From an uncultured Pelagibacteraceae bacterium (GTDB lineage Bacteria > Pseudomonadota > Alphaproteobacteria > Pelagibacterales > Pelagibacteraceae), in contig CACDSX010000005.1 in the NCBI GenBank assembly GCA_902555655.1, forward strand, positions 1-58,141: 58,141 nucleotides of DNA, in the 5' to 3' direction. Below, one piece after another: positions 1 to 58,141 of the stretch. How positions within the stretch are numbered: position 1 is the first letter of the stretch; each line of letters starts with the position of its first letter. The position numbers and the translations under genes are program-made. A model generated the notes under the pieces. That model was not told the DNA's origin, searched no databases, and saw nothing but the letters and a program-made list of their open reading frames with translations.

Positions 1-270
1 TATTTTATAATAAATACACCCAGTAGATTTCATCCTTTCGAATTTCATACAAAGCTCCCTTTACTACATTGGCTCCCAAAAAAAATGTATAGATTAATTT
101 TAAAGTTAATAGGATTAAACTTTTTCGCTGACGAAAAAAATTTAAACCTATTATCGGAAAATGATCTAATATTTATAATGAAAAAATTGAAACAAGTTAA
201 TTTTAGTATTAAAAAAATTAAATTTTTATTTTTCAAGTCAAATTTGATTTTAATTGGTAAAAAATATTGA
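1..270 (+). CDS. C-terminal part of a class I SAM-dependent methyltransferase (5' end outside window)
   Basis: Reading frame 1 is open from the first base to the TGA at 268-270, so this is the 3' end of a gene that begins upstream. The first in-window ATG (85) is therefore not the start. The residues TPSRFHPFEFHTKLPLLHWL near the window start, followed by a basic leucine-rich stretch, resemble the C-terminal part of methyltransferase type 11/12 proteins found in sugar or lipid biosynthesis islands. The SAM-binding half is not in the window, so the call rests on the tail alone. The stop overlaps the TTG start of the next gene (TTGA), which implies translational coupling. Confidence 0.55.
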   Translation, partial: YFIINTPSRFHPFEFHTKLPLLHWLPKKMYRLILKLIGLNFFADEKNLNLLSENDLIFIMKKLKQVNFSIKKIKFLFFKSNLILIGKKY

Positions 271-1895
271 GTATTATTTTTTTTCACAGTTTATTATTTA
301 TTTTTGTAATATATTCAAATGGTCTTTTTTTTTCTAAAAAAATATTACTTATAAAAGATTATAGAAATTTTTATGAAATCTCCATAATAGGTTTAATTAC
401 CACTATTTTTTTAGCTCAATTTTTAAACTTTTTAATCCCCTTAAACGATTACGTAATATTATTGAATGTTATTGTTTTAATCGTTCTCATCATTCTTAAT
501 CATAATATTTTTAAAAAAAATTTTAAAATTAATTTTAATATTTTAATTTTTTCCTTATTAATAATGTTTGCAAATATCTATGGAAGTGATTTTTCAGATG
601 ATCTTGATCATTACCATTATGGATTCATATCCAATGCTGATAACTTAAATTTTATATGGGGTCAAAGTTTTTTACATCCCTTGTATGGTACTTCACCATC
701 ATGGTTGATCGGACATTCTTTTTTTAATTTTGATCAATTTAGATTACAAGATATTCATATTTTAAATGGTATAGCTTTATTTCTTGTAATAGGTTTATTT
801 TTAACAGAACTTAATTTAAAGCAGAATAAGAGTTTATTTAATAATCCAATACTATTCTCCTTATTACTATTCTTACTTTTAAAATATACTAGACTCAAAG
901 AATTTGGTATTGATAGACCATCAATTTTAATTTTTTGTTTTTTAATTTATTACTATTTAAAATATTTTTTAATATCTGATAAAAAACAAATCTTAGAAAA
1001 TTTTATTCTAATTTCTTTGGTGTCAATCTTTATCTTTTCAATAAAGATTATTTATATACCAGTTTTATTATTTTCCTTGATTATTTTCATAAGAAATAAA
1101 TCTAAATTAAACAAATTTCATACAATATATTTAATTCTTTTATTTCCAATTTTAATTTTTATATTTAAAAATTTATTAGGAACTGGTTGTTTATTTTTTC
1201 CTTTCGAGGGTTCTTGTATAAAATCTATCCCATGGTCAAATTTTACGGGTGCAAAAGATTTATCAATTTCTGCTGAAATTTTTAATAAATCATGGACTTC
1301 CTACACTGGAAACTTAAGTGAAAATGAATACATAAAAGATTTTAATTGGCTCAATACATGGTTTGAAAGAGGAAGTACCGAACTCTTAGAACTATTGTTA
1401 ACAGCTTTAATTGTATTGGGAATATCTCTTATTGTATTTTTTTCGAACTTTTCAGATAAAAAAATAATAAATAATAATTTTAAAGATTTTAAATTAATTT
1501 TATCATTAATAATTTTAGCATCATTCTCAGTTTATATAGCTAAAAATCCGGTAACTCGAATGAATCACCATATAATAATATCTTTAATGATATTAACTAT
1601 CATTTATTTCTTTAATTTTGATCTTAATATATTTAAAAAAAAGTTAGTTTATCTTTTCTTATTTATTGGACTGGTATTTAATTTATATAAAAATTACGAC
1701 AGAATTTTAAAAAATCATTTTATAAATAATCCTAAAGAGCTCATTTCACACAAGATTAGTGTGCCAAAAAAAAATATTTTAAATAATTTTACTTATTATG
1801 AAGGCTGGTTTGGTGAAAGCCCAATAGGAAATCAAAATTTAGATGACAAAGCACATAAAAGAATATGGATTTTTGATATTTTATTCAAACTATAG
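267..1895 (+). CDS. Polytopic membrane protein, possibly a GT-C-like glycosyltransferase
   Basis: A 542-residue protein with about ten hydrophobic segments and a TTG start that overlaps the preceding stop. A conserved-looking polar loop follows the third or fourth segment: residues 108-120 contain D111, D112, D114, H115 and H117. It is followed by WGQSFLHPLYG and SPSWLIGH. An acidic first periplasmic loop is the place where GT-C glycosyltransferases and related integral enzymes keep catalytic Asp residues, so a polyprenyl-sugar transferase or a related membrane protein of surface-polysaccharide islands is plausible. Coupling to a methyltransferase fits that setting. I do not recognise a named family with certainty. 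The gene is intact. Confidence 0.6.
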   Translation: MSIIFFHSLLFIFVIYSNGLFFSKKILLIKDYRNFYEISIIGLITTIFLAQFLNFLIPLNDYVILLNVIVLIVLIILNHNIFKKNFKINFNILIFSLLIMFANIYGSDFSDDLDHYHYGFISNADNLNFIWGQSFLHPLYGTSPSWLIGHSFFNFDQFRLQDIHILNGIALFLVIGLFLTELNLKQNKSLFNNPILFSLLLFLLLKYTRLKEFGIDRPSILIFCFLIYYYLKYFLISDKKQILENFILISLVSIFIFSIKIIYIPVLLFSLIIFIRNKSKLNKFHTIYLILLFPILIFIFKNLLGTGCLFFPFEGSCIKSIPWSNFTGAKDLSISAEIFNKSWTSYTGNLSENEYIKDFNWLNTWFERGSTELLELLLTALIVLGISLIVFFSNFSDKKIINNNFKDFKLILSLIILASFSVYIAKNPVTRMNHHIIISLMILTIIYFFNFDLNIFKKKLVYLFLFIGLVFNLYKNYDRILKNHFINNPKELISHKISVPKKNILNNFTYYEGWFGESPIGNQNLDDKAHKRIWIFDILFKL

Positions 1896-1980
1896 CAGGA
1901 GTATTATACATGGAGATAATCATATATGATTAATTAATGGAATTTTTTATTGATTTTATAAATTTTGTAAGCTTATTTTT

Positions 1981-2787
1981 TTAATTTCCTACTTTAATAG
2001 TAAAGATTAGTTCTTTTACTTTTTTACCATTTTTATTTCCTACTATTCTGACTTCAGCTCCACTATTTGGAACAAAAAGTAGATAAGTAAATGTATTATC
2101 ACCATTGATTATTTCTTCTTCTTCATTAATCATAATTTGATCTATTTTACCCTCTTGAATAGCGCCACTAATAGAGACTGTTCCTTCAGCATCTACTAAT
2201 ATTAATTTTCCCTCTTTAGCCCATTTAGGTTCATTAATTTCAATTAATTTAGGGCCAACTTTTACAACAGTATCCTCTGAATCTTTTTTTATTAGAAACT
2301 TGGACTCAATATATCCCTCTGCACAAATATCATCTTTTCTTATTTTTACTCTTGAGAAATTTTTATTTTTTGTAGAAACAGCATAGAATAACAATTTTTG
2401 GCCTTTTTTAACTTCACCCACAACTTTAGAGTCCTTGCTTGCTTTAATATAAATTTTTGTTTTTTTTGATGCTTTATGATTAAATGGAAGATCTCCACAG
2501 TCACCTACACCTTTTAATTTTTCAACATTTTCTTCATTTTCTTTCTCTAATTTTTCGAGCTTAATTAATGTGCACCATTCATCTAACTTACAAAGTCGGT
2601 GCATTTTTCTTTGTTGTTTACACCATTCTTTTTCAATAAAATTTCTATCTTCAGGTAATTTACAAGTAATAGGTTCGTGTTCTTTACCATCAATTTTGTG
2701 AGCGTTAGCATTACTAAAATTAAAAATAATGATTAATATTAATACTACTAATAGATTTAAAGAAATTGATTTATTTTTTTTTTCCAT
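1981..2787 (-). CDS. Secreted protein with an SH3-like domain and a C-terminal Ig-like domain
   Basis: 268 residues. The N-terminus has an uncleaved-looking basic start and a hydrophobic core (about 9-28) ending at NANAH, a signal peptide. Residues 40-75 hold several Cys in CK/WCK/LCKLDEWC contexts. Residues about 110-165 look like a bacterial SH3 domain (IYIKASKDSKVVGEVKKGQ is a typical start). Residues about 190-268 (VSISGAIQEGKIDQIMINEE, then G-x-F and VRIVGNKNGK) resemble Ig/cadherin-like repeats. It lies 5 bases downstream of the lipoprotein protease on the same strand, so the pair is probably one operon. The role is unknown; a periplasmic binding or scaffold protein is the likely reading. 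Confidence 0.6.
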   Translation of the reverse strand: MEKKNKSISLNLLVVLILIIIFNFSNANAHKIDGKEHEPITCKLPEDRNFIEKEWCKQQRKMHRLCKLDEWCTLIKLEKLEKENEENVEKLKGVGDCGDLPFNHKASKKTKIYIKASKDSKVVGEVKKGQKLLFYAVSTKNKNFSRVKIRKDDICAEGYIESKFLIKKDSEDTVVKVGPKLIEINEPKWAKEGKLILVDAEGTVSISGAIQEGKIDQIMINEEEEIINGDNTFTYLLFVPNSGAEVRIVGNKNGKKVKELIFTIKVGN

Positions 2788-2792
2788 AATTT

Positions 2793-3833
2793 TTAATTTA
2801 ATAAATCCTTAATATGATCTGAAGAAACTGCAATATTTTCAGCCGCAGTGTCAGATATTAAAGTGTTTAGTCCTATAATATAACCATCTTTATCAAACAA
2901 AGGTCCCCCTGAACTACCTAAGTGAATTTTGGCACCATGAACTATAAATTTTGTATCATCATCAAAACCTCGAGCCCCTAACTCTGTTGCATCTCCTAAC
3001 CACTGAATATCTCCTGTCGAAGTATGGCCGATTAATCCACCAGGAGAACCCATGGCTCTTACAAAGCTTCCTTTTTTGAGTTTTTTAAATTTTACAAATT
3101 TATCTATAGGTTTCATTGAAACCTTAAATAAATCTTTTGGATTGTGTTTTAATATACAAACATCTTTACCTTCAGCTTTTTTAGAAACAGTTGCATTTGC
3201 CCAATCTTCACCATTTAATAACTTAATCCACAACAATATATCTAAATCATCAGAACTCATATTCCAGTTTAGTTTTTCTTTTATGGTTTTTAGATTATCT
3301 TTACTAGGTTCAGCCAAAGCAACATGACAGTTCGTTGCTATTTCTTTATTACTGATAATTACTCCAGATCCAGATCCAAAAGTATATTCTTCTTTTTTTG
3401 TAAAATTAGTTAACACCATTTCAATATACACCACTGACTCTTCTAGTTTAGCTATGTTGCTTTTAGGAGTTTTAGGAATCATTTTATCCTTAAACAAATC
3501 TCCATCGAGTGCTGCAATTTTATATTGTCCTAGACAATCATTATAACTTTCTAAACCAAATTTTTTAGTTCTTATACATTCAAATTTAATTTTTTTTATT
3601 TGATCTTTACTAATTTCACCATCATCTAAAATTACAAATTCGTTACCTTCTTCTACAAAGTTTTTTCTGACCTCAAGTCCACAAGCTTTAGGGTCAGATG
3701 AGTCCTCACATTGAATTTTGATGGCATCTCTATGACCTTTAGATAATTGACTACCACTATCCCCACATGAAATAAGTAAAAATAGAGGTAAAATAAGAGT
3801 TAATCTTAAGCAAATATTTATAAATAAATTCAT
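2793..3833 (-). CDS. Trypsin-like serine protease, lipoprotein
   Basis: 346 residues. The leader ends in a lipobox LISC with the lipidated Cys at residue 23, so the protein should be anchored in a membrane facing the periplasm. The protease fold is residues about 130-346. The triad can be read as H170 (ATNCHV), D224 (KDVCILK) and S308 (LGSSGGPLFD), and the strand after the Ser (GYIIGLNTLI) is typical. No PDZ domain is visible. The region between the lipobox and the protease (24-125) contains five Cys and is unassigned. It is divergent from the VWA operon across 105 bases, and a functional link with that operon is inferred from position only. Confidence 0.78.
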   Translation of the reverse strand: MNLFINICLRLTLILPLFLLISCGDSGSQLSKGHRDAIKIQCEDSSDPKACGLEVRKNFVEEGNEFVILDDGEISKDQIKKIKFECIRTKKFGLESYNDCLGQYKIAALDGDLFKDKMIPKTPKSNIAKLEESVVYIEMVLTNFTKKEEYTFGSGSGVIISNKEIATNCHVALAEPSKDNLKTIKEKLNWNMSSDDLDILLWIKLLNGEDWANATVSKKAEGKDVCILKHNPKDLFKVSMKPIDKFVKFKKLKKGSFVRAMGSPGGLIGHTSTGDIQWLGDATELGARGFDDDTKFIVHGAKIHLGSSGGPLFDKDGYIIGLNTLISDTAAENIAVSSDHIKDLLN

Positions 3834-3938
3834 AATTATCTGGTTTTTATTATATTTTTTTGAGCTTAGCTTTTATTCTTTACATAGGGAAGTATTTAAA
3901 TCTAAGATCTATTTTATAGAAATTAAATCATAACGAGT

Positions 3939-5309
3939 ATGAAAAGAATTTTTGTTAGAATTTTAGTGGCTTTTTTGTTGGTTTTTTCAACATCAGTAAA
4001 TGCAAAAGATACTTGTTACCCTGAGTTTGAAATTTCAAAGTTCACAACATCAAGTCAATCTTCAGAGGAAAGTGAAGATAAATCAGTCTTTATATATTTT
4101 GATCAAAGTTTAAGTATGCAGGGCTACACTAAAGACCAACCCGGGCAAAATAATCTTTATGTTAATGTTATAGATGACTTACAGCAAATAGCCGAAAATG
4201 TAGGTAGCAAAACTTATTATCATAGATTTGGTAAAGAAATAAGATCAATTAAAGAAAATTTAATTTCAAAAGTCATTAAACCAGGTTTTTATGAATGTAC
4301 AGGTGCAGCATCCGAATGTAATAATCAGGAGTCAAGAATTCATAATGTTTTTAAGGCTGCTAAAGCAAGACCAGATGGGACATATATTATTGTAACTGAT
4401 TTATTTTTAGCTAGTAAACAACTAGTTGGTGGTACATTAAGTCAACTAACAAAACCTTTAAAGTCTCTTTTAAAAAAAGGAAAATCTATTGGTATCATAG
4501 GTGTGATGAGTTCATTTAATGGAACTATTTATGATATTCCAACAAGAGAAGGTGGAACTGTATCTTATACAGAGGCACAAAAAAGACCATTCTATATTAT
4601 TATAATAGGTGATCAAAAAGAAATAAATCAAGTCAAAAAAAATTTAGAGGAACAACATTTCACAGATCCAGAGGATAAATATAAATTTTCTTTAATTACA
4701 AGTACACCTATTTTACAAAATTTAAATGACAAAAAATTAATTTCAGAAAAATCTATAAAAAATATTTCAAATGCAGAAAAATTTAAGTTTGATTACTCAT
4801 CAGATAATTTGCCAATCTTCACATTTAATACAAATAAAAAAAGAAAACTTAATTTTCTAATTAAAAATTCTGAAATAATTGTTCCAGGATCTACTGGGGT
4901 TTCAAATTTTAAAGTTAAAGAAAGCCTTTGGGTCAGTCAAGAACCAAAATGTAAAGATATTAATTGGAGAAAATCTAAATTTGAGCAAATAAGTAAATGG
5001 GAACAGAATGAAAATACTTTAAGACTTCAAATGTTTAAAGAAGTTTCATTAAAGAAACTATTCAGAGGAATGAGATATTTTTATGTTGGAGAAATTTATG
5101 CTGAAAAACCTGGAACTATTTCTGAAGAAACATTTAAAGAGTGGTCAATAAGAGACTCAGATGCTGAAGAATTTAAAGATGGAAATCCTGTAGAGTTTAA
5201 AACACTTAACCTGACTAAAATAATTAAAATATTAAATTCTGTTGCAAACGATGAATTTGAACCAACATTAATAGCCAGTATTGCATTAGACTTTAATTTA
5301 ACAAAATAA
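3939..5309 (+). CDS. Periplasmic von Willebrand factor A-like protein, first gene of the tubulin/Hsp70-like operon
   Basis: 456 residues with a clear signal peptide (about 1-22, ending SVNA). The VWA-like core starts near residue 48. The MIDAS signature DxSxS is D55-Q-S57-L-S59 in FIYFDQSLSM, and the second metal Asp is D154 in YIIVTDLFLA. The metal site is therefore complete enough to suggest divalent-ion-dependent protein binding in the periplasm. The C-terminal half (about 290-456) has no recognised domain. The next gene starts 2 bases after the stop. VWA proteins often partner with ATPases or GTPases in multi-protein assemblies, which fits the downstream genes. No convincing -35/-10 was found in the 105 bases upstream. 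Confidence 0.75.
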   Translation: MKRIFVRILVAFLLVFSTSVNAKDTCYPEFEISKFTTSSQSSEESEDKSVFIYFDQSLSMQGYTKDQPGQNNLYVNVIDDLQQIAENVGSKTYYHRFGKEIRSIKENLISKVIKPGFYECTGAASECNNQESRIHNVFKAAKARPDGTYIIVTDLFLASKQLVGGTLSQLTKPLKSLLKKGKSIGIIGVMSSFNGTIYDIPTREGGTVSYTEAQKRPFYIIIIGDQKEINQVKKNLEEQHFTDPEDKYKFSLITSTPILQNLNDKKLISEKSIKNISNAEKFKFDYSSDNLPIFTFNTNKKRKLNFLIKNSEIIVPGSTGVSNFKVKESLWVSQEPKCKDINWRKSKFEQISKWEQNENTLRLQMFKEVSLKKLFRGMRYFYVGEIYAEKPGTISEETFKEWSIRDSDAEEFKDGNPVEFKTLNLTKIIKILNSVANDEFEPTLIASIALDFNLTK

Positions 5310-5311
5310 AT

Positions 5312-5881
5312 ATGAAAAATATTATTCAATCAATCATTTACACTCTTGCTGGTCTGGCAAGTCTTGGATGGATTAGTGTATATTTGATAATTAGATCAGT
5401 TTCTGATCCAGGACCTGATAGCAATATAGTAGCTTTTTTTGATGATAAAATAATAGCTGCTGAAAATTATGAAAATTTAGGATTTGAAAGTTTTGCAGAA
5501 ATTTCGACTAATTTTTTTACTGAATTATTCTTTCATATGAATTTAACACTAATAATTTTTACGACCTCAATGACTATTGCTTGGTCTGTTGTTAGTCATT
5601 ATTTAAATATTGATGCCCCAGGTAAAGCAAAAATTTATGCCTTGCACTGGTTAGTTTTTTCAGGAATATATGTGGGGTCAGTTTTTGGTATAGTTTGGTA
5701 TTTTACAGGTACCACAATGTATTCCACAGCTGATTTAATTGGTACGGGTGGACATGTTTGGATTTATTCAATGTCTTTGATTATTTATGTACTCCCATAT
5801 TATTTGGGTGTGCTTCTAGGAACTGCTAGATTTGCTAGATCTTCTGTTTTATTTGCAAACAAATTGCCGGGGGGATTTTGA
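5312..5881 (+). CDS. Four-transmembrane protein of the tubulin/Hsp70-like operon
   Basis: 189 residues with four predicted membrane spans at about 7-27, 76-95, 111-131 and 149-170. A roughly 48-residue acidic loop lies between spans 1 and 2. The cytoplasmic tail after span 4 is short and basic (TARFARSSVL). I do not recognise a family. It sits between the periplasmic VWA gene (2 bases upstream) and the tubulin-like gene (4-base TTGA overlap), so its most likely job is to connect the periplasmic and cytoplasmic components, as a membrane platform or channel. That role is inference from order and topology. Confidence 0.65.
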   Translation: MKNIIQSIIYTLAGLASLGWISVYLIIRSVSDPGPDSNIVAFFDDKIIAAENYENLGFESFAEISTNFFTELFFHMNLTLIIFTTSMTIAWSVVSHYLNIDAPGKAKIYALHWLVFSGIYVGSVFGIVWYFTGTTMYSTADLIGTGGHVWIYSMSLIIYVLPYYLGVLLGTARFARSSVLFANKLPGGF

Positions 5882-7422
5882 AAAATTTCATTATAGGAAT
5901 TGGTGGAACGGGTGCAAAATGTTTAGAGCATTTACTACATAGTTGTGCTGCTGGTCTTGGTCCAAAAAATCTTTGGGCTGGAATGGTTGATCAAGATGAG
6001 GCCAATGGAAATGTAAGTAGAACAAAAATTTTACTCTCTAAATACATGAATTTAAGAAGCACACTTAGAGATGAAGGTAAACATGATTTAGCTGAAGATA
6101 GTGATCTTTTCAAAACTAATATCATTACAAATAATGATTCTGTTTGGTTACCTTTGAAGGGTGCGGACCCCACTTTAGAAGAAGTAATTTCTTATAATGT
6201 ATTAAAACCCGAAGTTAAGGGTTTGATGGATTGTTTGTATGATCCTGAGGAGAAAAAACAAAATCTATCAGAAGGTTTTAGAGCAAGACCTAATATTGGA
6301 GCAGCAGCAATGCTTGCAACAACTGCTAATGAGGATGATCCTTTTTGGTCACAAATATATAAAGCTATAGATGCTGCAAGAGGTGGTGAAGAAGTAAGAG
6401 TATTCATAATCAGTTCTATTTTTGGTGGAACAGGTGCAGCAGGATTTCCAAATATAGCAAGAAGAATTAAACAAATTCAAAAAGAAAAAAACGTAACATC
6501 AAATTTCCATTTAGGTGGAGCATTAATGCTTCCTTACTTTAATTATCAAGTTCCTGAAGAAAATATGGAAGGTGAATTGTTTGCAAGACCTGAAGAATTT
6601 CTAGATCAAACAAAGGGAGCTCTTCAATATTATTCTAAACTATTTGAGTATGATAAAATTTTTGATCAAGTTTATGTAACAGGATGGGATCCATTATCAA
6701 AACTAGCTAATTTTAAAATGGGTGGAAATTTACAAAACAATCCTCCTTTATTTCCTGAACTTTACGCAGCATTAGGTGCTTTAAAATTCTTTAGTGAAGA
6801 TAATAAAATTAATGATACCCAAGAGATATTTCATATTGGTAAAAACGAGACATCAGATATTTTGTGGAGCGATATTCCTAATGTGTCTGCAGATCTAAAT
6901 TCAAAAGAAAGTTTATCAAAACTTATTAGGTTTGCTTTCTCTTATAACTGGATGTATGGCCCAGCTTTAACTGGAAGTTGGAGTAAAATTAAAAAATATC
7001 AAAATGAAAACTGGTTTAAAAGATTAATTTATAAAAATACTTATAATGATGACTCTAAAGCTTGTGAAATAGGGCACGAACATAATCAAGAAATCATTTC
7101 TTCTATGCAAGAATATTGTCAAGATGTTCTTATTTGGATAACAGATATGCAACATTCAACAGTTGTTAATACTGATCAAAAAATGGATCTAATTGCTGCT
7201 GAATTTTTCTCAGAGTTTTCAGCTAAAAATACTTCTAAGAGAGTAAATATAAAAGAAAAACTAAATTCATCTGAAAAAAATCAATTCAATACATTAATCA
7301 ATGATAGTAAAAATTTAAAACTTTTAAATGTTATGAGTAACATTTGTTACAAAAAAGTTAATAGAGATCAAAAGGGTTTAGGTGTCTTTATGGATATTCT
7401 CTTTAGATCATGTGAGCAATAA
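5878..7422 (+). CDS. Tubulin-like (Tubulin_2-type) GTPase
   Basis: 514 residues. The protein opens with IGIGGTGAKCLEHLL (residues 6-20), the place of the first nucleotide-binding loop in tubulin/FtsZ. Residues 182-189 are FGGTGAAG, a close match to the tubulin signature loop GGGTG(S/T)G, preceded by hydrophobic strand residues VFIISS. RPNIGAAAML (137-146) adds to the resemblance. The TTG start at 5878 is fixed by the loop lying right behind it. It is not FtsZ: it is longer, lacks the FtsZ core sequence and has its own C-terminal 300 residues. Proteins of this type are annotated as tubulin-like domain proteins (Pfam Tubulin_2). It is cytoplasmic. It overlaps the upstream stop and lies 2 bases before the Hsp70-like gene. 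Confidence 0.75.
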   Translation: MKNFIIGIGGTGAKCLEHLLHSCAAGLGPKNLWAGMVDQDEANGNVSRTKILLSKYMNLRSTLRDEGKHDLAEDSDLFKTNIITNNDSVWLPLKGADPTLEEVISYNVLKPEVKGLMDCLYDPEEKKQNLSEGFRARPNIGAAAMLATTANEDDPFWSQIYKAIDAARGGEEVRVFIISSIFGGTGAAGFPNIARRIKQIQKEKNVTSNFHLGGALMLPYFNYQVPEENMEGELFARPEEFLDQTKGALQYYSKLFEYDKIFDQVYVTGWDPLSKLANFKMGGNLQNNPPLFPELYAALGALKFFSEDNKINDTQEIFHIGKNETSDILWSDIPNVSADLNSKESLSKLIRFAFSYNWMYGPALTGSWSKIKKYQNENWFKRLIYKNTYNDDSKACEIGHEHNQEIISSMQEYCQDVLIWITDMQHSTVVNTDQKMDLIAAEFFSEFSAKNTSKRVNIKEKLNSSEKNQFNTLINDSKNLKLLNVMSNICYKKVNRDQKGLGVFMDILFRSCEQ

Positions 7423-7424
7423 TT

Positions 7425-10400
7425 ATGGTTAGAAAAGTATTACCGCCGTTAAATGATCAGAACCAAGTTCCAAACATAGCTAGTTCTGGTGAATGGAAAG
7501 CAGAAGATGCTACATTTTTAGAAAAATTAGCTAAGGGCTTAAAAATGGGTGGAGAAGAAGTGGTATCTGCTGCAGATATTAATTCAGTTCCAGATGTTTG
7601 GGCAAGAGTTTTAATAGTTAGAAATGGCTTAGTTGATCAAAGTAAATCTATTATTGATGAATGGAGAGGGACATTAGCTTTGTTGGCATTAGCTCCTTAC
7701 TACAAACATATATATGAATTAAACTCCAGTATAGTAAACATTCAAGACATAAAAGATAATCCATTTACAGGTGGTGCTCCTGCTGGTTCAAACTACGCTC
7801 ACATTGGTAAAATTTTATTTGATGTAATTCCAAAAGATACTATGGCCCAAGGTCAAGATTGGAATGCTATTGGTGTTCTAAACTTTAACAAAAGTGCTAT
7901 AGCAGTAATTAATCCATACACTATGGTTGCAGCCGCAAGGGATTATACGTCTATTGAGAGTATTAGAAAATTACCTTGGTACGAAGATGGTTTCTTAAAA
8001 GATCCTTGTAATGCTAAAGATATGAGAAATGAGCAATATGCTGTTTTATCTCATTATCTTGATAATTTAATTAATGGTATTCAGAGCTTAAGTCCATCAA
8101 ACATGGAAGTATTTAATGCTGTAATGGGTAGACTTCAAGAATTCAAAAGTTCTTGTGATGCTAAAATAGGAAATGTAGAATTTTCTAGCTGGACACCAAC
8201 TAAAGTGAACTTAAACTTACCAGCTCAACCAGTCTACAATTTGTTATCAAAAATTTCTATTGGTGCTACAGATCAAAATGCTAAATTTGATTGTGGTTTA
8301 AAAATAAGACCAGAGTTTGAAGATCAGATCAAAGGAGGAGTATTTGCAGACTTTAGAGTTGCTCAATCAACAGGAAAAACCTTATCAGATATTAGAGTGT
8401 GGAATAATTATTCTCTTAACTCTTTAAGACAAGACGAAAATCTTTCTAAAACATTAAAAAGTGAGTGTGAAAAAGAAGGTTACATATATCTAACTCCAGA
8501 GACAATATTTACTGAAAAGCTTGTGGTGTTTGCAGGAGACAATAGAAAACTAAAAGAACATTCAAGTGATGGGAATCAATTTGCTTATCCAGTTAATAGT
8601 GCTCTTTTAATGTTTATGGATCCAAAATCTTTATCAACTAACTGCATAGTCTCACCAGATGGAGATAATTTTAAAGTAGTTATTTATTTAGAGTTTGTAA
8701 GTGAAAAGGGTAACACTATGAATTACACTCTAGAAAAAATTTATAAAGCTAAGGATGTAGTTAAAAACAGAGGTGTTCCACTTGGATTTAGTGTTTGGCC
8801 TGATATTAAATTTGAAAACTGGGATCAATATTTCTTTTTCTACGATGGAAATGCTCAAGTAAATATTTTACCAAAAAATATTTTTGCTGTAAGAGATATT
8901 AGAAATAAACTAGAGAGTTTATCTGGAGATGATAAAGTAAAATTTATTGATAATATGATGCATTCGCATCAAGTAATTGGTGAAGAAATTCCAATTCAGC
9001 AGACAACTGCAGTAACAGAGCTTAGAACACTTAGATCATCACCAGAGGCAATTCTTTGTAATGTTGCAACTCAATCAGGTGGTAAATCTTATACAGAACA
9101 TAATAAGAGAGTAGATGTTGGTTTAATATTATTTCCAGATGCTCAAGAAGTTCAAGAAACAAGCAATCAGTGGTCTGTTGGTATAGACTTTGGTACGACA
9201 AACTCTTGTGTCTATTACAAAGAGAATAAAGAAAATCCTAAGGAATTAAATTTTAAAAACAGAATAAATCTACCTTATGAACCTGGAACTGATGAAGAAG
9301 AGATAGAAGAAGTTATGCAGGCTCATAAAGAGTTTGTTCCAAGTAGACTTGTCACTATTCCTTTCATGACAATCCTTAGAGAAAGAGCATACAAAGAGTC
9401 GACGGTTGAAAACTTACCGTTTAGAAGTAATTTTATTTACTATGTAGATCAAGTTTTGTATGCGATCCAAGATTTACCTGATGATAAAAGACCACTTAAA
9501 TTTAATTTGAAATGGGACGAAGCTGAACAAAGTCGTACAAAAGTACAATATTTTATTTCTCAAGCAGTATTACAAGCAGCCGTGGAAGCTGCAGCAAATG
9601 GGGTTAAAAGAGAAAATCTAACTTTTAATTTTTCTTATCCTGAAGCGTACAATACTGATCATTTAAGAGCTTTTAAAAGAATAACAAGAAGAGCGGTTAA
9701 TATTGGATTACATGATGAAAATTATAAAACTCAAGAAAAAACAGGATTTGAAACTGAAAGTATCGCAAGTGCATTATATTTTGCAAAAGGACAAGAAGTT
9801 CCTTTTACAGAAAACGTAGTTACAATTGATATTGGAGGTGGAACTTCTGATTTATCAATTTGGCAAGATACCAAACTGTTATGGAGAAATTCATTTAAGC
9901 TTGCTGGTAAAGATGTTTTAATTAATTATCTAACTAATAATTTAACTTTGATCAAAGAGATTAGTGGAAATGATGATTTGTTATTAGAAAGTTATCAAAC
10001 TTTACAAAGTATTAAAACCAACAAAGCTAAATTAGCTAATGGTATTGAATTATTAGTTAACAGTCCACAATTTGGTGAAGCCTTTAAAAAGAAATTTGAT
10101 ATTTTTAGTGGAAAAGAAAAAGGCAAAGAACTTAAAGACTTAACAGAGTTAGCTTTATCAGGAATTCTTTACTATGTTTCACAAGTTCTTAATCATTTAA
10201 TTGAAAATGGAGAATTCCAATCTGGTGCCAACAAATCTAAATCCCTTAGAATTTGTTTAGGTGGAAAGGCTAGTACTTTATATAAAGTTGTGTTTGAAGA
10301 TAGCGAAGATCAGGAAAGTCTTTCTAAGATGGTTTCTAAAGTAACTAAAGGAATTTTTACGAATATAGGAATTGTATTTACAGATACACCAAAGCATGAA

Positions 10401-10841
10401 GTTTCTTATGGTTTATTGGTAGATAAAACGGGTGCAACAGATCTCGATTTAACAGATCGATCTCATGAAACAGTTCTAGGAGAAGATGTTGTAGTCGGTA
10501 AAGAAAAGATTGGTATAGTTTCAAAATTAGATGCTGATAGTCAGTGGCGAGTAAAAGATATTACTCAATTAAAAACTTTTTTAGATTATCTAAAAGGCTT
10601 TTCTAAAATACCTGTTAAGCTTACTAAGAAATTTGAGGGAGATTTAGAAGGAAAAATTAATGCAGAATTAAAAAATGGTCAAGCTAGAGCTCAAGATCTT
10701 AAAAAGAATATGCAATCAGTTGAAGGTGATGATAGTTTAGCCGAACTTCAAAAAACTTCTTCTATTATTGAACCTGTTTTTATTCAGGGGCTTAAACAAG
10801 TAATTAATGAAGTCACGAGTGGAAAATTAAAACTTAGGTAA
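7425..10841 (+). CDS. Large protein with a C-terminal Hsp70/actin-like ATPase domain
   Basis: 1138 residues, the largest gene of the operon and cytoplasmic (no signal or membrane span). The second half carries the actin/Hsp70 fold motifs in order: phosphate-1 GIDFGTTNSC (D588), phosphate-2 IDIGGGTSDLS (D802) and an adenosine-type ICLGGKAS (about 943-950). The N-terminal 580 residues have no motif I recognise and are not the usual Hsp70 arrangement, where the ATPase comes first. No standard Hsp70 substrate-binding domain follows; the last 150 residues are charged and helical. The SrfB family of virulence-associated proteins is a possible relative of similar size and ATPase signature, but I cannot test this here. 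It follows the tubulin-like gene by 2 bases. Confidence 0.75.
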   Translation: MVRKVLPPLNDQNQVPNIASSGEWKAEDATFLEKLAKGLKMGGEEVVSAADINSVPDVWARVLIVRNGLVDQSKSIIDEWRGTLALLALAPYYKHIYELNSSIVNIQDIKDNPFTGGAPAGSNYAHIGKILFDVIPKDTMAQGQDWNAIGVLNFNKSAIAVINPYTMVAAARDYTSIESIRKLPWYEDGFLKDPCNAKDMRNEQYAVLSHYLDNLINGIQSLSPSNMEVFNAVMGRLQEFKSSCDAKIGNVEFSSWTPTKVNLNLPAQPVYNLLSKISIGATDQNAKFDCGLKIRPEFEDQIKGGVFADFRVAQSTGKTLSDIRVWNNYSLNSLRQDENLSKTLKSECEKEGYIYLTPETIFTEKLVVFAGDNRKLKEHSSDGNQFAYPVNSALLMFMDPKSLSTNCIVSPDGDNFKVVIYLEFVSEKGNTMNYTLEKIYKAKDVVKNRGVPLGFSVWPDIKFENWDQYFFFYDGNAQVNILPKNIFAVRDIRNKLESLSGDDKVKFIDNMMHSHQVIGEEIPIQQTTAVTELRTLRSSPEAILCNVATQSGGKSYTEHNKRVDVGLILFPDAQEVQETSNQWSVGIDFGTTNSCVYYKENKENPKELNFKNRINLPYEPGTDEEEIEEVMQAHKEFVPSRLVTIPFMTILRERAYKESTVENLPFRSNFIYYVDQVLYAIQDLPDDKRPLKFNLKWDEAEQSRTKVQYFISQAVLQAAVEAAANGVKRENLTFNFSYPEAYNTDHLRAFKRITRRAVNIGLHDENYKTQEKTGFETESIASALYFAKGQEVPFTENVVTIDIGGGTSDLSIWQDTKLLWRNSFKLAGKDVLINYLTNNLTLIKEISGNDDLLLESYQTLQSIKTNKAKLANGIELLVNSPQFGEAFKKKFDIFSGKEKGKELKDLTELALSGILYYVSQVLNHLIENGEFQSGANKSKSLRICLGGKASTLYKVVFEDSEDQESLSKMVSKVTKGIFTNIGIVFTDTPKHEVSYGLLVDKTGATDLDLTDRSHETVLGEDVVVGKEKIGIVSKLDADSQWRVKDITQLKTFLDYLKGFSKIPVKLTKKFEGDLEGKINAELKNGQARAQDLKKNMQSVEGDDSLAELQKTSSIIEPVFIQGLKQVINEVTSGKLKLR

Positions 10842-10843
10842 AA

Positions 10844-12760
10844 ATGAATAGTATCTTTAAAAATTTATTAATTCTATTTTTTTTTATATTTTCTATAAAT
10901 TCTAATGTGTTAGCTTTTCATAAAAAGGGAAATTCTCAAACTAAAATTGAAATCACTGAAGGATTAAAAAAAAAAGATGTTCAACTAAGATATTGTACAT
11001 CTAGTGTAAAAAAATTGATTATTACAGAAGAATTAATTGACAAAAGCGAAAATAAAACTGTAGAGGAACAATTAGAAGAATTTGATCCCGATAAGCAAAA
11101 AACTTTAATAAAAAAAGAATATTATGATGTAAAATCTTATCATTCGGTTAAAGCTAAACCATATAAAGGTATACTTTTTTTAGATATGCTCAAGGATCTA
11201 AAAAAAATTGATGCAACAACACCCTTTTCAAACATTCTAAGTTTTTATTGTGTTCAAAATTTACCAGAGGAAGGTAAAACAAAATCTTTTAAATTAAATG
11301 AGAAGATCAAAAAACTTTATAACGAACTAGCTACTGATAACGGCCTTACAAAAGCATCTGATCCTATTGGTGATGAGATTTTCACAAAAGGAAAAATTAG
11401 TTTAGATAGAGATAATCTAATAATTGCAGATGCAAGGTTTATAATAGATGAGAATAATAAGAGAAAGAAGGAAGCAGAATCTAAAGCAGCAGCTGATAAA
11501 AAAATTAAAGAGGAGAAAGATTGGCTAGCCGCAAATCAACAACCACTTTTAGATAAAATTGACAAAAAAATTAATGCTTTTGATGATAAAATTGCAGAAG
11601 TAAATAATGAATATAAGCAATTAAAAATTGATTATGAGAAATTCGAAAATGATTTTAAAGAAAAAATAATAGAAGTTGAGGATAAATTAGAGGACGTTGA
11701 TAGATCAAAAAGTGAATTAAAAGAAAAAGCAAAAGAACTTAGATCAGCAAAAAGAGAATTTTTATCAACTAATATTTTAGATGATTTTAAAGATAAATTT
11801 AATTCTACAAAAAGAATTAAAAGTAAAAATTACCCAAATTATAAAGATTTAGAAAAATTAAGAGATGCTGTTGCAAAAGGAAAGAAAAAGAGACAATTCA
11901 CGAATAAAAAGAAAGGGTTTTTTGTTCGATGGGAAAGATTAGAAAACTCTAAATTAAATATAAAACAAAGTGATAAGATTGGCGCTTTAAGTGCTGAAAT
12001 TAAAAAGGCTGAATCTAATATAGTTAATAATATTGATAGTTTAATTTTAGAAATTGATAATTTAGAGGAGGAATTTGGTAGTCAGCTTCCTTGGAAATTA
12101 ATTATTATTGGTATTGCAGTGTTCATAGTTATTACTGGTGTTGGTGCTTATGTTTATTTAAATAATAGAAGAATACAAAAATTACAAGAAGAGGCAGATA
12201 AAAAGGTTGGATCATTAAAAAGTGATTTAGAAGGAAGATTAAAAGATACCTCTGAACAAATTAAATCTGTAGGTAGAGCTGCGACTAGATCAGGACAATC
12301 TGGAACTTCACAACAAGAGCAAGTAGTTGAAGAAAAACCTAAATCTCAAGAGGAAATTATAGCTGCAAAATATGATGAATTAGTTTCCGACTATAGAGAG
12401 GCTTTAGATGATTTTGCTAAGGTCGCTAAATTTAAACAAAAGTGGAATGGTTTAGCTTTAAGTAGAAAAGAAAGACAAGATGGAACTAAAACTATTTTAG
12501 TTAGTTCACCAAGAGCATTTGAAAAAGCAGATATATGGTGTGTAACTTTTAGTGATAAATACTTTGCATTTGCTGGATCTACTGTGAGATCAAATATGGC
12601 AACTTATATGAATCTAGATTTTGAAAAAGCTAGTAGAGAATTTAAAGGTGTGTTTTCTATTTCAACTGGAACTAATTATACATGTGAACCATCTGTTTTA
12701 AGAAAAGGTGGTGCTGGATTTGTAGTTGAAAGAGCAGGAAAAATAGTTTTCCCAACTTAA
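10844..12760 (+). CDS. Signal-peptide, coiled-coil, single-span membrane protein with a cytoplasmic C-terminal domain
   Basis: 638 residues. A signal peptide (1-24, ending VLA) exports the N-terminal part. Residues about 205-310 and 380-412 are strongly charged heptad-like coiled coil. One membrane span is at about 418-441 (IIIGIAVFIVITGVGAYVYL), followed by basic NNRR, which places the C-terminus in the cytoplasm. After another short coil (445-480) a compact domain of about 130 residues (505-638) contains two Trp and two Cys and ends KIVFPT; I do not recognise it. The topology makes this the natural link between the periplasmic VWA protein and the cytoplasmic tubulin- and Hsp70-like proteins. 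It is spaced 2 bases from the gene before and 1 from the gene after. Confidence 0.65.
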   Translation: MNSIFKNLLILFFFIFSINSNVLAFHKKGNSQTKIEITEGLKKKDVQLRYCTSSVKKLIITEELIDKSENKTVEEQLEEFDPDKQKTLIKKEYYDVKSYHSVKAKPYKGILFLDMLKDLKKIDATTPFSNILSFYCVQNLPEEGKTKSFKLNEKIKKLYNELATDNGLTKASDPIGDEIFTKGKISLDRDNLIIADARFIIDENNKRKKEAESKAAADKKIKEEKDWLAANQQPLLDKIDKKINAFDDKIAEVNNEYKQLKIDYEKFENDFKEKIIEVEDKLEDVDRSKSELKEKAKELRSAKREFLSTNILDDFKDKFNSTKRIKSKNYPNYKDLEKLRDAVAKGKKKRQFTNKKKGFFVRWERLENSKLNIKQSDKIGALSAEIKKAESNIVNNIDSLILEIDNLEEEFGSQLPWKLIIIGIAVFIVITGVGAYVYLNNRRIQKLQEEADKKVGSLKSDLEGRLKDTSEQIKSVGRAATRSGQSGTSQQEQVVEEKPKSQEEIIAAKYDELVSDYREALDDFAKVAKFKQKWNGLALSRKERQDGTKTILVSSPRAFEKADIWCVTFSDKYFAFAGSTVRSNMATYMNLDFEKASREFKGVFSISTGTNYTCEPSVLRKGGAGFVVERAGKIVFPT

Positions 12761-12761
12761 T

Positions 12762-13619
12762 ATGATTTATAAATTTATTGATAATAATGGTTCAGAAATA
12801 TCAGTTAACTCTTTAGAAAGTTTACAGGCTTTAGTTGATAGTGATACTATTAATGAAAGTACTAAAGTAAAAGCTGGACTAAGAGGGAAGTGGACAATAG
12901 CCTTAGAAATAGAGGGATTAATCTTTAACACTAAAGACGAAGTTCAGAATATTTCAGAACCAGAGGAAGATATTAAGTCTTTTATAACTCAATCAGAGAA
13001 CTCTTCTAAAAAAGATGAGATAGAAGAAATTAAAGAGAAAGTTGTAACAAAAAAAGAGGAAGAAAAAATTGATGAGGAGGAAACTAAAGTAGCACAGGAA
13101 GTCTCTGAATATGAAAATAATGAAAGTTCGAATGATACCTCCGATTATTATACTGAAAAATTTGAAAATAATGATAATGTAGATGAATTTATGGCACCTA
13201 GTTTACCAGAAGCAATAAAGATTTGTTTTAAAAAGTATTTTGACTTTAAAGGTAGGGCTAGTAGATCTGAATACTGGTATTTTATTCTTTTCATATTTCT
13301 TGGTTATGGAGCTGGTTTTTTATTAGGCTTAATCACACCAGCTTTGTTTTGGTTGTTAGGAATTTTTTTTATAGGAATAATTATACCAGCTATAGCAGCT
13401 ACGACTAGAAGACTACATGACATAAATAAAAGCGGATGGTTTCAAGCTTTACCAATACCACCAGGAATTTTAGAAACTATATTTGCGACAAGTAGAAATG
13501 AGACAGGAGAAATAATTTTTTTAATTATAGGTTTAGCAATTTATATATATTTACTAGTTTTGTATTGCACTGCTGGGGATAGTAAAACAAATAGATTTGG
13601 GAAAAATCCTTTAAAATAA
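12762..13619 (+). CDS. GYF_2-like N-terminal domain fused to a DUF805 membrane domain
   Basis: 285 residues. Residues 1-55 (LQALVDSDTINESTKVKAGL, then RGKWTIALEI) resemble the GYF_2-type domain that often precedes membrane domains. Residues 60-145 are a very acidic Glu/Lys/Asn linker. Residues 152-285 form a DUF805 domain: FKGRASRSEYWYF at its start, RRLHDINKSGWF in the middle, several hydrophobic spans, and the usual NRFGKNPLK ending. It is the last gene of the operon, 1 base after the coiled-coil protein. Its stop codon lies inside the left copy of the 113-base tRNA-Leu repeat, so the operon ends exactly where the recombination boundary begins. Confidence 0.75.
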   Translation: MIYKFIDNNGSEISVNSLESLQALVDSDTINESTKVKAGLRGKWTIALEIEGLIFNTKDEVQNISEPEEDIKSFITQSENSSKKDEIEEIKEKVVTKKEEEKIDEEETKVAQEVSEYENNESSNDTSDYYTEKFENNDNVDEFMAPSLPEAIKICFKKYFDFKGRASRSEYWYFILFIFLGYGAGFLLGLITPALFWLLGIFFIGIIIPAIAATTRRLHDINKSGWFQALPIPPGILETIFATSRNETGEIIFLIIGLAIYIYLLVLYCTAGDSKTNRFGKNPLK

Positions 13620-13725
13620 AAAAAATTTACTTATAGGTCTTGTTCAATTATAAATATTAGCATAAACACTCATGAAATTCATTAATGCCCTCGTGGTGAA
13701 ATTGGTAGACACAAAGGACTTAAAA
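13613..13725 (+). repeat. Left copy of 113-base direct repeat: tRNA-Leu promoter plus tRNA 5' half
   Basis: This aligns without gaps to 16402-16514, with about six mismatches, five of them in the first 26 bases. It covers the tRNA promoter (TTGTTC at 13640-13645, 17 bases, then TAAACA), the leader, and the tRNA-Leu(UAA) gene from its first base (13687) through the anticodon loop CTTAAAA. After 13725 the two copies diverge completely, so this copy cannot make a tRNA. It looks like a recombination footprint with its crossover in the anticodon loop, a known target for tyrosine recombinases. Confidence 0.9.
13687..13725 (+). pseudogene. tRNA-Leu(UAA) fragment, 5' half only
   Basis: Identical to the first 39 bases of the intact tRNA-Leu at 16476: acceptor 5' strand, D arm, 5' anticodon stem and loop. 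The sequence that follows (GCCAAGGGATAG) does not form the anticodon stem, variable arm or T arm. It is a remnant, not a gene. Confidence 0.88.
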
Positions 13726-13744
13726 GCCAAGGGATAGAAGTTAA

Positions 13745-13885
13745 AGTCAGTCCATAGTAGTCCAAGCTAGTCTAAAACATCCTATAAAATCTCATTCTTC
13801 AATTTAGCTTTTAATTAAGATTGGAAAATAAGACTAATTAAATTTGTTCAAACTGGTACTCAACTGGCACCTGAAGAGATAATAT
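13745..13885 (+). repeat. Cluster of short phased repeats and a 35-base repeat, possible recombinase arm sites
   Basis: AGTC occurs at 13745, 13749, 13759 and 13769; the last three sit in AGTCC/AGTCC/AGTCT at an exact 10-base period, one helical turn. ATCCTATAAAATC at 13779-13791 is repeated in perfect inverse at 16359-16371. Bases 13851-13885 (two AACTGG-type units, then a GAGATAA) match 16372-16406 with four mismatches. The block is non-coding and fills the gap between the tRNA fragment and the HtrA-like gene. The layout resembles the arm region of an integrase attachment site, but no integrase gene is present. Confidence 0.55.
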
Positions 13886-13888
13886 TAT

Positions 13889-15127
13889 ATGCTTTTATTA
13901 ATGAAAAAACTTTTAGGAATCCTGGTTCTGGGTTTATTATGGTGCAATTTTGGAATTGCAGTCAGTCTCACTTACGATGATCTAAAAAAATCAGAAAAAG
14001 CTTTAATAAAAAATCCAGAGGATGTTTTAGTTCTATCATCTACTAATACAGGTTTTATACAGTCTAAAATATCGAAAGATTATTTAAATTATTTTAACGA
14101 TTATTTTATTGCAAGAGAGGACTGCTTAGCAACCCAAGTCAGTCTAAAATTCCCAGCTTACTGGTGGTTAGAAGTAGTAGATTGTACTTACAGAAATGAA
14201 AAAAATATAATTTATAAATATAATTTAGACTTACTGTTTGACATAGCACACGAAAGATATTTAAATTTACATAGTGCTGCTAAGAAGCAAGTATCATTAA
14301 GCAAAAATAAAGGTGATGTTGGTTCTTTTTTGTGGACAGAAAGAAGTGTAATAATAAATAGTTTTCAAAAAATGGAGATGTTCCTTGAAAGAGTATATTT
14401 AGCAGAACTAAATAAAGACTCAGATCCAAAAGGTCTTGAAATTGATGATGATGAAATAATATCAGCTTCTTCAGGTTCGGGTTTTTTTGTTTCTAAAGAG
14501 GGACATATAATTACAAATTTTCACGTAATAGATAATTGCAATGTAGTAAAAGTTAATTTTAAAGGAAAACAAGTAAATACTAAAATTATTGCAATTGATA
14601 AAAAAAATGATTTGGCAATTATTCAAACAGATATCAATCCTTCAAAAGTGCTTCCTGTATCAAATAAAGATGTTACCTTATTGCAGGATGTAATTGTTGC
14701 TGGATACCCTCTAGGGAAAAGTATTAGTAGTTCCATTAAGATGCATAAAGGAAGCGTTACAGCTTTGACTGGTTATGAGGATAATTATTCAAATTTTCAA
14801 ACTGACGCAACTATAAATCAAGGTAATAGTGGAGGACCAATAATAGACAAATATGGAAATGTTGTTGGTATCGCTGTTGCTACATGGGTGGAACAAGGAG
14901 TACAGGGAATTCATTTTGGAATTAAATCTTCAGTTTTAAAAACATTTGCAAATTCTAAAGAATTAAATTTTTTACCACCAAATCGTAGAGAAATTTCTGA
15001 GAAAAAACTTGGAGAATTAATTTCGGATTCAACTACTTATTTAGAGTGTTGGATGACTGGTGCAAAAATTAAAAAAATGATTGCAAAAGCTGATAGCAAA
15101 AAAGCATTCTTTAGTAAATTCAAATAA
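13889..15127 (+). CDS. HtrA-like trypsin-fold serine protease, secreted
   Basis: 412 residues with a hydrophobic leader (either the ATG at 13889 or the one at 13901 gives a workable signal peptide; 13889 has a GAAGAGA upstream). The protease domain is about 185-365. The triad is H212 (ITNFHVID), D241 (NDLAIIQT) and S314 (NQGNSGGPII), as in S1C/HtrA proteases. There is no PDZ domain after it, unlike DegP/DegQ. Residues 25-180 form an unassigned domain with a few Cys and Trp. The gene lies inside the tRNA-Leu repeat bracket and overlaps the next gene by 1 base. It is the second trypsin-like protease within 11 kb, but its sequence is clearly different from the lipoprotein protease. Confidence 0.82.
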   Translation: MLLLMKKLLGILVLGLLWCNFGIAVSLTYDDLKKSEKALIKNPEDVLVLSSTNTGFIQSKISKDYLNYFNDYFIAREDCLATQVSLKFPAYWWLEVVDCTYRNEKNIIYKYNLDLLFDIAHERYLNLHSAAKKQVSLSKNKGDVGSFLWTERSVIINSFQKMEMFLERVYLAELNKDSDPKGLEIDDDEIISASSGSGFFVSKEGHIITNFHVIDNCNVVKVNFKGKQVNTKIIAIDKKNDLAIIQTDINPSKVLPVSNKDVTLLQDVIVAGYPLGKSISSSIKMHKGSVTALTGYEDNYSNFQTDATINQGNSGGPIIDKYGNVVGIAVATWVEQGVQGIHFGIKSSVLKTFANSKELNFLPPNRREISEKKLGELISDSTTYLECWMTGAKIKKMIAKADSKKAFFSKFK

Positions 15128-16329
15128 TGAAAAAAATATCAAAATTTACTTTATTATTTTTTTTATTATTGAATTTTTTTACAATTGCAAAATCAGAAAT
15201 TATAGAAGGTTTTTGTTTAGTTAAACGTTCAGATCTCGACATTGCAAAATTAGCTACTGAGGATTATTACAGATTTTTAGGAAAAGAGATTAAGTTTCTA
15301 GTAAGTTTTGATGAAAAATTATTAGCTGATGTATCAGAAGAAGGGGAGCTTTCTGTAATTACTGGAATGTATGGGGGTTCATTAGAATTTGATCAAAAGT
15401 TACAAAAAAATGGAAAAATATTAACTTATAAAAATGAAATTAATGTAACAGGAGATAAAGAAACTGATTTGATTAAATATAGTTATAAAAATAAGTTACA
15501 AATTGTTGATAATAAAATTACAAGTTTTACAGCTGTAGTTGATCAAACAGGATTTTCAACGAATAAGTGGAATTTTCAAATAGATTGTAGAGATTACTCT
15601 TATACAAAAGATGAAAAATTAGAGGCTAAAAAAAAACCTATAATAAAAAAAAAAAAAGATTGTCCAGAAAACATGCCAAAAGCTATGTGTGAATTAATGC
15701 AAAAAATAGAAAATGATAAAAATAAAAATACAAAATCAAAAACAAATTGTCCAGAAAGCATGAATGAAGATTCATGTAAAAAATTTCAAGAAATAATTGA
15801 ACAAATGAAAAACAGCGGTGAAATCGTAAAAAAATCAGAAAAAAAGAATGTAAATAATTTTGATGTTAAAACAGAATACACATGCATGGTAAAAGGTAAC
15901 AATGCTGATACCCCAGCCTGGACAATTTCTACTAATACTATTAGCAAGGTAGGAATGGTTGTTGGTTCTGGAAAGTATCTAATAGAAAATTCATGTTGCC
16001 CAGAAAAAGGACAAAGACTAGGAATTTATGATGAAGATGCAAAATTAAAATGGTTTGATTTAAGTGATGGATATTTATATTTAGACTTAATTGAAAAAAC
16101 TGACGACAAAATACAATATAAAAAATTTAGTTTATTAATTGAACCATCACTAACTGAAAGAATTAATAAATTGTTTGATGGAACTGAAAAAGCTAAAAAG
16201 AGTTATAATAGCGATCTAATTAGTGTTAATTCTTATATTGGCGAAGAAGAAAAATTTTTTTATTCTGCAAAAGCGATTTATAGAGATAGCAGAAATTCTA
16301 AATCTGTCTTTGATGCTGTATGTGAATAA
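15127..16329 (+). CDS. Secreted protein with two cysteine-containing repeats, unknown function
   Basis: 400 residues with a signal peptide (about 1-23). The N-terminal domain (24-160) is beta-rich by composition. A Lys-rich linker then carries two copies of a CPExM motif: CPENMPKAMCELMQKI (about 178-193) and CPESMNEDSCKKFQEI (about 213-228), each a Cys pair in a short helix. The C-terminal half (240-400) includes a CCPEKGQRLG stretch. I recognise no family. It shares its start with the stop of the HtrA-like gene (TAATGA) and is probably co-transcribed with it, so a substrate or partner of the protease is a fair guess. Nothing else supports that. Confidence 0.6.
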   Translation: MKKISKFTLLFFLLLNFFTIAKSEIIEGFCLVKRSDLDIAKLATEDYYRFLGKEIKFLVSFDEKLLADVSEEGELSVITGMYGGSLEFDQKLQKNGKILTYKNEINVTGDKETDLIKYSYKNKLQIVDNKITSFTAVVDQTGFSTNKWNFQIDCRDYSYTKDEKLEAKKKPIIKKKKDCPENMPKAMCELMQKIENDKNKNTKSKTNCPESMNEDSCKKFQEIIEQMKNSGEIVKKSEKKNVNNFDVKTEYTCMVKGNNADTPAWTISTNTISKVGMVVGSGKYLIENSCCPEKGQRLGIYDEDAKLKWFDLSDGYLYLDLIEKTDDKIQYKKFSLLIEPSLTERINKLFDGTEKAKKSYNSDLISVNSYIGEEEKFFYSAKAIYRDSRNSKSVFDAVCE

Positions 16330-16358
16330 AAAAATAATTTAATGATGATTTACAATAG

Positions 16359-16406
16359 GATTTTATAGGATAACTGGTACTCAACTGGTACCTAAGGAGA
16401 TAAAAT
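16359..16406 (+). repeat. Right-side partner of the short repeats (13-base inverted repeat and 35-base direct repeat)
   Basis: GATTTTATAGGAT (16359-16371) is the exact reverse complement of 13779-13791. It is followed directly by 16372-16406, which matches 13851-13885 with four mismatches and contains a perfect GGTACC. Here the 35-base unit touches the 113-base repeat, while on the left it lies about 125 bases beyond it, so the two ends are not simple mirror or tandem copies. Confidence 0.75.
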
Positions 16407-16514
16407 AAAAAAATTTTACTTATTAAACTTGTTCAATTATAAATATTAGCATAAATACTCATGAAATTCATTAATGCCCTCGTGGTGAAATTGGTAGACA
16501 CAAAGGACTTAAAA
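16402..16514 (+). repeat. Right copy of the 113-base direct repeat (promoter plus 5' half of intact tRNA-Leu)
   Basis: This is the partner of 13613-13725, separated from it by 2.7 kb of insert. This copy runs on into a complete tRNA gene and so is the functional one. Confidence 0.9.
16429..16457 (+). promoter_or_regulatory. Promoter of tRNA-Leu(UAA)
   Basis: -35 TTGTTC (16429-16434), a 17-base spacer and -10 TAAATA (16452-16457), placing initiation about 12 bases before the tRNA. The same elements are duplicated at 13640-13668 with -10 TAAACA. Confidence 0.6.
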
Positions 16515-16561
16515 TCCTTGCCGCTTGCGGAGTGCCAGTTCGAGTCTGGCCGAGGGCACCA
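16476..16561 (+). tRNA. tRNA-Leu(UAA)
   Basis: Acceptor stem GCCCTCG pairs with CGAGGGC. It has discriminator A and an encoded CCA (16559-16561). The anticodon stem is AAGGA/TCCTT, the loop CTTAAAA gives anticodon TAA, and the long variable arm is of leucine type. The T arm is AGTTCGAGTCT. It is the target of the 113-base duplication. The nadK start codon lies only 6 bases downstream. Confidence 0.97.
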
Positions 16562-16567
16562 CTACAG

Positions 16568-17338
16568 ATGAAAAATTATAAAGTAATTTGTTACAAAGGT
16601 GACAGGTCTTTAAAAATAAAGACTGCTCTTGTCAAAATACTAAAAAAAAATAATTTCAAATATTCTAATTTATCAATTGTGATTGGCGGGGATGGATTTA
16701 TGCTACAAACATTAAAAAAAAATAAAAATTCTAAAAGTTTTTTCTATGGAATAAACTCTGGAAATTATGGTTTTTTAATGAATAAATTTAATCCAAAAAA
16801 TTTAATAAAAAATTTATCCAAAGCAAAAATGATCACAATTTCACCTTTGGAAATGACTGTTAGAAATAACAAAAAACAAATTAAAAAATATCTAGCAATT
16901 AATGAAGTATCAATTTTAAGACAAAGTAGACAGGCTGCTTCATTGTCTGTTAGTTACGGATCTAAAATAGTTATTAGAAAACTAATTTCAGACGGGGTAC
17001 TAGTCTCCACTCCAGCAGGGAGTACTGCTTATAATCTTTCAGTACATGGTCCCATTTTAAGTTTAAATTCAAAAAAATTGACGATAGTTCCAATTAGTCC
17101 CTTCAGACCAAGAAGATGGAAAGGAAAAATTGTTAATGATAAGTCTAAAATTAATATTAAAAATTTAAATTCAACAAAAAGACCAATTAGTGCAGTAGCT
17201 GATAATCTAGAAGTAAGAAATGCAAAAAATATAATTATTAGATCAAATAAAAAGATTAGATTTAATTTATTATATGATCAAAATAGAAGCTTACAAAAAA
17301 AAATTAAAATTGAACAACTAAGAAAAGAAACTAGTTAA
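16568..17338 (+). CDS. nadK: NAD kinase
   Basis: Phosphorylates NAD+ to NADP+ in the cytoplasm. 256 residues from the ATG at 16568. The frame stays open into the tRNA, but an upstream start would lie inside tRNA-Leu and add non-homologous residues. Family motifs are present: GGDG (40-43), NSGNYGFL (63-70), NEV (112-114) and TPAGSTAY (148-155). The length is close to that of short alphaproteobacterial NadK. There is no Shine-Dalgarno, and the 5' end of any mRNA is probably set by tRNA 3' processing. The last 8 bases overlap the convergent FAH-family gene. Confidence 0.95.
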   Translation: MKNYKVICYKGDRSLKIKTALVKILKKNNFKYSNLSIVIGGDGFMLQTLKKNKNSKSFFYGINSGNYGFLMNKFNPKNLIKNLSKAKMITISPLEMTVRNNKKQIKKYLAINEVSILRQSRQAASLSVSYGSKIVIRKLISDGVLVSTPAGSTAYNLSVHGPILSLNSKKLTIVPISPFRPRRWKGKIVNDKSKINIKNLNSTKRPISAVADNLEVRNAKNIIIRSNKKIRFNLLYDQNRSLQKKIKIEQLRKETS

Positions 17339-18104
17339 TTAAAGCTTTTACAACTCCTAATTTCTCTATCTTTCCTATGTAAAGACCATTACTTTTAATC
17401 GGAACAACACCTACAGACGAACCGGTAAAAACCCAAAAATCTTTATCCACTTTAATTTGATCCTTTTTAACTTTGTTTAGTACAAATCTCAGTGAATTTA
17501 ACGGATTTATATAAACAGTATTTGTATTGCCATCTACGCTATGATTTATTCTTTTGTTAGTAATATTTGTTTTTAAATTACCAATATTTATTCTTTTATA
17601 TTTCTTTATTGATCCTACAAGAAATTTTACATTAGCACCAAAATCACTACATAAATCTCCAAAAGAAGTAATTCCTTTTTTTCTTTGTCTATATCCAACC
17701 ACTTCAATACATGGTGCCATGTGAGAAATATATTTGGAAATATTTTTTCTTGTAATTAAACTTTTAGAAGAGAAGAAAGATTTTTTAATTTTATAACAAA
17801 CCTCAAGTTCAATTCCTAAAGTTGATTTATTTATCTTTACTTTTTTTCCACTTTTTAAAAAGTTTCTTTTGTAAACTGATGCATAAAAAGGCTCTTTTTC
17901 TTTGAACTTTTTTATTAATGGAATACCAGTCCCAGCTGCTTTAAAACCAATAATTGGATCTTTAATTTTGCTTTCACATAATTTTCTTAATTTTTGTGCT
18001 TCATTTAATTTTTTTGTAAATTTAGATGAAATTGGAGAAATAATTTTATTTTTTAAAAATGCATTAACAAGTTTATCTGATGTTTTCTCTATAAGTGTTT
18101 TCAT
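17331..18104 (-). CDS. FAH-superfamily hydratase/decarboxylase (2-keto-4-pentenoate hydratase-like)
   Basis: 257 residues. The pattern fits the MhpD / fumarylacetoacetate hydrolase fold. E99 and E101 (GIELEVCYKI) and E134 (PCIEVVGYR) are candidate metal ligands, with acidic residues at 150-154 and an FTGSSVGVVPI segment near the C-terminus in place of the usual TG..... motif. It probably acts on a 2-keto acid, but the substrate cannot be read from sequence. It is the last gene of the leftward operon, 4 bases after the M23 peptidase. It converges on nadK with an 8-base overlap. Confidence 0.8.
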   Translation of the reverse strand: MKTLIEKTSDKLVNAFLKNKIISPISSKFTKKLNEAQKLRKLCESKIKDPIIGFKAAGTGIPLIKKFKEKEPFYASVYKRNFLKSGKKVKINKSTLGIELEVCYKIKKSFFSSKSLITRKNISKYISHMAPCIEVVGYRQRKKGITSFGDLCSDFGANVKFLVGSIKKYKRINIGNLKTNITNKRINHSVDGNTNTVYINPLNSLRFVLNKVKKDQIKVDKDFWVFTGSSVGVVPIKSNGLYIGKIEKLGVVKALIN

Positions 18105-18108
18105 TTTT

Positions 18109-18912
18109 TTATTTTAGTACTGACATAGGGTCGAGTCTAGTTTGAAACCAATTTACTCTAAAATCCAAATGAGGACCCGTAGATCTACCTGTTGAACCAA
18201 CCGTTCCAATAATATCTCCCTGATTAATTTTATCACCAACCAAAACCATCACTGTCTCTAGATGTGAATAAATTGTTGATATACCATGACCGTGGTCCAT
18301 AATTATAGTTCCACCAGTGTAATATAAGTCATCTTCAGCCATTGTAACAGTGCCTGACCCTGAAGATTTTATCATCGTTCCTTTTTTGGCCGCAATATCG
18401 ACTCCGTAATGGGGCCATCTTGGTTTTCCATTTAAAATTCTTTGACTTCCATAAACGCCACTTATAATTCCATCAACTGGCATGATAAATTGATTTTTAA
18501 AAAAAGGTAAATCTGAATTGATTGCTCTTGCTTTACCAATTTTATTATTTTCCTCTTTAATTCTTTTATAAACAGATTCTGGAGGTGTTACTTTGCTTTC
18601 CTCTAAGCCGTCTATTCGTTGAATATTATATTTTCTTTTTAAAACTTTTTTAATAATCTTTTCTTTCTTACCATCTTTTATTTTAGTTATAGTTAAGTCA
18701 AACTTTCTATCTCGGTCAATTCCAAAAACGAAATAACCATCATTTGAAACTTTAACTTCTTTTTTATCAACAATGATTTGATTTGTTGGATCAGTTAATC
18801 CAACAATATAATGACCTTGTAAAAATTTACCTTTAAATTCTATAGCGTTTAACTGTGTTGTAGTTAAAATAACTAATATAGAAAATAGTTTATTTATTAT
18901 CTTGCTGTCCAT
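18109..18912 (-). CDS. M23-family peptidoglycan endopeptidase (LytM type), exported
   Basis: 267 residues with a signal peptide (1-23). The zinc site is complete: H168 and D172 in PHYGVDIAA, H217 in IYSHL and H248 in GPHLDFRV, so it should be an active endopeptidase rather than a degenerate EnvC-type activator. The N-terminal 130 residues hold a beta-rich region (residues 25-90) and a basic linker. It acts in the periplasm on peptide cross-links. Its start overlaps the end of the SDR gene by 16 bases, which suggests coupled translation. Confidence 0.9.
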   Translation of the reverse strand: MDSKIINKLFSILVILTTTQLNAIEFKGKFLQGHYIVGLTDPTNQIIVDKKEVKVSNDGYFVFGIDRDRKFDLTITKIKDGKKEKIIKKVLKRKYNIQRIDGLEESKVTPPESVYKRIKEENNKIGKARAINSDLPFFKNQFIMPVDGIISGVYGSQRILNGKPRWPHYGVDIAAKKGTMIKSSGSGTVTMAEDDLYYTGGTIIMDHGHGISTIYSHLETVMVLVGDKINQGDIIGTVGSTGRSTGPHLDFRVNWFQTRLDPMSVLK

Positions 18913-19664
18913 CCACCATCAACCAATAACGAAGTTCCAGTAATCATGGAAGCAGCATCTGAAGCTAAAAAAACTACTGATGATGCTATTTCAGATAATT
19001 CAGCAAACCTTCCAAGTGGAATATTATTAAGAGTTTCTCTTTTAAATTTTTTATTTTTTAAAAATTTTTTAGTCATAGGAGTTACCACAAACGTAGGACA
19101 AACGGTATTCACTCTGATATTGTATTTAGCTAAATCTAAAGACATCCCTTTTGTTAATCCTTCCAGTCCCCATTTATTCATATTATAAACACTTCTGATT
19201 GGACCACCAACATGTCCCATTTGAGATGACATATTAACTATTGTGCCACCAATTTTTTTTCTATTTTTAGTTTCAATCATCTTGAGGGCACATAATTGAG
19301 CAATATTAAATGTAGCTACTGTATTTATTTTAACAAGATATTCCATGTTCTTAGTTTTAACTTTTGTGAAATGCTCTGGAATGTTATTACCTGCATTATT
19401 TATTAGAATATCTATTTTAGCTTGTTTATTAATAATGTTTTTAATTTCATTATATTTGGTTATGTCACAAACATAAGTTTTACATTTAACTTTAAGTTTT
19501 TTTATTATTCTTGAAACTTCATTTAAGTCTTTTTGAGTTCTACTAATAATTACTAAGTTGGCACCAGCTTCAGCAAGAGCAATTGCGCAAGCTCTTCCAA
19601 GCCCTTTTCCAGCTCCAGTTACAACTGCTGTTTTATTTTTAAGATTATAATTTTTTAAATACAT
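18897..19664 (-). CDS. Short-chain dehydrogenase/reductase
   Basis: 255 residues of classical SDR type: TGAGKGLG (16-23) for NAD(P), NNAG (89-92), catalytic Ser near 146-147 and Y160-x-x-x-K164 (YNMNK). The C-terminal GTSLLVDGGW is typical of gluconate/FabG-like SDRs. The substrate is unknown. It overlaps TerC by one base and the M23 gene by 16, inside the leftward operon headed by the GMC oxidoreductase. Confidence 0.9.
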   Translation of the reverse strand: MYLKNYNLKNKTAVVTGAGKGLGRACAIALAEAGANLVIISRTQKDLNEVSRIIKKLKVKCKTYVCDITKYNEIKNIINKQAKIDILINNAGNNIPEHFTKVKTKNMEYLVKINTVATFNIAQLCALKMIETKNRKKIGGTIVNMSSQMGHVGGPIRSVYNMNKWGLEGLTKGMSLDLAKYNIRVNTVCPTFVVTPMTKKFLKNKKFKRETLNNIPLGRFAELSEIASSVVFLASDAASMITGTSLLVDGGWTAR

Positions 19665-20257
19665 TATAAAAATAATATTTTAATATCTGTGTAAATCAAT
19701 TCAATAGCAACAATTAATATTGCTAATAAACCTGCCCAAGCAATCCACTTATATTTTTTGATCCAATTTGAAATTAATGTTGCAGCAAAAGCCATCAGTG
19801 CAATTGATAAAACCAAACCGAATATTAATAATTTATAGTGATCTCCCGCTGCCCCAGCAACACCCAAGACATTGTCTAAACTCATTGTAAAATCAGCCAA
19901 TAAAATTGTCCAAATAGCTTTTAGAAAACTTGAGTTATCAACTTTAATATCTTCATCGTGATCAGAACCTTTGATGACATCAGTATAAAGTTTATAGACT
20001 ATATAAAGAAGAAGCAATCCACCTAATAGCCTCAAACCTGTGATCTGTAATAAATATGCTGTAAGTAAAGTTAAAATAATTCTTAAGATTACAGCTCCAC
20101 CAATACCCCAAAAAATAATTTTTTTTCTTTGCTCTATAGGAAACTTAGATGCAACCATTCCAATTATAATTGCATTATCTCCAGCTAAAACTAAATCAAT
20201 TAGAATAATTTGAGTTAAAATGGTTAATTGTTCTGGAGAAAATAATTCAGCAAACAT
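19664..20257 (-). CDS. TerC-family integral membrane protein
   Basis: 197 residues with about six spans. The TerC signature is LIDLVLAGDNAIII (19-32), matched by a second acidic motif ADFTMSLDNVLGVAG near 120-135. The two D-N motifs are thought to bind metal, and related proteins export Mn2+ in other bacteria. In an ocean oligotroph it could serve metal homeostasis or metal loading of exported enzymes. It overlaps both neighbours by one base. Confidence 0.9.
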   Translation of the reverse strand: MFAELFSPEQLTILTQIILIDLVLAGDNAIIIGMVASKFPIEQRKKIIFWGIGGAVILRIILTLLTAYLLQITGLRLLGGLLLLYIVYKLYTDVIKGSDHDEDIKVDNSSFLKAIWTILLADFTMSLDNVLGVAGAAGDHYKLLIFGLVLSIALMAFAATLISNWIKKYKWIAWAGLLAILIVAIELIYTDIKILFL

Positions 20258-21852
20258 TATTTACCTAGTATCATATCGGCACCTTTTTCTGCAATCATTA
20301 TCGTAGGTGCATTAGTATTTCCTGATGTAATATTTGGCATTATTGATGCATCTATAATTCTTAAATTTTGTATCCCATGGACTTTTAATTCATCATTCAC
20401 AACTGCATTTTCATCATTTCCCATTTTGCATGTACCCACAGGATGAAAAATAGTTTGGGTAAACTTACTTCCTTCTTGAACAAGTTCTTCATTAGATTGA
20501 AATTGAGATCCTGGCCTTAGTTCTTCTGGATGATATCTTTTAAAAGTTTCACTTTTGAAAACAATATCTCTTACTAATCTTAATCCATCAGCAGCAACCT
20601 TTCTATCATCTTCAGTAGAGAGATAATTCATTTTAATTTTTGGCTTTTCTCTACTATCTTTGCTAATTATGTTTATCTCTCCTCGACTCGTTGGTCTAAC
20701 ATTTGCAACAGTGGGTGTGAATGCATGAAAATTATGAAGTGAAGCACCACCAAGCTTGTCTGTGCTTATTGGTTGTACATGAAATTGTAAATTAGGAGTT
20801 TCTCTAGAAGAGTCACTTTTTGCAAACAAACATAGTTGACTTGCACCCATAGTCATAGGCCCAGATCTATTAAAAATAAATTCCAAACCAATCAACAAAT
20901 TTCCAAATAGGCTATTAATTTTTTTATTTAAAGATTTGATATTTTTAATCTTATAAACTGGCCTAAACATCAAATGGTCTTGTAAATTTTTACCAACACC
21001 ATTCAATTCCTTTATTACTTGAATACCTAAATTTGATAGTTTGTCTCCATTACCAATTCCAGAAGTTTGCAATATTTGTACTGAACCTATAGAACCAGCA
21101 CTTAATAAAATTTCTTTGTTTGCTTGAATTGTAACTAATTGGTTATCTTTCCAATAAGAAACACTGACCACTTTGGTTCCTTCAAAATTTATTTTTTTTA
21201 CATGACAATTAGTTTCGATTTTTAAATTTTTTCTTTTTTTAATTGGATTTAAATATCCAACTGCTGCACTACATCGCAAGCCATTTTTTTCAGTAACTTG
21301 AAAATAACCACAACCAAAATTATCTCCTTGATTAAAATCATCTACTTTTGGAATTCCTTTTTCTTGGGCAGCATCCATAAATTTTTCTAATAAATCTAAT
21401 TTTATTCTTGGATCAGAAACTGACAAAGGTCCATCAACACCATGAAATTCATTTCTCCCTCTCTCTTGATTTTCTGATTTGATAAAGTAAGGCAGAACAT
21501 CTTTCCATCCCCAACCTTTATTTCCTAGTTGTCGCCAAATATCATAATCCTGTTCTTGTCCTCTTATATACAAAAGTCCATTTATAGATGAACTACCACC
21601 TAAAGTTTTTCCTCTAGGGTAAGGTATCGATCTATTGGCCATAGTTTCATCAGGTTCTGTGTTATAACACCAATCAACTTTTGGATTGTGCATAGTCTTG
21701 TAATAACCAACTGGAATATGTATCCATGGATTGGTATCTCTACCACCTGCCTCTATTAATAAAATTTTATTATTGGGATTTTCTGAAAGTCTATTAGCTA
21801 AGACACAACCTGCAGAACCCGCTCCAATAATGATAAAATCAAAATTTTCCAT
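20257..21852 (-). CDS. GMC-family FAD oxidoreductase (choline/alcohol dehydrogenase type)
   Basis: 531 residues, full family length. The FAD-binding GAGSAG is at 10-15, with an Asp/Glu-containing IEAGG strand end at 33-37. GMC signature 1 lies in PRGKTLGGSSSINGLLYIRG (about 80-99). The active-site His is near 470 (FHPVGTCKMG) and the Asn near 512 (SGNTNAP). The family oxidises primary alcohols including choline. There is no BetB or BetI neighbour, so a choline role is not shown. It is the first gene of the leftward operon and diverges from the TRAP genes over 125 bases, which suggests linked substrate uptake and oxidation. Confidence 0.9.
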   Translation of the reverse strand: MENFDFIIIGAGSAGCVLANRLSENPNNKILLIEAGGRDTNPWIHIPVGYYKTMHNPKVDWCYNTEPDETMANRSIPYPRGKTLGGSSSINGLLYIRGQEQDYDIWRQLGNKGWGWKDVLPYFIKSENQERGRNEFHGVDGPLSVSDPRIKLDLLEKFMDAAQEKGIPKVDDFNQGDNFGCGYFQVTEKNGLRCSAAVGYLNPIKKRKNLKIETNCHVKKINFEGTKVVSVSYWKDNQLVTIQANKEILLSAGSIGSVQILQTSGIGNGDKLSNLGIQVIKELNGVGKNLQDHLMFRPVYKIKNIKSLNKKINSLFGNLLIGLEFIFNRSGPMTMGASQLCLFAKSDSSRETPNLQFHVQPISTDKLGGASLHNFHAFTPTVANVRPTSRGEINIISKDSREKPKIKMNYLSTEDDRKVAADGLRLVRDIVFKSETFKRYHPEELRPGSQFQSNEELVQEGSKFTQTIFHPVGTCKMGNDENAVVNDELKVHGIQNLRIIDASIMPNITSGNTNAPTIMIAEKGADMILGK

Positions 21853-21954
21853 TTTAAGTTGAATTAATTTTATATTTAACTTTTTAAGCTTTTACACTCA
21901 TAATTATCAATTGTCACTTGTGTCACCTTAATTTTTCTGATTGTATGCCAACTT

Positions 21955-21977
21955 TATAATTAACAAGAGGAAATATA
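21955..21977 (+). promoter_or_regulatory. -10 element and ribosome binding site of the TRAP binding-protein gene
   Basis: A perfect TATAAT (21955-21960) stands 17 bases after a weak TTTTTC. AGAGGAAA (21966-21973) gives an unusually good Shine-Dalgarno for this genome, as expected for an abundant binding protein. The paired TGTCAC units at 21912 and 21921 lie just upstream. Confidence 0.5.
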
Positions 21978-23072
21978 ATGAAAAAAATCATTTCAATGTT
22001 ATTTGCAACTATTTTGGTACTTGGATTTACTTCTAGTGCTAATGCTGCAAAAACACTTAAATGTCAGACAGTTCTTAACACTAAAGCTGATGAAGTGAAA
22101 ATGTTAAAGGACTTTACTGATACAGTAACAGAATTAACGAGTGGATCGTTAAAATTTGAAATACTTCCTGCGGGAGCTGTTGTTGGAGTTAAAGAAACTC
22201 TGGATGCAGTTGACAAAGGACTGATTGATTGTGGTTTCGCATGGACTCACTACTGGTCAGGAGATCACCCTGCTGCTATGTTATTTGGTTCACCAGTAGC
22301 TGGTGGTGGAGTTGGTATTGACAACTTAGCGTTTTTATCTTGGTTCCAATACGGTGGTGGTAAAGAATTATACGACCAACTTTGGAAAGAAATGGGAAGA
22401 GACATAAAAGGATTTATGCTTCAACCAGTTGGACCAGAAGCTTTAGGTTGGTTTCCAAAACCAATTAAAGATATGGCTGACTTTAGAAAATATAAGTTCA
22501 GAACTCCTCCAGGAATTCCAGGACAAACTTACAAAGACATTGGTATAGCATCTGTTGCTATGGGTGGTGGAGATATTCTACCAGCTTTAGAAGCAGGAAC
22601 TATTGATGCTGCTGAGTGGTGTTGTCCAAAGCCAGATATGGTTTTTGGTTTCCAAAAAGTATTAAAGCACTATTACTTACAAGGATTACACCAAGTAGTA
22701 GTAAATGCTGACTTTTACATTACTGGAAAAACATACAAAGCAATGAGTGCTCATGAGAAGAAGTCTCTTGAAGTTGCTGCTAATGCTTCATTAGCAAAAT
22801 CTTTAAGTTACAGAATCTATGAAAACGGAAAAGCTTTACAACAGTTAACTACTAAGCATGGAGTAAAATTAGAAGACACTCCATCTGACTATTTCGTAGA
22901 ATATATGGCTGCAGCAAAAGCAACTTTAAACAAAAATGCTGAGAAAAATGCATTTTTCAAAAAAGTATATGACTCTATGAAAGAGTTTGCTGATGTTGCT
23001 GTTCCTTTCTGGAGTGGTGCTCAAATGTCTAATGCTAAGCTAGGAATGGCTCACGCTGCAACATTAAAGTAA
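21978..23072 (+). CDS. dctP: TRAP transporter substrate-binding protein (DctP family, TakP-like)
   Basis: 364 residues with a signal peptide (1-23, SANA). It captures an organic anion in the periplasm for the DctQM permease. R175 in KFRTPPGIPG matches the carboxylate-binding Arg. E213-W214 and the KVLKHYYLQG segment are typical of the TakP/2-oxoacid and lactate clade rather than the C4-dicarboxylate DctP clade, so the ligand is probably a 2-oxo or hydroxy acid. It has a strong ribosome site upstream and a terminator directly downstream, so it should be made in excess of the permease. Confidence 0.92.
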   Translation: MKKIISMLFATILVLGFTSSANAAKTLKCQTVLNTKADEVKMLKDFTDTVTELTSGSLKFEILPAGAVVGVKETLDAVDKGLIDCGFAWTHYWSGDHPAAMLFGSPVAGGGVGIDNLAFLSWFQYGGGKELYDQLWKEMGRDIKGFMLQPVGPEALGWFPKPIKDMADFRKYKFRTPPGIPGQTYKDIGIASVAMGGGDILPALEAGTIDAAEWCCPKPDMVFGFQKVLKHYYLQGLHQVVVNADFYITGKTYKAMSAHEKKSLEVAANASLAKSLSYRIYENGKALQQLTTKHGVKLEDTPSDYFVEYMAAAKATLNKNAEKNAFFKKVYDSMKEFADVAVPFWSGAQMSNAKLGMAHAATLK

Positions 23073-23094
23073 TCAGTAATTAATCTAAATTTGT

Positions 23095-23130
23095 TAGAGC
23101 GGACTTTTACAGTCCGCTCTAATTTTTTTT
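23095..23130 (+). terminator. Rho-independent terminator inside the TRAP operon
   Basis: An 11-base-pair perfect stem TAGAGCGGACT (23095-23105) and AGTCCGCTCTA (23111-23121) has a 5-base loop and is followed by A and T8. It is much more GC-rich than its surroundings. It lies 23 bases after the dctP stop and 13 before dctQ, so it should attenuate permease expression while protecting the dctP mRNA end. Confidence 0.93.
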
Positions 23131-23143
23131 AAATCAGAATTTT

Positions 23144-23758
23144 ATGGCAGAAGAACCATCAAAGTTAGATATATCAGATGAAATGATCGCTGAAAGGCGA
23201 GGTGGTTCAGGTAAAATGCCAGATGACATGCCATTATGGATGGCAAAATCAATTGTTAATATAGACAAGTTTAGTAAATGGGTTGGTAATGTAGTTTGCT
23301 GGATATTAATGCCTTTAATATTTGCAATGACATATGAAGTTTTAGCGAGAAAATTGTTTCATTCACCAACTATATGGGCCTATGACATAAGTCGATTTTT
23401 ATATGGAGCATTATTTATGTTAGGAGCAGGTTATGCTCTTTCAAGGGGTGTTCACATTAGAGCAGATTTTTTATATAGAAATTTTAAAACTAAAAATCAA
23501 GGACTAATAGATTTTTGGCTTTATCTGATATTTTATTTTCCAGGTTTGATCGTCTTTCTTTATATGACCATTGGATATGTGGGTGAGTCTATTCAAAGAG
23601 GTGAGAGAGGCATGGATACAACATGGATGCCTTATATGTGGCCAATAAAAACTTGTTTATTAATTGGAATTATTTTTTTACTTATTCAGGGAATTTCAGA
23701 ATTACTTAAAAGTTATTGGGCTGCAAAAAAAGGTCAGTGGCCAGGAGAGTCTAAATGA
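23144..23758 (+). CDS. dctQ: TRAP transporter small permease subunit
   Basis: 204 residues with four spans at about 43-65, 83-100, 127-150 and 165-187, the standard DctQ topology. Motifs include the TYEVLARKLFHSPTIWAYDI and GAGYALSRGVHIRADF regions of the family. A 40-residue acidic cytoplasmic N-terminus precedes span 1. It forms the membrane complex with DctM. Its stop overlaps the dctM start by four bases. Confidence 0.93.
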   Translation: MAEEPSKLDISDEMIAERRGGSGKMPDDMPLWMAKSIVNIDKFSKWVGNVVCWILMPLIFAMTYEVLARKLFHSPTIWAYDISRFLYGALFMLGAGYALSRGVHIRADFLYRNFKTKNQGLIDFWLYLIFYFPGLIVFLYMTIGYVGESIQRGERGMDTTWMPYMWPIKTCLLIGIIFLLIQGISELLKSYWAAKKGQWPGESK

Positions 23759-25089
23759 TTGCAGAATTTATGGATCCAGCAATTTTAGGATTCATCCTTG
23801 TTGGGGTAATGCTTTTTGCAATATTTGTAGGATTCCCAATTTCTTTTACATTAATATTTTTAGGTTTTGTTTTTGGTTATTTGGGATTTGGAAAATTAGT
23901 TTTCTACTTAATGACCCTCCAATTTTCTATGGTAATGACTGAACAGACTTTAGCCGCTGTTCCACTTTTTGTCTTTATGGGAATAATGATGGAACAGGCT
24001 GGATTAATGGAAAGATTATTTTCTGCCTTTCAATTAATGTTAGCTAAAGTAAAAGGCTCTTTATATTATGCAGTTTTATTTGTTTCAGTAATATTCGCAG
24101 CTGCTACAGGAATTGTTGGTGCCTCAGTTACAATTTTAGGAATTATGGCAGCAAAATCCATGAATAGATCAGGATACGACGTCAGACTTGCAGCAGGGAC
24201 AATCACTGCCGGTGGAACTTTAGGTATTTTAATACCTCCAAGCATCATGCTTGTTGTCATGGGCCCAATCATGGAAATACCTGTGATTGATTTATTTGCA
24301 GCAGCTATTTTTCCTGGAATTTTACTTGCAACTTTATATGCGGCATACACCACTATCAGATGTATGATTAATCCAAAGCTTGGACCCGTTTTACCTGAAG
24401 ACATGAGGGCTGCTAGTATGAAAGAGGTTTGGATCGAGTTCTTTCTTGGGTTAGTTCCACCAGCAGCATTAGTATTTGCTGCTTTAGGAAGTATTTTGTT
24501 TGGATTTGCTACTCCAACAGAAGCTGCAGGGTGTGGTGCTATGGGAGCATTATTACTATCTTTAGCTTATAAAAAATTAACATTACCAAAATTACAAGAA
24601 GCTCTAGTAAAAACTTTAGAGATTACTGCTTTAATAATGGTTTTAGTTGCAGCTTCTAATTTTTTTGGAGCAGTTTTTGCAAGATTAGGAACACCAACTT
24701 TATTAACTGAATTTTTATTGGGATTAGAAATGAATAAATATTTAATTCTAGCAATGATAATGGTTATGATTTTTTTATTAGGTTGGCCTTTAGAGTGGGT
24801 TCCTATTGTGATGATAATTATTCCAATTATATTACCTTTGGTTGAAGCATTAGGATTTAATTTAACATGGTTCGCAATTTTAGTTGCCGTAAACCTACAA
24901 ACCGCCTGGCTATCTCCTCCAGTTGCACTTTCAGCGTATTTTTTAAAAGGAGTGGTACCAGAATGGGATCTTAAAGATATTTATTATGGAATGATGCAAT
25001 TCATGGTTCTGCAAGTAATTGGTTTAATTTTAATTATTGTATTTCCTCAAATAGCTCTTTGGTTGCCAACTCTCTTATATGGACAGTAG
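23755..25089 (+). CDS. dctM: TRAP transporter large permease subunit
   Basis: 444 residues, a Na+-coupled transporter subunit of the ion transporter superfamily. Around twelve hydrophobic segments are present. Family signatures include GILIPPSIMLVVMG (about 155-168), ATPTEAAGCGAMGALL (about 249-264) and the pair of re-entrant regions. With DctQ and DctP it completes a tripartite transporter. The start overlaps dctQ (ATGA). Confidence 0.94.
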   Translation: MIAEFMDPAILGFILVGVMLFAIFVGFPISFTLIFLGFVFGYLGFGKLVFYLMTLQFSMVMTEQTLAAVPLFVFMGIMMEQAGLMERLFSAFQLMLAKVKGSLYYAVLFVSVIFAAATGIVGASVTILGIMAAKSMNRSGYDVRLAAGTITAGGTLGILIPPSIMLVVMGPIMEIPVIDLFAAAIFPGILLATLYAAYTTIRCMINPKLGPVLPEDMRAASMKEVWIEFFLGLVPPAALVFAALGSILFGFATPTEAAGCGAMGALLLSLAYKKLTLPKLQEALVKTLEITALIMVLVAASNFFGAVFARLGTPTLLTEFLLGLEMNKYLILAMIMVMIFLLGWPLEWVPIVMIIIPIILPLVEALGFNLTWFAILVAVNLQTAWLSPPVALSAYFLKGVVPEWDLKDIYYGMMQFMVLQVIGLILIIVFPQIALWLPTLLYGQ

Positions 25090-25114
25090 AATATTTTAGT
25101 TTATTATTGTTTTA

Positions 25115-26572
25115 GTGAGTCAACAAAAGTTAAAAAAAACACTAATTAATTGGGACTTGGTCTCTGTAAATCCTAACGATAAAAATTGGGATTGGAAAGA
25201 TTTATTTTATTTTTGGGGCATAAATATTCAAAGCATTATAGGATTTTCACTTATTGCGTCTCTTTATTTTATATATGATTTAAATTCATTTGTTGTTTTT
25301 TTTGGAACGTTATTAGGGTCATTACTTGTATATTTTTTTTCAAATTTGATTGGTAAACCATCGCAATATTATGGTCTACCTTTTGTAGTTTTATTGAGAT
25401 CATCTTTAGGTTTCAATGGATCAAAATTTTTTGGTTTGTTCAGATGTTTAGTGGGAATTTTTATGTTTGGAATTCAAACATACTTTCTGTCAAAAGCAGT
25501 TGTCTATTTAATTAGAATAGGAATTTTTTCCTATAATTCCTCATTCCTTGATCAAGATATTTTTTTAACTTTTTTTTTAGGTTTAAATATTATTGATTGG
25601 TTTTCAATTACACTTGTAATTTTTGTTCAAGGTTTTTTATTTAGTGCTGGAATGATTTTAAATAAAAAATTAATAAAGTTTTCTGCTATTGCAGTTTATT
25701 TAGGAATGATTGTTTTCTTTTTTTCAATTTTATTAAGTGACGTAAAATTTACATCAAATGCATTTATAAAATCTTTTGATTATAGTAATTTTGTTGATAA
25801 GAATAATATTGCACCTTTAATTACTGTAACTGGTACAATTTTTGCATACTTTTCAATTATAATTTTAAGTTTTGGTGATTTTTCTCGTTACGTTAAAAAT
25901 GAGAATGAACTTAAAAAAGGAAATTTAAGTTTAATATTAAACTTGGTTATTTTCTCATTTTTTACATTATTTATTGTTACTGGAGCAGATGCTTTTTTAA
26001 AACAAGATCCTGAAAATTTGAATAGAATACTCACAAATCCTTCAGATATAATTGGTAAATTAGATAATTTACTAATTACAAATTTGGTTTTAATTTTTAT
26101 AATTATTGCTTCAGCATCAACTAACTTAATTGCAAACTTTATACCATCACAATATTCATTAATTAATTTTTCTCCTTCATCTCTTACTTTAAAAAGTTCT
26201 AGCATTATAATTGTGTTAATGGGTTTTTTAGTTGGAATTTTTTGGTTAACCTATTTAAGTCAAATTGGAATTTTGTCTTTTATAGATACTTTTAGCGCTC
26301 TATTTGGCCCACTATTTGGAATTATGATTTCTGATTTTTATTTAATAAGAAATAAGAATTTAATAAATAAAGATATTTATTCGTTAGAAAGTAATGGAGA
26401 GTATTTTTATTCTGGAGGGTGGCACATTAAGGGTGTTTATTCTTTAATTTTAGGTTTTGTATTTTCAGCATCAACTATTTGGAATTCTAATCTTATGTTT
26501 CTACATTCATATTCATGGATAATAGGTGCATTTGTTGCTGGTTTTACATATTATTTATTAGTAAAAAAATAA
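25115..26572 (+). CDS. NCS1-family permease (purine, pyrimidine, allantoin or thiamine type)
   Basis: 485 residues with a GTG start and about twelve membrane spans. The N-terminal segment NPNDKNWDWKDLFYFWGINI and the LPFVVLLRSSLGFNGSK stretch (about 88-104) match the NCS1 nucleobase:cation symporter pattern. The cytoplasmic loop FGDFSRYVKN (about 253-262) and the later GIMISDFYLIRNK are also typical. The ligand cannot be told from sequence. It sits 25 bases after dctM and 4 bases before an SDR gene, so the transporter and dehydrogenase could share a pathway. Confidence 0.85.
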   Translation: MSQQKLKKTLINWDLVSVNPNDKNWDWKDLFYFWGINIQSIIGFSLIASLYFIYDLNSFVVFFGTLLGSLLVYFFSNLIGKPSQYYGLPFVVLLRSSLGFNGSKFFGLFRCLVGIFMFGIQTYFLSKAVVYLIRIGIFSYNSSFLDQDIFLTFFLGLNIIDWFSITLVIFVQGFLFSAGMILNKKLIKFSAIAVYLGMIVFFFSILLSDVKFTSNAFIKSFDYSNFVDKNNIAPLITVTGTIFAYFSIIILSFGDFSRYVKNENELKKGNLSLILNLVIFSFFTLFIVTGADAFLKQDPENLNRILTNPSDIIGKLDNLLITNLVLIFIIIASASTNLIANFIPSQYSLINFSPSSLTLKSSSIIIVLMGFLVGIFWLTYLSQIGILSFIDTFSALFGPLFGIMISDFYLIRNKNLINKDIYSLESNGEYFYSGGWHIKGVYSLILGFVFSASTIWNSNLMFLHSYSWIIGAFVAGFTYYLLVKK

Positions 26573-26576
26573 AAAA

Positions 26577-27329
26577 ATGGACAAAATTAACTTTGATTTT
26601 AAAAATAGAACTGCTCTTGTTACTGGAGGAGCTCAAGGATTTGGTCTAGATATTGCTAAACGTTTTTTAAATTCAGGCGCTAATGTAATAATTTGGGACA
26701 TAGATCCTAAAATGACAGAAAAAGCTCAAAAGGATTTAGATAACGCAAATTTAAGCTCAAACATTGTTGATGTATCTAATTATAAAGAGGTTGAAAATTG
26801 TACAAAAGAAATAACAAAAAAAAAAAATATTGATATTTTAATCAACAATGCTGGAATAACAGGTCCCACAGCATCACTATGGGAATATGATGTAGAGAAA
26901 TGGAAAAAAGTTGTTGAAATTAACATAATGGGAACTTTTAACTGCTGCAGAACAATAGTGCCCAATATGATTAAAAATAACTATGGTAGAATTGTAAATG
27001 TTGCTTCAGTTGCTGGAAAAGATGGTAATGCTAATGCAAGCGCATATAGTGTTGGAAAAGCAGGAGCGATAGGTCTAACAAAATCTTTAGGTAAAGAACT
27101 TGCTGATAAAAATATAGCAGTAAATGCAATCACACCTGCTGGTGCTAATACTCGAATTTTGGACCAAATGACCAAAGAACATGTCCAAAGAATGCTTTCA
27201 AAGGTACCAAGAGGCAGATTTTTAGAGGTTGAAGAATTCACATCCTTAGTTTGTTGGCTTTCCTCAGAGGAGAATACTTTTTCAACTGCAGCTGTGTTTG
27301 ATATAAGTGGTGGTCGTTCGACTTATTAA
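26577..27329 (+). CDS. Short-chain dehydrogenase/reductase (FabG-like)
   Basis: 250 residues. TGGAQGFG (16-23) binds the cofactor; NNAG is at 90-93, and the catalytic residues are S144, Y157 and K161 (YSVGKAG). The C-terminal DISGGRSTY end is the usual GG-containing cofactor-side loop. The sequence is closest in feel to the 3-oxoacyl/aldose SDR group; no substrate is implied. It follows the NCS1 permease by 4 bases. Its TAA stop shares a TTAA with the convergent small gene. Confidence 0.9.
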   Translation: MDKINFDFKNRTALVTGGAQGFGLDIAKRFLNSGANVIIWDIDPKMTEKAQKDLDNANLSSNIVDVSNYKEVENCTKEITKKKNIDILINNAGITGPTASLWEYDVEKWKKVVEINIMGTFNCCRTIVPNMIKNNYGRIVNVASVAGKDGNANASAYSVGKAGAIGLTKSLGKELADKNIAVNAITPAGANTRILDQMTKEHVQRMLSKVPRGRFLEVEEFTSLVCWLSSEENTFSTAAVFDISGGRSTY

Positions 27330-27463
27330 CTTCGGGGCTTCTGCTCAACAATTTTAGTATTATTGACTTTAGCTCTACTAAACTTGACATCTTTGGACAT
27401 AACAGGTGCAAAAATCATAATTGACCAGTAAATAAGTAGAATAAAAATGGATATTGTCTTCAT
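27326..27463 (-). CDS. Small exported or membrane-anchored protein, 45 residues
   Basis: Starting at the internal ATG (complement of 27461-27463) gives a short hydrophobic leader (about 3-22) and a basic tail ending VEQKPRS. The upstream in-frame ATG at 27514 would bury the leader behind 17 polar residues, so the inner start is preferred. The stop codons of this gene and the SDR share the bases TTAA, the same stop-overlap seen at 30647-30650. No family is recognised. It could be a spurious frame, but the signal-like leader argues for a gene. Confidence 0.5.
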   Translation of the reverse strand: MKTISIFILLIYWSIMIFAPVMSKDVKFSRAKVNNTKIVEQKPRS

Positions 27464-27549
27464 ATTGTTTACATAGAACCAAATGTTGATTTTTGAATGT
27501 TTAAATTTTGTCAAAATAATGTATTAACAAATTCTTTTAAAAAATATTT

Positions 27550-28200
27550 ATGAAACTTGTATCTAAAATTTTAATAACTTTACTTATAGCTACCATCAAT
27601 TCTTTAGCAGATGAAATAAAGGTATTTGATTTTACTGAGATTGAGCTTTCTAAGTTAGAAGTAAGAAAGGTGAGGGGGGCAGATAATATAACTACATATA
27701 CTGTGGGAACCAATGAAAATGGGGCTTTTTTAAAATCGGTTGCTGATAATGCTGCCTCAGGTCTAGGTAAAGAAATCAAAATTGACTTAAACAAGACACC
27801 TTTCATAAATATTACATGGAAAATTGAGAAAGATTTATCTGGTATAAAAGAAAATACAAAAAAGGGACACGATTATGCGGCAAGAGTTTTTGTGATTAAA
27901 AAGACAGGAGCAACACCTTTATCAAATAGAGCAATAAATTATGTCTTTTCAAGCAATAATAATGTTGGAGCTAATTGGCCCAGTCCATACACTAAGAAAT
28001 CAATAGACAATGTTTTATCAAGCACAAAAAAAAACTTAAATGAGTGGATAACAGTAAAAGCAAACGTAAAAGAAGATTTTAAGAAATTTCACAATTTAGA
28101 CGTAAATGAATTAGACGGATTGGCTATTATGTCAGATACTGATAATTCAAAAATGAAATCTATCGCTTATTTCCAGAATATTTATTTTTCAGCAGATTAA
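27550..28200 (+). CDS. DUF3047-family exported protein
   Basis: 216 residues with a signal peptide (about 1-20, ending SLA). The remainder matches the DUF3047 pattern: an early beta stretch, ITWKIEKDL (about 93-101), GHDYAARVFVIKK (about 112-124), NYVFSS and, near the C-terminus, LDGLAIMSDTDNS followed by AYFQNIYF. The fold resembles a carbohydrate-binding jelly roll, but no activity is known for the family. It stands alone, with a 220-base upstream region that holds only the small leftward gene. Confidence 0.75.
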   Translation: MKLVSKILITLLIATINSLADEIKVFDFTEIELSKLEVRKVRGADNITTYTVGTNENGAFLKSVADNAASGLGKEIKIDLNKTPFINITWKIEKDLSGIKENTKKGHDYAARVFVIKKTGATPLSNRAINYVFSSNNNVGANWPSPYTKKSIDNVLSSTKKNLNEWITVKANVKEDFKKFHNLDVNELDGLAIMSDTDNSKMKSIAYFQNIYFSAD

Positions 28201-28249
28201 TCACTGATTTAGTCATTTAAGAAAAAAAGAGAGTGTGATACTAATTGAT

Positions 28250-28861
28250 ATGTTAGAAAGCAAAATCATCCCAATATTCCCAGTAAATATAACCATGAAT
28301 AATTTAGGAAGGAATTTTACAGAAAAAGAAAAAGAGTGTTTCTCTAAATATACAAAAGATGTCAAAAATGCAGTGAATAATTCTTTTTCATCTAATAATA
28401 AGGTTTTAGATGATCCAGAACTAAAAAATATTAAAAAATTTGTTTTAGAAAATCTGAATTTTTATTTAAAAAAGGTGATTAGCCCTAATTCACAAAATAA
28501 TGAACTTTATTTGACAGAGTCTTGGATAGCAAAAACAAACAAAGGTGAACATCACCATACTCATTCTCATGCAAATAGTATCTTAAGTGGAGTATTATAT
28601 TTAAATACTATTAATAAAGATGGAATAGTTTTATATAGCCCACACCGTCCTAGAATTGACATTTCTCGGGATAATAACACTAGAGATTATAACAATTTAA
28701 ATATTATAGTTAAAAATGGTGATTTAGTTTTATTTCCATCAACATTAATGCATTCTGTGAAAACAAACACCTCCGATGAGGAAAGAATTTCTTTAGCTTT
28801 TAATAGTTTTATTAAAGGGACTGTTAGCACTTCACCCTTGAATCAACTTAATTTGGAGTAA
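28250..28861 (+). CDS. Putative 2OG-Fe(II) oxygenase, TIGR02466 family
   Basis: 203 residues from the ATG at 28250. A GTG at 28235 in frame is closer to the AAAGAGAG purine run than is usual, so the ATG is preferred. The iron ligands can be read as the His cluster HHHTHSHANS with a following L-Y-L-N strand, and a later FPSTLMHSVKTN that supplies the distal His, in the order expected for the double-stranded beta helix. No substrate is known. It lies 5 bases before ybgC and may be co-transcribed with it. Confidence 0.72.
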   Translation: MLESKIIPIFPVNITMNNLGRNFTEKEKECFSKYTKDVKNAVNNSFSSNNKVLDDPELKNIKKFVLENLNFYLKKVISPNSQNNELYLTESWIAKTNKGEHHHTHSHANSILSGVLYLNTINKDGIVLYSPHRPRIDISRDNNTRDYNNLNIIVKNGDLVLFPSTLMHSVKTNTSDEERISLAFNSFIKGTVSTSPLNQLNLE

Positions 28862-28866
28862 GTATT

Positions 28867-29289
28867 ATGCATGAAAATTTCTTTCATAAATTGAAAGTTT
28901 ATTATGAGGATACTGACTCAGGTGGAGTAGTTTATTATGCAAATTATTTGAAATTTTTAGAAAGAGCAAGAACAGAAGCTTTATTTTCTATTGGATACAG
29001 TAATAAAAAAATTAAAGATAATTTTAAGTCTTTAATTATAGTTAAAGCTTGTAATATTGAATATAAAAAATCAGCTAATTTAGAAGACGAATTAACTGTA
29101 AGATCTTTTGTTAAATCCATCACAAAAACTTCTTTTTTCATGAATCAAATAATTACAAAAGCTGATGATATAATTGTTGAAGCCCAAGTTCATTTAGTTT
29201 TTGTTAATACTGATGGAAAGCCAGTTAAAATTCCAGATGAAATTTATTCTAAATTTAAACCTTATTTTTGTGACACTATTAAAACTTAG
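28867..29289 (+). CDS. ybgC: Acyl-CoA thioesterase of the YbgC hot-dog family
   Basis: 140 residues, normal length. The active-site segment YYEDTDSGGVVYYANYLKF (12-30) carries the catalytic Asp (D17) and the YANYLKFLERAR helix that marks YbgC. The family hydrolyses short acyl-CoAs and is usually next to tolQRAB-pal; here it is separate from any tol genes. The last 11 bases overlap the convergent uracil-DNA glycosylase gene. Confidence 0.92.
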   Translation: MHENFFHKLKVYYEDTDSGGVVYYANYLKFLERARTEALFSIGYSNKKIKDNFKSLIIVKACNIEYKKSANLEDELTVRSFVKSITKTSFFMNQIITKADDIIVEAQVHLVFVNTDGKPVKIPDEIYSKFKPYFCDTIKT

Positions 29290-29959
29290 CAATTTTTTTT
29301 GCTTTACGAAATAATTGATTAATCATTGAAGAAGTAATAACTTTAGTATTAACATTTCGAGGGCTTGGGTGATAACAAGCTATCAATATTCTACCATCTG
29401 GTAATAAATATTTTTTATTATGTTTAAAATAAATTTTTTGATTAATTTTAAATCTTTTTTTATATATTTTAAGACAATTATCAAAAGCAACTTTTCCAAG
29501 GGTTACAATAACTTTTAGATCTTTTAAATAATCAAGCTCTTTAACAAAATAACTTGAACATGATGTAAGTTCATTGTTCATGGGTTTATCACCTGGTGGT
29601 ACACATTTTAATATATTAGTTATATATGTAGATTTTAATATTAAACCATCTTTGATATTATTAGAGAAGTTTTGATTAGCTATTTTAACTGAATAAAGAC
29701 TTTTAAATAAAAAATCACCAGATTTATCTCCTGTAAATGCCCTTCCTGTTCTAGTACCTCCATGAGCTGCAGGAGCTAAACCAATAATCATAAGTCTAGC
29801 ATTTGTATCACCAAATCCAGTGACTGGCTTTCCCCAATATTTTTCATCTATATTTTGTTTCCTTTTTTCAATTGAAATTTTTTTTATAAAATTAGTTAAT
29901 CGGACACATTTTTTACAATTAACTATTGTTTTATTCAATTTTTTAAATTTAATATTCAT
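29279..29959 (-). CDS. Uracil-DNA glycosylase, family 5 (UDGb) type
   Basis: 226 residues. Removes uracil and related damaged bases from DNA. Four Cys (C15, C18, C119, C134) fit the [4Fe-4S] cluster of the family. The active-site motif is GLAPAAHGGTRTGRAFTGD (60-78), which has Ala-Pro-Ala-Ala where families 1 and 4 have polar catalytic residues; this is the mark of family 5. HPSPRNVNT (H197 onwards) is motif 2. Its start codon is only 2 bases from that of the divergent phosphatase gene. Confidence 0.92.
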   Translation of the reverse strand: MNIKFKKLNKTIVNCKKCVRLTNFIKKISIEKRKQNIDEKYWGKPVTGFGDTNARLMIIGLAPAAHGGTRTGRAFTGDKSGDFLFKSLYSVKIANQNFSNNIKDGLILKSTYITNILKCVPPGDKPMNNELTSCSSYFVKELDYLKDLKVIVTLGKVAFDNCLKIYKKRFKINQKIYFKHNKKYLLPDGRILIACYHPSPRNVNTKVITSSMINQLFRKAKKIAKF

Positions 29960-29961
29960 TA

Positions 29962-30519
29962 ATGAGATTATTAAACTTTATTTTAATTATATTTTTAATT
30001 TTAACAAATGGAATTAAAGCGGATACTGAATTTCAAGTTTTAAAAAATCTCAAAAATGGTGGTAATTTAATTTTTATAAGGCATGCTTATGCGCCTGGCG
30101 GAGGAGATCCAGATAATTTTGATATCAATGATTGCTCAACACAAAGAAATTTAAGTGTAAAAGGCAGAGAACAAGCAAAAAATATTGGAGATTATTTTAA
30201 AATAAATTTAATCCCAATTGATAAAGTTATATCAAGTGAGTGGTGCAGATGTAAAGAAACTGCAGAGATAGCATTTGAAAAATTTGAAACAAATAACTTT
30301 CTTAATTCATTCTTTAGTGAAAAATTTTCAAAAAATAGAACAAAGCAAATCAAAAATCTTAAAAAATATATAAATGAATGGGATGGTAAAAAGAATTTGG
30401 TTTTTGTTACACATTATGTGGTAATTTCTGAAGCACTAAATTATGCTCCTAGTTCTGGAGAAATCGTAATTTCTAATATAAGATTAAAAAAAATAGGCAA
30501 TATAGAAACAGAATATTAA
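29962..30519 (+). CDS. Exported histidine phosphatase (phosphoglycerate mutase-like fold)
   Basis: 185 residues with a signal peptide (1-20). The catalytic core FIRHAY has R40 and the phospho-acceptor H41. R96 (SSEWCRCKET) and H151 (VFVTHYVV) complete the phosphate pocket. The PGGGDPDNFD insert after RHA is typical of the bacterial periplasmic subgroup. The substrate is unknown; phosphate scavenging from organic phosphates is plausible. The start codon lies in CATTAATG, shared with the divergent glycosylase. Confidence 0.88.
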   Translation: MRLLNFILIIFLILTNGIKADTEFQVLKNLKNGGNLIFIRHAYAPGGGDPDNFDINDCSTQRNLSVKGREQAKNIGDYFKINLIPIDKVISSEWCRCKETAEIAFEKFETNNFLNSFFSEKFSKNRTKQIKNLKKYINEWDGKKNLVFVTHYVVISEALNYAPSSGEIVISNIRLKKIGNIETEY

Positions 30520-30524
30520 AGATT

Positions 30525-30650
30525 ATGTCATCAAAGAGAGCAATGAAACAAGCGCAAAAACAAGCTTACGCTAAGCATAGGAGTAATATTACTAACAGTC
30601 AGTTTGGAACAAGGAAAAAAAACTTTAAAAAAAATAAAAAAAAAAATTAA
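30525..30650 (+). CDS. Small very basic protein, 41 residues
   Basis: ATG at 30525, TAA at 30648. The product is rich in Lys, Arg, Gln and Asn, with KQAQKQAYAKHR in the middle and a poly-Lys/Asn tail. It begins 5 bases after the phosphatase stop and its stop shares TTAA with the convergent gene. Composition and length resemble small nucleic-acid or ribosome-associated proteins, but no family is recognised. The low GC makes Lys-rich chance frames common, so confidence is moderate. Confidence 0.5.
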   Translation: MSSKRAMKQAQKQAYAKHRSNITNSQFGTRKKNFKKNKKKN

Positions 30651-31069
30651 CTTTCTTCTTTAAACTTTTCTACTTTTTTACATGTTGATATTTTTGAAAT
30701 ACCTTCCTCATCATTAAGCACTGTTTTCAAAAAAATTTCTTGCTTACCTTTTTCAAAAAAAATTTGGGTATAAAATTGAGGATATCCATGTTTGTGAGTT
30801 AAAATTTTTCCATTTTCTTCATAGATATTTCTTACATAGGAATTAGATTTTTTAACACTTAAATCTGTTATTTTATATTTTTGATATGTTTTTTCTTTAT
30901 AAATATAGTTTCTAGTCATTATTAGTTCATTTAGATTTAGAATATATTCATTCTTTAAAAATTCATCTTGTTTATCATCACAAGCACTCATAATGATTAT
31001 TTCTGAATTTGAATTCTGAAAAGGAAAAATCATAAAAAAAAGAAAAAAAAGATATCTAATTTTTTTCAT
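30647..31069 (-). CDS. Small secreted protein, unknown function
   Basis: 140 residues from the ATG at 31069; the ATG at 31081 adds four residues. The signal peptide spans about 1-21 (FFLFFMIFPF core, then NSNSE). The mature protein of about 120 residues has two Cys (near 30 and 129) that could pair. GYPQFYTQIFFEKGKQE suggests a small beta barrel or lipocalin-like strand pattern, without a family match. Its start overlaps the stop of the 57-residue membrane protein (ATG within AAAAATTAG), so the two are coupled. Confidence 0.6.
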   Translation of the reverse strand: MKKIRYLFFLFFMIFPFQNSNSEIIIMSACDDKQDEFLKNEYILNLNELIMTRNYIYKEKTYQKYKITDLSVKKSNSYVRNIYEENGKILTHKHGYPQFYTQIFFEKGKQEIFLKTVLNDEEGISKISTCKKVEKFKEES

Positions 31070-31229
31070 TTTTTTCAGCAAAAAATATTCCTATTAGAAG
31101 TAAAGCTGTCCAACCTAACCCTAAAAGACCTTTTAAAATACTAGTATCCGCACTCCAAATTTTAAGAACTAAGGCTCCAAAAATAAGACCTATTATGTAG
31201 ACAATAATTACGATTGAAGTTTTACTCAT
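31056..31229 (-). CDS. Small membrane protein, 57 residues, two spans
   Basis: The ATG is the complement of 31227-31229 and the stop lies at 31056-31058. There are two hydrophobic segments (about 5-23 and 31-50) separated by KIWSADTSILK, and a charged EKNEKN tail. It overlaps the DUF1289 gene upstream by 4 bases and the next gene downstream by 14, so three leftward genes are linked. It is too short for standard ORF cut-offs. Function unknown. Confidence 0.7.
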   Translation of the reverse strand: MSKTSIVIIVYIIGLIFGALVLKIWSADTSILKGLLGLGWTALLLIGIFFAEKNEKN

Positions 31230-31474
31230 GTTTTTAAATTTTTTTTAAATAAAGAAATACCATTTTCAATTTTATATGTATAGGACTCTTCAAAACTTTC
31301 TAATTGCCAACCAGTTAATCTTTTTTTTATAATTTTGATATTTTCTTTTTTCCAATCATCGGTTGTATCTTCAAGTTTCCACATTTTTTTTTCATTATTA
31401 TTTCTCCCACATCCATAACAATATCCAGTACTTGGATCAGTTTTACAGATACTTATGCAGGGTGAAATAATCAT
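31226..31474 (-). CDS. DUF1289-domain protein
   Basis: 82 residues. The family pattern is complete: SPCISICKTDPSTGYCYGCGR (4-24) with four Cys in CxxxC...CxxC order, followed by the WKLEDTTDDWKKENI helix. The cysteines probably bind zinc or an Fe-S cluster. The family is found in many proteobacteria without a settled role. First gene of a three-gene leftward group. Confidence 0.88.
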   Translation of the reverse strand: MIISPCISICKTDPSTGYCYGCGRNNNEKKMWKLEDTTDDWKKENIKIIKKRLTGWQLESFEESYTYKIENGISLFKKNLKT

Positions 31475-31519
31475 CTTAATATTATAGAGGAAAATTAATA
31501 TAATTTACAATATTTGTCG

Positions 31520-31548
31520 TTGGACAAATAGTTTCAATCATATATAAA
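31520..31548 (+). promoter_or_regulatory. Promoter of tRNA-Leu(UAG)-tig
   Basis: -35 TTGGAC (31520-31525), a 17-base spacer and -10 TATAAA (31543-31548). The tRNA begins 14 bases after the -10. No other good promoter lies before tig, so it probably serves both. Confidence 0.65.
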
Positions 31549-31562
31549 ACCTCTAAATTTGT

Positions 31563-31647
31563 GGGGCGATGGCGGAATTGGTAGACGCGTCGGTCTTAGG
31601 AACCGATAGAGCAATCTGTGAAGGTTCGAGTCCTTTTCGCCCTACCA
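31563..31647 (+). tRNA. tRNA-Leu(UAG)
   Basis: Acceptor GGGGCGA pairs with TCGCCCT (one G-U), with discriminator A and encoded CCA. Anticodon loop CTTAGGA gives TAG. The leucine-type long variable arm and the GGTTCGAGTCC T arm are present. The trigger-factor ATG lies 10 bases after the CCA. Confidence 0.96.
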
Positions 31648-31657
31648 TTATAAACTT

Positions 31658-33085
31658 ATGAAAGTTACAGTAGAAAATAAAAAAGGTTTAAATAAAGATC
31701 TCAAGATATTTATAGATAAAAAAACTATGAATTCTTATATGAATGAAAAATATGAGGAAATTAAAGGCACTATAAACTTAAAAGGATTTAGACCAGGAAA
31801 AGTGCCGAGAGAAATATTGAAAAGACAATTCGGACAAGTTGTTTTTAGCGAAGTCTTAGATAAAGTTTTGAAAGAAACTTCCACAAAAGCTTTAGAAGAA
31901 AACAAAATTAAACCCGCAGGTCAGCCAAAGTTAGATCTTAAAACTTATGGTGAAGATAAAGATTTAGAATATATCTTATCTGTAACAGAATTGCCTAAAG
32001 TAGAAATCAAATCTATAGAAAATTTAAAATTTGATGAATATGCAGTTAATATAGATGAAAAGGAAACTGATAAAAGAATTAAAGAAATAGCAAAAAATCA
32101 ACCAAGTTTTAAAGATACTAAAGATGCTAAAGCTAAAAACGGCGATCTAGTTACATTTGATTATACAGCGACAGTTGATGAAAAATCTTTTAAAGGAAGC
32201 GAAGGTAAAAATACTCAACTAACATTGGGTAAAGATTTATTCTTAAAAGGTTTTGATAAACAATTAGTTGGAGTTAAAAATGGTGATGAAAAGGTAGTGG
32301 AAGCCACTCTTCCTGAAAATTTTCCAGAAAAGAATTTGGTAAATAAAAAAGCAAAATTTAATTGCAAAATCTTATCAGTAAAAATTCCTGAAGAAACTAA
32401 AATTGATGATGATTTTGCAAAAAATTTAGGTGCTAAGGATTTAAAAGATCTTAAATTATTGATAACGAAACAAATTAATGATGAATATAAAAACTCTCTT
32501 GATAGACTATCTAAAAATCAAATTTTAAAAGAAATTGAAAACTTTAAAGTAAGCGAAATTCCTGATAATTTAATGGAAGAAGAAATTAAGGTTCTTTCAC
32601 AAGGTATGTCAGAAGAAGATGCTAAAAAAAGTAGAAAAAATTTTGAGGAAATAGCTAAAAAAAGAATTAAAGTTGGTTTAATTTTAAATGAATTTGGTGA
32701 ACAGAACCAAATCAAAGTTACAGAACAAGAATTACAATCAGAAATTCAGAAACAAATTAGAATGATGCCAGGACAAGAAAAAATGGTTATGGATTTTTAT
32801 CAAAAGAACCCTTCCGCAGTAGCAAGTTTAAGAGGTACTGTTTATGAGGACAAAATTATTAATCTCATCAAAGAAAAAGCAAAATCAAACAAAAAAGAAA
32901 TTACTAAAGATGAAGCTGAAAAAATTTTAAAACAATCACAGAAAGAGCAGCTTGACCAAGAGCTTAAAGACCAAAGGAAACCTGAAAAAAAGGTAGAATC
33001 AAAAAAATCTATACCTAACAAAACAAAGCCAAAACCAGCAAAAACTAAATCAACAGTTAAAAAAAAAAAAGTTAGCAAAAAGTAA
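31658..33085 (+). CDS. tig: Trigger factor, ribosome-bound chaperone and prolyl isomerase
   Basis: 475 residues. The N-terminal ribosome-binding domain has the [17 protein letters not shown] signature (about 43-59). An FKBP-type PPIase domain occupies about 155-240 ([20 protein letters not shown]). The C-terminal chaperone arms follow, ending in an unusually long Lys/Pro-rich tail (about 430-475) that adds positive charge. The start is fixed by [11 protein letters not shown], which aligns with known family starts. It heads the tig-clpP-clpX-lon proteostasis cluster and probably shares a transcript with tRNA-Leu(UAG). Confidence 0.96.
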
Positions 33086-33117
33086 TCTCAAGTTGTATAA
33101 ATAAATCGAATCAACTT

Positions 33118-33729
33118 ATGACAAAGAATTTAACTGAATTTATGAGTAATCTTGTTCCAATGGTTGTTGAACAATCTAGTAAGGGTGAGCGAGCATATGA
33201 TATTTATTCAAGACTTTTAAAAGAAAGAATTATTTTTTTAACAGGTCAAATTAACGATACTGTTGCCTCTTTAGTTACAGCTCAACTTTTATTTTTGGAA
33301 GCTGAGGATCCAAAAAAAGAAATTTATTTGTATATTAATAGTCCAGGCGGTCTAGTAACTGCTGGTTTAGGAATTTATGATACAATGCAATATATCAAAC
33401 CTGATATTTCTACTTTGTGTATTGGTCAAGCTGCTTCAATGGGGTCTTTTCTACTTTCAGCTGGAACGAAGGGAAAAAGATTTTCATTACCAAATTCTAG
33501 AATAATGGTTCATCAACCTTCAGCAGGTTTTCAAGGACAAGCAACGGATATAGAAATTCATGCTAATGAAGTTTTGGCTTTAAAAAAAAGATTAAATGAA
33601 ATTTACTCAAAACACACAGGTAAATCTGTTGAAGAAATTAAATCAGCTTTAGAAAGAGATAATTTTATGACATCTGATACCGCAAAATCTTTTGGCTTAA
33701 TAGATGAAGTAGTAGAAAAAAGATCTTAA
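33118..33729 (+). CDS. clpP: ClpP protease subunit
   Basis: 203 residues. The serine protease triad is S107 (AASMGSFLL), H132 (MVHQPSAG) and D181 (ERDNFMT). A short N-terminal propeptide is likely, ending before LVPMVVEQ. It forms the tetradecameric chamber that works with ClpX, encoded 89 bases downstream. It is one gene after trigger factor, as in many proteobacteria. Confidence 0.97.
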
Positions 33730-33818
33730 AACACCATATATTGAATTGTTACTATTCTAAACTTGATAAGTATGAGTCACATATAATAAAGTAATAAAAT
33801 TGATTCGTTATAAATTTT

Positions 33819-35087
33819 ATGAGTACAAATAATAAAAATATTCTTTACTGTTCTTTCTGTGGAAAAAGTCAACACGAGGTAAGAAAGTTAATAGCTGGTC
33901 CTACAGTTTTTATCTGTGATGAATGTGTAGAACTTTGTATGGATATTATAAAAGAGGAAAGTAAGGACTCTTTTGTAAAACATCAAGATGGTTTACCTTC
34001 ACCAAAAGAAATTTGTACAGTTTTAGACGATTATGTAATTGGTCAAGCACATGCAAAAAAAGTTTTATCTGTAGCAGTACATAATCACTACAAAAGATTA
34101 AATTATGAAAATAAAACCAGTAAAAACGTAGAACTTGCAAAATCAAATATTTTATTAGTAGGACCAACAGGCTGTGGAAAAACTTTATTGGCTCAAACTT
34201 TAGCTAGGATTTTAGATGTTCCATTTACAATGGCTGATGCCACAACTCTTACAGAGGCCGGCTATGTAGGAGAAGATGTTGAAAATATTATTTTAAAATT
34301 ATTACAAGCTGCAGATTATAATGTTGAAAAAGCCCAAAGAGGAATTGTGTACATTGACGAAGTAGATAAAATTAGTAGAAAATCTGAAAACCCATCAATT
34401 ACTAGAGATGTATCAGGTGAAGGAGTACAGCAAGCACTATTAAAAATAATGGAAGGCACTATTGCAAGTGTACCGCCACAAGGTGGAAGGAAACACCCTC
34501 AACAAGAATTTCTACAAGTTGATACAACAAATATTTTGTTTATTTGCGGAGGGGCTTTTGCTGGTCTAGATAAAATTATATCTCAAAGAGATAAAGGAAC
34601 CTCTATCGGATTTGGTGCAGATGTTAAGAACACACAAGATAAAAAAACTGGTGAGTGGATGAAAGGTTTGGAACCAGAAGATTTATTAAAATACGGTTTG
34701 ATTCCTGAATTTATTGGCAGATTGCCAATGATAGCAACATTAGAAGACTTAGATGAAAAATCTCTAATTAAGATTCTTCAAGAACCAAAAAATTCTTTAA
34801 TGAAACAATATCAAGAATTATTTAAATTAGATGGTGCTAAACTAACTTTTAAAGAAAATGCTTTGAAAGAAATAGCACTTAAAGCAATTAGAAAAAAAAC
34901 AGGAGCCAGAGGTCTAAGGTCAATTTTAGAGAATATTTTGTTAAAAACAATGTATGATTTACCAAGTGAAGACAACGTAGAAGAAGTAATAATTGATGCA
35001 TCAGCTGTTAAAGGGCAATCTCAGCCAATAGTTGTACATGCTAAAACTGACAGTAAATCGAAGACAGGAAAGACATCAGCGGCTTAA
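33819..35087 (+). CDS. clpX: ClpX, ATPase subunit of the ClpXP protease
   Basis: 422 residues. The N-terminal zinc-binding domain has C11, C14, C33 and C36. Walker A GPTGCGKT is at 115-122, Walker [10 protein letters not shown] near 178-186, then the GYVGEDVE pore loop, the RKH-type loop (GGRKHPQQ) and GFGAD; the arginine-finger region is IPEFIGRLP. It unfolds substrates and feeds ClpP. Full length. Confidence 0.97.
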
Positions 35088-35147
35088 TAACCTTAATAAA
35101 TAAGAAAAAGGTATTGCAATATAAATTATTATATCCATATTTAGGTC

Positions 35148-37526
35148 ATGGAAGTTAAAATTTCTTCACCATTGTTACCATTAAGAGACATTGTGGTATT
35201 CCCAAGCATGGTCATTCCACTTTTTGTTGGAAGAGATAAATCTATCTCTGCACTTAATGAGGTGATGAAAAAAGATAAAAAGATTATTTTAGTAACACAA
35301 AGAAATTCAGAAATAGATGATCCAAAAAAGACAGATATTTTTATGTATGGTTGTGAGGGAAGTATACTTCAGCTCTTAAAATTACCAGATGGTACAGTTA
35401 AAGTTTTGGTTGAAGGTGTAAAAAGAGTTAAAATTTTAGATTTTAAAGACAATGATAAATATATTAACTGCGAATATACAGCTTTTAAAGATGTGGTTAA
35501 TAAAGATGAAGATTTATACCCTTTAGCGGTTACCGCTTTGAGAAGATTGGAAAAATTAACCTCCATTAATAAAAAAATCTCGAGTGAGACTATTAATACA
35601 ATAAAACAATTAAAAGACCCCTCTCAAATTGCTGATAACATTGCGTCTCATATAACCGCTACTATTTCAGAGAAACAGCAGATTTTTGAAACATCTGATG
35701 TAAAAAAAAGATTAAATTCAATCGTAAAGATAATGGAGAATGAAACAAGCATTATTGGAGTTGAAAAAAGAATTAGAGGTAGAGTTAAAACACAGATGGA
35801 AAAAACTCAAAGAGAATACTATTTAAATGAACAACTTAAAGCTATTCAAAAAGAGTTAGGCGAAATTGAAGATGGGAAAGATGAAAGTACAAGTTTAAAT
35901 AAAGCCATTATAAAATCAAAAATGCCTAAAGAAGTAGAAAAAAAATGTTTACAAGAACTCAAAAAGTTAAAGAATATGAGTCCGATGTCCGCTGAAGCTA
36001 CAGTGGTTAGAAACTATCTTGATTGGATGACAGATCTTCCTTGGCATAAAAAAAGTGAAGTAGATATTGATTTAGGTAAGGCCCTAAGTATTCTTGACAA
36101 AGATCATTTTGGTTTAGAAAAAGTTAAAGAAAGAATAATAGAATTTTTAGCAGTACAAAAGAGAATGGAAAAAATTAAAGGCCCTATTTTATGTTTAGTT
36201 GGACCACCAGGAGTTGGTAAAACATCTTTAGGAAAGTCTATTGCTAAAGCCACTAATAGAGAATTTGTAAGAATGTCAGTTGGTGGTATGAGAGATGAGG
36301 CAGAAATCAGAGGACATAGAAGAACTTACATTGGATCTTTACCTGGAAAAATAATTCAAATGATGAAAAAAGCTGGAACTAAAAATCCATTAATTTTATT
36401 AGATGAAATTGATAAAATTGGAAATGATTACAGAGGAGATCCTTCTTCGGCTTTATTAGAAGCTTTAGATCCAGAACAAAACACAACATTTAATGATCAT
36501 TATCTTGAAGTAGATTATGATTTATCAGATGTAATGTTTGTTACTACAGCCAATACTTTAAATATTTTACCTCCTTTATTAGACAGGATGGAAGTAATAA
36601 GGTTAGCTGGTTATACAGAGGATGAAAAAATTAATATTGCTAATAAATATCTTCTTCCAAAACAGATTAAAGATAATGGTGTTAAAGAAAAAGAAATGAA
36701 TTTAGGTAATGATATTATTAAAGAAATAATTAGAAGCTATACAAAAGAGTCAGGAGTTAGAAATTTGGAAAGAGAAATTTCTAAAGTTGCCAGAAAAGTT
36801 GTCAAAAAGGTTGTAGCAGGTGAAGAAAAAGAAGTTAATGTGAATAATGAAAATTTATCAGATTTTTTAGGAGTCCCAAAATATAAATTTGGTGAATTAG
36901 AGAGTGAAAATAGAATAGGGATTGTTACAGGTTTAGCTTGGACTGAATATGGTGGTGAAATTTTAAAAATTGAGACTGTTACTATGCCTGGTAAAGGTAG
37001 AATGCAAATCACAGGAAAATTAGGTGACGTTATGCAAGAGTCAGTAAAAGCAGCTAAATCTTTTGTTAGATCTAAATGTCTTGAATACGGAATAATCCCT
37101 CCTGTATTTGAAAAAAAAGATTTTCACATACATGTTCCTGAAGGTGCAACACCCAAAGATGGTCCTTCCGCAGGTATAGGTATGGTAACGTCAATTGTAT
37201 CTTCAATAACAAATATTCCTGTTAGAAGAGATGTTGCTATGACAGGTGAAGTTACTTTAACTGGACAAGTGTTACCTATAGGTGGACTTAAAGAAAAACT
37301 ACTAGCAGCTCACAGAGCAGGAATAAAAGAAGTCTTAATTCCAAAAGAAAATGAAAAAGATCTTGTTGATATGCCAAAGAAAATTATTGATGAAATTAAA
37401 ATTACTCCAGTTGAATTTGCTGATGAAGTATTAAAGATTGCATTAACAAAAGAACTTAAAAAAACAGAGTGGGTTGAGGTAGATATATCTAAAAAAGATG
37501 ACAAATCACAAGCAAGCATCCAATAA
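35148..37526 (+). CDS. lon: Lon ATP-dependent protease
   Basis: 792 residues, LonA type. The N-terminal substrate domain (1-205) is followed by a coiled region, then an AAA+ module with Walker A GPPGVGKT (352-359) and LLDEIDKIG (Walker B). The C-terminal protease domain has the Ser-Lys dyad S674 (KDGPSAGIG) and K717 (GGLKEKLL). It degrades misfolded and regulatory proteins. It is 60 bases after clpX. hupB, the common next gene in proteobacteria, is absent; a 39-residue frame follows instead. Confidence 0.97.
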
Positions 37527-37538
37527 AATTTTTTTATA

Positions 37539-37658
37539 ATGGAGTTGTTTTTAATTTTATTAGTTGTAATTTTTATAACTTTCTATTTAGTTAGACCAAC
37601 ATCAAAAAATGAAGAAGAGAATTTTAACTCCAAAAATAATTGGAGAGGTGGATTTTAA
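37539..37658 (+). CDS. Small single-span membrane protein, 39 residues
   Basis: ATG at 37539, TAA at 37656. Residues 2-18 are one hydrophobic span starting right at the N-terminus. The remaining polar tail (RPTSKNEEENF, then NNWRGGF) is Asn/Glu-rich and ends in an aromatic residue. It lies 12 bases downstream of lon, and could be a regulatory microprotein or a translated leader. No family is recognised. Confidence 0.5.
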   Translation: MELFLILLVVIFITFYLVRPTSKNEEENFNSKNNWRGGF

Positions 37659-37692
37659 AAAATTCTCTGCGATTTATAACAACTAATAAATC

Positions 37693-37720
37693 TTGACGTT
37701 ATAAAGTTAGAAGATATAAC
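37693..37720 (+). promoter_or_regulatory. Promoter of the tRNA-Val/tRNA-Asp pair
   Basis: -35 TTGACG (37693-37698), a 16-base spacer and -10 TATAAC (37715-37720). It is 15 bases before tRNA-Val and is the strongest sigma-70-like match seen in the window. Confidence 0.75.
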
Positions 37721-37735
37721 CACTATTTTGGTTTA

Positions 37736-37811
37736 GGGCGGTTAGCTCAGTTGGTAGAGCATCTCGTTTACACCGAGGGGGTCAAAGGTTCGAGTCCTTT
37801 ACTGCCCACCA
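37736..37811 (+). tRNA. tRNA-Val(UAC)
   Basis: 76 bases with CCA. Acceptor GGGCGGT pairs with ACTGCCC. The D arm is GCTCAGTTGGTAGAGC. Anticodon loop TTTACAC gives TAC. T loop GGTTCGAGTCC and encoded CCA. Confidence 0.97.
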
Positions 37812-37825
37812 AAAGAATCAAAAGT

Positions 37826-37902
37826 GGGGGTGTAGCTCAGTTGGTTAGAGCGATCGCCTGTCACGCGATAGGTCGAGGGTTCGAGTCCCTTCACTCCCGC
37901 CA
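37826..37902 (+). tRNA. tRNA-Asp(GUC)
   Basis: 77 bases with CCA. Acceptor GGGGGTG pairs with CACTCCC. Anticodon loop CTGTCAC gives GTC. Discriminator G is as expected for Asp tRNAs. It is 14 bases after tRNA-Val, so the pair is probably one transcript. Confidence 0.97.
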
Positions 37903-37940
37903 CTTTTAAAAATTTCCCTACAATTAACTAGTTTTAATAA

Positions 37941-37955
37941 TGATAATTGTTATCA
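37941..37955. promoter_or_regulatory. Fur-box-like palindrome upstream of the complex I operon
   Basis: TGATAATTGTTATCA is a perfect inverted repeat (TGATAA, TTG, TTATCA) and resembles the core of Fur-family binding sites. It lies 74 bases before nuoA, between tRNA-Asp and nuoA. The assignment is a pattern match in an AT-rich genome, so it is tentative. Confidence 0.35.
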
Positions 37956-38028
37956 ATTAAGTGTATATTTTGAATAATGTGACCTATCACCACTTCATCT
38001 GTCTATAAAAAATGATATATATTCCTCC

Positions 38029-38397
38029 ATGACCGCGGAATTTTTAAAAGATTATTTACCTATAATTTTATTCTTAATTATTGCATTGGGACTAAGCTGT
38101 GCTTTTATATTAATTAATTTTATTCTGTCACCTAAAAATCCAGATCCAGAAAAACTATCAGCATACGAATGTGGATTTGAACCTTTTGAAGACTCGAGAA
38201 TGGAATTTGATGTCAGATTTTATTTAGTTGCAATACTTTTTATAATTTTTGATCTTGAAATTGCTTTTTTATTTCCTTGGGCAATATCTCTAGGAAACAT
38301 TGGTATCCTCGGTTTTTCATCTATGATGATTTTTTTGTTCATACTCACAATTGGTTTTATTTATGAATGGAAAAAAGGTGCATTAGACTGGGAATAA
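38029..38397 (+). CDS. nuoA: NADH-quinone oxidoreductase subunit A
   Basis: 122 residues with three membrane spans. The conserved loop between spans 1 and 2 includes [23 protein letters not shown] (about 46-68), with the Cys-Gly-Phe and Asp-Arg elements of the family. It is part of the membrane arm near the quinone channel. First of fourteen complex I genes, in the usual nuoA-N order. The sequence just before the ATG (TTCCTCC) is not a Shine-Dalgarno. Confidence 0.96.
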
Positions 38398-38409
38398 TAA
38401 AAAATTTAA

Positions 38410-38928
38410 ATGAACAATAATAAATTAGATCAAGTCCCTGAAGAATTTAAACAATTAGCTGACGATTTTAGCAAAAATGGTTTTATTACAACTTCGCTAG
38501 ATAATTTAATAAATTGGTCTAGAGCAGGCTCATTACATTGGATGACGTTTGGACTTGCTTGTTGCGCAGTAGAAATGATGCAAACTGCTATGCCAAGATA
38601 TGATTTAGAAAGATTTGGAGCTGCACCAAGAGGGTCACCAAGACAGTCTGATGTAATGATAGTTGCTGGTACACTTACTAATAAAATGGCACCAGCTCTG
38701 AGAAAAGTTTATGATCAAATGCCTGAACCCAGATACGTTATTTCCATGGGTAGTTGTGCTAATGGTGGTGGTTATTATCATTATTCTTATTCAGTAGTTA
38801 GAGGCTGTGATAGAATAGTTCCTGTAGATGTTTATGTACCTGGTTGTCCTCCATCAGCTGAGGCTTTGTTGTATGGAATTATGCAACTTCAAAAAAAAAT
38901 TAGAAACAAAGGTTCTTTAAATAGATAA
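38410..38928 (+). CDS. nuoB: NADH-quinone oxidoreductase subunit B, carries cluster N2
   Basis: 172 residues. N2 cluster ligands are C51, C52 ([11 protein letters not shown]), C116 (GSCANGGG) and C146 (VPGCPPSAE). This is the last Fe-S cluster before quinone. The gene is full length and starts 12 bases after nuoA. Confidence 0.97.
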
Positions 38929-38932
38929 AAAA

Positions 38933-39535
38933 ATGAATTTAATTGATTTAGAGAAAAAGATAAACTCAGAACTTACAACCAAAATAAATAAAACTGAGAT
39001 TAAATACAATCAAATTTATGTTGAGATAGATAAAGATGATTTGATTGATGTGGTTTTATTTATTAAAACAAATAAGTACACTAAATTTAGACAATTAATA
39101 GATATTACAGTTGTTGATTATCCAGAACAAACTCAAAGATTTAAAGTTGTTTATTTATTTTTAAGTCATGAATTTAATCAAAGAATGATTTTAAGTTATT
39201 TTATTAATGAAAATGAAGTTATATCATCTCTAACTTCAATTTTTCCCTCAGCTAATTGGATGGAAAGGGAAGTTTTTGATATGTATGGAGTGAATTTTAA
39301 AGATCATCCAGACTTAAGAAGAATTTTAACTGATTATGGTTTTGAAGGCCATCCATTAAGAAAAGATTTTCCTTTAACTGGTCACACGGAAGTAAGATAT
39401 AATGAGGAGCAAAAAAAAGTTATCTCAGAACCAGTTAAACTAGAGCAAAATTTTAGGAATTTTGATTATGAAAGTCCTTGGGAGGGAACTCAATACATTA
39501 AAGAACAAACAAACAATAATGACAAAAAAGATTAA
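38933..39535 (+). CDS. nuoC: NADH-quinone oxidoreductase subunit C
   Basis: 200 residues, the 30-kDa-type peripheral arm subunit. The signature [19 protein letters not shown] (about 124-142) is intact, with [20 protein letters not shown] before it. It is a separate gene rather than the NuoCD fusion of enterobacteria. The last 17 bases overlap nuoD. Confidence 0.96.
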
Positions 39536-40694
39536 AAACTTAAATTTAAACTTTGGACCACAACACCCAGCAGCTCATGGAGTTTTAAGATTAATTTTAG
39601 AGTTGGATGGAGAAGTTGTTGAAAAGGCAGATCCACATATAGGTTTACTACATAGAGGAACAGAAAAATTAATAGAAAATAAAACTTATATGCAGGCAGT
39701 ACCATATTTTGATCGATTGGATTATGTTGCGCCAATGAATCAAGAGCACGCTTTTGCTTTAGCAATTGAAAAAATTCTTAAAATTGAAGTGCCAATTAGA
39801 GCTCAATACATAAGAGTAATTTTTTGTGAAATTGGAAGAATTTTAAGTCATATTTTAAATGTAACAACTCAGGCATTAGATGTTGGAGCTTTAACACCAT
39901 CTTTATGGGGATTTGAAGAGAGAGAAACTTTAATGACTTTTTACGAAAGAGCTTCTGGCTCAAGACTGCACGCCAATTATTTTAGAGCAGGAGGTGTTCA
40001 TAAGGATTTACCAGCTGGCTTAGAAAATGATATTTTGAATTTTTGTGAAAGTTTTCCAAAAGTAATTAATGACTTAGAAAATTTGTTGACTGATAATCGA
40101 ATATTTAAACAAAGAAATGTAGATATTGGAATTGTAACTAAAGAAGATGCTCTAGACTATTCATTTTCAGGAGTAATGATAAGAGGGTCTGGAATTTCTT
40201 GGGATTTAAGAAAATCTCAACCTTATGAATGTTACGAGCAATTAGAATTTAAAATCCCAGTTGGAAAAAATGGTGATTGTTACGACCGATATTTATGTAG
40301 AATTGAAGAAATGAAAGAAAGTGTCTCTATAATTAAACAATGTTTGAATAAAATGGAAAAAGGTCCTGTAAAAAGCCAAGATGGAAAAATAACACCTCCA
40401 CCAAAAAAAGAACTTAAACAATCGATGGAAGCTCTAATACATCATTTTAAATTATTTACTGAGGGATATAGAGTTCCAAATGACGAAACTTATACAGCAG
40501 TTGAAGCACCAAAGGGAGAATTTGGAGTATATCTAATTTCAGATGGTTCGAGTAAACCCTACAAATGTAAAATAAGAGCTCCAGGATTTTCTCATTTGCA
40601 ATCTATGGATTATTTAATCAAAGGTCACATGTTGGCGGATGTTCCCGCTGTACTAGGATCTTTAGATATTGTTTTTGGAGAGGTAGATAGATGA
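39519..40694 (+). CDS. nuoD: NADH-quinone oxidoreductase subunit D
   Basis: 391 residues from the ATG at 39519 ([10 protein letters not shown]); the longer frame back to 39462 would add 19 residues inside nuoC and is not favoured. The 49-kDa-type subunit, which together with NuoB forms the quinone site. Motifs are [15 protein letters not shown] (about 10-24), [14 protein letters not shown] and the C-terminal VFGEVDR. It overlaps nuoC by 17 bases and nuoE by 4. Confidence 0.97.
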
Positions 40695-41299
40695 GTTTAA
40701 AAAGACCAGCTAAAAATCAACCAGAAAATTTTGAGTTTAATACTTCTTCACACGAATCAGCAAAAATTATGATTAGTAAATATCCTAAAGGTAAACAACA
40801 AAGTGCAGTAATGGCATTGCTTTATATTGCTCAAAAACAAAATGACAACTGGATACCTTTAGCAGCAATGAAATATATCGCAAAGTTTTTAGATATGCCT
40901 TATATAAAAGTTTATGAAGTTGCTTCTTTCTATTCAATGTATAATTTATCTCCTGTAGGAAAATATTTTATTCAAGTTTGCACAACAACTCCATGTATGA
41001 TTAGGGGTGCAAATAAATTAGTTGAAGCATGTAAAGAAAAAATATCAAAAAATGAGTCTGAACTATTGAGTGATAAAAACTGTTCATGGATGGAAGTCGA
41101 ATGTTTAGGAGCTTGCGTAAATGCACCAATGATGCAAATAAATGATGATTATTATGAAGATCTAGATAAAGAAAAAACTTTAAAAATTTTAGATAAAATT
41201 TTAAAGGATGAATTACCTAAGCCAGGTTCTTATAGAGGAAGAATAAATAATGAGCCTGAAAATAATAGAAAAACACTAATGGATTTTAAAAATGCTTAA
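40691..41299 (+). CDS. nuoE: NADH-quinone oxidoreductase subunit E
   Basis: 202 residues, the 24-kDa-type subunit with a thioredoxin-like fold. [2Fe-2S] ligands are C97, C102 (VCTTTPCM), C138 and C142 (ECLGACVN). The 40-residue C-terminal extension after residue 160 is common in alphaproteobacteria. Overlaps nuoD by 4 and nuoF by 8 bases. Confidence 0.96.
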
Positions 41300-42620
41300 A
41301 GATCAAGATAGAATATTTCAAAATTTATATAATGATTTAGGTTCAGACGTAATTTCATCTCAAAAAAGAGGTGATTGGGTTAACACCAAAGAACTTACGA
41401 ATAAAGGAAGGGATTGGATCATTAATGAAATTAAAGATTCACAACTAAGAGGTAGAGGAGGAGCTGGTTTTCCTACAGGATTAAAGTGGTCATTTGCGCC
41501 TAAGGAAATTGGAACAAGACCTCATTATTTGGTGATCAATGGAGATGAGTCTGAGCCAGGAACTTGTAAAGATAGAGATATATTAAGATTTGAACCTCAT
41601 AAATTAATTGAAGGATGTTTAATTGCTTCATATGCGGTTCAAGCTCATGTTTGCTATATTTATATTAGAGGGGAATATTTTGTTGATGGACAAAAACTTC
41701 AAGCTGCAATTGATGAGGCTTATAAAAAGAATTTAATTGGTAAAAATGCAGCTGATACTGGATGGGATTTAGATATTTATATTCATTATGGTGCAGGCGC
41801 CTATATTTGCGGTGAAGAGACAGCTTTACTTGAAAGCATTGAGGGTAAAAAGGGTCAACCAAGATTGAAACCACCATTTCCGGCATTAATAGGACTTTAT
41901 GGATGTCCTACAATAATTAACAATGTTGAAACTATAGCAGTAGTTCCAACAATACTAAGAAGAGGTGGTAAATGGTTTGCTTCCTTGGGAAGAGAAAAAA
42001 ATACTGGAACTAAAATTTTTTGTATATCAGGAAATGTAAATAATCCATGCAATGTCGAAGAAGAGATGAATATACCTTTAAAAGAGCTGATAGAGGTACA
42101 TGCTGGAGGTGTAATTGGTGGATGGGATAATTTAAAGGCAGTAATTCCAGGAGGTTCTTCCATGCCTTTAATTCCAAAAGAAAAATGTGAAACATTAACA
42201 ATGGACTTTGACTCATTGATGGCTGAAAAAAGTGGCCTTGGGACAGCTGGGATTGTTGTTATTAATAATGATCAAGACATTATTAAGTGTATGGCAAGAA
42301 TTGCAAGATTTTATAAACACGAAAGTTGTGGACAGTGCACACCTTGTAGAGAAGGTTCAGGCTGGATGTGGAGAATGCTAGAAAGAATGGCTAGAGGGGA
42401 AGCGTCAAAAGATGAAATCGACATGTTAGGTGATGTAACAAAACAAATAGAGGGACATACAATTTGTGCTTTTGGAGAAGGTTCATCTTGGCCTGTACAA
42501 GGTTTATTAAGACACTTTAAAGATGAAATAAAAAAAAGAAATAAATTTGACCCGATTGTTAAAGAAAATAAAAATATTCCTTATTTAGTGGATCAACATT
42601 TATTAGATAAAAATGCTTAA
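41292..42620 (+). CDS. nuoF: NADH-quinone oxidoreductase subunit F, NADH and FMN site
   Basis: 442 residues. The NADH/FMN-binding [13 protein letters not shown] (about 54-66) and [16 protein letters not shown] (about 169-184) stand in order. The [4Fe-4S] N3 site is [15 protein letters not shown] (about 346-360) plus a later Cys in HTICAFGEG. It accepts electrons from NADH at the tip of the peripheral arm. Confidence 0.97.
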
Positions 42621-44646
42621 AATTAAAGTAAATGATACTGAGGTAGAAGTTGAAGAGGGTCTGACGGTACTCCAAGCTTGCGAAAAAGCTGGAGTTGAAA
42701 TACCAAGATTTTGTTATCATGAAAAATTATCAATAGCTGGTAATTGTAGAATGTGTTTAGTGGAGATGGAAAAATCTCCAAAACCAATAGCCTCATGTGC
42801 AATGCCAGCCGCAGATGGAATGGTAATAAAAACTAATACTCCAAAAATAGAAAAATCAAGAAAAGGTGTAATGGAATTTTTATTAGCAAATCACCCTCTT
42901 GATTGTCCTGTATGTGATCAAGGTGGTGAGTGCGATCTTCAAGACCAATCAATGTTTTATGGAATAGATAAATCAAGGTTTAAAGAAAATAAAAGAGCTG
43001 TACCAGACAAGAATATGGGACCACTAATTAAAACACAAATGACGAGATGTATCCATTGCACAAGATGTGTAAGATTTGCTACAGAAATTGCAGGAGTTCC
43101 AGAGCTAGGAGCAATAGGGAGAGGTGAAGATATGCAAATTACCACTTATTTGGAACAATCAGTACAATCAGAATTATCTGGAAATGTTATAGATTTATGT
43201 CCGGTTGGGGCATTGACCTCAAAACCTTATATATTTGAAGCTAGACCATGGGAATTAAAAAAAACTGAAACTATTGATGTAATGGATGCTGTAGGTTCTA
43301 ATATTAGAGTAGATACCTATGACTGGGAAGTAAAAAGAGTTTTACCTATAATAAATGAAGATATTAACGAAGAATGGATATCCGACAAAACAAGATATGC
43401 ATGTGATGGTTTGTTAAATCAAAGACTCGATACACCATATATTAAATATAATAATAAATTTGAAAAAGCTTCATGGGATGAAGTTTATAAAATTATTAAA
43501 TCAAAAATAGAGAATACGGATAAAGAAAAAATATGTGGATTTGTAGGTGATCTAACAAACATGGAAGCAGGCTTCATGTTTAAGGAATTTTTTGAAAGAA
43601 CGCTAAATACAAACAAATATGAGTCCAGGTCATCTCAAAGTTTTATTGATAACTCAGTTAGAGAAAACTATTTATTCAATTCAACAATCAATGGTATAGA
43701 GAAAGCAGATCTGATTTTATTAATTGGAACCAACCCTAGATTTGAAGCAACAATGGTTAATGCTAGAATTCGAAAAGCTTATTTAAAAAACAGTACTGAA
43801 ATAATTTCTTTAAATAATGTTGGAGATTTGACTTATCCATATGAATATTTAGATGAAAAAACTCAAACAATTAAAGATATTGTTGAAAATAATAATGTAG
43901 TATCAAAAAAAATATTAGATTCTAAAAAACCTATGATTATCCTTGGAGAATCATTTTTAAATACGAAATCAGCAAATTACTTATTTTACTCATTAAAAAA
44001 TTTTTTGATGAAAAATAATAAAATTACAGAAGAATGGAGAGCATTAAATATTTTATCTACAGATGCAGCGACAGTTGGTAATTTTGATTTAGATATAATT
44101 AACGAAAATGACTATTTGATAAATAATTTAAAGGAAAATAAATTTGAATTAATTTATTTATTAGGTCAAGATAATTTAAACTTTACCAAAAAAAATGAAT
44201 TTATAATTTATCAAGGTAGCCACGGAGACAAAGGTGCTGAGATAGCTGATATAATTCTTCCAGGCGCAGCTTACACTGAACAATCAGCTCATTTTACTAA
44301 TTTAGAGGGAAAAATTCAAAAAGCTTACAAAGCGTCTTATCCTCCAGGAGATTCCAAAGAAGATTGGCTAATAATTAATGAGCTAGCTGAGATGATGAAT
44401 AATAGAAAACTTTTCAATGATAAAGATGAACTTGAAAGTAGTATGTTTAATTATTTAAATCTAAAAAAAGAAAAACAAAAATCTGACTCTATTAAAGAAG
44501 TAAATCGAGACAATTTTAAAAATGAAACTTTAAAAATTAGATTTAAAGATTATTATTTTTCAAATGTAATAGCGCGCTCATCTAAAACAATGTTAGATTG
44601 TTATAATTCAAAAGTTGATATTAAGCGGACAGGTACAGAGGGATAA
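42613..44646 (+). CDS. nuoG: NADH-quinone oxidoreductase subunit G
   Basis: 677 residues, the 75-kDa-type subunit. The N-terminal ferredoxin domain has [15 protein letters not shown] (about 34-48) with a later Cys in ASCAMPA. His-Cys ligand region: [18 protein letters not shown]. [4Fe-4S]: [14 protein letters not shown], then [15 protein letters not shown]. The C-terminal half is the molybdopterin-oxidoreductase-like domain with no catalytic site expected. Overlaps nuoF by 8 bases. Confidence 0.97.
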
Positions 44647-44649
44647 TTA

Positions 44650-45648
44650 ATGGAATATTTTAATATAATTTTTCAAGAGGTTTACAAGATTTTATTTTTA
44701 CTAGTTCCAGTTTTAGTTTCTGTTGCAATGATAGTTTGGCTAGATAGAAGAGTTTGGGCTTTTGTTCAAAAAAGACAAGGGCCAAATGTTGTAGGTCCAT
44801 TTGGATTGTTACAATCTCTTGCAGACGCCTTAAAATATATTTTCAAAGAAATAATTATCCCAGCTAGCTCAAATAAAGTAATTTTCATTCTTGCACCAAT
44901 AATTACCATGACATTAGCTTTGATAGCTTGGGCAGTAATTCCATTTAGTGAAAATCATGTTTTAGCTAATATTAATGTTGGAATTTTGTATATTTTTGCT
45001 GTTTCATCCTTAGGAGTTTATGGAATTATTATGGGCGGGTGGGCTTCAAATTCGAAATATCCTTTTTTAGGATCTATTAGATCTGCAGCTCAAATGGTCT
45101 CTTATGAAGTTTCGATAGGTATTATTATAATCAATGTATTGCTTTGCGTTGGCTCATTAAATTTGAATGACATTGTCATAGCACAAAAAAACATGTGGTT
45201 TATAGTTCCTTTATTTCCGATGTTTGTAATTTTTTTTATATCAGCATTAGCTGAAACTAATAGACCTCCATTTGATTTACCTGAGGCAGAAGCTGAATTG
45301 GTAGCGGGATACCAAACAGAGTATTCAGGAATGATGTATGCTATGTTTTGGTTGGGTGAATACGCTAACATTTTATTAATGTGTGCTTTAGGATCTATTT
45401 TATTTTTGGGTGGATGGTTATCACCAATAGATATTTATCCCTTTACTTTAATCCCTGGAGCAATTTGGTTAATTTTTAAAATTTTATTATTATTTTTTTT
45501 ATTTGCTTTAGTTAAAGCGATAGTCCCAAGATATAGATATGATCAATTAATGAGACTAGGTTGGAAAATATTTCTTCCATTATCACTAACTTATGTTGTA
45601 TTAACTGCTAGTTATCTTTTTTATTTTAACCTATTACCGACAATCTAA
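44650..45648 (+). CDS. nuoH: NADH-quinone oxidoreductase subunit H
   Basis: 332 residues with eight spans. The quinone-tunnel subunit of the membrane arm. The motif [19 protein letters not shown] (about 38-56) and the acidic loop [20 protein letters not shown] (about 203-222) are intact. The stop touches nuoI with no gap. Confidence 0.97.
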
Positions 45649-46134
45649 ATGAAAATAACAAGATTCTTTAAAACAATTTTAATGACAGACTTTATTGGAG
45701 GGTTGATCATTGCAATAAAAGAACTTTTTAGACCAAAAAAGACAATAAACTATCCATTTGAAAAAGGTAAAATTAGCCCAAGATACAGAGGGGAACATGC
45801 TTTACGTAGATACCCTAATGGTGAAGAAAGATGTATTGCTTGTAAGTTATGTGAAGCTGTATGTCCTGCTCAAGCAATAACTATAGAGTCATCACAAAGA
45901 TCAGATGGAAGTAGAAAAACCACTCGATATGATATTGATATGATGAAATGTATTTACTGTGGATTGTGCGAAGAATCTTGCCCTGTAGATGCTATTGTGC
46001 AGGGACCTAATTTTGAATTTTCAACAGAAACAAGGGAAGAGCTTTATTACACTAAAGACAAACTTTTAGATAACGGAGACAGATGGGAGAATATTTTAGC
46101 CGCAAATATCAAAACTGATAGCCCTTACAGATAA
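45649..46134 (+). CDS. nuoI: NADH-quinone oxidoreductase subunit I, two [4Fe-4S] clusters
   Basis: 161 residues. The two ferredoxin motifs are C62, C65, C68, C72 and C101, C104, C107, C111 ([12 protein letters not shown] and [12 protein letters not shown]), which bind N6a and N6b. The N-terminal helix packs on the membrane arm. It is 3 bases before nuoJ. Confidence 0.97.
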
Positions 46135-46137
46135 TTA

Positions 46138-46770
46138 ATGATAGCTCATTCAATTTTTTTTTATTTTTTTTCAATTGTTGCAATTATATCTGCGATAATG
46201 GTTACGGCTTCAAAAAATACAGTCCACTCTGTTTTTTTTCTTATATTAGATTTCATAAGCATATCCTGCTTATTTATAATGATTGGAGCAGAATTTTTAG
46301 GAATGATAATGTTGATTGTATATGTTGGGGCTGTAGCTGTTTTGTTTTTGTTTGTAGTTATGATGTTAAATGTTGCTCAACAAAAAAATCAATGGTTCTT
46401 ATCGAAATCTAGCTCAGATCACATACCGATAGGTTTTATTATAAGTGCAATTATTTTTTTTGAACTATTAATTGTTGTAGGTGGATGGAAATATAAACCG
46501 GATTTAGTTAATCCAAATAATATATCTTTGTACAATGGTGTTAGTAATACACATTCTTTAGGTCAAGTATTATACACCGACTATATTCATATTTTTCAAA
46601 TAAGTGGAATGATTTTATTGGTTGCAATGATAGGAGCAATTGTTCTTACATATAGACAAAGAGAAGGTGTTAAAAAACAAAGTTATGTTAAACAAATTTC
46701 AAGAGAAAGATCTGAAGGTGTAGAAGTCCTAGAAGTAGAATCAAATAAAGGAATTAAAATTGATGACTGA
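46138..46770 (+). CDS. nuoJ: NADH-quinone oxidoreductase subunit J
   Basis: 210 residues with five spans. The family stretch [21 protein letters not shown] (about 54-74), which includes the pi-bulge helix, is present. The acidic tail ([13 protein letters not shown]) is cytoplasmic. The stop overlaps nuoK by 8 bases. Confidence 0.95.
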
Positions 46771-47074
46771 TATAGGTTTAGGGCATTATTTAACGTTAGG
46801 GGCTGTAATTTTTACTATTGGTGTAATAGGTATTTTTTTGAATAGAAAAAACATCATTGTAATTCTAATGAGTATAGAATTAATCTTATTAGCCGTTAAT
46901 ATTAATTTGGTATCTTTTTCAATTTATTTAAATGATTTATCAGGTCAAATTTTCACTTTATTTATTTTGACTGTAGCTGCTGCTGAGGCTGCGATTGGCC
47001 TTGCAATCATAGTTGTCTACTACCGAAATTCTGGAACTATACGTGTAGAGGAAATAGATAAATTAAAAGGATAA
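46763..47074 (+). CDS. nuoK: NADH-quinone oxidoreductase subunit K
   Basis: 103 residues from the ATG at 46763; the TTG one codon earlier is not needed. Three spans. Conserved Glu residues lie in the second and third helices ([14 protein letters not shown] and [12 protein letters not shown]), which are part of the proton path. Two bases separate it from nuoL. Confidence 0.96.
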
Positions 47075-47075
47075 A

Positions 47076-48989
47076 ATGGAAATCTCAATTATAGCTTTAC
47101 CTTTAATAGCTTCAATAATATCTGGATTTTTTGGAAAATTAATTGGAGATAGAAATTCAGAAATTATTACAAGTTTATTAGTATCAATATCCGCAATTTT
47201 TTCAGCTTTTATATTATATGAGGTCATTTTTAATCAATATCAAGACAATATCATAATTGCTACCTGGATAAGTTCTGGAACGTTAGATGTTAATTGGTCA
47301 ATGAAAATAGATTCTTTATCATCAATTATGTTAGTTGTTGTAACCTCCGTTTCATCTTTAGTTCACATTTATTCAATCGGATACATGTCTGATGATCCAC
47401 ACAAACCAAGATTTATGGCTTACTTATCATTATTTACTTTTGCAATGTTAATGTTGGTAACATCAGATAACTTTATTCAGTTATTTTTTGGTTGGGAAGG
47501 TGTTGGACTTTGTTCATATTTTTTAATAGGATTTTGGTTTAAAAAAGATTCAGCTAACACTGCTGCAATTAAAGCGTTTGTAGTAAATAGAGTAGGGGAT
47601 TTTGGTTTTGCTCTTGGTATTTTTTTAATTTTTTATTTATTTGGAACTGTAAATTATTCCGAAGTTTTTGAACTAATCCCTACAATAACTGAAAAAAATC
47701 TTATTTTTTTAGGTATTCAGTTAAATGCTGTAGATTTAATTTGCCTACTTTTATTTGTTGGGGCAATGGGAAAATCTGCTCAAATATTACTACATACCTG
47801 GTTGCCAGATGCTATGGAAGGTCCAACTCCTGTCTCAGCGCTTATTCATGCAGCAACGATGGTAACCGCAGGTGTCTTTTTGGTTGTAAGATGTTCACCT
47901 ATATATGAATACTCTGAATTAGCACTCAATGTCATAACAATCGTTGGTATGAGTACTGCTTTTTTTGCTGCCACTGTAGCACTTGTTCAAACTGATATAA
48001 AAAAGATAATTGCTTATTCAACTTGTAGTCAATTAGGATACATGTTTTTTGCAACTGGTGTAGGAGCCTATAATATCGCGATGTTTCATTTATTTACACA
48101 TGCTTTTTTTAAAGCTTTGTTGTTTTTAGGATCTGGATCAGTCATTCACGCTTTTAAAGATGAGCAAAACATAAATAATATGGGAGCTGTATGGAAAAAA
48201 TTACCTTATACATATGGTTTAATGATTATAGGAACTCTAGCTTTAACTGGATTTCCTTTTTTATCTGGATTTTATTCTAAAGATGCAATTATAGAGTTTG
48301 CTTATTTAAGAGGAAATACCACAGGCTACTACGCTGCTGGTATTGGAATTTTAACAGCATTTTTAACTTCAATTTATTCATGGAGACTAATTTTTAAAAC
48401 CTTTCATGGTGACTATAATAATAAAAATATCAATATAGAAGAAACTCATGAATCACCTCTTGTTATGTTAATACCTTTAATTTTACTTTCAATTGGAGCA
48501 ATATTTGCGGGATATATTTTTAAAGATTTATTTATTGGCAATGGTGAATTCACTATCTTTTGGCAAGATTCAATCTTCTTTTTAAAACCTTTAAGCACTG
48601 AACATCCACCTTTTTGGTTCTTAGTTTTAACACCAATTCTTGTGATTTTATCAATCCCCATTGCCTACTATTTGTTTGTTAGAAACAAAGATCTTACCGA
48701 GAAGATTGCGAACGTAAACAAACCTTTATACAATTTTTTATTAAATAAATGGTACTTTGATGAGCTTTACGATATGTTAATTGTTAAACCATCAAAAAAG
48801 TTGGGATTATTTTTATGGAAATTTTTTGATATAAAATTAATAGATGGTTTTGGTCCTGATGGTATTTCAGCTTTTATTAAAAGATGCTCTTTAAAAGCCA
48901 ATAAATTTCAAAGTGGTTTTATATATCATTATGCATTTGTGATGTTACTTGGTTTTTCTGCTTTATTAACTTTCTTAATTGTTAAATAA
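47076..48989 (+). CDS. nuoL: NADH-quinone oxidoreductase subunit L
   Basis: 637 residues, an antiporter-like proton pump subunit. The core motif FFGWEGVGLCSYFLIGFWF (about 137-155) and LLHTWLPDAMEGPTPVSAL (about 238-256) contain the family Lys/His/Glu pattern. The C-terminal long amphipathic helix region (about 545-600) is present, as expected for L but not M or N. One base is shared with nuoM. Confidence 0.97.
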   Translation: MEISIIALPLIASIISGFFGKLIGDRNSEIITSLLVSISAIFSAFILYEVIFNQYQDNIIIATWISSGTLDVNWSMKIDSLSSIMLVVVTSVSSLVHIYSIGYMSDDPHKPRFMAYLSLFTFAMLMLVTSDNFIQLFFGWEGVGLCSYFLIGFWFKKDSANTAAIKAFVVNRVGDFGFALGIFLIFYLFGTVNYSEVFELIPTITEKNLIFLGIQLNAVDLICLLLFVGAMGKSAQILLHTWLPDAMEGPTPVSALIHAATMVTAGVFLVVRCSPIYEYSELALNVITIVGMSTAFFAATVALVQTDIKKIIAYSTCSQLGYMFFATGVGAYNIAMFHLFTHAFFKALLFLGSGSVIHAFKDEQNINNMGAVWKKLPYTYGLMIIGTLALTGFPFLSGFYSKDAIIEFAYLRGNTTGYYAAGIGILTAFLTSIYSWRLIFKTFHGDYNNKNINIEETHESPLVMLIPLILLSIGAIFAGYIFKDLFIGNGEFTIFWQDSIFFLKPLSTEHPPFWFLVLTPILVILSIPIAYYLFVRNKDLTEKIANVNKPLYNFLLNKWYFDELYDMLIVKPSKKLGLFLWKFFDIKLIDGFGPDGISAFIKRCSLKANKFQSGFIYHYAFVMLLGFSALLTFLIVK

Positions 48990-50470
48990 TGAATTTTCCT
49001 ATTCTTTCTTCTCTAATTTTACTTCCTTCAATAGGAGCACTTTTTTTATTTTTTACAAAAAGTAACAAGGAAAATAACATTACAGTGAAATATGTTGCTT
49101 TATTTACCTCTCTTGTAAATTTTTTTTTATCTATTTATTTGTGGATATTATTTGACCAATCAACCTCAGAATTTCAATTTATTGAAGATAGGATATGGAT
49201 TGAAAGCTTAATTAATTATAAAGTAGGTATTGATGGTATTTCAATATTATTCATTATTTTAACAACTTTTATAACACCACTTTGTATTATTTCAGTAAAT
49301 AACTCTATTAAAAATAGATTAAGTGAATTTTTGATAGCTGTATTAATCATGGAGTCTTTCATGATTGGTGTTTTTTGTTCATTAGATTTAGTTGTTTTTT
49401 ATTTATTTTTTGAAGCAGGCTTAATCCCAATGTTTTTAATCATAGGAATTTGGGGAGGTACTAGAAGAGTGTATTCTGCTTTTAAATTTTTTTTATTTAC
49501 ACTCTTAGGCTCTGTTTTGATGTTAGTTGCTATAATTTCAATATATTGGATATCTGGAACCACGGATGTAGTTAAATTATATGAGTTAGGCATTGATGCA
49601 AAATATCAGAATCTTTTATGGTTAGCTTTTTTTAGTTCGTTTGCAGTCAAAACTCCTATGTGGCCAGTTCATACTTGGTTACCAGATGCCCATGTTGAGG
49701 CACCAACTGCAGGCTCTGTATTATTAGCTGCAATTTTACTTAAAATGGCAGGTTATGGATTTATAAGATTTTCTTTAGGATTATTTCCAATTGCCTCGGA
49801 AATATTTACACCTCTAATTTACATCTTAAGTGTTGTTGCTATTATTTTCACTTCTTTTATTGCTTTAATGCAAGAAGATATGAAAAAGCTTATTGCATAC
49901 TCATCAGTTGCACACATGGGTTTTGTAACTTTAGGAATTTTTACAATACAACAACAGGGAATTGAAGGAAGTATAATTCAAATGATTAGTCATGGACTTG
50001 TTTCTGCTGCACTTTTCTTGTGTGTTGGAGTGGTTTATGATCGAATGCATTCTAGATTAATAAGTACTTATGGTGGTATAGTAAATATTATTCCAAAATA
50101 CTCTGTTTTATTTATGTTATTTACTTTAGCTGCACTTGGTTTACCAGGAACTAGTGGATTTGTGGGTGAATTCTTAATTTTAATGGGAGCATTTAAGGAT
50201 AATTTTTTAGTAGCTGTTATTGCAAGTTTAGGAGTGATAATAGGAGCTGCATATATGCTTTGGTTGTACAAAAGAGTTGTTTTTGGAAAATTAGTCAATT
50301 TAGATTTAAAAGAAATGGTAGATCTGAATAAGTCAGAATTATTTATTTTAACATGTCTAGCTATCCCAACTTTATTTTTTGGATTTTACCCAGAACCTTT
50401 AATAAATACTATAGAAGTTTCAATCAGTGATCTAATAAGTGCTTATAATATTAATGTAGTGGATAATTAA
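48989..50470 (+). CDS. nuoM: NADH-quinone oxidoreductase subunit M
   Basis: 493 residues with fourteen spans, antiporter-like. VFYLFFEAGLIPMFLIIGIWG (about 135-155) carries the key Glu, and MWPVHTWLPDAHVEAPTAGS (about 222-241) the second motif. Normal length. Two bases from nuoN. Confidence 0.97.
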   Translation: MNFPILSSLILLPSIGALFLFFTKSNKENNITVKYVALFTSLVNFFLSIYLWILFDQSTSEFQFIEDRIWIESLINYKVGIDGISILFIILTTFITPLCIISVNNSIKNRLSEFLIAVLIMESFMIGVFCSLDLVVFYLFFEAGLIPMFLIIGIWGGTRRVYSAFKFFLFTLLGSVLMLVAIISIYWISGTTDVVKLYELGIDAKYQNLLWLAFFSSFAVKTPMWPVHTWLPDAHVEAPTAGSVLLAAILLKMAGYGFIRFSLGLFPIASEIFTPLIYILSVVAIIFTSFIALMQEDMKKLIAYSSVAHMGFVTLGIFTIQQQGIEGSIIQMISHGLVSAALFLCVGVVYDRMHSRLISTYGGIVNIIPKYSVLFMLFTLAALGLPGTSGFVGEFLILMGAFKDNFLVAVIASLGVIIGAAYMLWLYKRVVFGKLVNLDLKEMVDLNKSELFILTCLAIPTLFFGFYPEPLINTIEVSISDLISAYNINVVDN

Positions 50471-50471
50471 A

Positions 50472-51890
50472 ATGTCAAATTTAGAATTAGTTTTTCCAGA
50501 AATTTTTCTTTCTTTATCCATAATGTTTTTATTAATTTTAGGTGTTTTTAAAAAAAACAGTTCAAAATTAATTCAAAACCTTTCATTAATTATTTTACTT
50601 ATTATCGCTGTAATTACATTTAATGAAACCCTAGGTATTGAAGAAACACTTTTGTTTAATGGTAGTATTATCATTGATTATTTGTCATCATTCATGAAAA
50701 TAGTTACTTTATTAGCTGCTTTCTTAGTCTTAATAATTTCATCAAATTATTTAAGAACCTTCAAAATTTTTAAAATTGAATATCAAATTCTAATTTTAAG
50801 TTCAGTTTTAGGGATGATGATAATGATTAGTTCTAATGACTTAATAGTATTTTATATGGGGCTAGAACTTCAATCGTTAGCTCTATATGTTTTAGCAACA
50901 TTCAACAGAGATCAGCTTAAATCATCTGAAGCTGGATTAAAGTACTTTGTTTTAAGTGCACTTTCTTCAGGATTATTACTTTATGGCTGTTCATTAATTT
51001 ATGGTTTTACAGGTTCAACAAACTTCAATTTAATAGCTACACAACTAAATTCGAATGAATATGCATTAACTTTTGGAATAGTTTTTATTCTAGTAGGTTT
51101 AGCATTTAAAATTTCGGCTGTGCCATTTCATATGTGGGCACCAGATGTTTATGAGGGATCGCCAACCCCTGTAACTTTATTTTTCACAATGGTTCCAAAA
51201 GTTGCTGCTCTTACTGTATTTATAAGATTTTTATATGTTCCTTTTTTAAATTTAATTGATCAATGGCAAATGATACTGGTTTTTCTTTCTATTGCTTCAA
51301 TGCTTTTTGGAGCAATCGCTGCAATAGGACAAACTAATTTAAAAAGACTTATAGCCTACAGTTCTATAAGTCATATTGGTTACTCTCTAGCTGGTTTAGC
51401 AACAGGTTCAAATGAAGGCATACAAAGTTCAATAATATACATAACTATATATATATTAATGAATTTAGGATTCTTTTCATGTTTGTTAATGATGAAGAGG
51501 AATAATGAGTATCATGAAAATATTGAAGATTTATCTGGTTTATCAAAAAATCACCCATTGTTATCTTTATCATTGTTAGTAATTTTATTTTCGTTAGCCG
51601 GAATTCCACCATTAGCTGGATTCTTTGCTAAATTTTATATTTTTAAATCTGTTATAGAACAATCAATGTATTTTTTGGCTATAGTTGGTTTATTATCAAC
51701 AGTTGTAGCAGCATTTTATTATCTGAGGATAATTAAGATAATGTATTTTGATAAAGAAAAAGAGAAATACGATACAGATCACAGTTTATGGCTTAAGTTT
51801 TCCCTAACCGCTTCTACATTATTAATTTTAATATATTTTGTTTTCCCGAGCCAATTAATAAAAGTAGTCTCAAAAATTAACATTATTTAA
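50472..51890 (+). CDS. nuoN: NADH-quinone oxidoreductase subunit N
   Basis: 472 residues, antiporter-like. Motifs are LIVFYMGLELQSLALYVLA (about 119-137), VPFHMWAPDVYEGSPTPVT (about 218-236) and SLAGIPPLAGFFAKF (about 375-389). Last complex I subunit. The birA start shares its final base, so transcription and translation probably continue into the next genes. Confidence 0.97.
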   Translation: MSNLELVFPEIFLSLSIMFLLILGVFKKNSSKLIQNLSLIILLIIAVITFNETLGIEETLLFNGSIIIDYLSSFMKIVTLLAAFLVLIISSNYLRTFKIFKIEYQILILSSVLGMMIMISSNDLIVFYMGLELQSLALYVLATFNRDQLKSSEAGLKYFVLSALSSGLLLYGCSLIYGFTGSTNFNLIATQLNSNEYALTFGIVFILVGLAFKISAVPFHMWAPDVYEGSPTPVTLFFTMVPKVAALTVFIRFLYVPFLNLIDQWQMILVFLSIASMLFGAIAAIGQTNLKRLIAYSSISHIGYSLAGLATGSNEGIQSSIIYITIYILMNLGFFSCLLMMKRNNEYHENIEDLSGLSKNHPLLSLSLLVILFSLAGIPPLAGFFAKFYIFKSVIEQSMYFLAIVGLLSTVVAAFYYLRIIKIMYFDKEKEKYDTDHSLWLKFSLTASTLLILIYFVFPSQLIKVVSKINII

Positions 51891-52420
51891 TGAAGTTCAG
51901 GATCTTTAGATTCAAGAAAGTAGAAAGTACAAATAATTCAGCAATTAAGATTATTAAAAATTCTACTATAGATTATGGCATGATCATTTCAAATGACCAA
52001 AAAAATGGCAGAGGTCAATATGGAAAGAAGTGGATTTCTTATAATGGGAATTTGTTTGTAAGTTTTTTTTACAAGTATGATAATTTGGCAGTTTCTTTAA
52101 AACAGATTACTAAAATTAATTGTTTATTGGTAAAAAAATTACTTTCTAGTTATTATAAAAAGAAAATTATCTTTAAAAAACCTAATGATTTATTGATAAA
52201 TAAAAAGAAAATTTGCGGGATATTACAGGAAAAAATTAGTAAACTTAACAAAAAATATTTAATTGTAGGTATTGGAATTAACTTAATAAAAAGTCCAAAA
52301 TTGAAAAATTATTCCACAACCAATCTAACTGAATTATTGAACGAAAAAGTTTCTAAAAATAAAATTGAAAAACAAATTAAAAGGATTTTTGAGGTCAAAC
52401 TTAACAAATTATTAAAATAA
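51890..52420 (+). CDS. birA: Short biotin-protein ligase
   Basis: 176 residues, much shorter than E. coli BirA (about 320). Only the catalytic core is present: KNGRGQYGKKWISYNGNLFV (about 39-57) holds the biotinyl-AMP loop (usually GRGRRGRxW, here GRGQYGKKW), and KKICGILQE (about 104-112) corresponds to the KVGGILxE motif. There is no N-terminal repressor HTH and no clear C-terminal SH3-like domain, so it should be a ligase but not a biotin-operon repressor. It attaches biotin to carboxylase carrier proteins. Confidence 0.88.
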   Translation: MKFRIFRFKKVESTNNSAIKIIKNSTIDYGMIISNDQKNGRGQYGKKWISYNGNLFVSFFYKYDNLAVSLKQITKINCLLVKKLLSSYYKKKIIFKKPNDLLINKKKICGILQEKISKLNKKYLIVGIGINLIKSPKLKNYSTTNLTELLNEKVSKNKIEKQIKRIFEVKLNKLLK

Positions 52421-52422
52421 TT

Positions 52423-53169
52423 ATGTATATTTTAGGTGATATAGGAAATTCAGAAACTAAAGTCTATTTAGTTGATACAAAAAATACAATTTTAAGAAAT
52501 ATAAATTTTTCATCAAAACAAATAAATAATAAAACTTTAAATCAAAAATTCAAATATTTAATTAAAGATTTCAAATCTATCAACAAAATTTTATTTTGCA
52601 GTGTTGTTCCAAAATCTTTTTATTTAATTAAAAAATTTTTATCAAAAAAGATTAAAAAAAAATGTTATGAAGTTAAAGATTTGAAATTAAGATCATTGAT
52701 TAATATTAAAGTAAATTTTAAACAAGTTGGTTCTGATAGACTTACAAATGCAATAAGTCTTATTAATAAAAAAGATAATTTTATTATTTTAGATTTTGGA
52801 ACAGCCACAACCTTTGATGTCGTAACTCAAAATACTTATAAAGGAGGTATTATTGCTCCTGGCATAAAAATTTCTCTTAATACTTTGTCTGATAAAGCAA
52901 CTTTAATTCCTAAAATAAATCTAAAACAAATCAAAAAAGTGATAGGTAATGATACAATTAGTGCGGTAAGATCTGGTTTTTTTTGGGGATATGCTGGTTT
53001 AATTGACAATATTGTCAATTTGATTAAGAAAGAAACAGGAAAATCTTTTAAACTAGTAATTACTGGAGGATTTTCTGATTTATTAAAAAATTCAATTAAA
53101 ACTAAATTAAAACAAAATAAAGATATCACTATAAAAGGTTTAATCAAAATTTCTAAGTTAATTAAATAA
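52423..53169 (+). CDS. coaX: Type III pantothenate kinase
   Basis: 248 residues with an ASKHA fold. Phosphate-1 loop LGDIGNSETK (4-13; the usual DIGNT reads DIGNS here), phosphate-2 LDFGTATTFDVV, then GGIIAPGIKIS. It makes 4'-phosphopantothenate, the first step of CoA synthesis. It sits 2 bases after birA and abuts the RNase J gene with no gap, the birA-coaX-rnj order common in alphaproteobacteria. Confidence 0.93.
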   Translation: MYILGDIGNSETKVYLVDTKNTILRNINFSSKQINNKTLNQKFKYLIKDFKSINKILFCSVVPKSFYLIKKFLSKKIKKKCYEVKDLKLRSLINIKVNFKQVGSDRLTNAISLINKKDNFIILDFGTATTFDVVTQNTYKGGIIAPGIKISLNTLSDKATLIPKINLKQIKKVIGNDTISAVRSGFFWGYAGLIDNIVNLIKKETGKSFKLVITGGFSDLLKNSIKTKLKQNKDITIKGLIKISKLIK

Positions 53170-54828
53170 ATGAAAGACGAATTATTATTTTGTCCTCTTG
53201 GAGGATCTGGAGAAATTGGAATGAATATGAACCTGTTTGGTTATGGTCAACCAGGAGATCACAAATGGATAATGGTAGATATTGGTGTAACATTTGCTGA
53301 TGATACTATTCCAGGAGTTGATCTAATTTATCCTGACCCAGGTTTTATTGTTGAAAGAAAAGATAATTTGTTAGGAATTATTCTAACACATGCTCATGAA
53401 GATCATATAGGAGCTATTGCACATTTGTGGCCAAAACTAAAATGTAAAATTTATGCAACTCCTTTCACAGCAATATTGATTAGAGAAAAATTTAAAGAAA
53501 AACATATAGATATTACTAATGATCTTAAAATTGTAGAACTAAATGGTACAGTTGCCTTAGACCCATTTGATATAGAATACATTACATTAACTCATTCCAT
53601 TTTAGAACCCAATGGTTTAAGAATTAAAACCCCAGCAGGTGTAATATTACATACTGGTGACTGGAAGGTAGATCCAAATCCATTAATTGGTGATCAAATT
53701 AATTCTAAAAGATTAAAAGAAATTGGTGAAGAAGGTGTTCTAGCTATGATTTGTGACTCAACAAATGTTTTTAGCGCTGGAAGATCTGGTTCAGAATTAG
53801 ATGTAAGAAAAAATTTATTGAATATAATGAGTCGTTTAAAAAAAAGAATTATTATTACATCTTTTGCTTCTAATGTAGCAAGAATGGAATCAGCTTTTTA
53901 TTGTGCAGAAAAAACTGGAAGACAAATTTCATTAGTTGGTAGATCGATGCATCGAATTTATAAAGCTGCAAGACAATGTGGATACCTAAAAAATACAATA
54001 GAACCCATTGACCCTAGAGATGCAAAAAGTTTTTCAAGAGAAAAAATTGCTTATTTGTGTACTGGGAGCCAGGGTGAACCTATGGGGGCCATGATGAGAA
54101 TATCTAGCTATACACATCCAGACGTATTTATTGAAAAGGATGATGCAGTTATTTTTTCTTCAAAAATAATCCCAGGTAACGAAAAAAAACTTTATAAACT
54201 TCATAATCAATTAGTTAAAGATGGAATTGAAGTTATATCAGAAGAAACTGAATTTATTCATGTTTCGGGCCACCCTAATCGTGAGGATCTTAAAGATATG
54301 TATCAATGGGTAAAACCTAAATGTGTTATTCCTGTTCACGGAGAGCATAGACACATGATTGAACACATAAATTTTGCAAAAGAAATGCAAGTACCAAATC
54401 CTGTTCAAGTTGAAAATGGGGATATTGTAAAATTATATCCTGGCAGTAAACCTGAAGTTTATGATAAAGCTCCAAGTGGTAGATTGTACTTGGATGGAAA
54501 TGTCAGTGTAGAGGAGGACTCTCAATCAATTAAAGATAGAAAAAATTTAGGAGTGAATGGATATTTAGAAGTAACTATTTTAATTACACCCAAAGGAAAC
54601 ATTCACAATAATCCCATTACAACTTTTAGAGGATTACCAATCTATGAAAAAGATGAGTTTATTTATGGTTTAGAAAATGAAATAGAAAAAACAACTAGAT
54701 CATTTAAATTGGGAAATAAACAACAAGAACACAATTTAATAGATGCACTTAAAATTGCTTGTAGAAAATTTACAAAAGAAAAAACAGGTAAAAGACCTTT
54801 TACAAATATTAATTTAGTAAAAATTTAA
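53170..54828 (+). CDS. rnj: Ribonuclease J family metallo-beta-lactamase nuclease
   Basis: 552 residues. The zinc motif LTHAHEDHIGA includes H74, H76, D78 and H79; downstream HTGDWKVD, the beta-CASP region (ITSFASNVARMES) and the C-terminal HVSGHPNREDLK complete the active site. The family has 5'-3' exonuclease and endonuclease activity in mRNA and rRNA maturation. The ATG is directly after the coaX stop. Confidence 0.95.
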   Translation: MKDELLFCPLGGSGEIGMNMNLFGYGQPGDHKWIMVDIGVTFADDTIPGVDLIYPDPGFIVERKDNLLGIILTHAHEDHIGAIAHLWPKLKCKIYATPFTAILIREKFKEKHIDITNDLKIVELNGTVALDPFDIEYITLTHSILEPNGLRIKTPAGVILHTGDWKVDPNPLIGDQINSKRLKEIGEEGVLAMICDSTNVFSAGRSGSELDVRKNLLNIMSRLKKRIIITSFASNVARMESAFYCAEKTGRQISLVGRSMHRIYKAARQCGYLKNTIEPIDPRDAKSFSREKIAYLCTGSQGEPMGAMMRISSYTHPDVFIEKDDAVIFSSKIIPGNEKKLYKLHNQLVKDGIEVISEETEFIHVSGHPNREDLKDMYQWVKPKCVIPVHGEHRHMIEHINFAKEMQVPNPVQVENGDIVKLYPGSKPEVYDKAPSGRLYLDGNVSVEEDSQSIKDRKNLGVNGYLEVTILITPKGNIHNNPITTFRGLPIYEKDEFIYGLENEIEKTTRSFKLGNKQQEHNLIDALKIACRKFTKEKTGKRPFTNINLVKI

Positions 54829-55073
54829 TGAGTTTCACAGGTTTAGCTATTATCTACATCATCATTTGGTGGATTGTATTTTTTGCTATTTTACCGATAG
54901 ATGTTGAGAGAAAAAAAACAAACAAAATAGAAGGTGAAGATCCTGGATCACCAGAAAATCCAAAAATGTTAAAAAAATTCATTTATTGCACAGGAATAAC
55001 AACGATTCTATTCATTATCATTTATTTATTAATGAAATTTGAATATTTGAATTTAAGAAATATAATCATTTAA
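54828..55073 (+). CDS. DUF1467-family small membrane protein
   Basis: 81 residues with two spans (about 5-24 and 52-70). The central PIDVERKKTNKIEGEDPGSP (about 23-42) is the DUF1467 signature. The family sits next to proS and the lol genes in many alphaproteobacteria. Role unknown. It shares one base with rnj and is 1 base before proS. Confidence 0.85.
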   Translation: MSFTGLAIIYIIIWWIVFFAILPIDVERKKTNKIEGEDPGSPENPKMLKKFIYCTGITTILFIIIYLLMKFEYLNLRNIII

Positions 55074-55074
55074 C

Positions 55075-56409
55075 ATGTTTATTTCTAAATCATTTATACC
55101 AATTCTTAAAAACAATCCATCAGAAGCGAAAATAAAGTCTCATCAATTGATGCTACGGGTTGGAATGATCAAGCAGTCTTCAGCTGGAATCTATTCATGG
55201 TTGCCACTAGGTTTTAAGGTAATGAAAAAAATTGAACAGATTGTGAGAGATGAACAAAACAAAATTGGTGCACAAGAAATTTTAATGCCAACAATCCAAT
55301 CAAGTGAAATATGGAAAGAAAGTGGACGTTATGAAGATTATGGTGAAGAAATGCTTAGAATTAAAGATCGTCAAGATCGAGAAATGTTATACGGACCGAC
55401 GAATGAGGAATTAGTAACAGATATATTTAGATCTTCAGTTAAATCTTATAAATCTCTTCCACAACTCTTATATCACATTCAATGGAAATTTAGAGATGAA
55501 ATAAGACCGAGGTTTGGGATTATGAGATGTAGAGAATTCTACATGAAAGATGCTTATTCATTTGATGTTAATGATGAAGAAGCATTATTTTCATATAATA
55601 AATTTTTTTTGTCATATTTAAAAACATTTAAAAGATTAGATCTCACAGCTATTCCTATGGCTGCTGATACTGGACCGATTGGTGGAAATCTGTCACATGA
55701 ATTTATAATCCTAGCTGAAACAGGTGAAAGTAAAATTTATACTGATAAAAGAATTTTTGATTTAAAGAGTGATGGAACAAAAATAGAAAAAAATTCACTC
55801 AATGATTTGAGAAAAAAATATGAACAATTTTATTCAGTGACAGATGAAAAATTCAAAAAAGATGAATTTGAAAAAAAAGTTGATGAGTCTAACCGTCTTA
55901 AAACAAAAGGCATTGAGGTTGGTCATATTTTTTATTTTGGAGATAAATATTCTAAACCGATGGGGTGCTCTGTAGATTTACCTGGTGGTAAGAAAGATTT
56001 TGTTAAAATGGGTTCTTATGGAATAGGAGTTTCAAGACTAGTAGGGGCAATAATTGAGGCTAAATATGATGAAAAAAATGAAATCATGAAATGGCCAATT
56101 TCTATTGCACCATATGAAGTTGCTATAATTCCTATGATTAATAAAAATGATACTTCATCGCTAAAGAAGGCAAATGATATTAATTTAGAATTTCAAAAAC
56201 ATAATATTGAGACCATCATAGATGATACGGACGAAAATTTTTCATCAAAAGTGAAAAAAATGAATCTGATAGGAGCTCCTTTTCAAATTATTATTGGCAA
56301 ACATACAGAGGGAGATTTGTTAGAATTTAAAGAAACAGGTAAAGAGTCTAAAAAAATTAATTTAGCAGAAATTATTAAGATTATTAGAACACAAAAAATA
56401 AAAAATTGA
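55075..56409 (+). CDS. proS: Prolyl-tRNA ligase, short form
   Basis: 444 residues. The class II core opens MLRVGMIKQSSAGIYSWLPLG (about 27-47). The motif 2 region is IQWKFRDEIRPRFGIMRCRE (about 139-158), with motif 3 GSYGIGVSRLVGAI (about 324-337), followed by the anticodon-binding domain. It lacks the roughly 180-residue editing INS insertion that E. coli ProRS has between motifs 2 and 3; the short alphaproteobacterial form is normal for the group. The TGA overlaps the TTG start of the next gene. Confidence 0.95.
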   Translation: MFISKSFIPILKNNPSEAKIKSHQLMLRVGMIKQSSAGIYSWLPLGFKVMKKIEQIVRDEQNKIGAQEILMPTIQSSEIWKESGRYEDYGEEMLRIKDRQDREMLYGPTNEELVTDIFRSSVKSYKSLPQLLYHIQWKFRDEIRPRFGIMRCREFYMKDAYSFDVNDEEALFSYNKFFLSYLKTFKRLDLTAIPMAADTGPIGGNLSHEFIILAETGESKIYTDKRIFDLKSDGTKIEKNSLNDLRKKYEQFYSVTDEKFKKDEFEKKVDESNRLKTKGIEVGHIFYFGDKYSKPMGCSVDLPGGKKDFVKMGSYGIGVSRLVGAIIEAKYDEKNEIMKWPISIAPYEVAIIPMINKNDTSSLKKANDINLEFQKHNIETIIDDTDENFSSKVKKMNLIGAPFQIIIGKHTEGDLLEFKETGKESKKINLAEIIKIIRTQKIKN

Positions 56410-57635
56410 TTTCCTCATTAGAAAAAGAAGTTACATTAAGATTTTTAAAAGCTAGAAAAAAAGATGGTTTTTTAAATATCATTTCAATTTTTTCGTTTAT
56501 CGGTATTAGTTTGGGAGTTGCTGTTTTAATAATTGTTATGTCTGTAATGAATGGTTTTAGAACAGAACTTATTAATAAAATTGTTGGTTTTAATGCTCAT
56601 ATTACCGTTGATCCATATGACTATAAGATAGAAACAAATAAATTAAATCAAAATTTGAAAAGTATTTCTCAAGAGATGATTCTAAGTAACAGAGGTGAAG
56701 CTATAATTATTAAAAACAATATATCAAAAGGAATTTTGTTAAGAGGTTATGAAAATAAAGACTTTTCAAAATTAAAGATTTTTAATAATGATCAATTTTT
56801 AGGAAATAATAAACTTTTGTCAAAAAATTTTCTCTCAATTGGAAAAGAATTAAGTTTTACTCTTGATCTTGAAATAGGTGATAGCCTTACCCTAATGTCT
56901 TCAGCTGGAGTAGAAACAATAATTGGAAATTTACCAAAACAAAAAACATTTTTGGTATCGTCAATTTTTGAAAGTGGAATGGCGGAATTTGATAATAATG
57001 TAGCATTTATTAACTTAAATACTTTAGAAGAATTTTTTAATTTAAAAGAAAAAGACAGAAATTTGGAAATCTATTTATATAACCCTCAAAATATTGAATA
57101 TCAAAAATCAATTGTCCAAAATAATTTCCCAAATGAATTTGTTTATACATGGTCTGACATGAATAGTTCCTTATTTTCAGCCTTGAAAGTTGAGAGAAAT
57201 GTGATGTTTATAATTTTATCATTAATAATAATTGTTGCAGCATTTAATATTATTTCTGGTTTAACAATATTAGTTAAAAATAAAACTCGTGATATAGCTA
57301 TTTTAAAATCTATAGGAGTTTTAAATAAATCTATAGTAAAAATATTTTTCTTGATTGGAGTTATTATTGGAACAACAGCAACAATTTTTGGCATAATTTT
57401 AGGTGTAACATTTTCAATGTATGTAGAAAATTTGAGACAATTTTTGAGCAATATGTTTAATATCAGTTTATTTCCTGAAGAAATTTATTTTTTAAGTTCT
57501 ATGCCTTCAGAAATTAATTCATTTTCAATAATTGTTATTTCAGTTTGTTCAATTTTTATAACTATTATTGTTTCAATATTTCCAGCATTAAAAGCTGCTA
57601 AACTTGATCCTATTAAGGCTTTGAAATATGAGTAA
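56406..57635 (+). CDS. lolC: Lipoprotein-releasing ABC transporter permease (LolC/LolE family)
   Basis: 409 residues with a TTG start in TTGA. Four spans: about 25-46, 269-291, 316-340 and 374-394, with the large periplasmic domain between the first two. SIFSFIGISLGVAVLIIVMSV, then MNGFR (about 24-49) is the LolC/E signature. The C-terminal FPALKAAKLDPIKALKYE is typical of FtsX-family permeases. It extracts outer-membrane lipoproteins from the inner membrane together with LolD and LolA. Only one permease gene is seen, so it may act as a LolF-type homodimer. Confidence 0.92.
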   Translation: MISSLEKEVTLRFLKARKKDGFLNIISIFSFIGISLGVAVLIIVMSVMNGFRTELINKIVGFNAHITVDPYDYKIETNKLNQNLKSISQEMILSNRGEAIIIKNNISKGILLRGYENKDFSKLKIFNNDQFLGNNKLLSKNFLSIGKELSFTLDLEIGDSLTLMSSAGVETIIGNLPKQKTFLVSSIFESGMAEFDNNVAFINLNTLEEFFNLKEKDRNLEIYLYNPQNIEYQKSIVQNNFPNEFVYTWSDMNSSLFSALKVERNVMFIILSLIIIVAAFNIISGLTILVKNKTRDIAILKSIGVLNKSIVKIFFLIGVIIGTTATIFGIILGVTFSMYVENLRQFLSNMFNISLFPEEIYFLSSMPSEINSFSIIVISVCSIFITIIVSIFPALKAAKLDPIKALKYE

Positions 57636-58141
57636 TATTATTGAAGTTTCAAATTTAAGTAAGACTTTTAGTTCCTTTAAAAAAGTAAAAGTTTTAAAAA
57701 AAATTTCTTATAATTTTAAAAAAGGCAAGATTTATTCTTTAATGGGCCCATCCGGATCTGGTAAATCTACTTTATTAAATTTACTTTCATTAATTGATAG
57801 ACCAACTTCTGGTTTTATAAGTATTGAAAAAAAACAAATCAATTTTAATGATTCAAACAAAAATGACATTATTAGAGCTAATAAGATTGGTATAATTTAT
57901 CAACAAGATAACTTATTATCTGATTTTACTGCATTAGAAAATATATATATGGCAAGCCTAGCCGCAGGTAATAGTAAACAATTATCAAGATCTAAAGCCC
58001 AAAAATTATTGAAAAAAGTAGGACTTTTTAATAGAGCAGAGCATTATCCATCACAACTTTCCGGTGGAGAAAAACAAAGAATATCAATTGCAAGAGCTTT
58101 AATTAACAACCCCCAAATTATTTTAGCTGATGAACCAACGG
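57628..58141 (+). CDS. lolD: LolD-type ABC ATPase, cut by the window end
   Basis: 171 complete codons before the window ends. Walker A GPSGSGKST is at 40-48, with a Q-loop in YQQDNLL (about 90-96), signature QLSGGEKQRISIARAL (about 144-159) and Walker B ILADEPT at the very end. The 5' end overlaps lolC by 8 bases. The 3' end lies outside the window. Confidence 0.93.
   Translation, partial: MSNIIEVSNLSKTFSSFKKVKVLKKISYNFKKGKIYSLMGPSGSGKSTLLNLLSLIDRPTSGFISIEKKQINFNDSNKNDIIRANKIGIIYQQDNLLSDFTALENIYMASLAAGNSKQLSRSKAQKLLKKVGLFNRAEHYPSQLSGGEKQRISIARALINNPQIILADEPT

Follow-up and report, generated by a model that had tools for sequence, protein, structure and literature searches.

How did two protein genes come to lie between two copies of the promoter and 5' half of a leucine-tRNA gene in a SAR11 genome, and do they belong to something that moves? 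The window analysed here is a stretch of 58,141 nucleotides from an uncultured Pelagibacteraceae bacterium (contig CACDSX010000005.1), in which a first-pass annotation had recognised integration at a tRNA gene and judged the event either unusual or one that involved DNA from a related genome. Integration at the tRNA is borne out and well supported. The two genes belong to a large family of small, probably mobile SAR11 cassettes situated before this leucine-tRNA gene.

A repeat search of the window recovers a direct repeat of 117 nt (13612-13728 and 16401-16517, 94% identity). Over 13613-13725 and 16402-16514, where the first-pass annotation had estimated about six differences, there are exactly six (107 of 113 positions match; 13625, 13635-13638 and 13667 differ), and both copies include the CTTAAAA of the anticodon loop at which the repeat had been said to end. 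ARAGORN calls a single tRNA-Leu(TAA), the intact downstream gene of that annotation, with its anticodon at 16510-16512, and calls no tRNA in the left copy. The repeats do enclose only two genes, counted as ORFs of at least 60 aa, and Pfam agrees with the naming of the first as an HtrA-like protease. PADLOC labels this gene RT-Protease_XI through a match to the peptidase part alone (E 1.3e-23), while the second gene has no Pfam match at 0.01. An assembly artefact, which the annotation had itself raised, is unlikely because the layout is repeated in many separately assembled genomes, some of them labelled as SAG. Nested within the first repeat is a second pair, AACTGGTACTCAACTGG[C/T]ACCT at about 13851 and 16372, which is absent from the first-pass annotation and is the most informative part of the locus. 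The parts of the locus are as follows.

12762-13619, plus strand: upstream flanking gene, DUF805 (Pfam)
13613-13725, plus strand: left copy of the tRNA-Leu promoter region and 5' half to the anticodon loop, now without a 3' half; presumably the displaced original
13726-13852, plus strand: class A left end, conserved; like sequence follows the loop in many inserts
13745-13772, plus strand: AGTC motifs, three at 10-nt spacing, read from the sequence; proposed arm or accessory sites, similar in left-end classes A, B and C
13780-13791, plus strand: TCCTATAAAATC, an inverted match to 16359-16370, read from the sequence and found again in other inserts
13853-13870, plus strand: left address repeat, CTGGTAC / CTGGCAC, 11-nt period, then GAGATA at 13876-13881
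13889-15127, plus strand: cargo gene 1, trypsin/HtrA-like peptidase of 412 aa (Trypsin_2, PF13365, E 8.5e-27)
15127-16329, plus strand: cargo gene 2, 400 aa from the ORF listing, with a signal-peptide-like start by eye
16358-16373, plus strand: GGATTTTATAGGATAA, conserved right end, similar in many inserts
16374-16391, plus strand: right address repeat, CTGGTAC / CTGGTAC, then GAGATA at 16397-16402
16402-16514, plus strand: right copy of the promoter region and 5' half (repeat comparison), now serving the intact tRNA; cassette-borne in the proposed model
16476-16561, plus strand: intact tRNA-Leu(TAA) (ARAGORN)
16503-16519, plus strand: proposed core AAGGA-CTTAAAA-TCCTT, with the loop at 16508-16514 as the putative crossover region
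16568-17338, plus strand: downstream flanking gene, which we take to be NAD kinase-like from the look of its protein

Comparison with other SAR11 genomes, as proposed with the first-pass annotation, reveals different inserts between the same repeats in some genomes and none in others. Among 76 tRNA-selected loci, 75 of them fetched from 229 genomes with a match, further promoter and 5'-half copies lie upstream of the tRNA in 50 at a score above 15, in 42 above 60 and in 36 above 90, although the choice of fetched loci by likeness to the window and by amount of upstream contig may bias the first figure, and seven loci have less than 3 kb of upstream sequence. In 39 loci, one segment or more has a repeat pair that could be measured at each of its two ends, and 15 have neither an extra copy nor an end repeat. 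Tandem accretion is evident in 14 of the 50 multi-copy loci, which hold at least three copies (score above 15); nine of the 50 have a repeat-free stretch before the functional tRNA, and the window locus itself holds a single insert. The surroundings are conserved: in all 40 fetched loci tested, a homologue of the 16568-17338 gene follows the tRNA at a distance of no more than about 2 kb. A separate 3' tRNA fragment was seen at one of the first 40 fetched loci (L050), and the common 3'-type tRNA integration was rejected for the window, where the 5' half is copied upstream of an intact tRNA. Within SAR11 the event thus cannot be called unusual, given the extra 5'-half copies in 50 loci, in two satellites and in the pelagiphage HTVC105P. 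Elsewhere the 5' layout is a minority mode, as the accessible part of the Islander report counts a 5' tDNA fragment in 159 islands against a 3' fragment in 3760 (PMC4383910).

The ends of the inserts are conserved, and the inserts carry a direct repeat of 7 bp that varies in sequence and has an 11-bp period. The repeat unit is identical at both ends in 46 of 51 measurable segments by the best of four comparisons (45 of 50 without L173, a trivial case), against a mean of 4.1 and a maximum of 12 in 5000 shuffles; 19 of 70 segments, with no measurable pair at one or both ends, were left out, and two of the 51 rows come from L141, a locus picked for its integrase and outside the 76. The left search covered 118-134 nt after the loop, and when it was rerun over the first 450 nt without a position limit, 41 of 42 segments with an exact left pair had it at 124-128 nt. 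The two copies inside one right end also covary: 18 of 22 distinct 7-mers are identical, the per-base match is 0.96 versus 0.63 when shuffled, and 64 of 68 distinct repeat pairs, taken from 80 of 114 pattern-matched stretches, are in phase. Moreover, CTAGA units accompany left-end class C in 9 of 9 cases and classes A and B in 2 of 38, in a table of 47 of the 51 rows that dropped L173, L032_4534, L177 and L171, the last a class C left end with differing units at its two ends that would have counted against the association.

Neither ORF of the window insert is an integrase by Pfam, and a prophage remnant was rejected, as neither is phage-like by Pfam. In the genome of the window PF00589 matches a single protein (about 301 aa), and it is present in 60 of 78 genomes analysed, mostly as one protein of ~306-328 aa that is Xer-like by length only; the search missed the integrase of genome G202 and is therefore no full test for integrases. 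Integrases do occur in relatives at the same core. L139 (8.75 kb) and L140 (7.7 kb) are integrase-bearing satellites at the same tRNA site, flanked by 5'-half copies, and satellites in G120, G168 and a probably circular 7.7-kb viral contig combine an integrase with the core and repeat type of the cassettes. Contig L075 has a 99-bp terminal overlap and is therefore probably circular; in it the repeat, the promoter, the 5' half and the left end are joined. L075 and L139 carry their own integrase and replication genes by Pfam, L140 by similarity. A further satellite search comprised two viral scans that gave five loci each, four in common.

In these satellites the integrase N-terminus tracks the repeat unit: residues 1-66 and 67-118 correlate with it at Mantel r 0.93 and 0.87 (p 0.0056), the core-binding part at r 0.48 (p 0.08), and the catalytic domain and linker also at r 0.76 (p 0.033) and r 0.78 (p 0.011), each with n=6. 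In 31 viral contigs, several of them near-identical, a candidate integrase ORF precedes a tRNA-Leu 5' half; tandem repeats accompany 12 of 14 such ORFs of at least 335 aa and none of 17 shorter ones, with the length grouping chosen afterwards, since the earlier motif rule (10 of 11 versus 2 of 20) missed extended proteins. A Pfam match to an arm domain, in one of four segments, did not reach the cut-off (E 0.043), and an AlphaFold model of the integrase was discarded at a mean pLDDT of 34.

These observations make it likely that 13726-16514 is a small cargo cassette that was integrated at the anticodon loop by an integrase supplied in trans, with end repeats that serve as arm-type sites and as an address. 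The circular cassette would read right address repeat, tRNA promoter, 5' half to CTTAAAA, left end and left address repeat. After crossover in the loop of tRNA-Leu(TAA), the left side of the cassette would adjoin the chromosome's original promoter and 5' half, and the promoter and front half that the cassette seems to bring would be coupled to the chromosomal 3' half, so that the tRNA would remain functional. No base cleanly discriminates 67 promoter copies with an address repeat from the 52 that lack one, so sequence proves neither the origin of the right copy nor a source in a related genome. Further insertions into this loop would stack cassettes, the newest adjoining the tRNA. Having no integrase, the cassette would depend on the tyrosine integrase of a related satellite or phage, and if the variable repeats are its arm-type binding sites, the unit would be an address deciding which integrase moves which cassette. 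In the scan, satellites carry the repeat at the right end only, so at least some of these integrases do without the left repeat, which may serve a different purpose.

The route of transfer is inferred, and related elements in viral contigs are the only hint of packaging by a helper phage. One exact class-A left-end pattern had no match in viral contigs, and the right-end pattern had one (L089), and neither pattern brought to light an integrase-less cassette in circular or packaged form. L089 was not accepted as a cassette end in a myophage: its PhoH relatives are all below 60% identity, and the contig, a possible chimera, stops 35 bases past the loop.

An unlikely alternative, though the best of those considered, is a two-step origin. 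The basic element would be a short empty form made up of left end, address repeat, promoter and 5' half, and cargo would have been inserted later at its address repeat, duplicating it. Descent of both repeats from a single site would account for the matching end units, and the repeat would be a cargo-insertion site, not an integrase arm. L173, with 155 bp between its 5'-half copies, has such an empty form, the GAGATA tail is included in the duplicated part, and the satellites lack a left repeat in the scan; however, L173 could equally reflect deletion between repeats, and a two-step origin leaves unexplained why the copies 11 bp apart inside one end covary, a sign of protein recognition. It is more improbable that ordinary homologous recombination over the 113-bp repeats accounts for the locus, with the tRNA merely a shared anchor and the ends passive. 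The promoter and 5'-half copies are mostly 88-98% alike (range 75-98%), and the satellite integrase is rare, found in five of 300 genus genomes, none hosting the 76 loci (E 1e-8, incomplete genomes), and by profile in four of 397 family genomes. Yet recombination alone would not lead one to expect the fixed left-end geometry, the class-matched ends or integrase-bearing relatives with ends of the same kind. Least probable, by a little, is that the repeats are operators of a cassette-specific regulator, before the first cargo gene and the tRNA promoter, which the integrase ignores: the first plus-strand ORF begins tens of bases past the left repeat in most repeat-bearing inserts, and 146 of 151 cargo ORFs of at least 100 aa point towards the tRNA (56 of 70 segments kept; the 14 dropped are two satellites, segments without proper ends and one empty form), but Pfam recognises no regulator in the two ORFs of the window cassette, and in the satellites the repeat unit tracks the integrase N-terminus.

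The cassette reading can be set beside known systems. Phage satellites and other virion-encapsidated elements target tRNA genes, as here, and the integrase-bearing SAR11 relatives encode a tyrosine recombinase and an AEP-TOTE/DUF5906 primase-like protein, whereas the window cassette, at 2.7 kb with two cargo genes, has no integrase or replication genes of its own. Integron arrays hold cargo-only cassettes in one direction and receive their recombinase in trans, a likeness that for the recombinase would follow from our model; they differ, as generally described, from the tRNA core with arm-like repeats in SAR11. In the phage HTVC105P the integrase gene is followed immediately by 45 bases that match the tRNA-Leu 5' half exactly, but this is a whole phage genome with no promoter match past those bases and, by eye, no SAR11-type left end after the core.

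Additive flexible genomic islands come close: those of Ca. Actinomarinales (PMC7771536) and fGI-2 of Ca. Methylopumilus (PMC10872708) are described, in the portions available, as small cassettes at a tRNA with partial-tRNA direct repeats and variable content at a conserved place, which is also what the SAR11 locus presents. The fGI-2 repeats are given as the last 20 bases of tRNA-Lys (PMC10872708), whereas the repeats here span the 5' half and some 75 bp of promoter, and those portions of both sources mention no matched address repeats at both cassette ends. Islander, as far as the accessible text goes, allows an intact tDNA to be preceded by a 5' tDNA fragment, the configuration of the window, and has an anticodon-centred attP as one of two site classes, but it requires an integrase inside and at least 2 kb (PMC4383910); the window insert has no integrase, and 21 of the 56 kept SAR11 segments are below 2 kb. 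Tycheposons, in the excerpt of PMC10872708, have a tRNA at the border, a tyrosine recombinase and a size of 4-200 kb, unlike the window insert, which has the tRNA alone among these.

Whereas tRNA-anchored additive islands are already known, the matched end repeats, the 5'-side design and the missing integrase together set the SAR11 case apart as a variant of them. As a bolder suggestion that may well prove wrong, SAR11 might possess a cassette economy that resembles integrons but lacks a resident integrase, in which cargo-only cassettes with restriction-modification, Zorya, pilin-like and peptidase genes circulate via tRNA-Leu(TAA), and a paired arm-site address at each end licenses a cassette to one or a few satellite or phage integrases. 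In ORF set A2 one ORF of 101 was omitted, and the Pfam and PADLOC tallies are those of the top 25 families listed. SAR11 are among the most abundant bacteria and are widely regarded as having few mobile elements. If the model is true, one tRNA locus would serve as a cassette dock in roughly half of the loci sampled or more, the arm-site specificity of tyrosine integrases would become testable over dozens of natural variants, and the gain and loss of defence and surface genes in these streamlined cells would be explained by such a dock with an end code that links cargo without an integrase to particular integrases.

The first-pass annotation described a 113-base duplication of the promoter and 5' half of tRNA-Leu(TAA) bracketing a two-gene insert, and this description holds: the blocks agree at 107 of 113 positions, both finish with the CTTAAAA of the anticodon loop, and the right block alone runs on into a complete tRNA (16476-16561). 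Between them lie two plus-strand open reading frames (ORFs), encoding a trypsin/HtrA-like peptidase (Pfam) and a protein of 400 aa whose start resembles a signal peptide and for which Pfam gave no match, together with end sequences absent from that description. Upstream of the insert (7425-12760), the window encodes a protein of 1138 aa, whose Pfam matches are only weak and actin-like, and one of 638 aa that has none; the order of these two genes is the same in two loci from other genomes, L036 and L070.

The arrangement recurs in other SAR11 genomes. A sample of 300 genomes from the genus gave a match to the tRNA block in 229, many of them with two matches, and stretches of 4-17 kb around the tRNA were taken from 75 of the 229, giving 76 loci with the window. 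At least one further 5'-half copy lies upstream in 50 of the 76 loci at a score above 15 (42 above 60, 36 above 90), with three or more copies in 14 of these 50; 11 more loci have an address repeat (a variable 7-bp direct repeat) before the tRNA without an extra copy, and 15 have neither. In nine of the 50 multi-copy loci no address repeat precedes the functional tRNA, and some left copies there may be unrelated to cassettes. A NAD kinase-like gene lies downstream of the tRNA in all 40 fetched loci tested, and the window's upstream genes were found in only two of them (L036, L070). The empty-site comparison proposed earlier yielded a candidate rather than a base-exact empty site: L036 (genome G235) has the window's three upstream genes, two small ORFs (by eye) and then the intact tRNA without a repeat. 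Against the block profile, 42 of the 50 loci have their best score at the functional copy, as fits left copies that are putative relics, a ranking also favored by selection on the functional copy and by the choice of loci. In locus L050 (genome G180), the tRNA (14086-14171, oriented) is followed after about 1.1 kb by a 3' tRNA fragment (15271-15326), the common type of integration; G180 also has additional PF00589 matches, which lie on a different contig.

Most inserts start right after the loop with one of three left-end classes, each with AGTC motifs spaced about 10 nt apart:
Class A (window), after the loop: gccgagggat..AGTCAGTCCATAGTAGTCC
Class B, after the loop: tagtttgagttg..AGTCTCTaatAGTCTC
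Class C, after the loop: aacatagggtagag..AGTCTCacacAGTCTC

Before the promoter, most inserts end close to GGATTTTATAGGATAAC, a 7-base direct repeat of 11-nt period plus GAGATA. The repeat unit differs among inserts (CTGGTAC in the window; CCAGCAC, CTTGCAC, CTAGTAG, CTCGGAA, CTAGACG and others elsewhere), and its two copies within one end covary. The left end carries the same unit just before the cargo: an exact left pair was found in 42 segments (450 nt scanned, no position limit), 41 of them at 124-128 nt after the loop, and with each end measured separately the two ends share an identical unit in 46 of 51 segments, compared with a mean of 4 and a maximum of 12 under random pairing of ends. 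One locus holds an empty mini-cassette with no cargo, whose left end runs straight into the address repeat (CTCGGAC), GAGATA, the promoter and the 5' half:
L173, between 5'-half copies 13600-13646 and 13802-13916 (oriented): empty form

The right-end pattern occurs in 114 stretches in 84,980 bacterial and archaeal genomes; among the 80 matches listed, 79 carry Pelagibacter, Pelagibacteraceae or Pelagibacterales in their titles and one carries Bacteroidetes. On one viral contig, which has PhoH-like and other phage-like genes, the terminus (L089:4945-5129) consists of a right end of SAR11 type followed by promoter and tRNA-Leu 5' half, its unit reading CCTGTAC; the contig is either chimeric or a myophage carrying a cassette end.

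Integrase-bearing satellites occupy the same tRNA. Their integrase was found in five of the 300 genus genomes (G120, G158, G159, G168, G202), and in none of those of the 76 loci among the matches listed for these incomplete genomes. In G120 and G168 it lies within elements of 8.75 and 7.7 kb, respectively, each with a primase-like gene and between 5'-half copies ahead of the same tRNA, and viral contigs L075, L111, L120 and L126 hold the same kind of element. The ends of L075 overlap by 99 bp. On this contig the address repeat is followed by the element's own promoter, a 5' half and a left end, as an attP predicted from the chromosomal ends would be arranged. The integrase-less insert L043 has its first 48 left-end bases in common with the G168 satellite, and the G120 unit, CCAGCAC, is that of several cassettes. 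The genome from which the window comes yielded a single PF00589 protein (G000:C1:97249-97749), which at about 301 aa is shorter than the 325-aa frame open in many relatives.

Among six integrases, the repeat unit is tracked most closely by residues 1-66 (r 0.93) and 67-118 (r 0.87; exact p 0.0056 for both); the correlation is weaker for the core-binding part (r 0.48, p 0.08), and the linker (r 0.78, p 0.011) and catalytic part (r 0.76, p 0.033) are intermediate. The L120 integrase combines an N-terminus like that of the G168 satellite with a core-binding part like that of L075. A second set comprised 31 viral contigs in which an integrase-like ORF immediately precedes a 5' half of tRNA-Leu. 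Here, tandem repeats of 10-nt period accompany 12 of 14 ORFs of at least 335 aa and none of 17 shorter ones, a length grouping made afterwards; the Fisher p of 6e-7 overstates this association because few lineages are involved. The extra N-terminal part of the longer ORFs (L076, L087, L088, L101 and others) goes with GTGTCCT- or GTGGCGT-type repeats between ORF and attP core, which are absent with the shorter ORFs. This association of repeat and integrase supports reading the address repeats as putative arm-type sites. Two observations count against that reading: the repeat is present at just one end of the satellites, and Pfam recognizes the arm domain only weakly (PF13356, E 0.043, in one of four segments).

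From these sequence patterns, we propose that a circular cassette would meet the chromosome in a cell expressing a matching integrase, with crossover in the 7-base loop flanked by AAGGA and TCCTT; the tRNA would then be taken over by the promoter and 5' half that the cassette brings, and every later cassette would insert closest to the tRNA. Cassettes may pass between cells in satellite or phage particles, in vesicles or by DNA uptake. Work by Hackl (2023) on tycheposons and by Eppley (2022) on virion-encapsidated elements may cover part of such an array or its end repeats. Excerpts of papers on Actinomarinales (PMC7771536) and Methylopumilus (PMC10872708) describe additive islands of tRNA-anchored cassettes, and the Islander excerpt counts 159 5'-fragment islands among 3919 (PMC4383910). 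The locus is not mentioned in excerpts of two SAR11 genome papers (PMC7318151, PMC7542561) or a Pseudomonas island paper (PMC12595487), and titles and abstract openings among the literature matches listed contain neither a SAR11 tRNA-Leu cassette array nor end-matched address repeats.

The 56 segments kept span 0.86-6.3 kb (median 2.5 kb) and contain between one and ten ORFs of 100 aa or longer, 146 of 151 being oriented towards the tRNA; across all 70 segments, 119 of 218 ORFs are singletons. By tblastn, relatives of the window peptidase occur in four of the first 40 loci, all within inserts between 5'-half copies, and a fifth in L167. Single PADLOC scans of 30 chosen proteins (cut-off 1e-8) matched ten and gave no match at that cut-off for 20; the matches were:
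L037: type IIG restriction enzyme and specificity subunit
L057: methyltransferase and specificity subunit
L149: Zorya ZorA/ZorB
L043: Mads-like protein
L071: Cas4-like protein, beside a protein with restriction-enzyme-like matches
L154: caspase-like protein

One cluster of 28 ORFs resembles type IV pilins by eye, and such ORFs fill the inserts L147:3871-9441 (11 ORFs), L141, L033, L038 and L145. These pilin-like inserts suggest cassette-borne surface variation.
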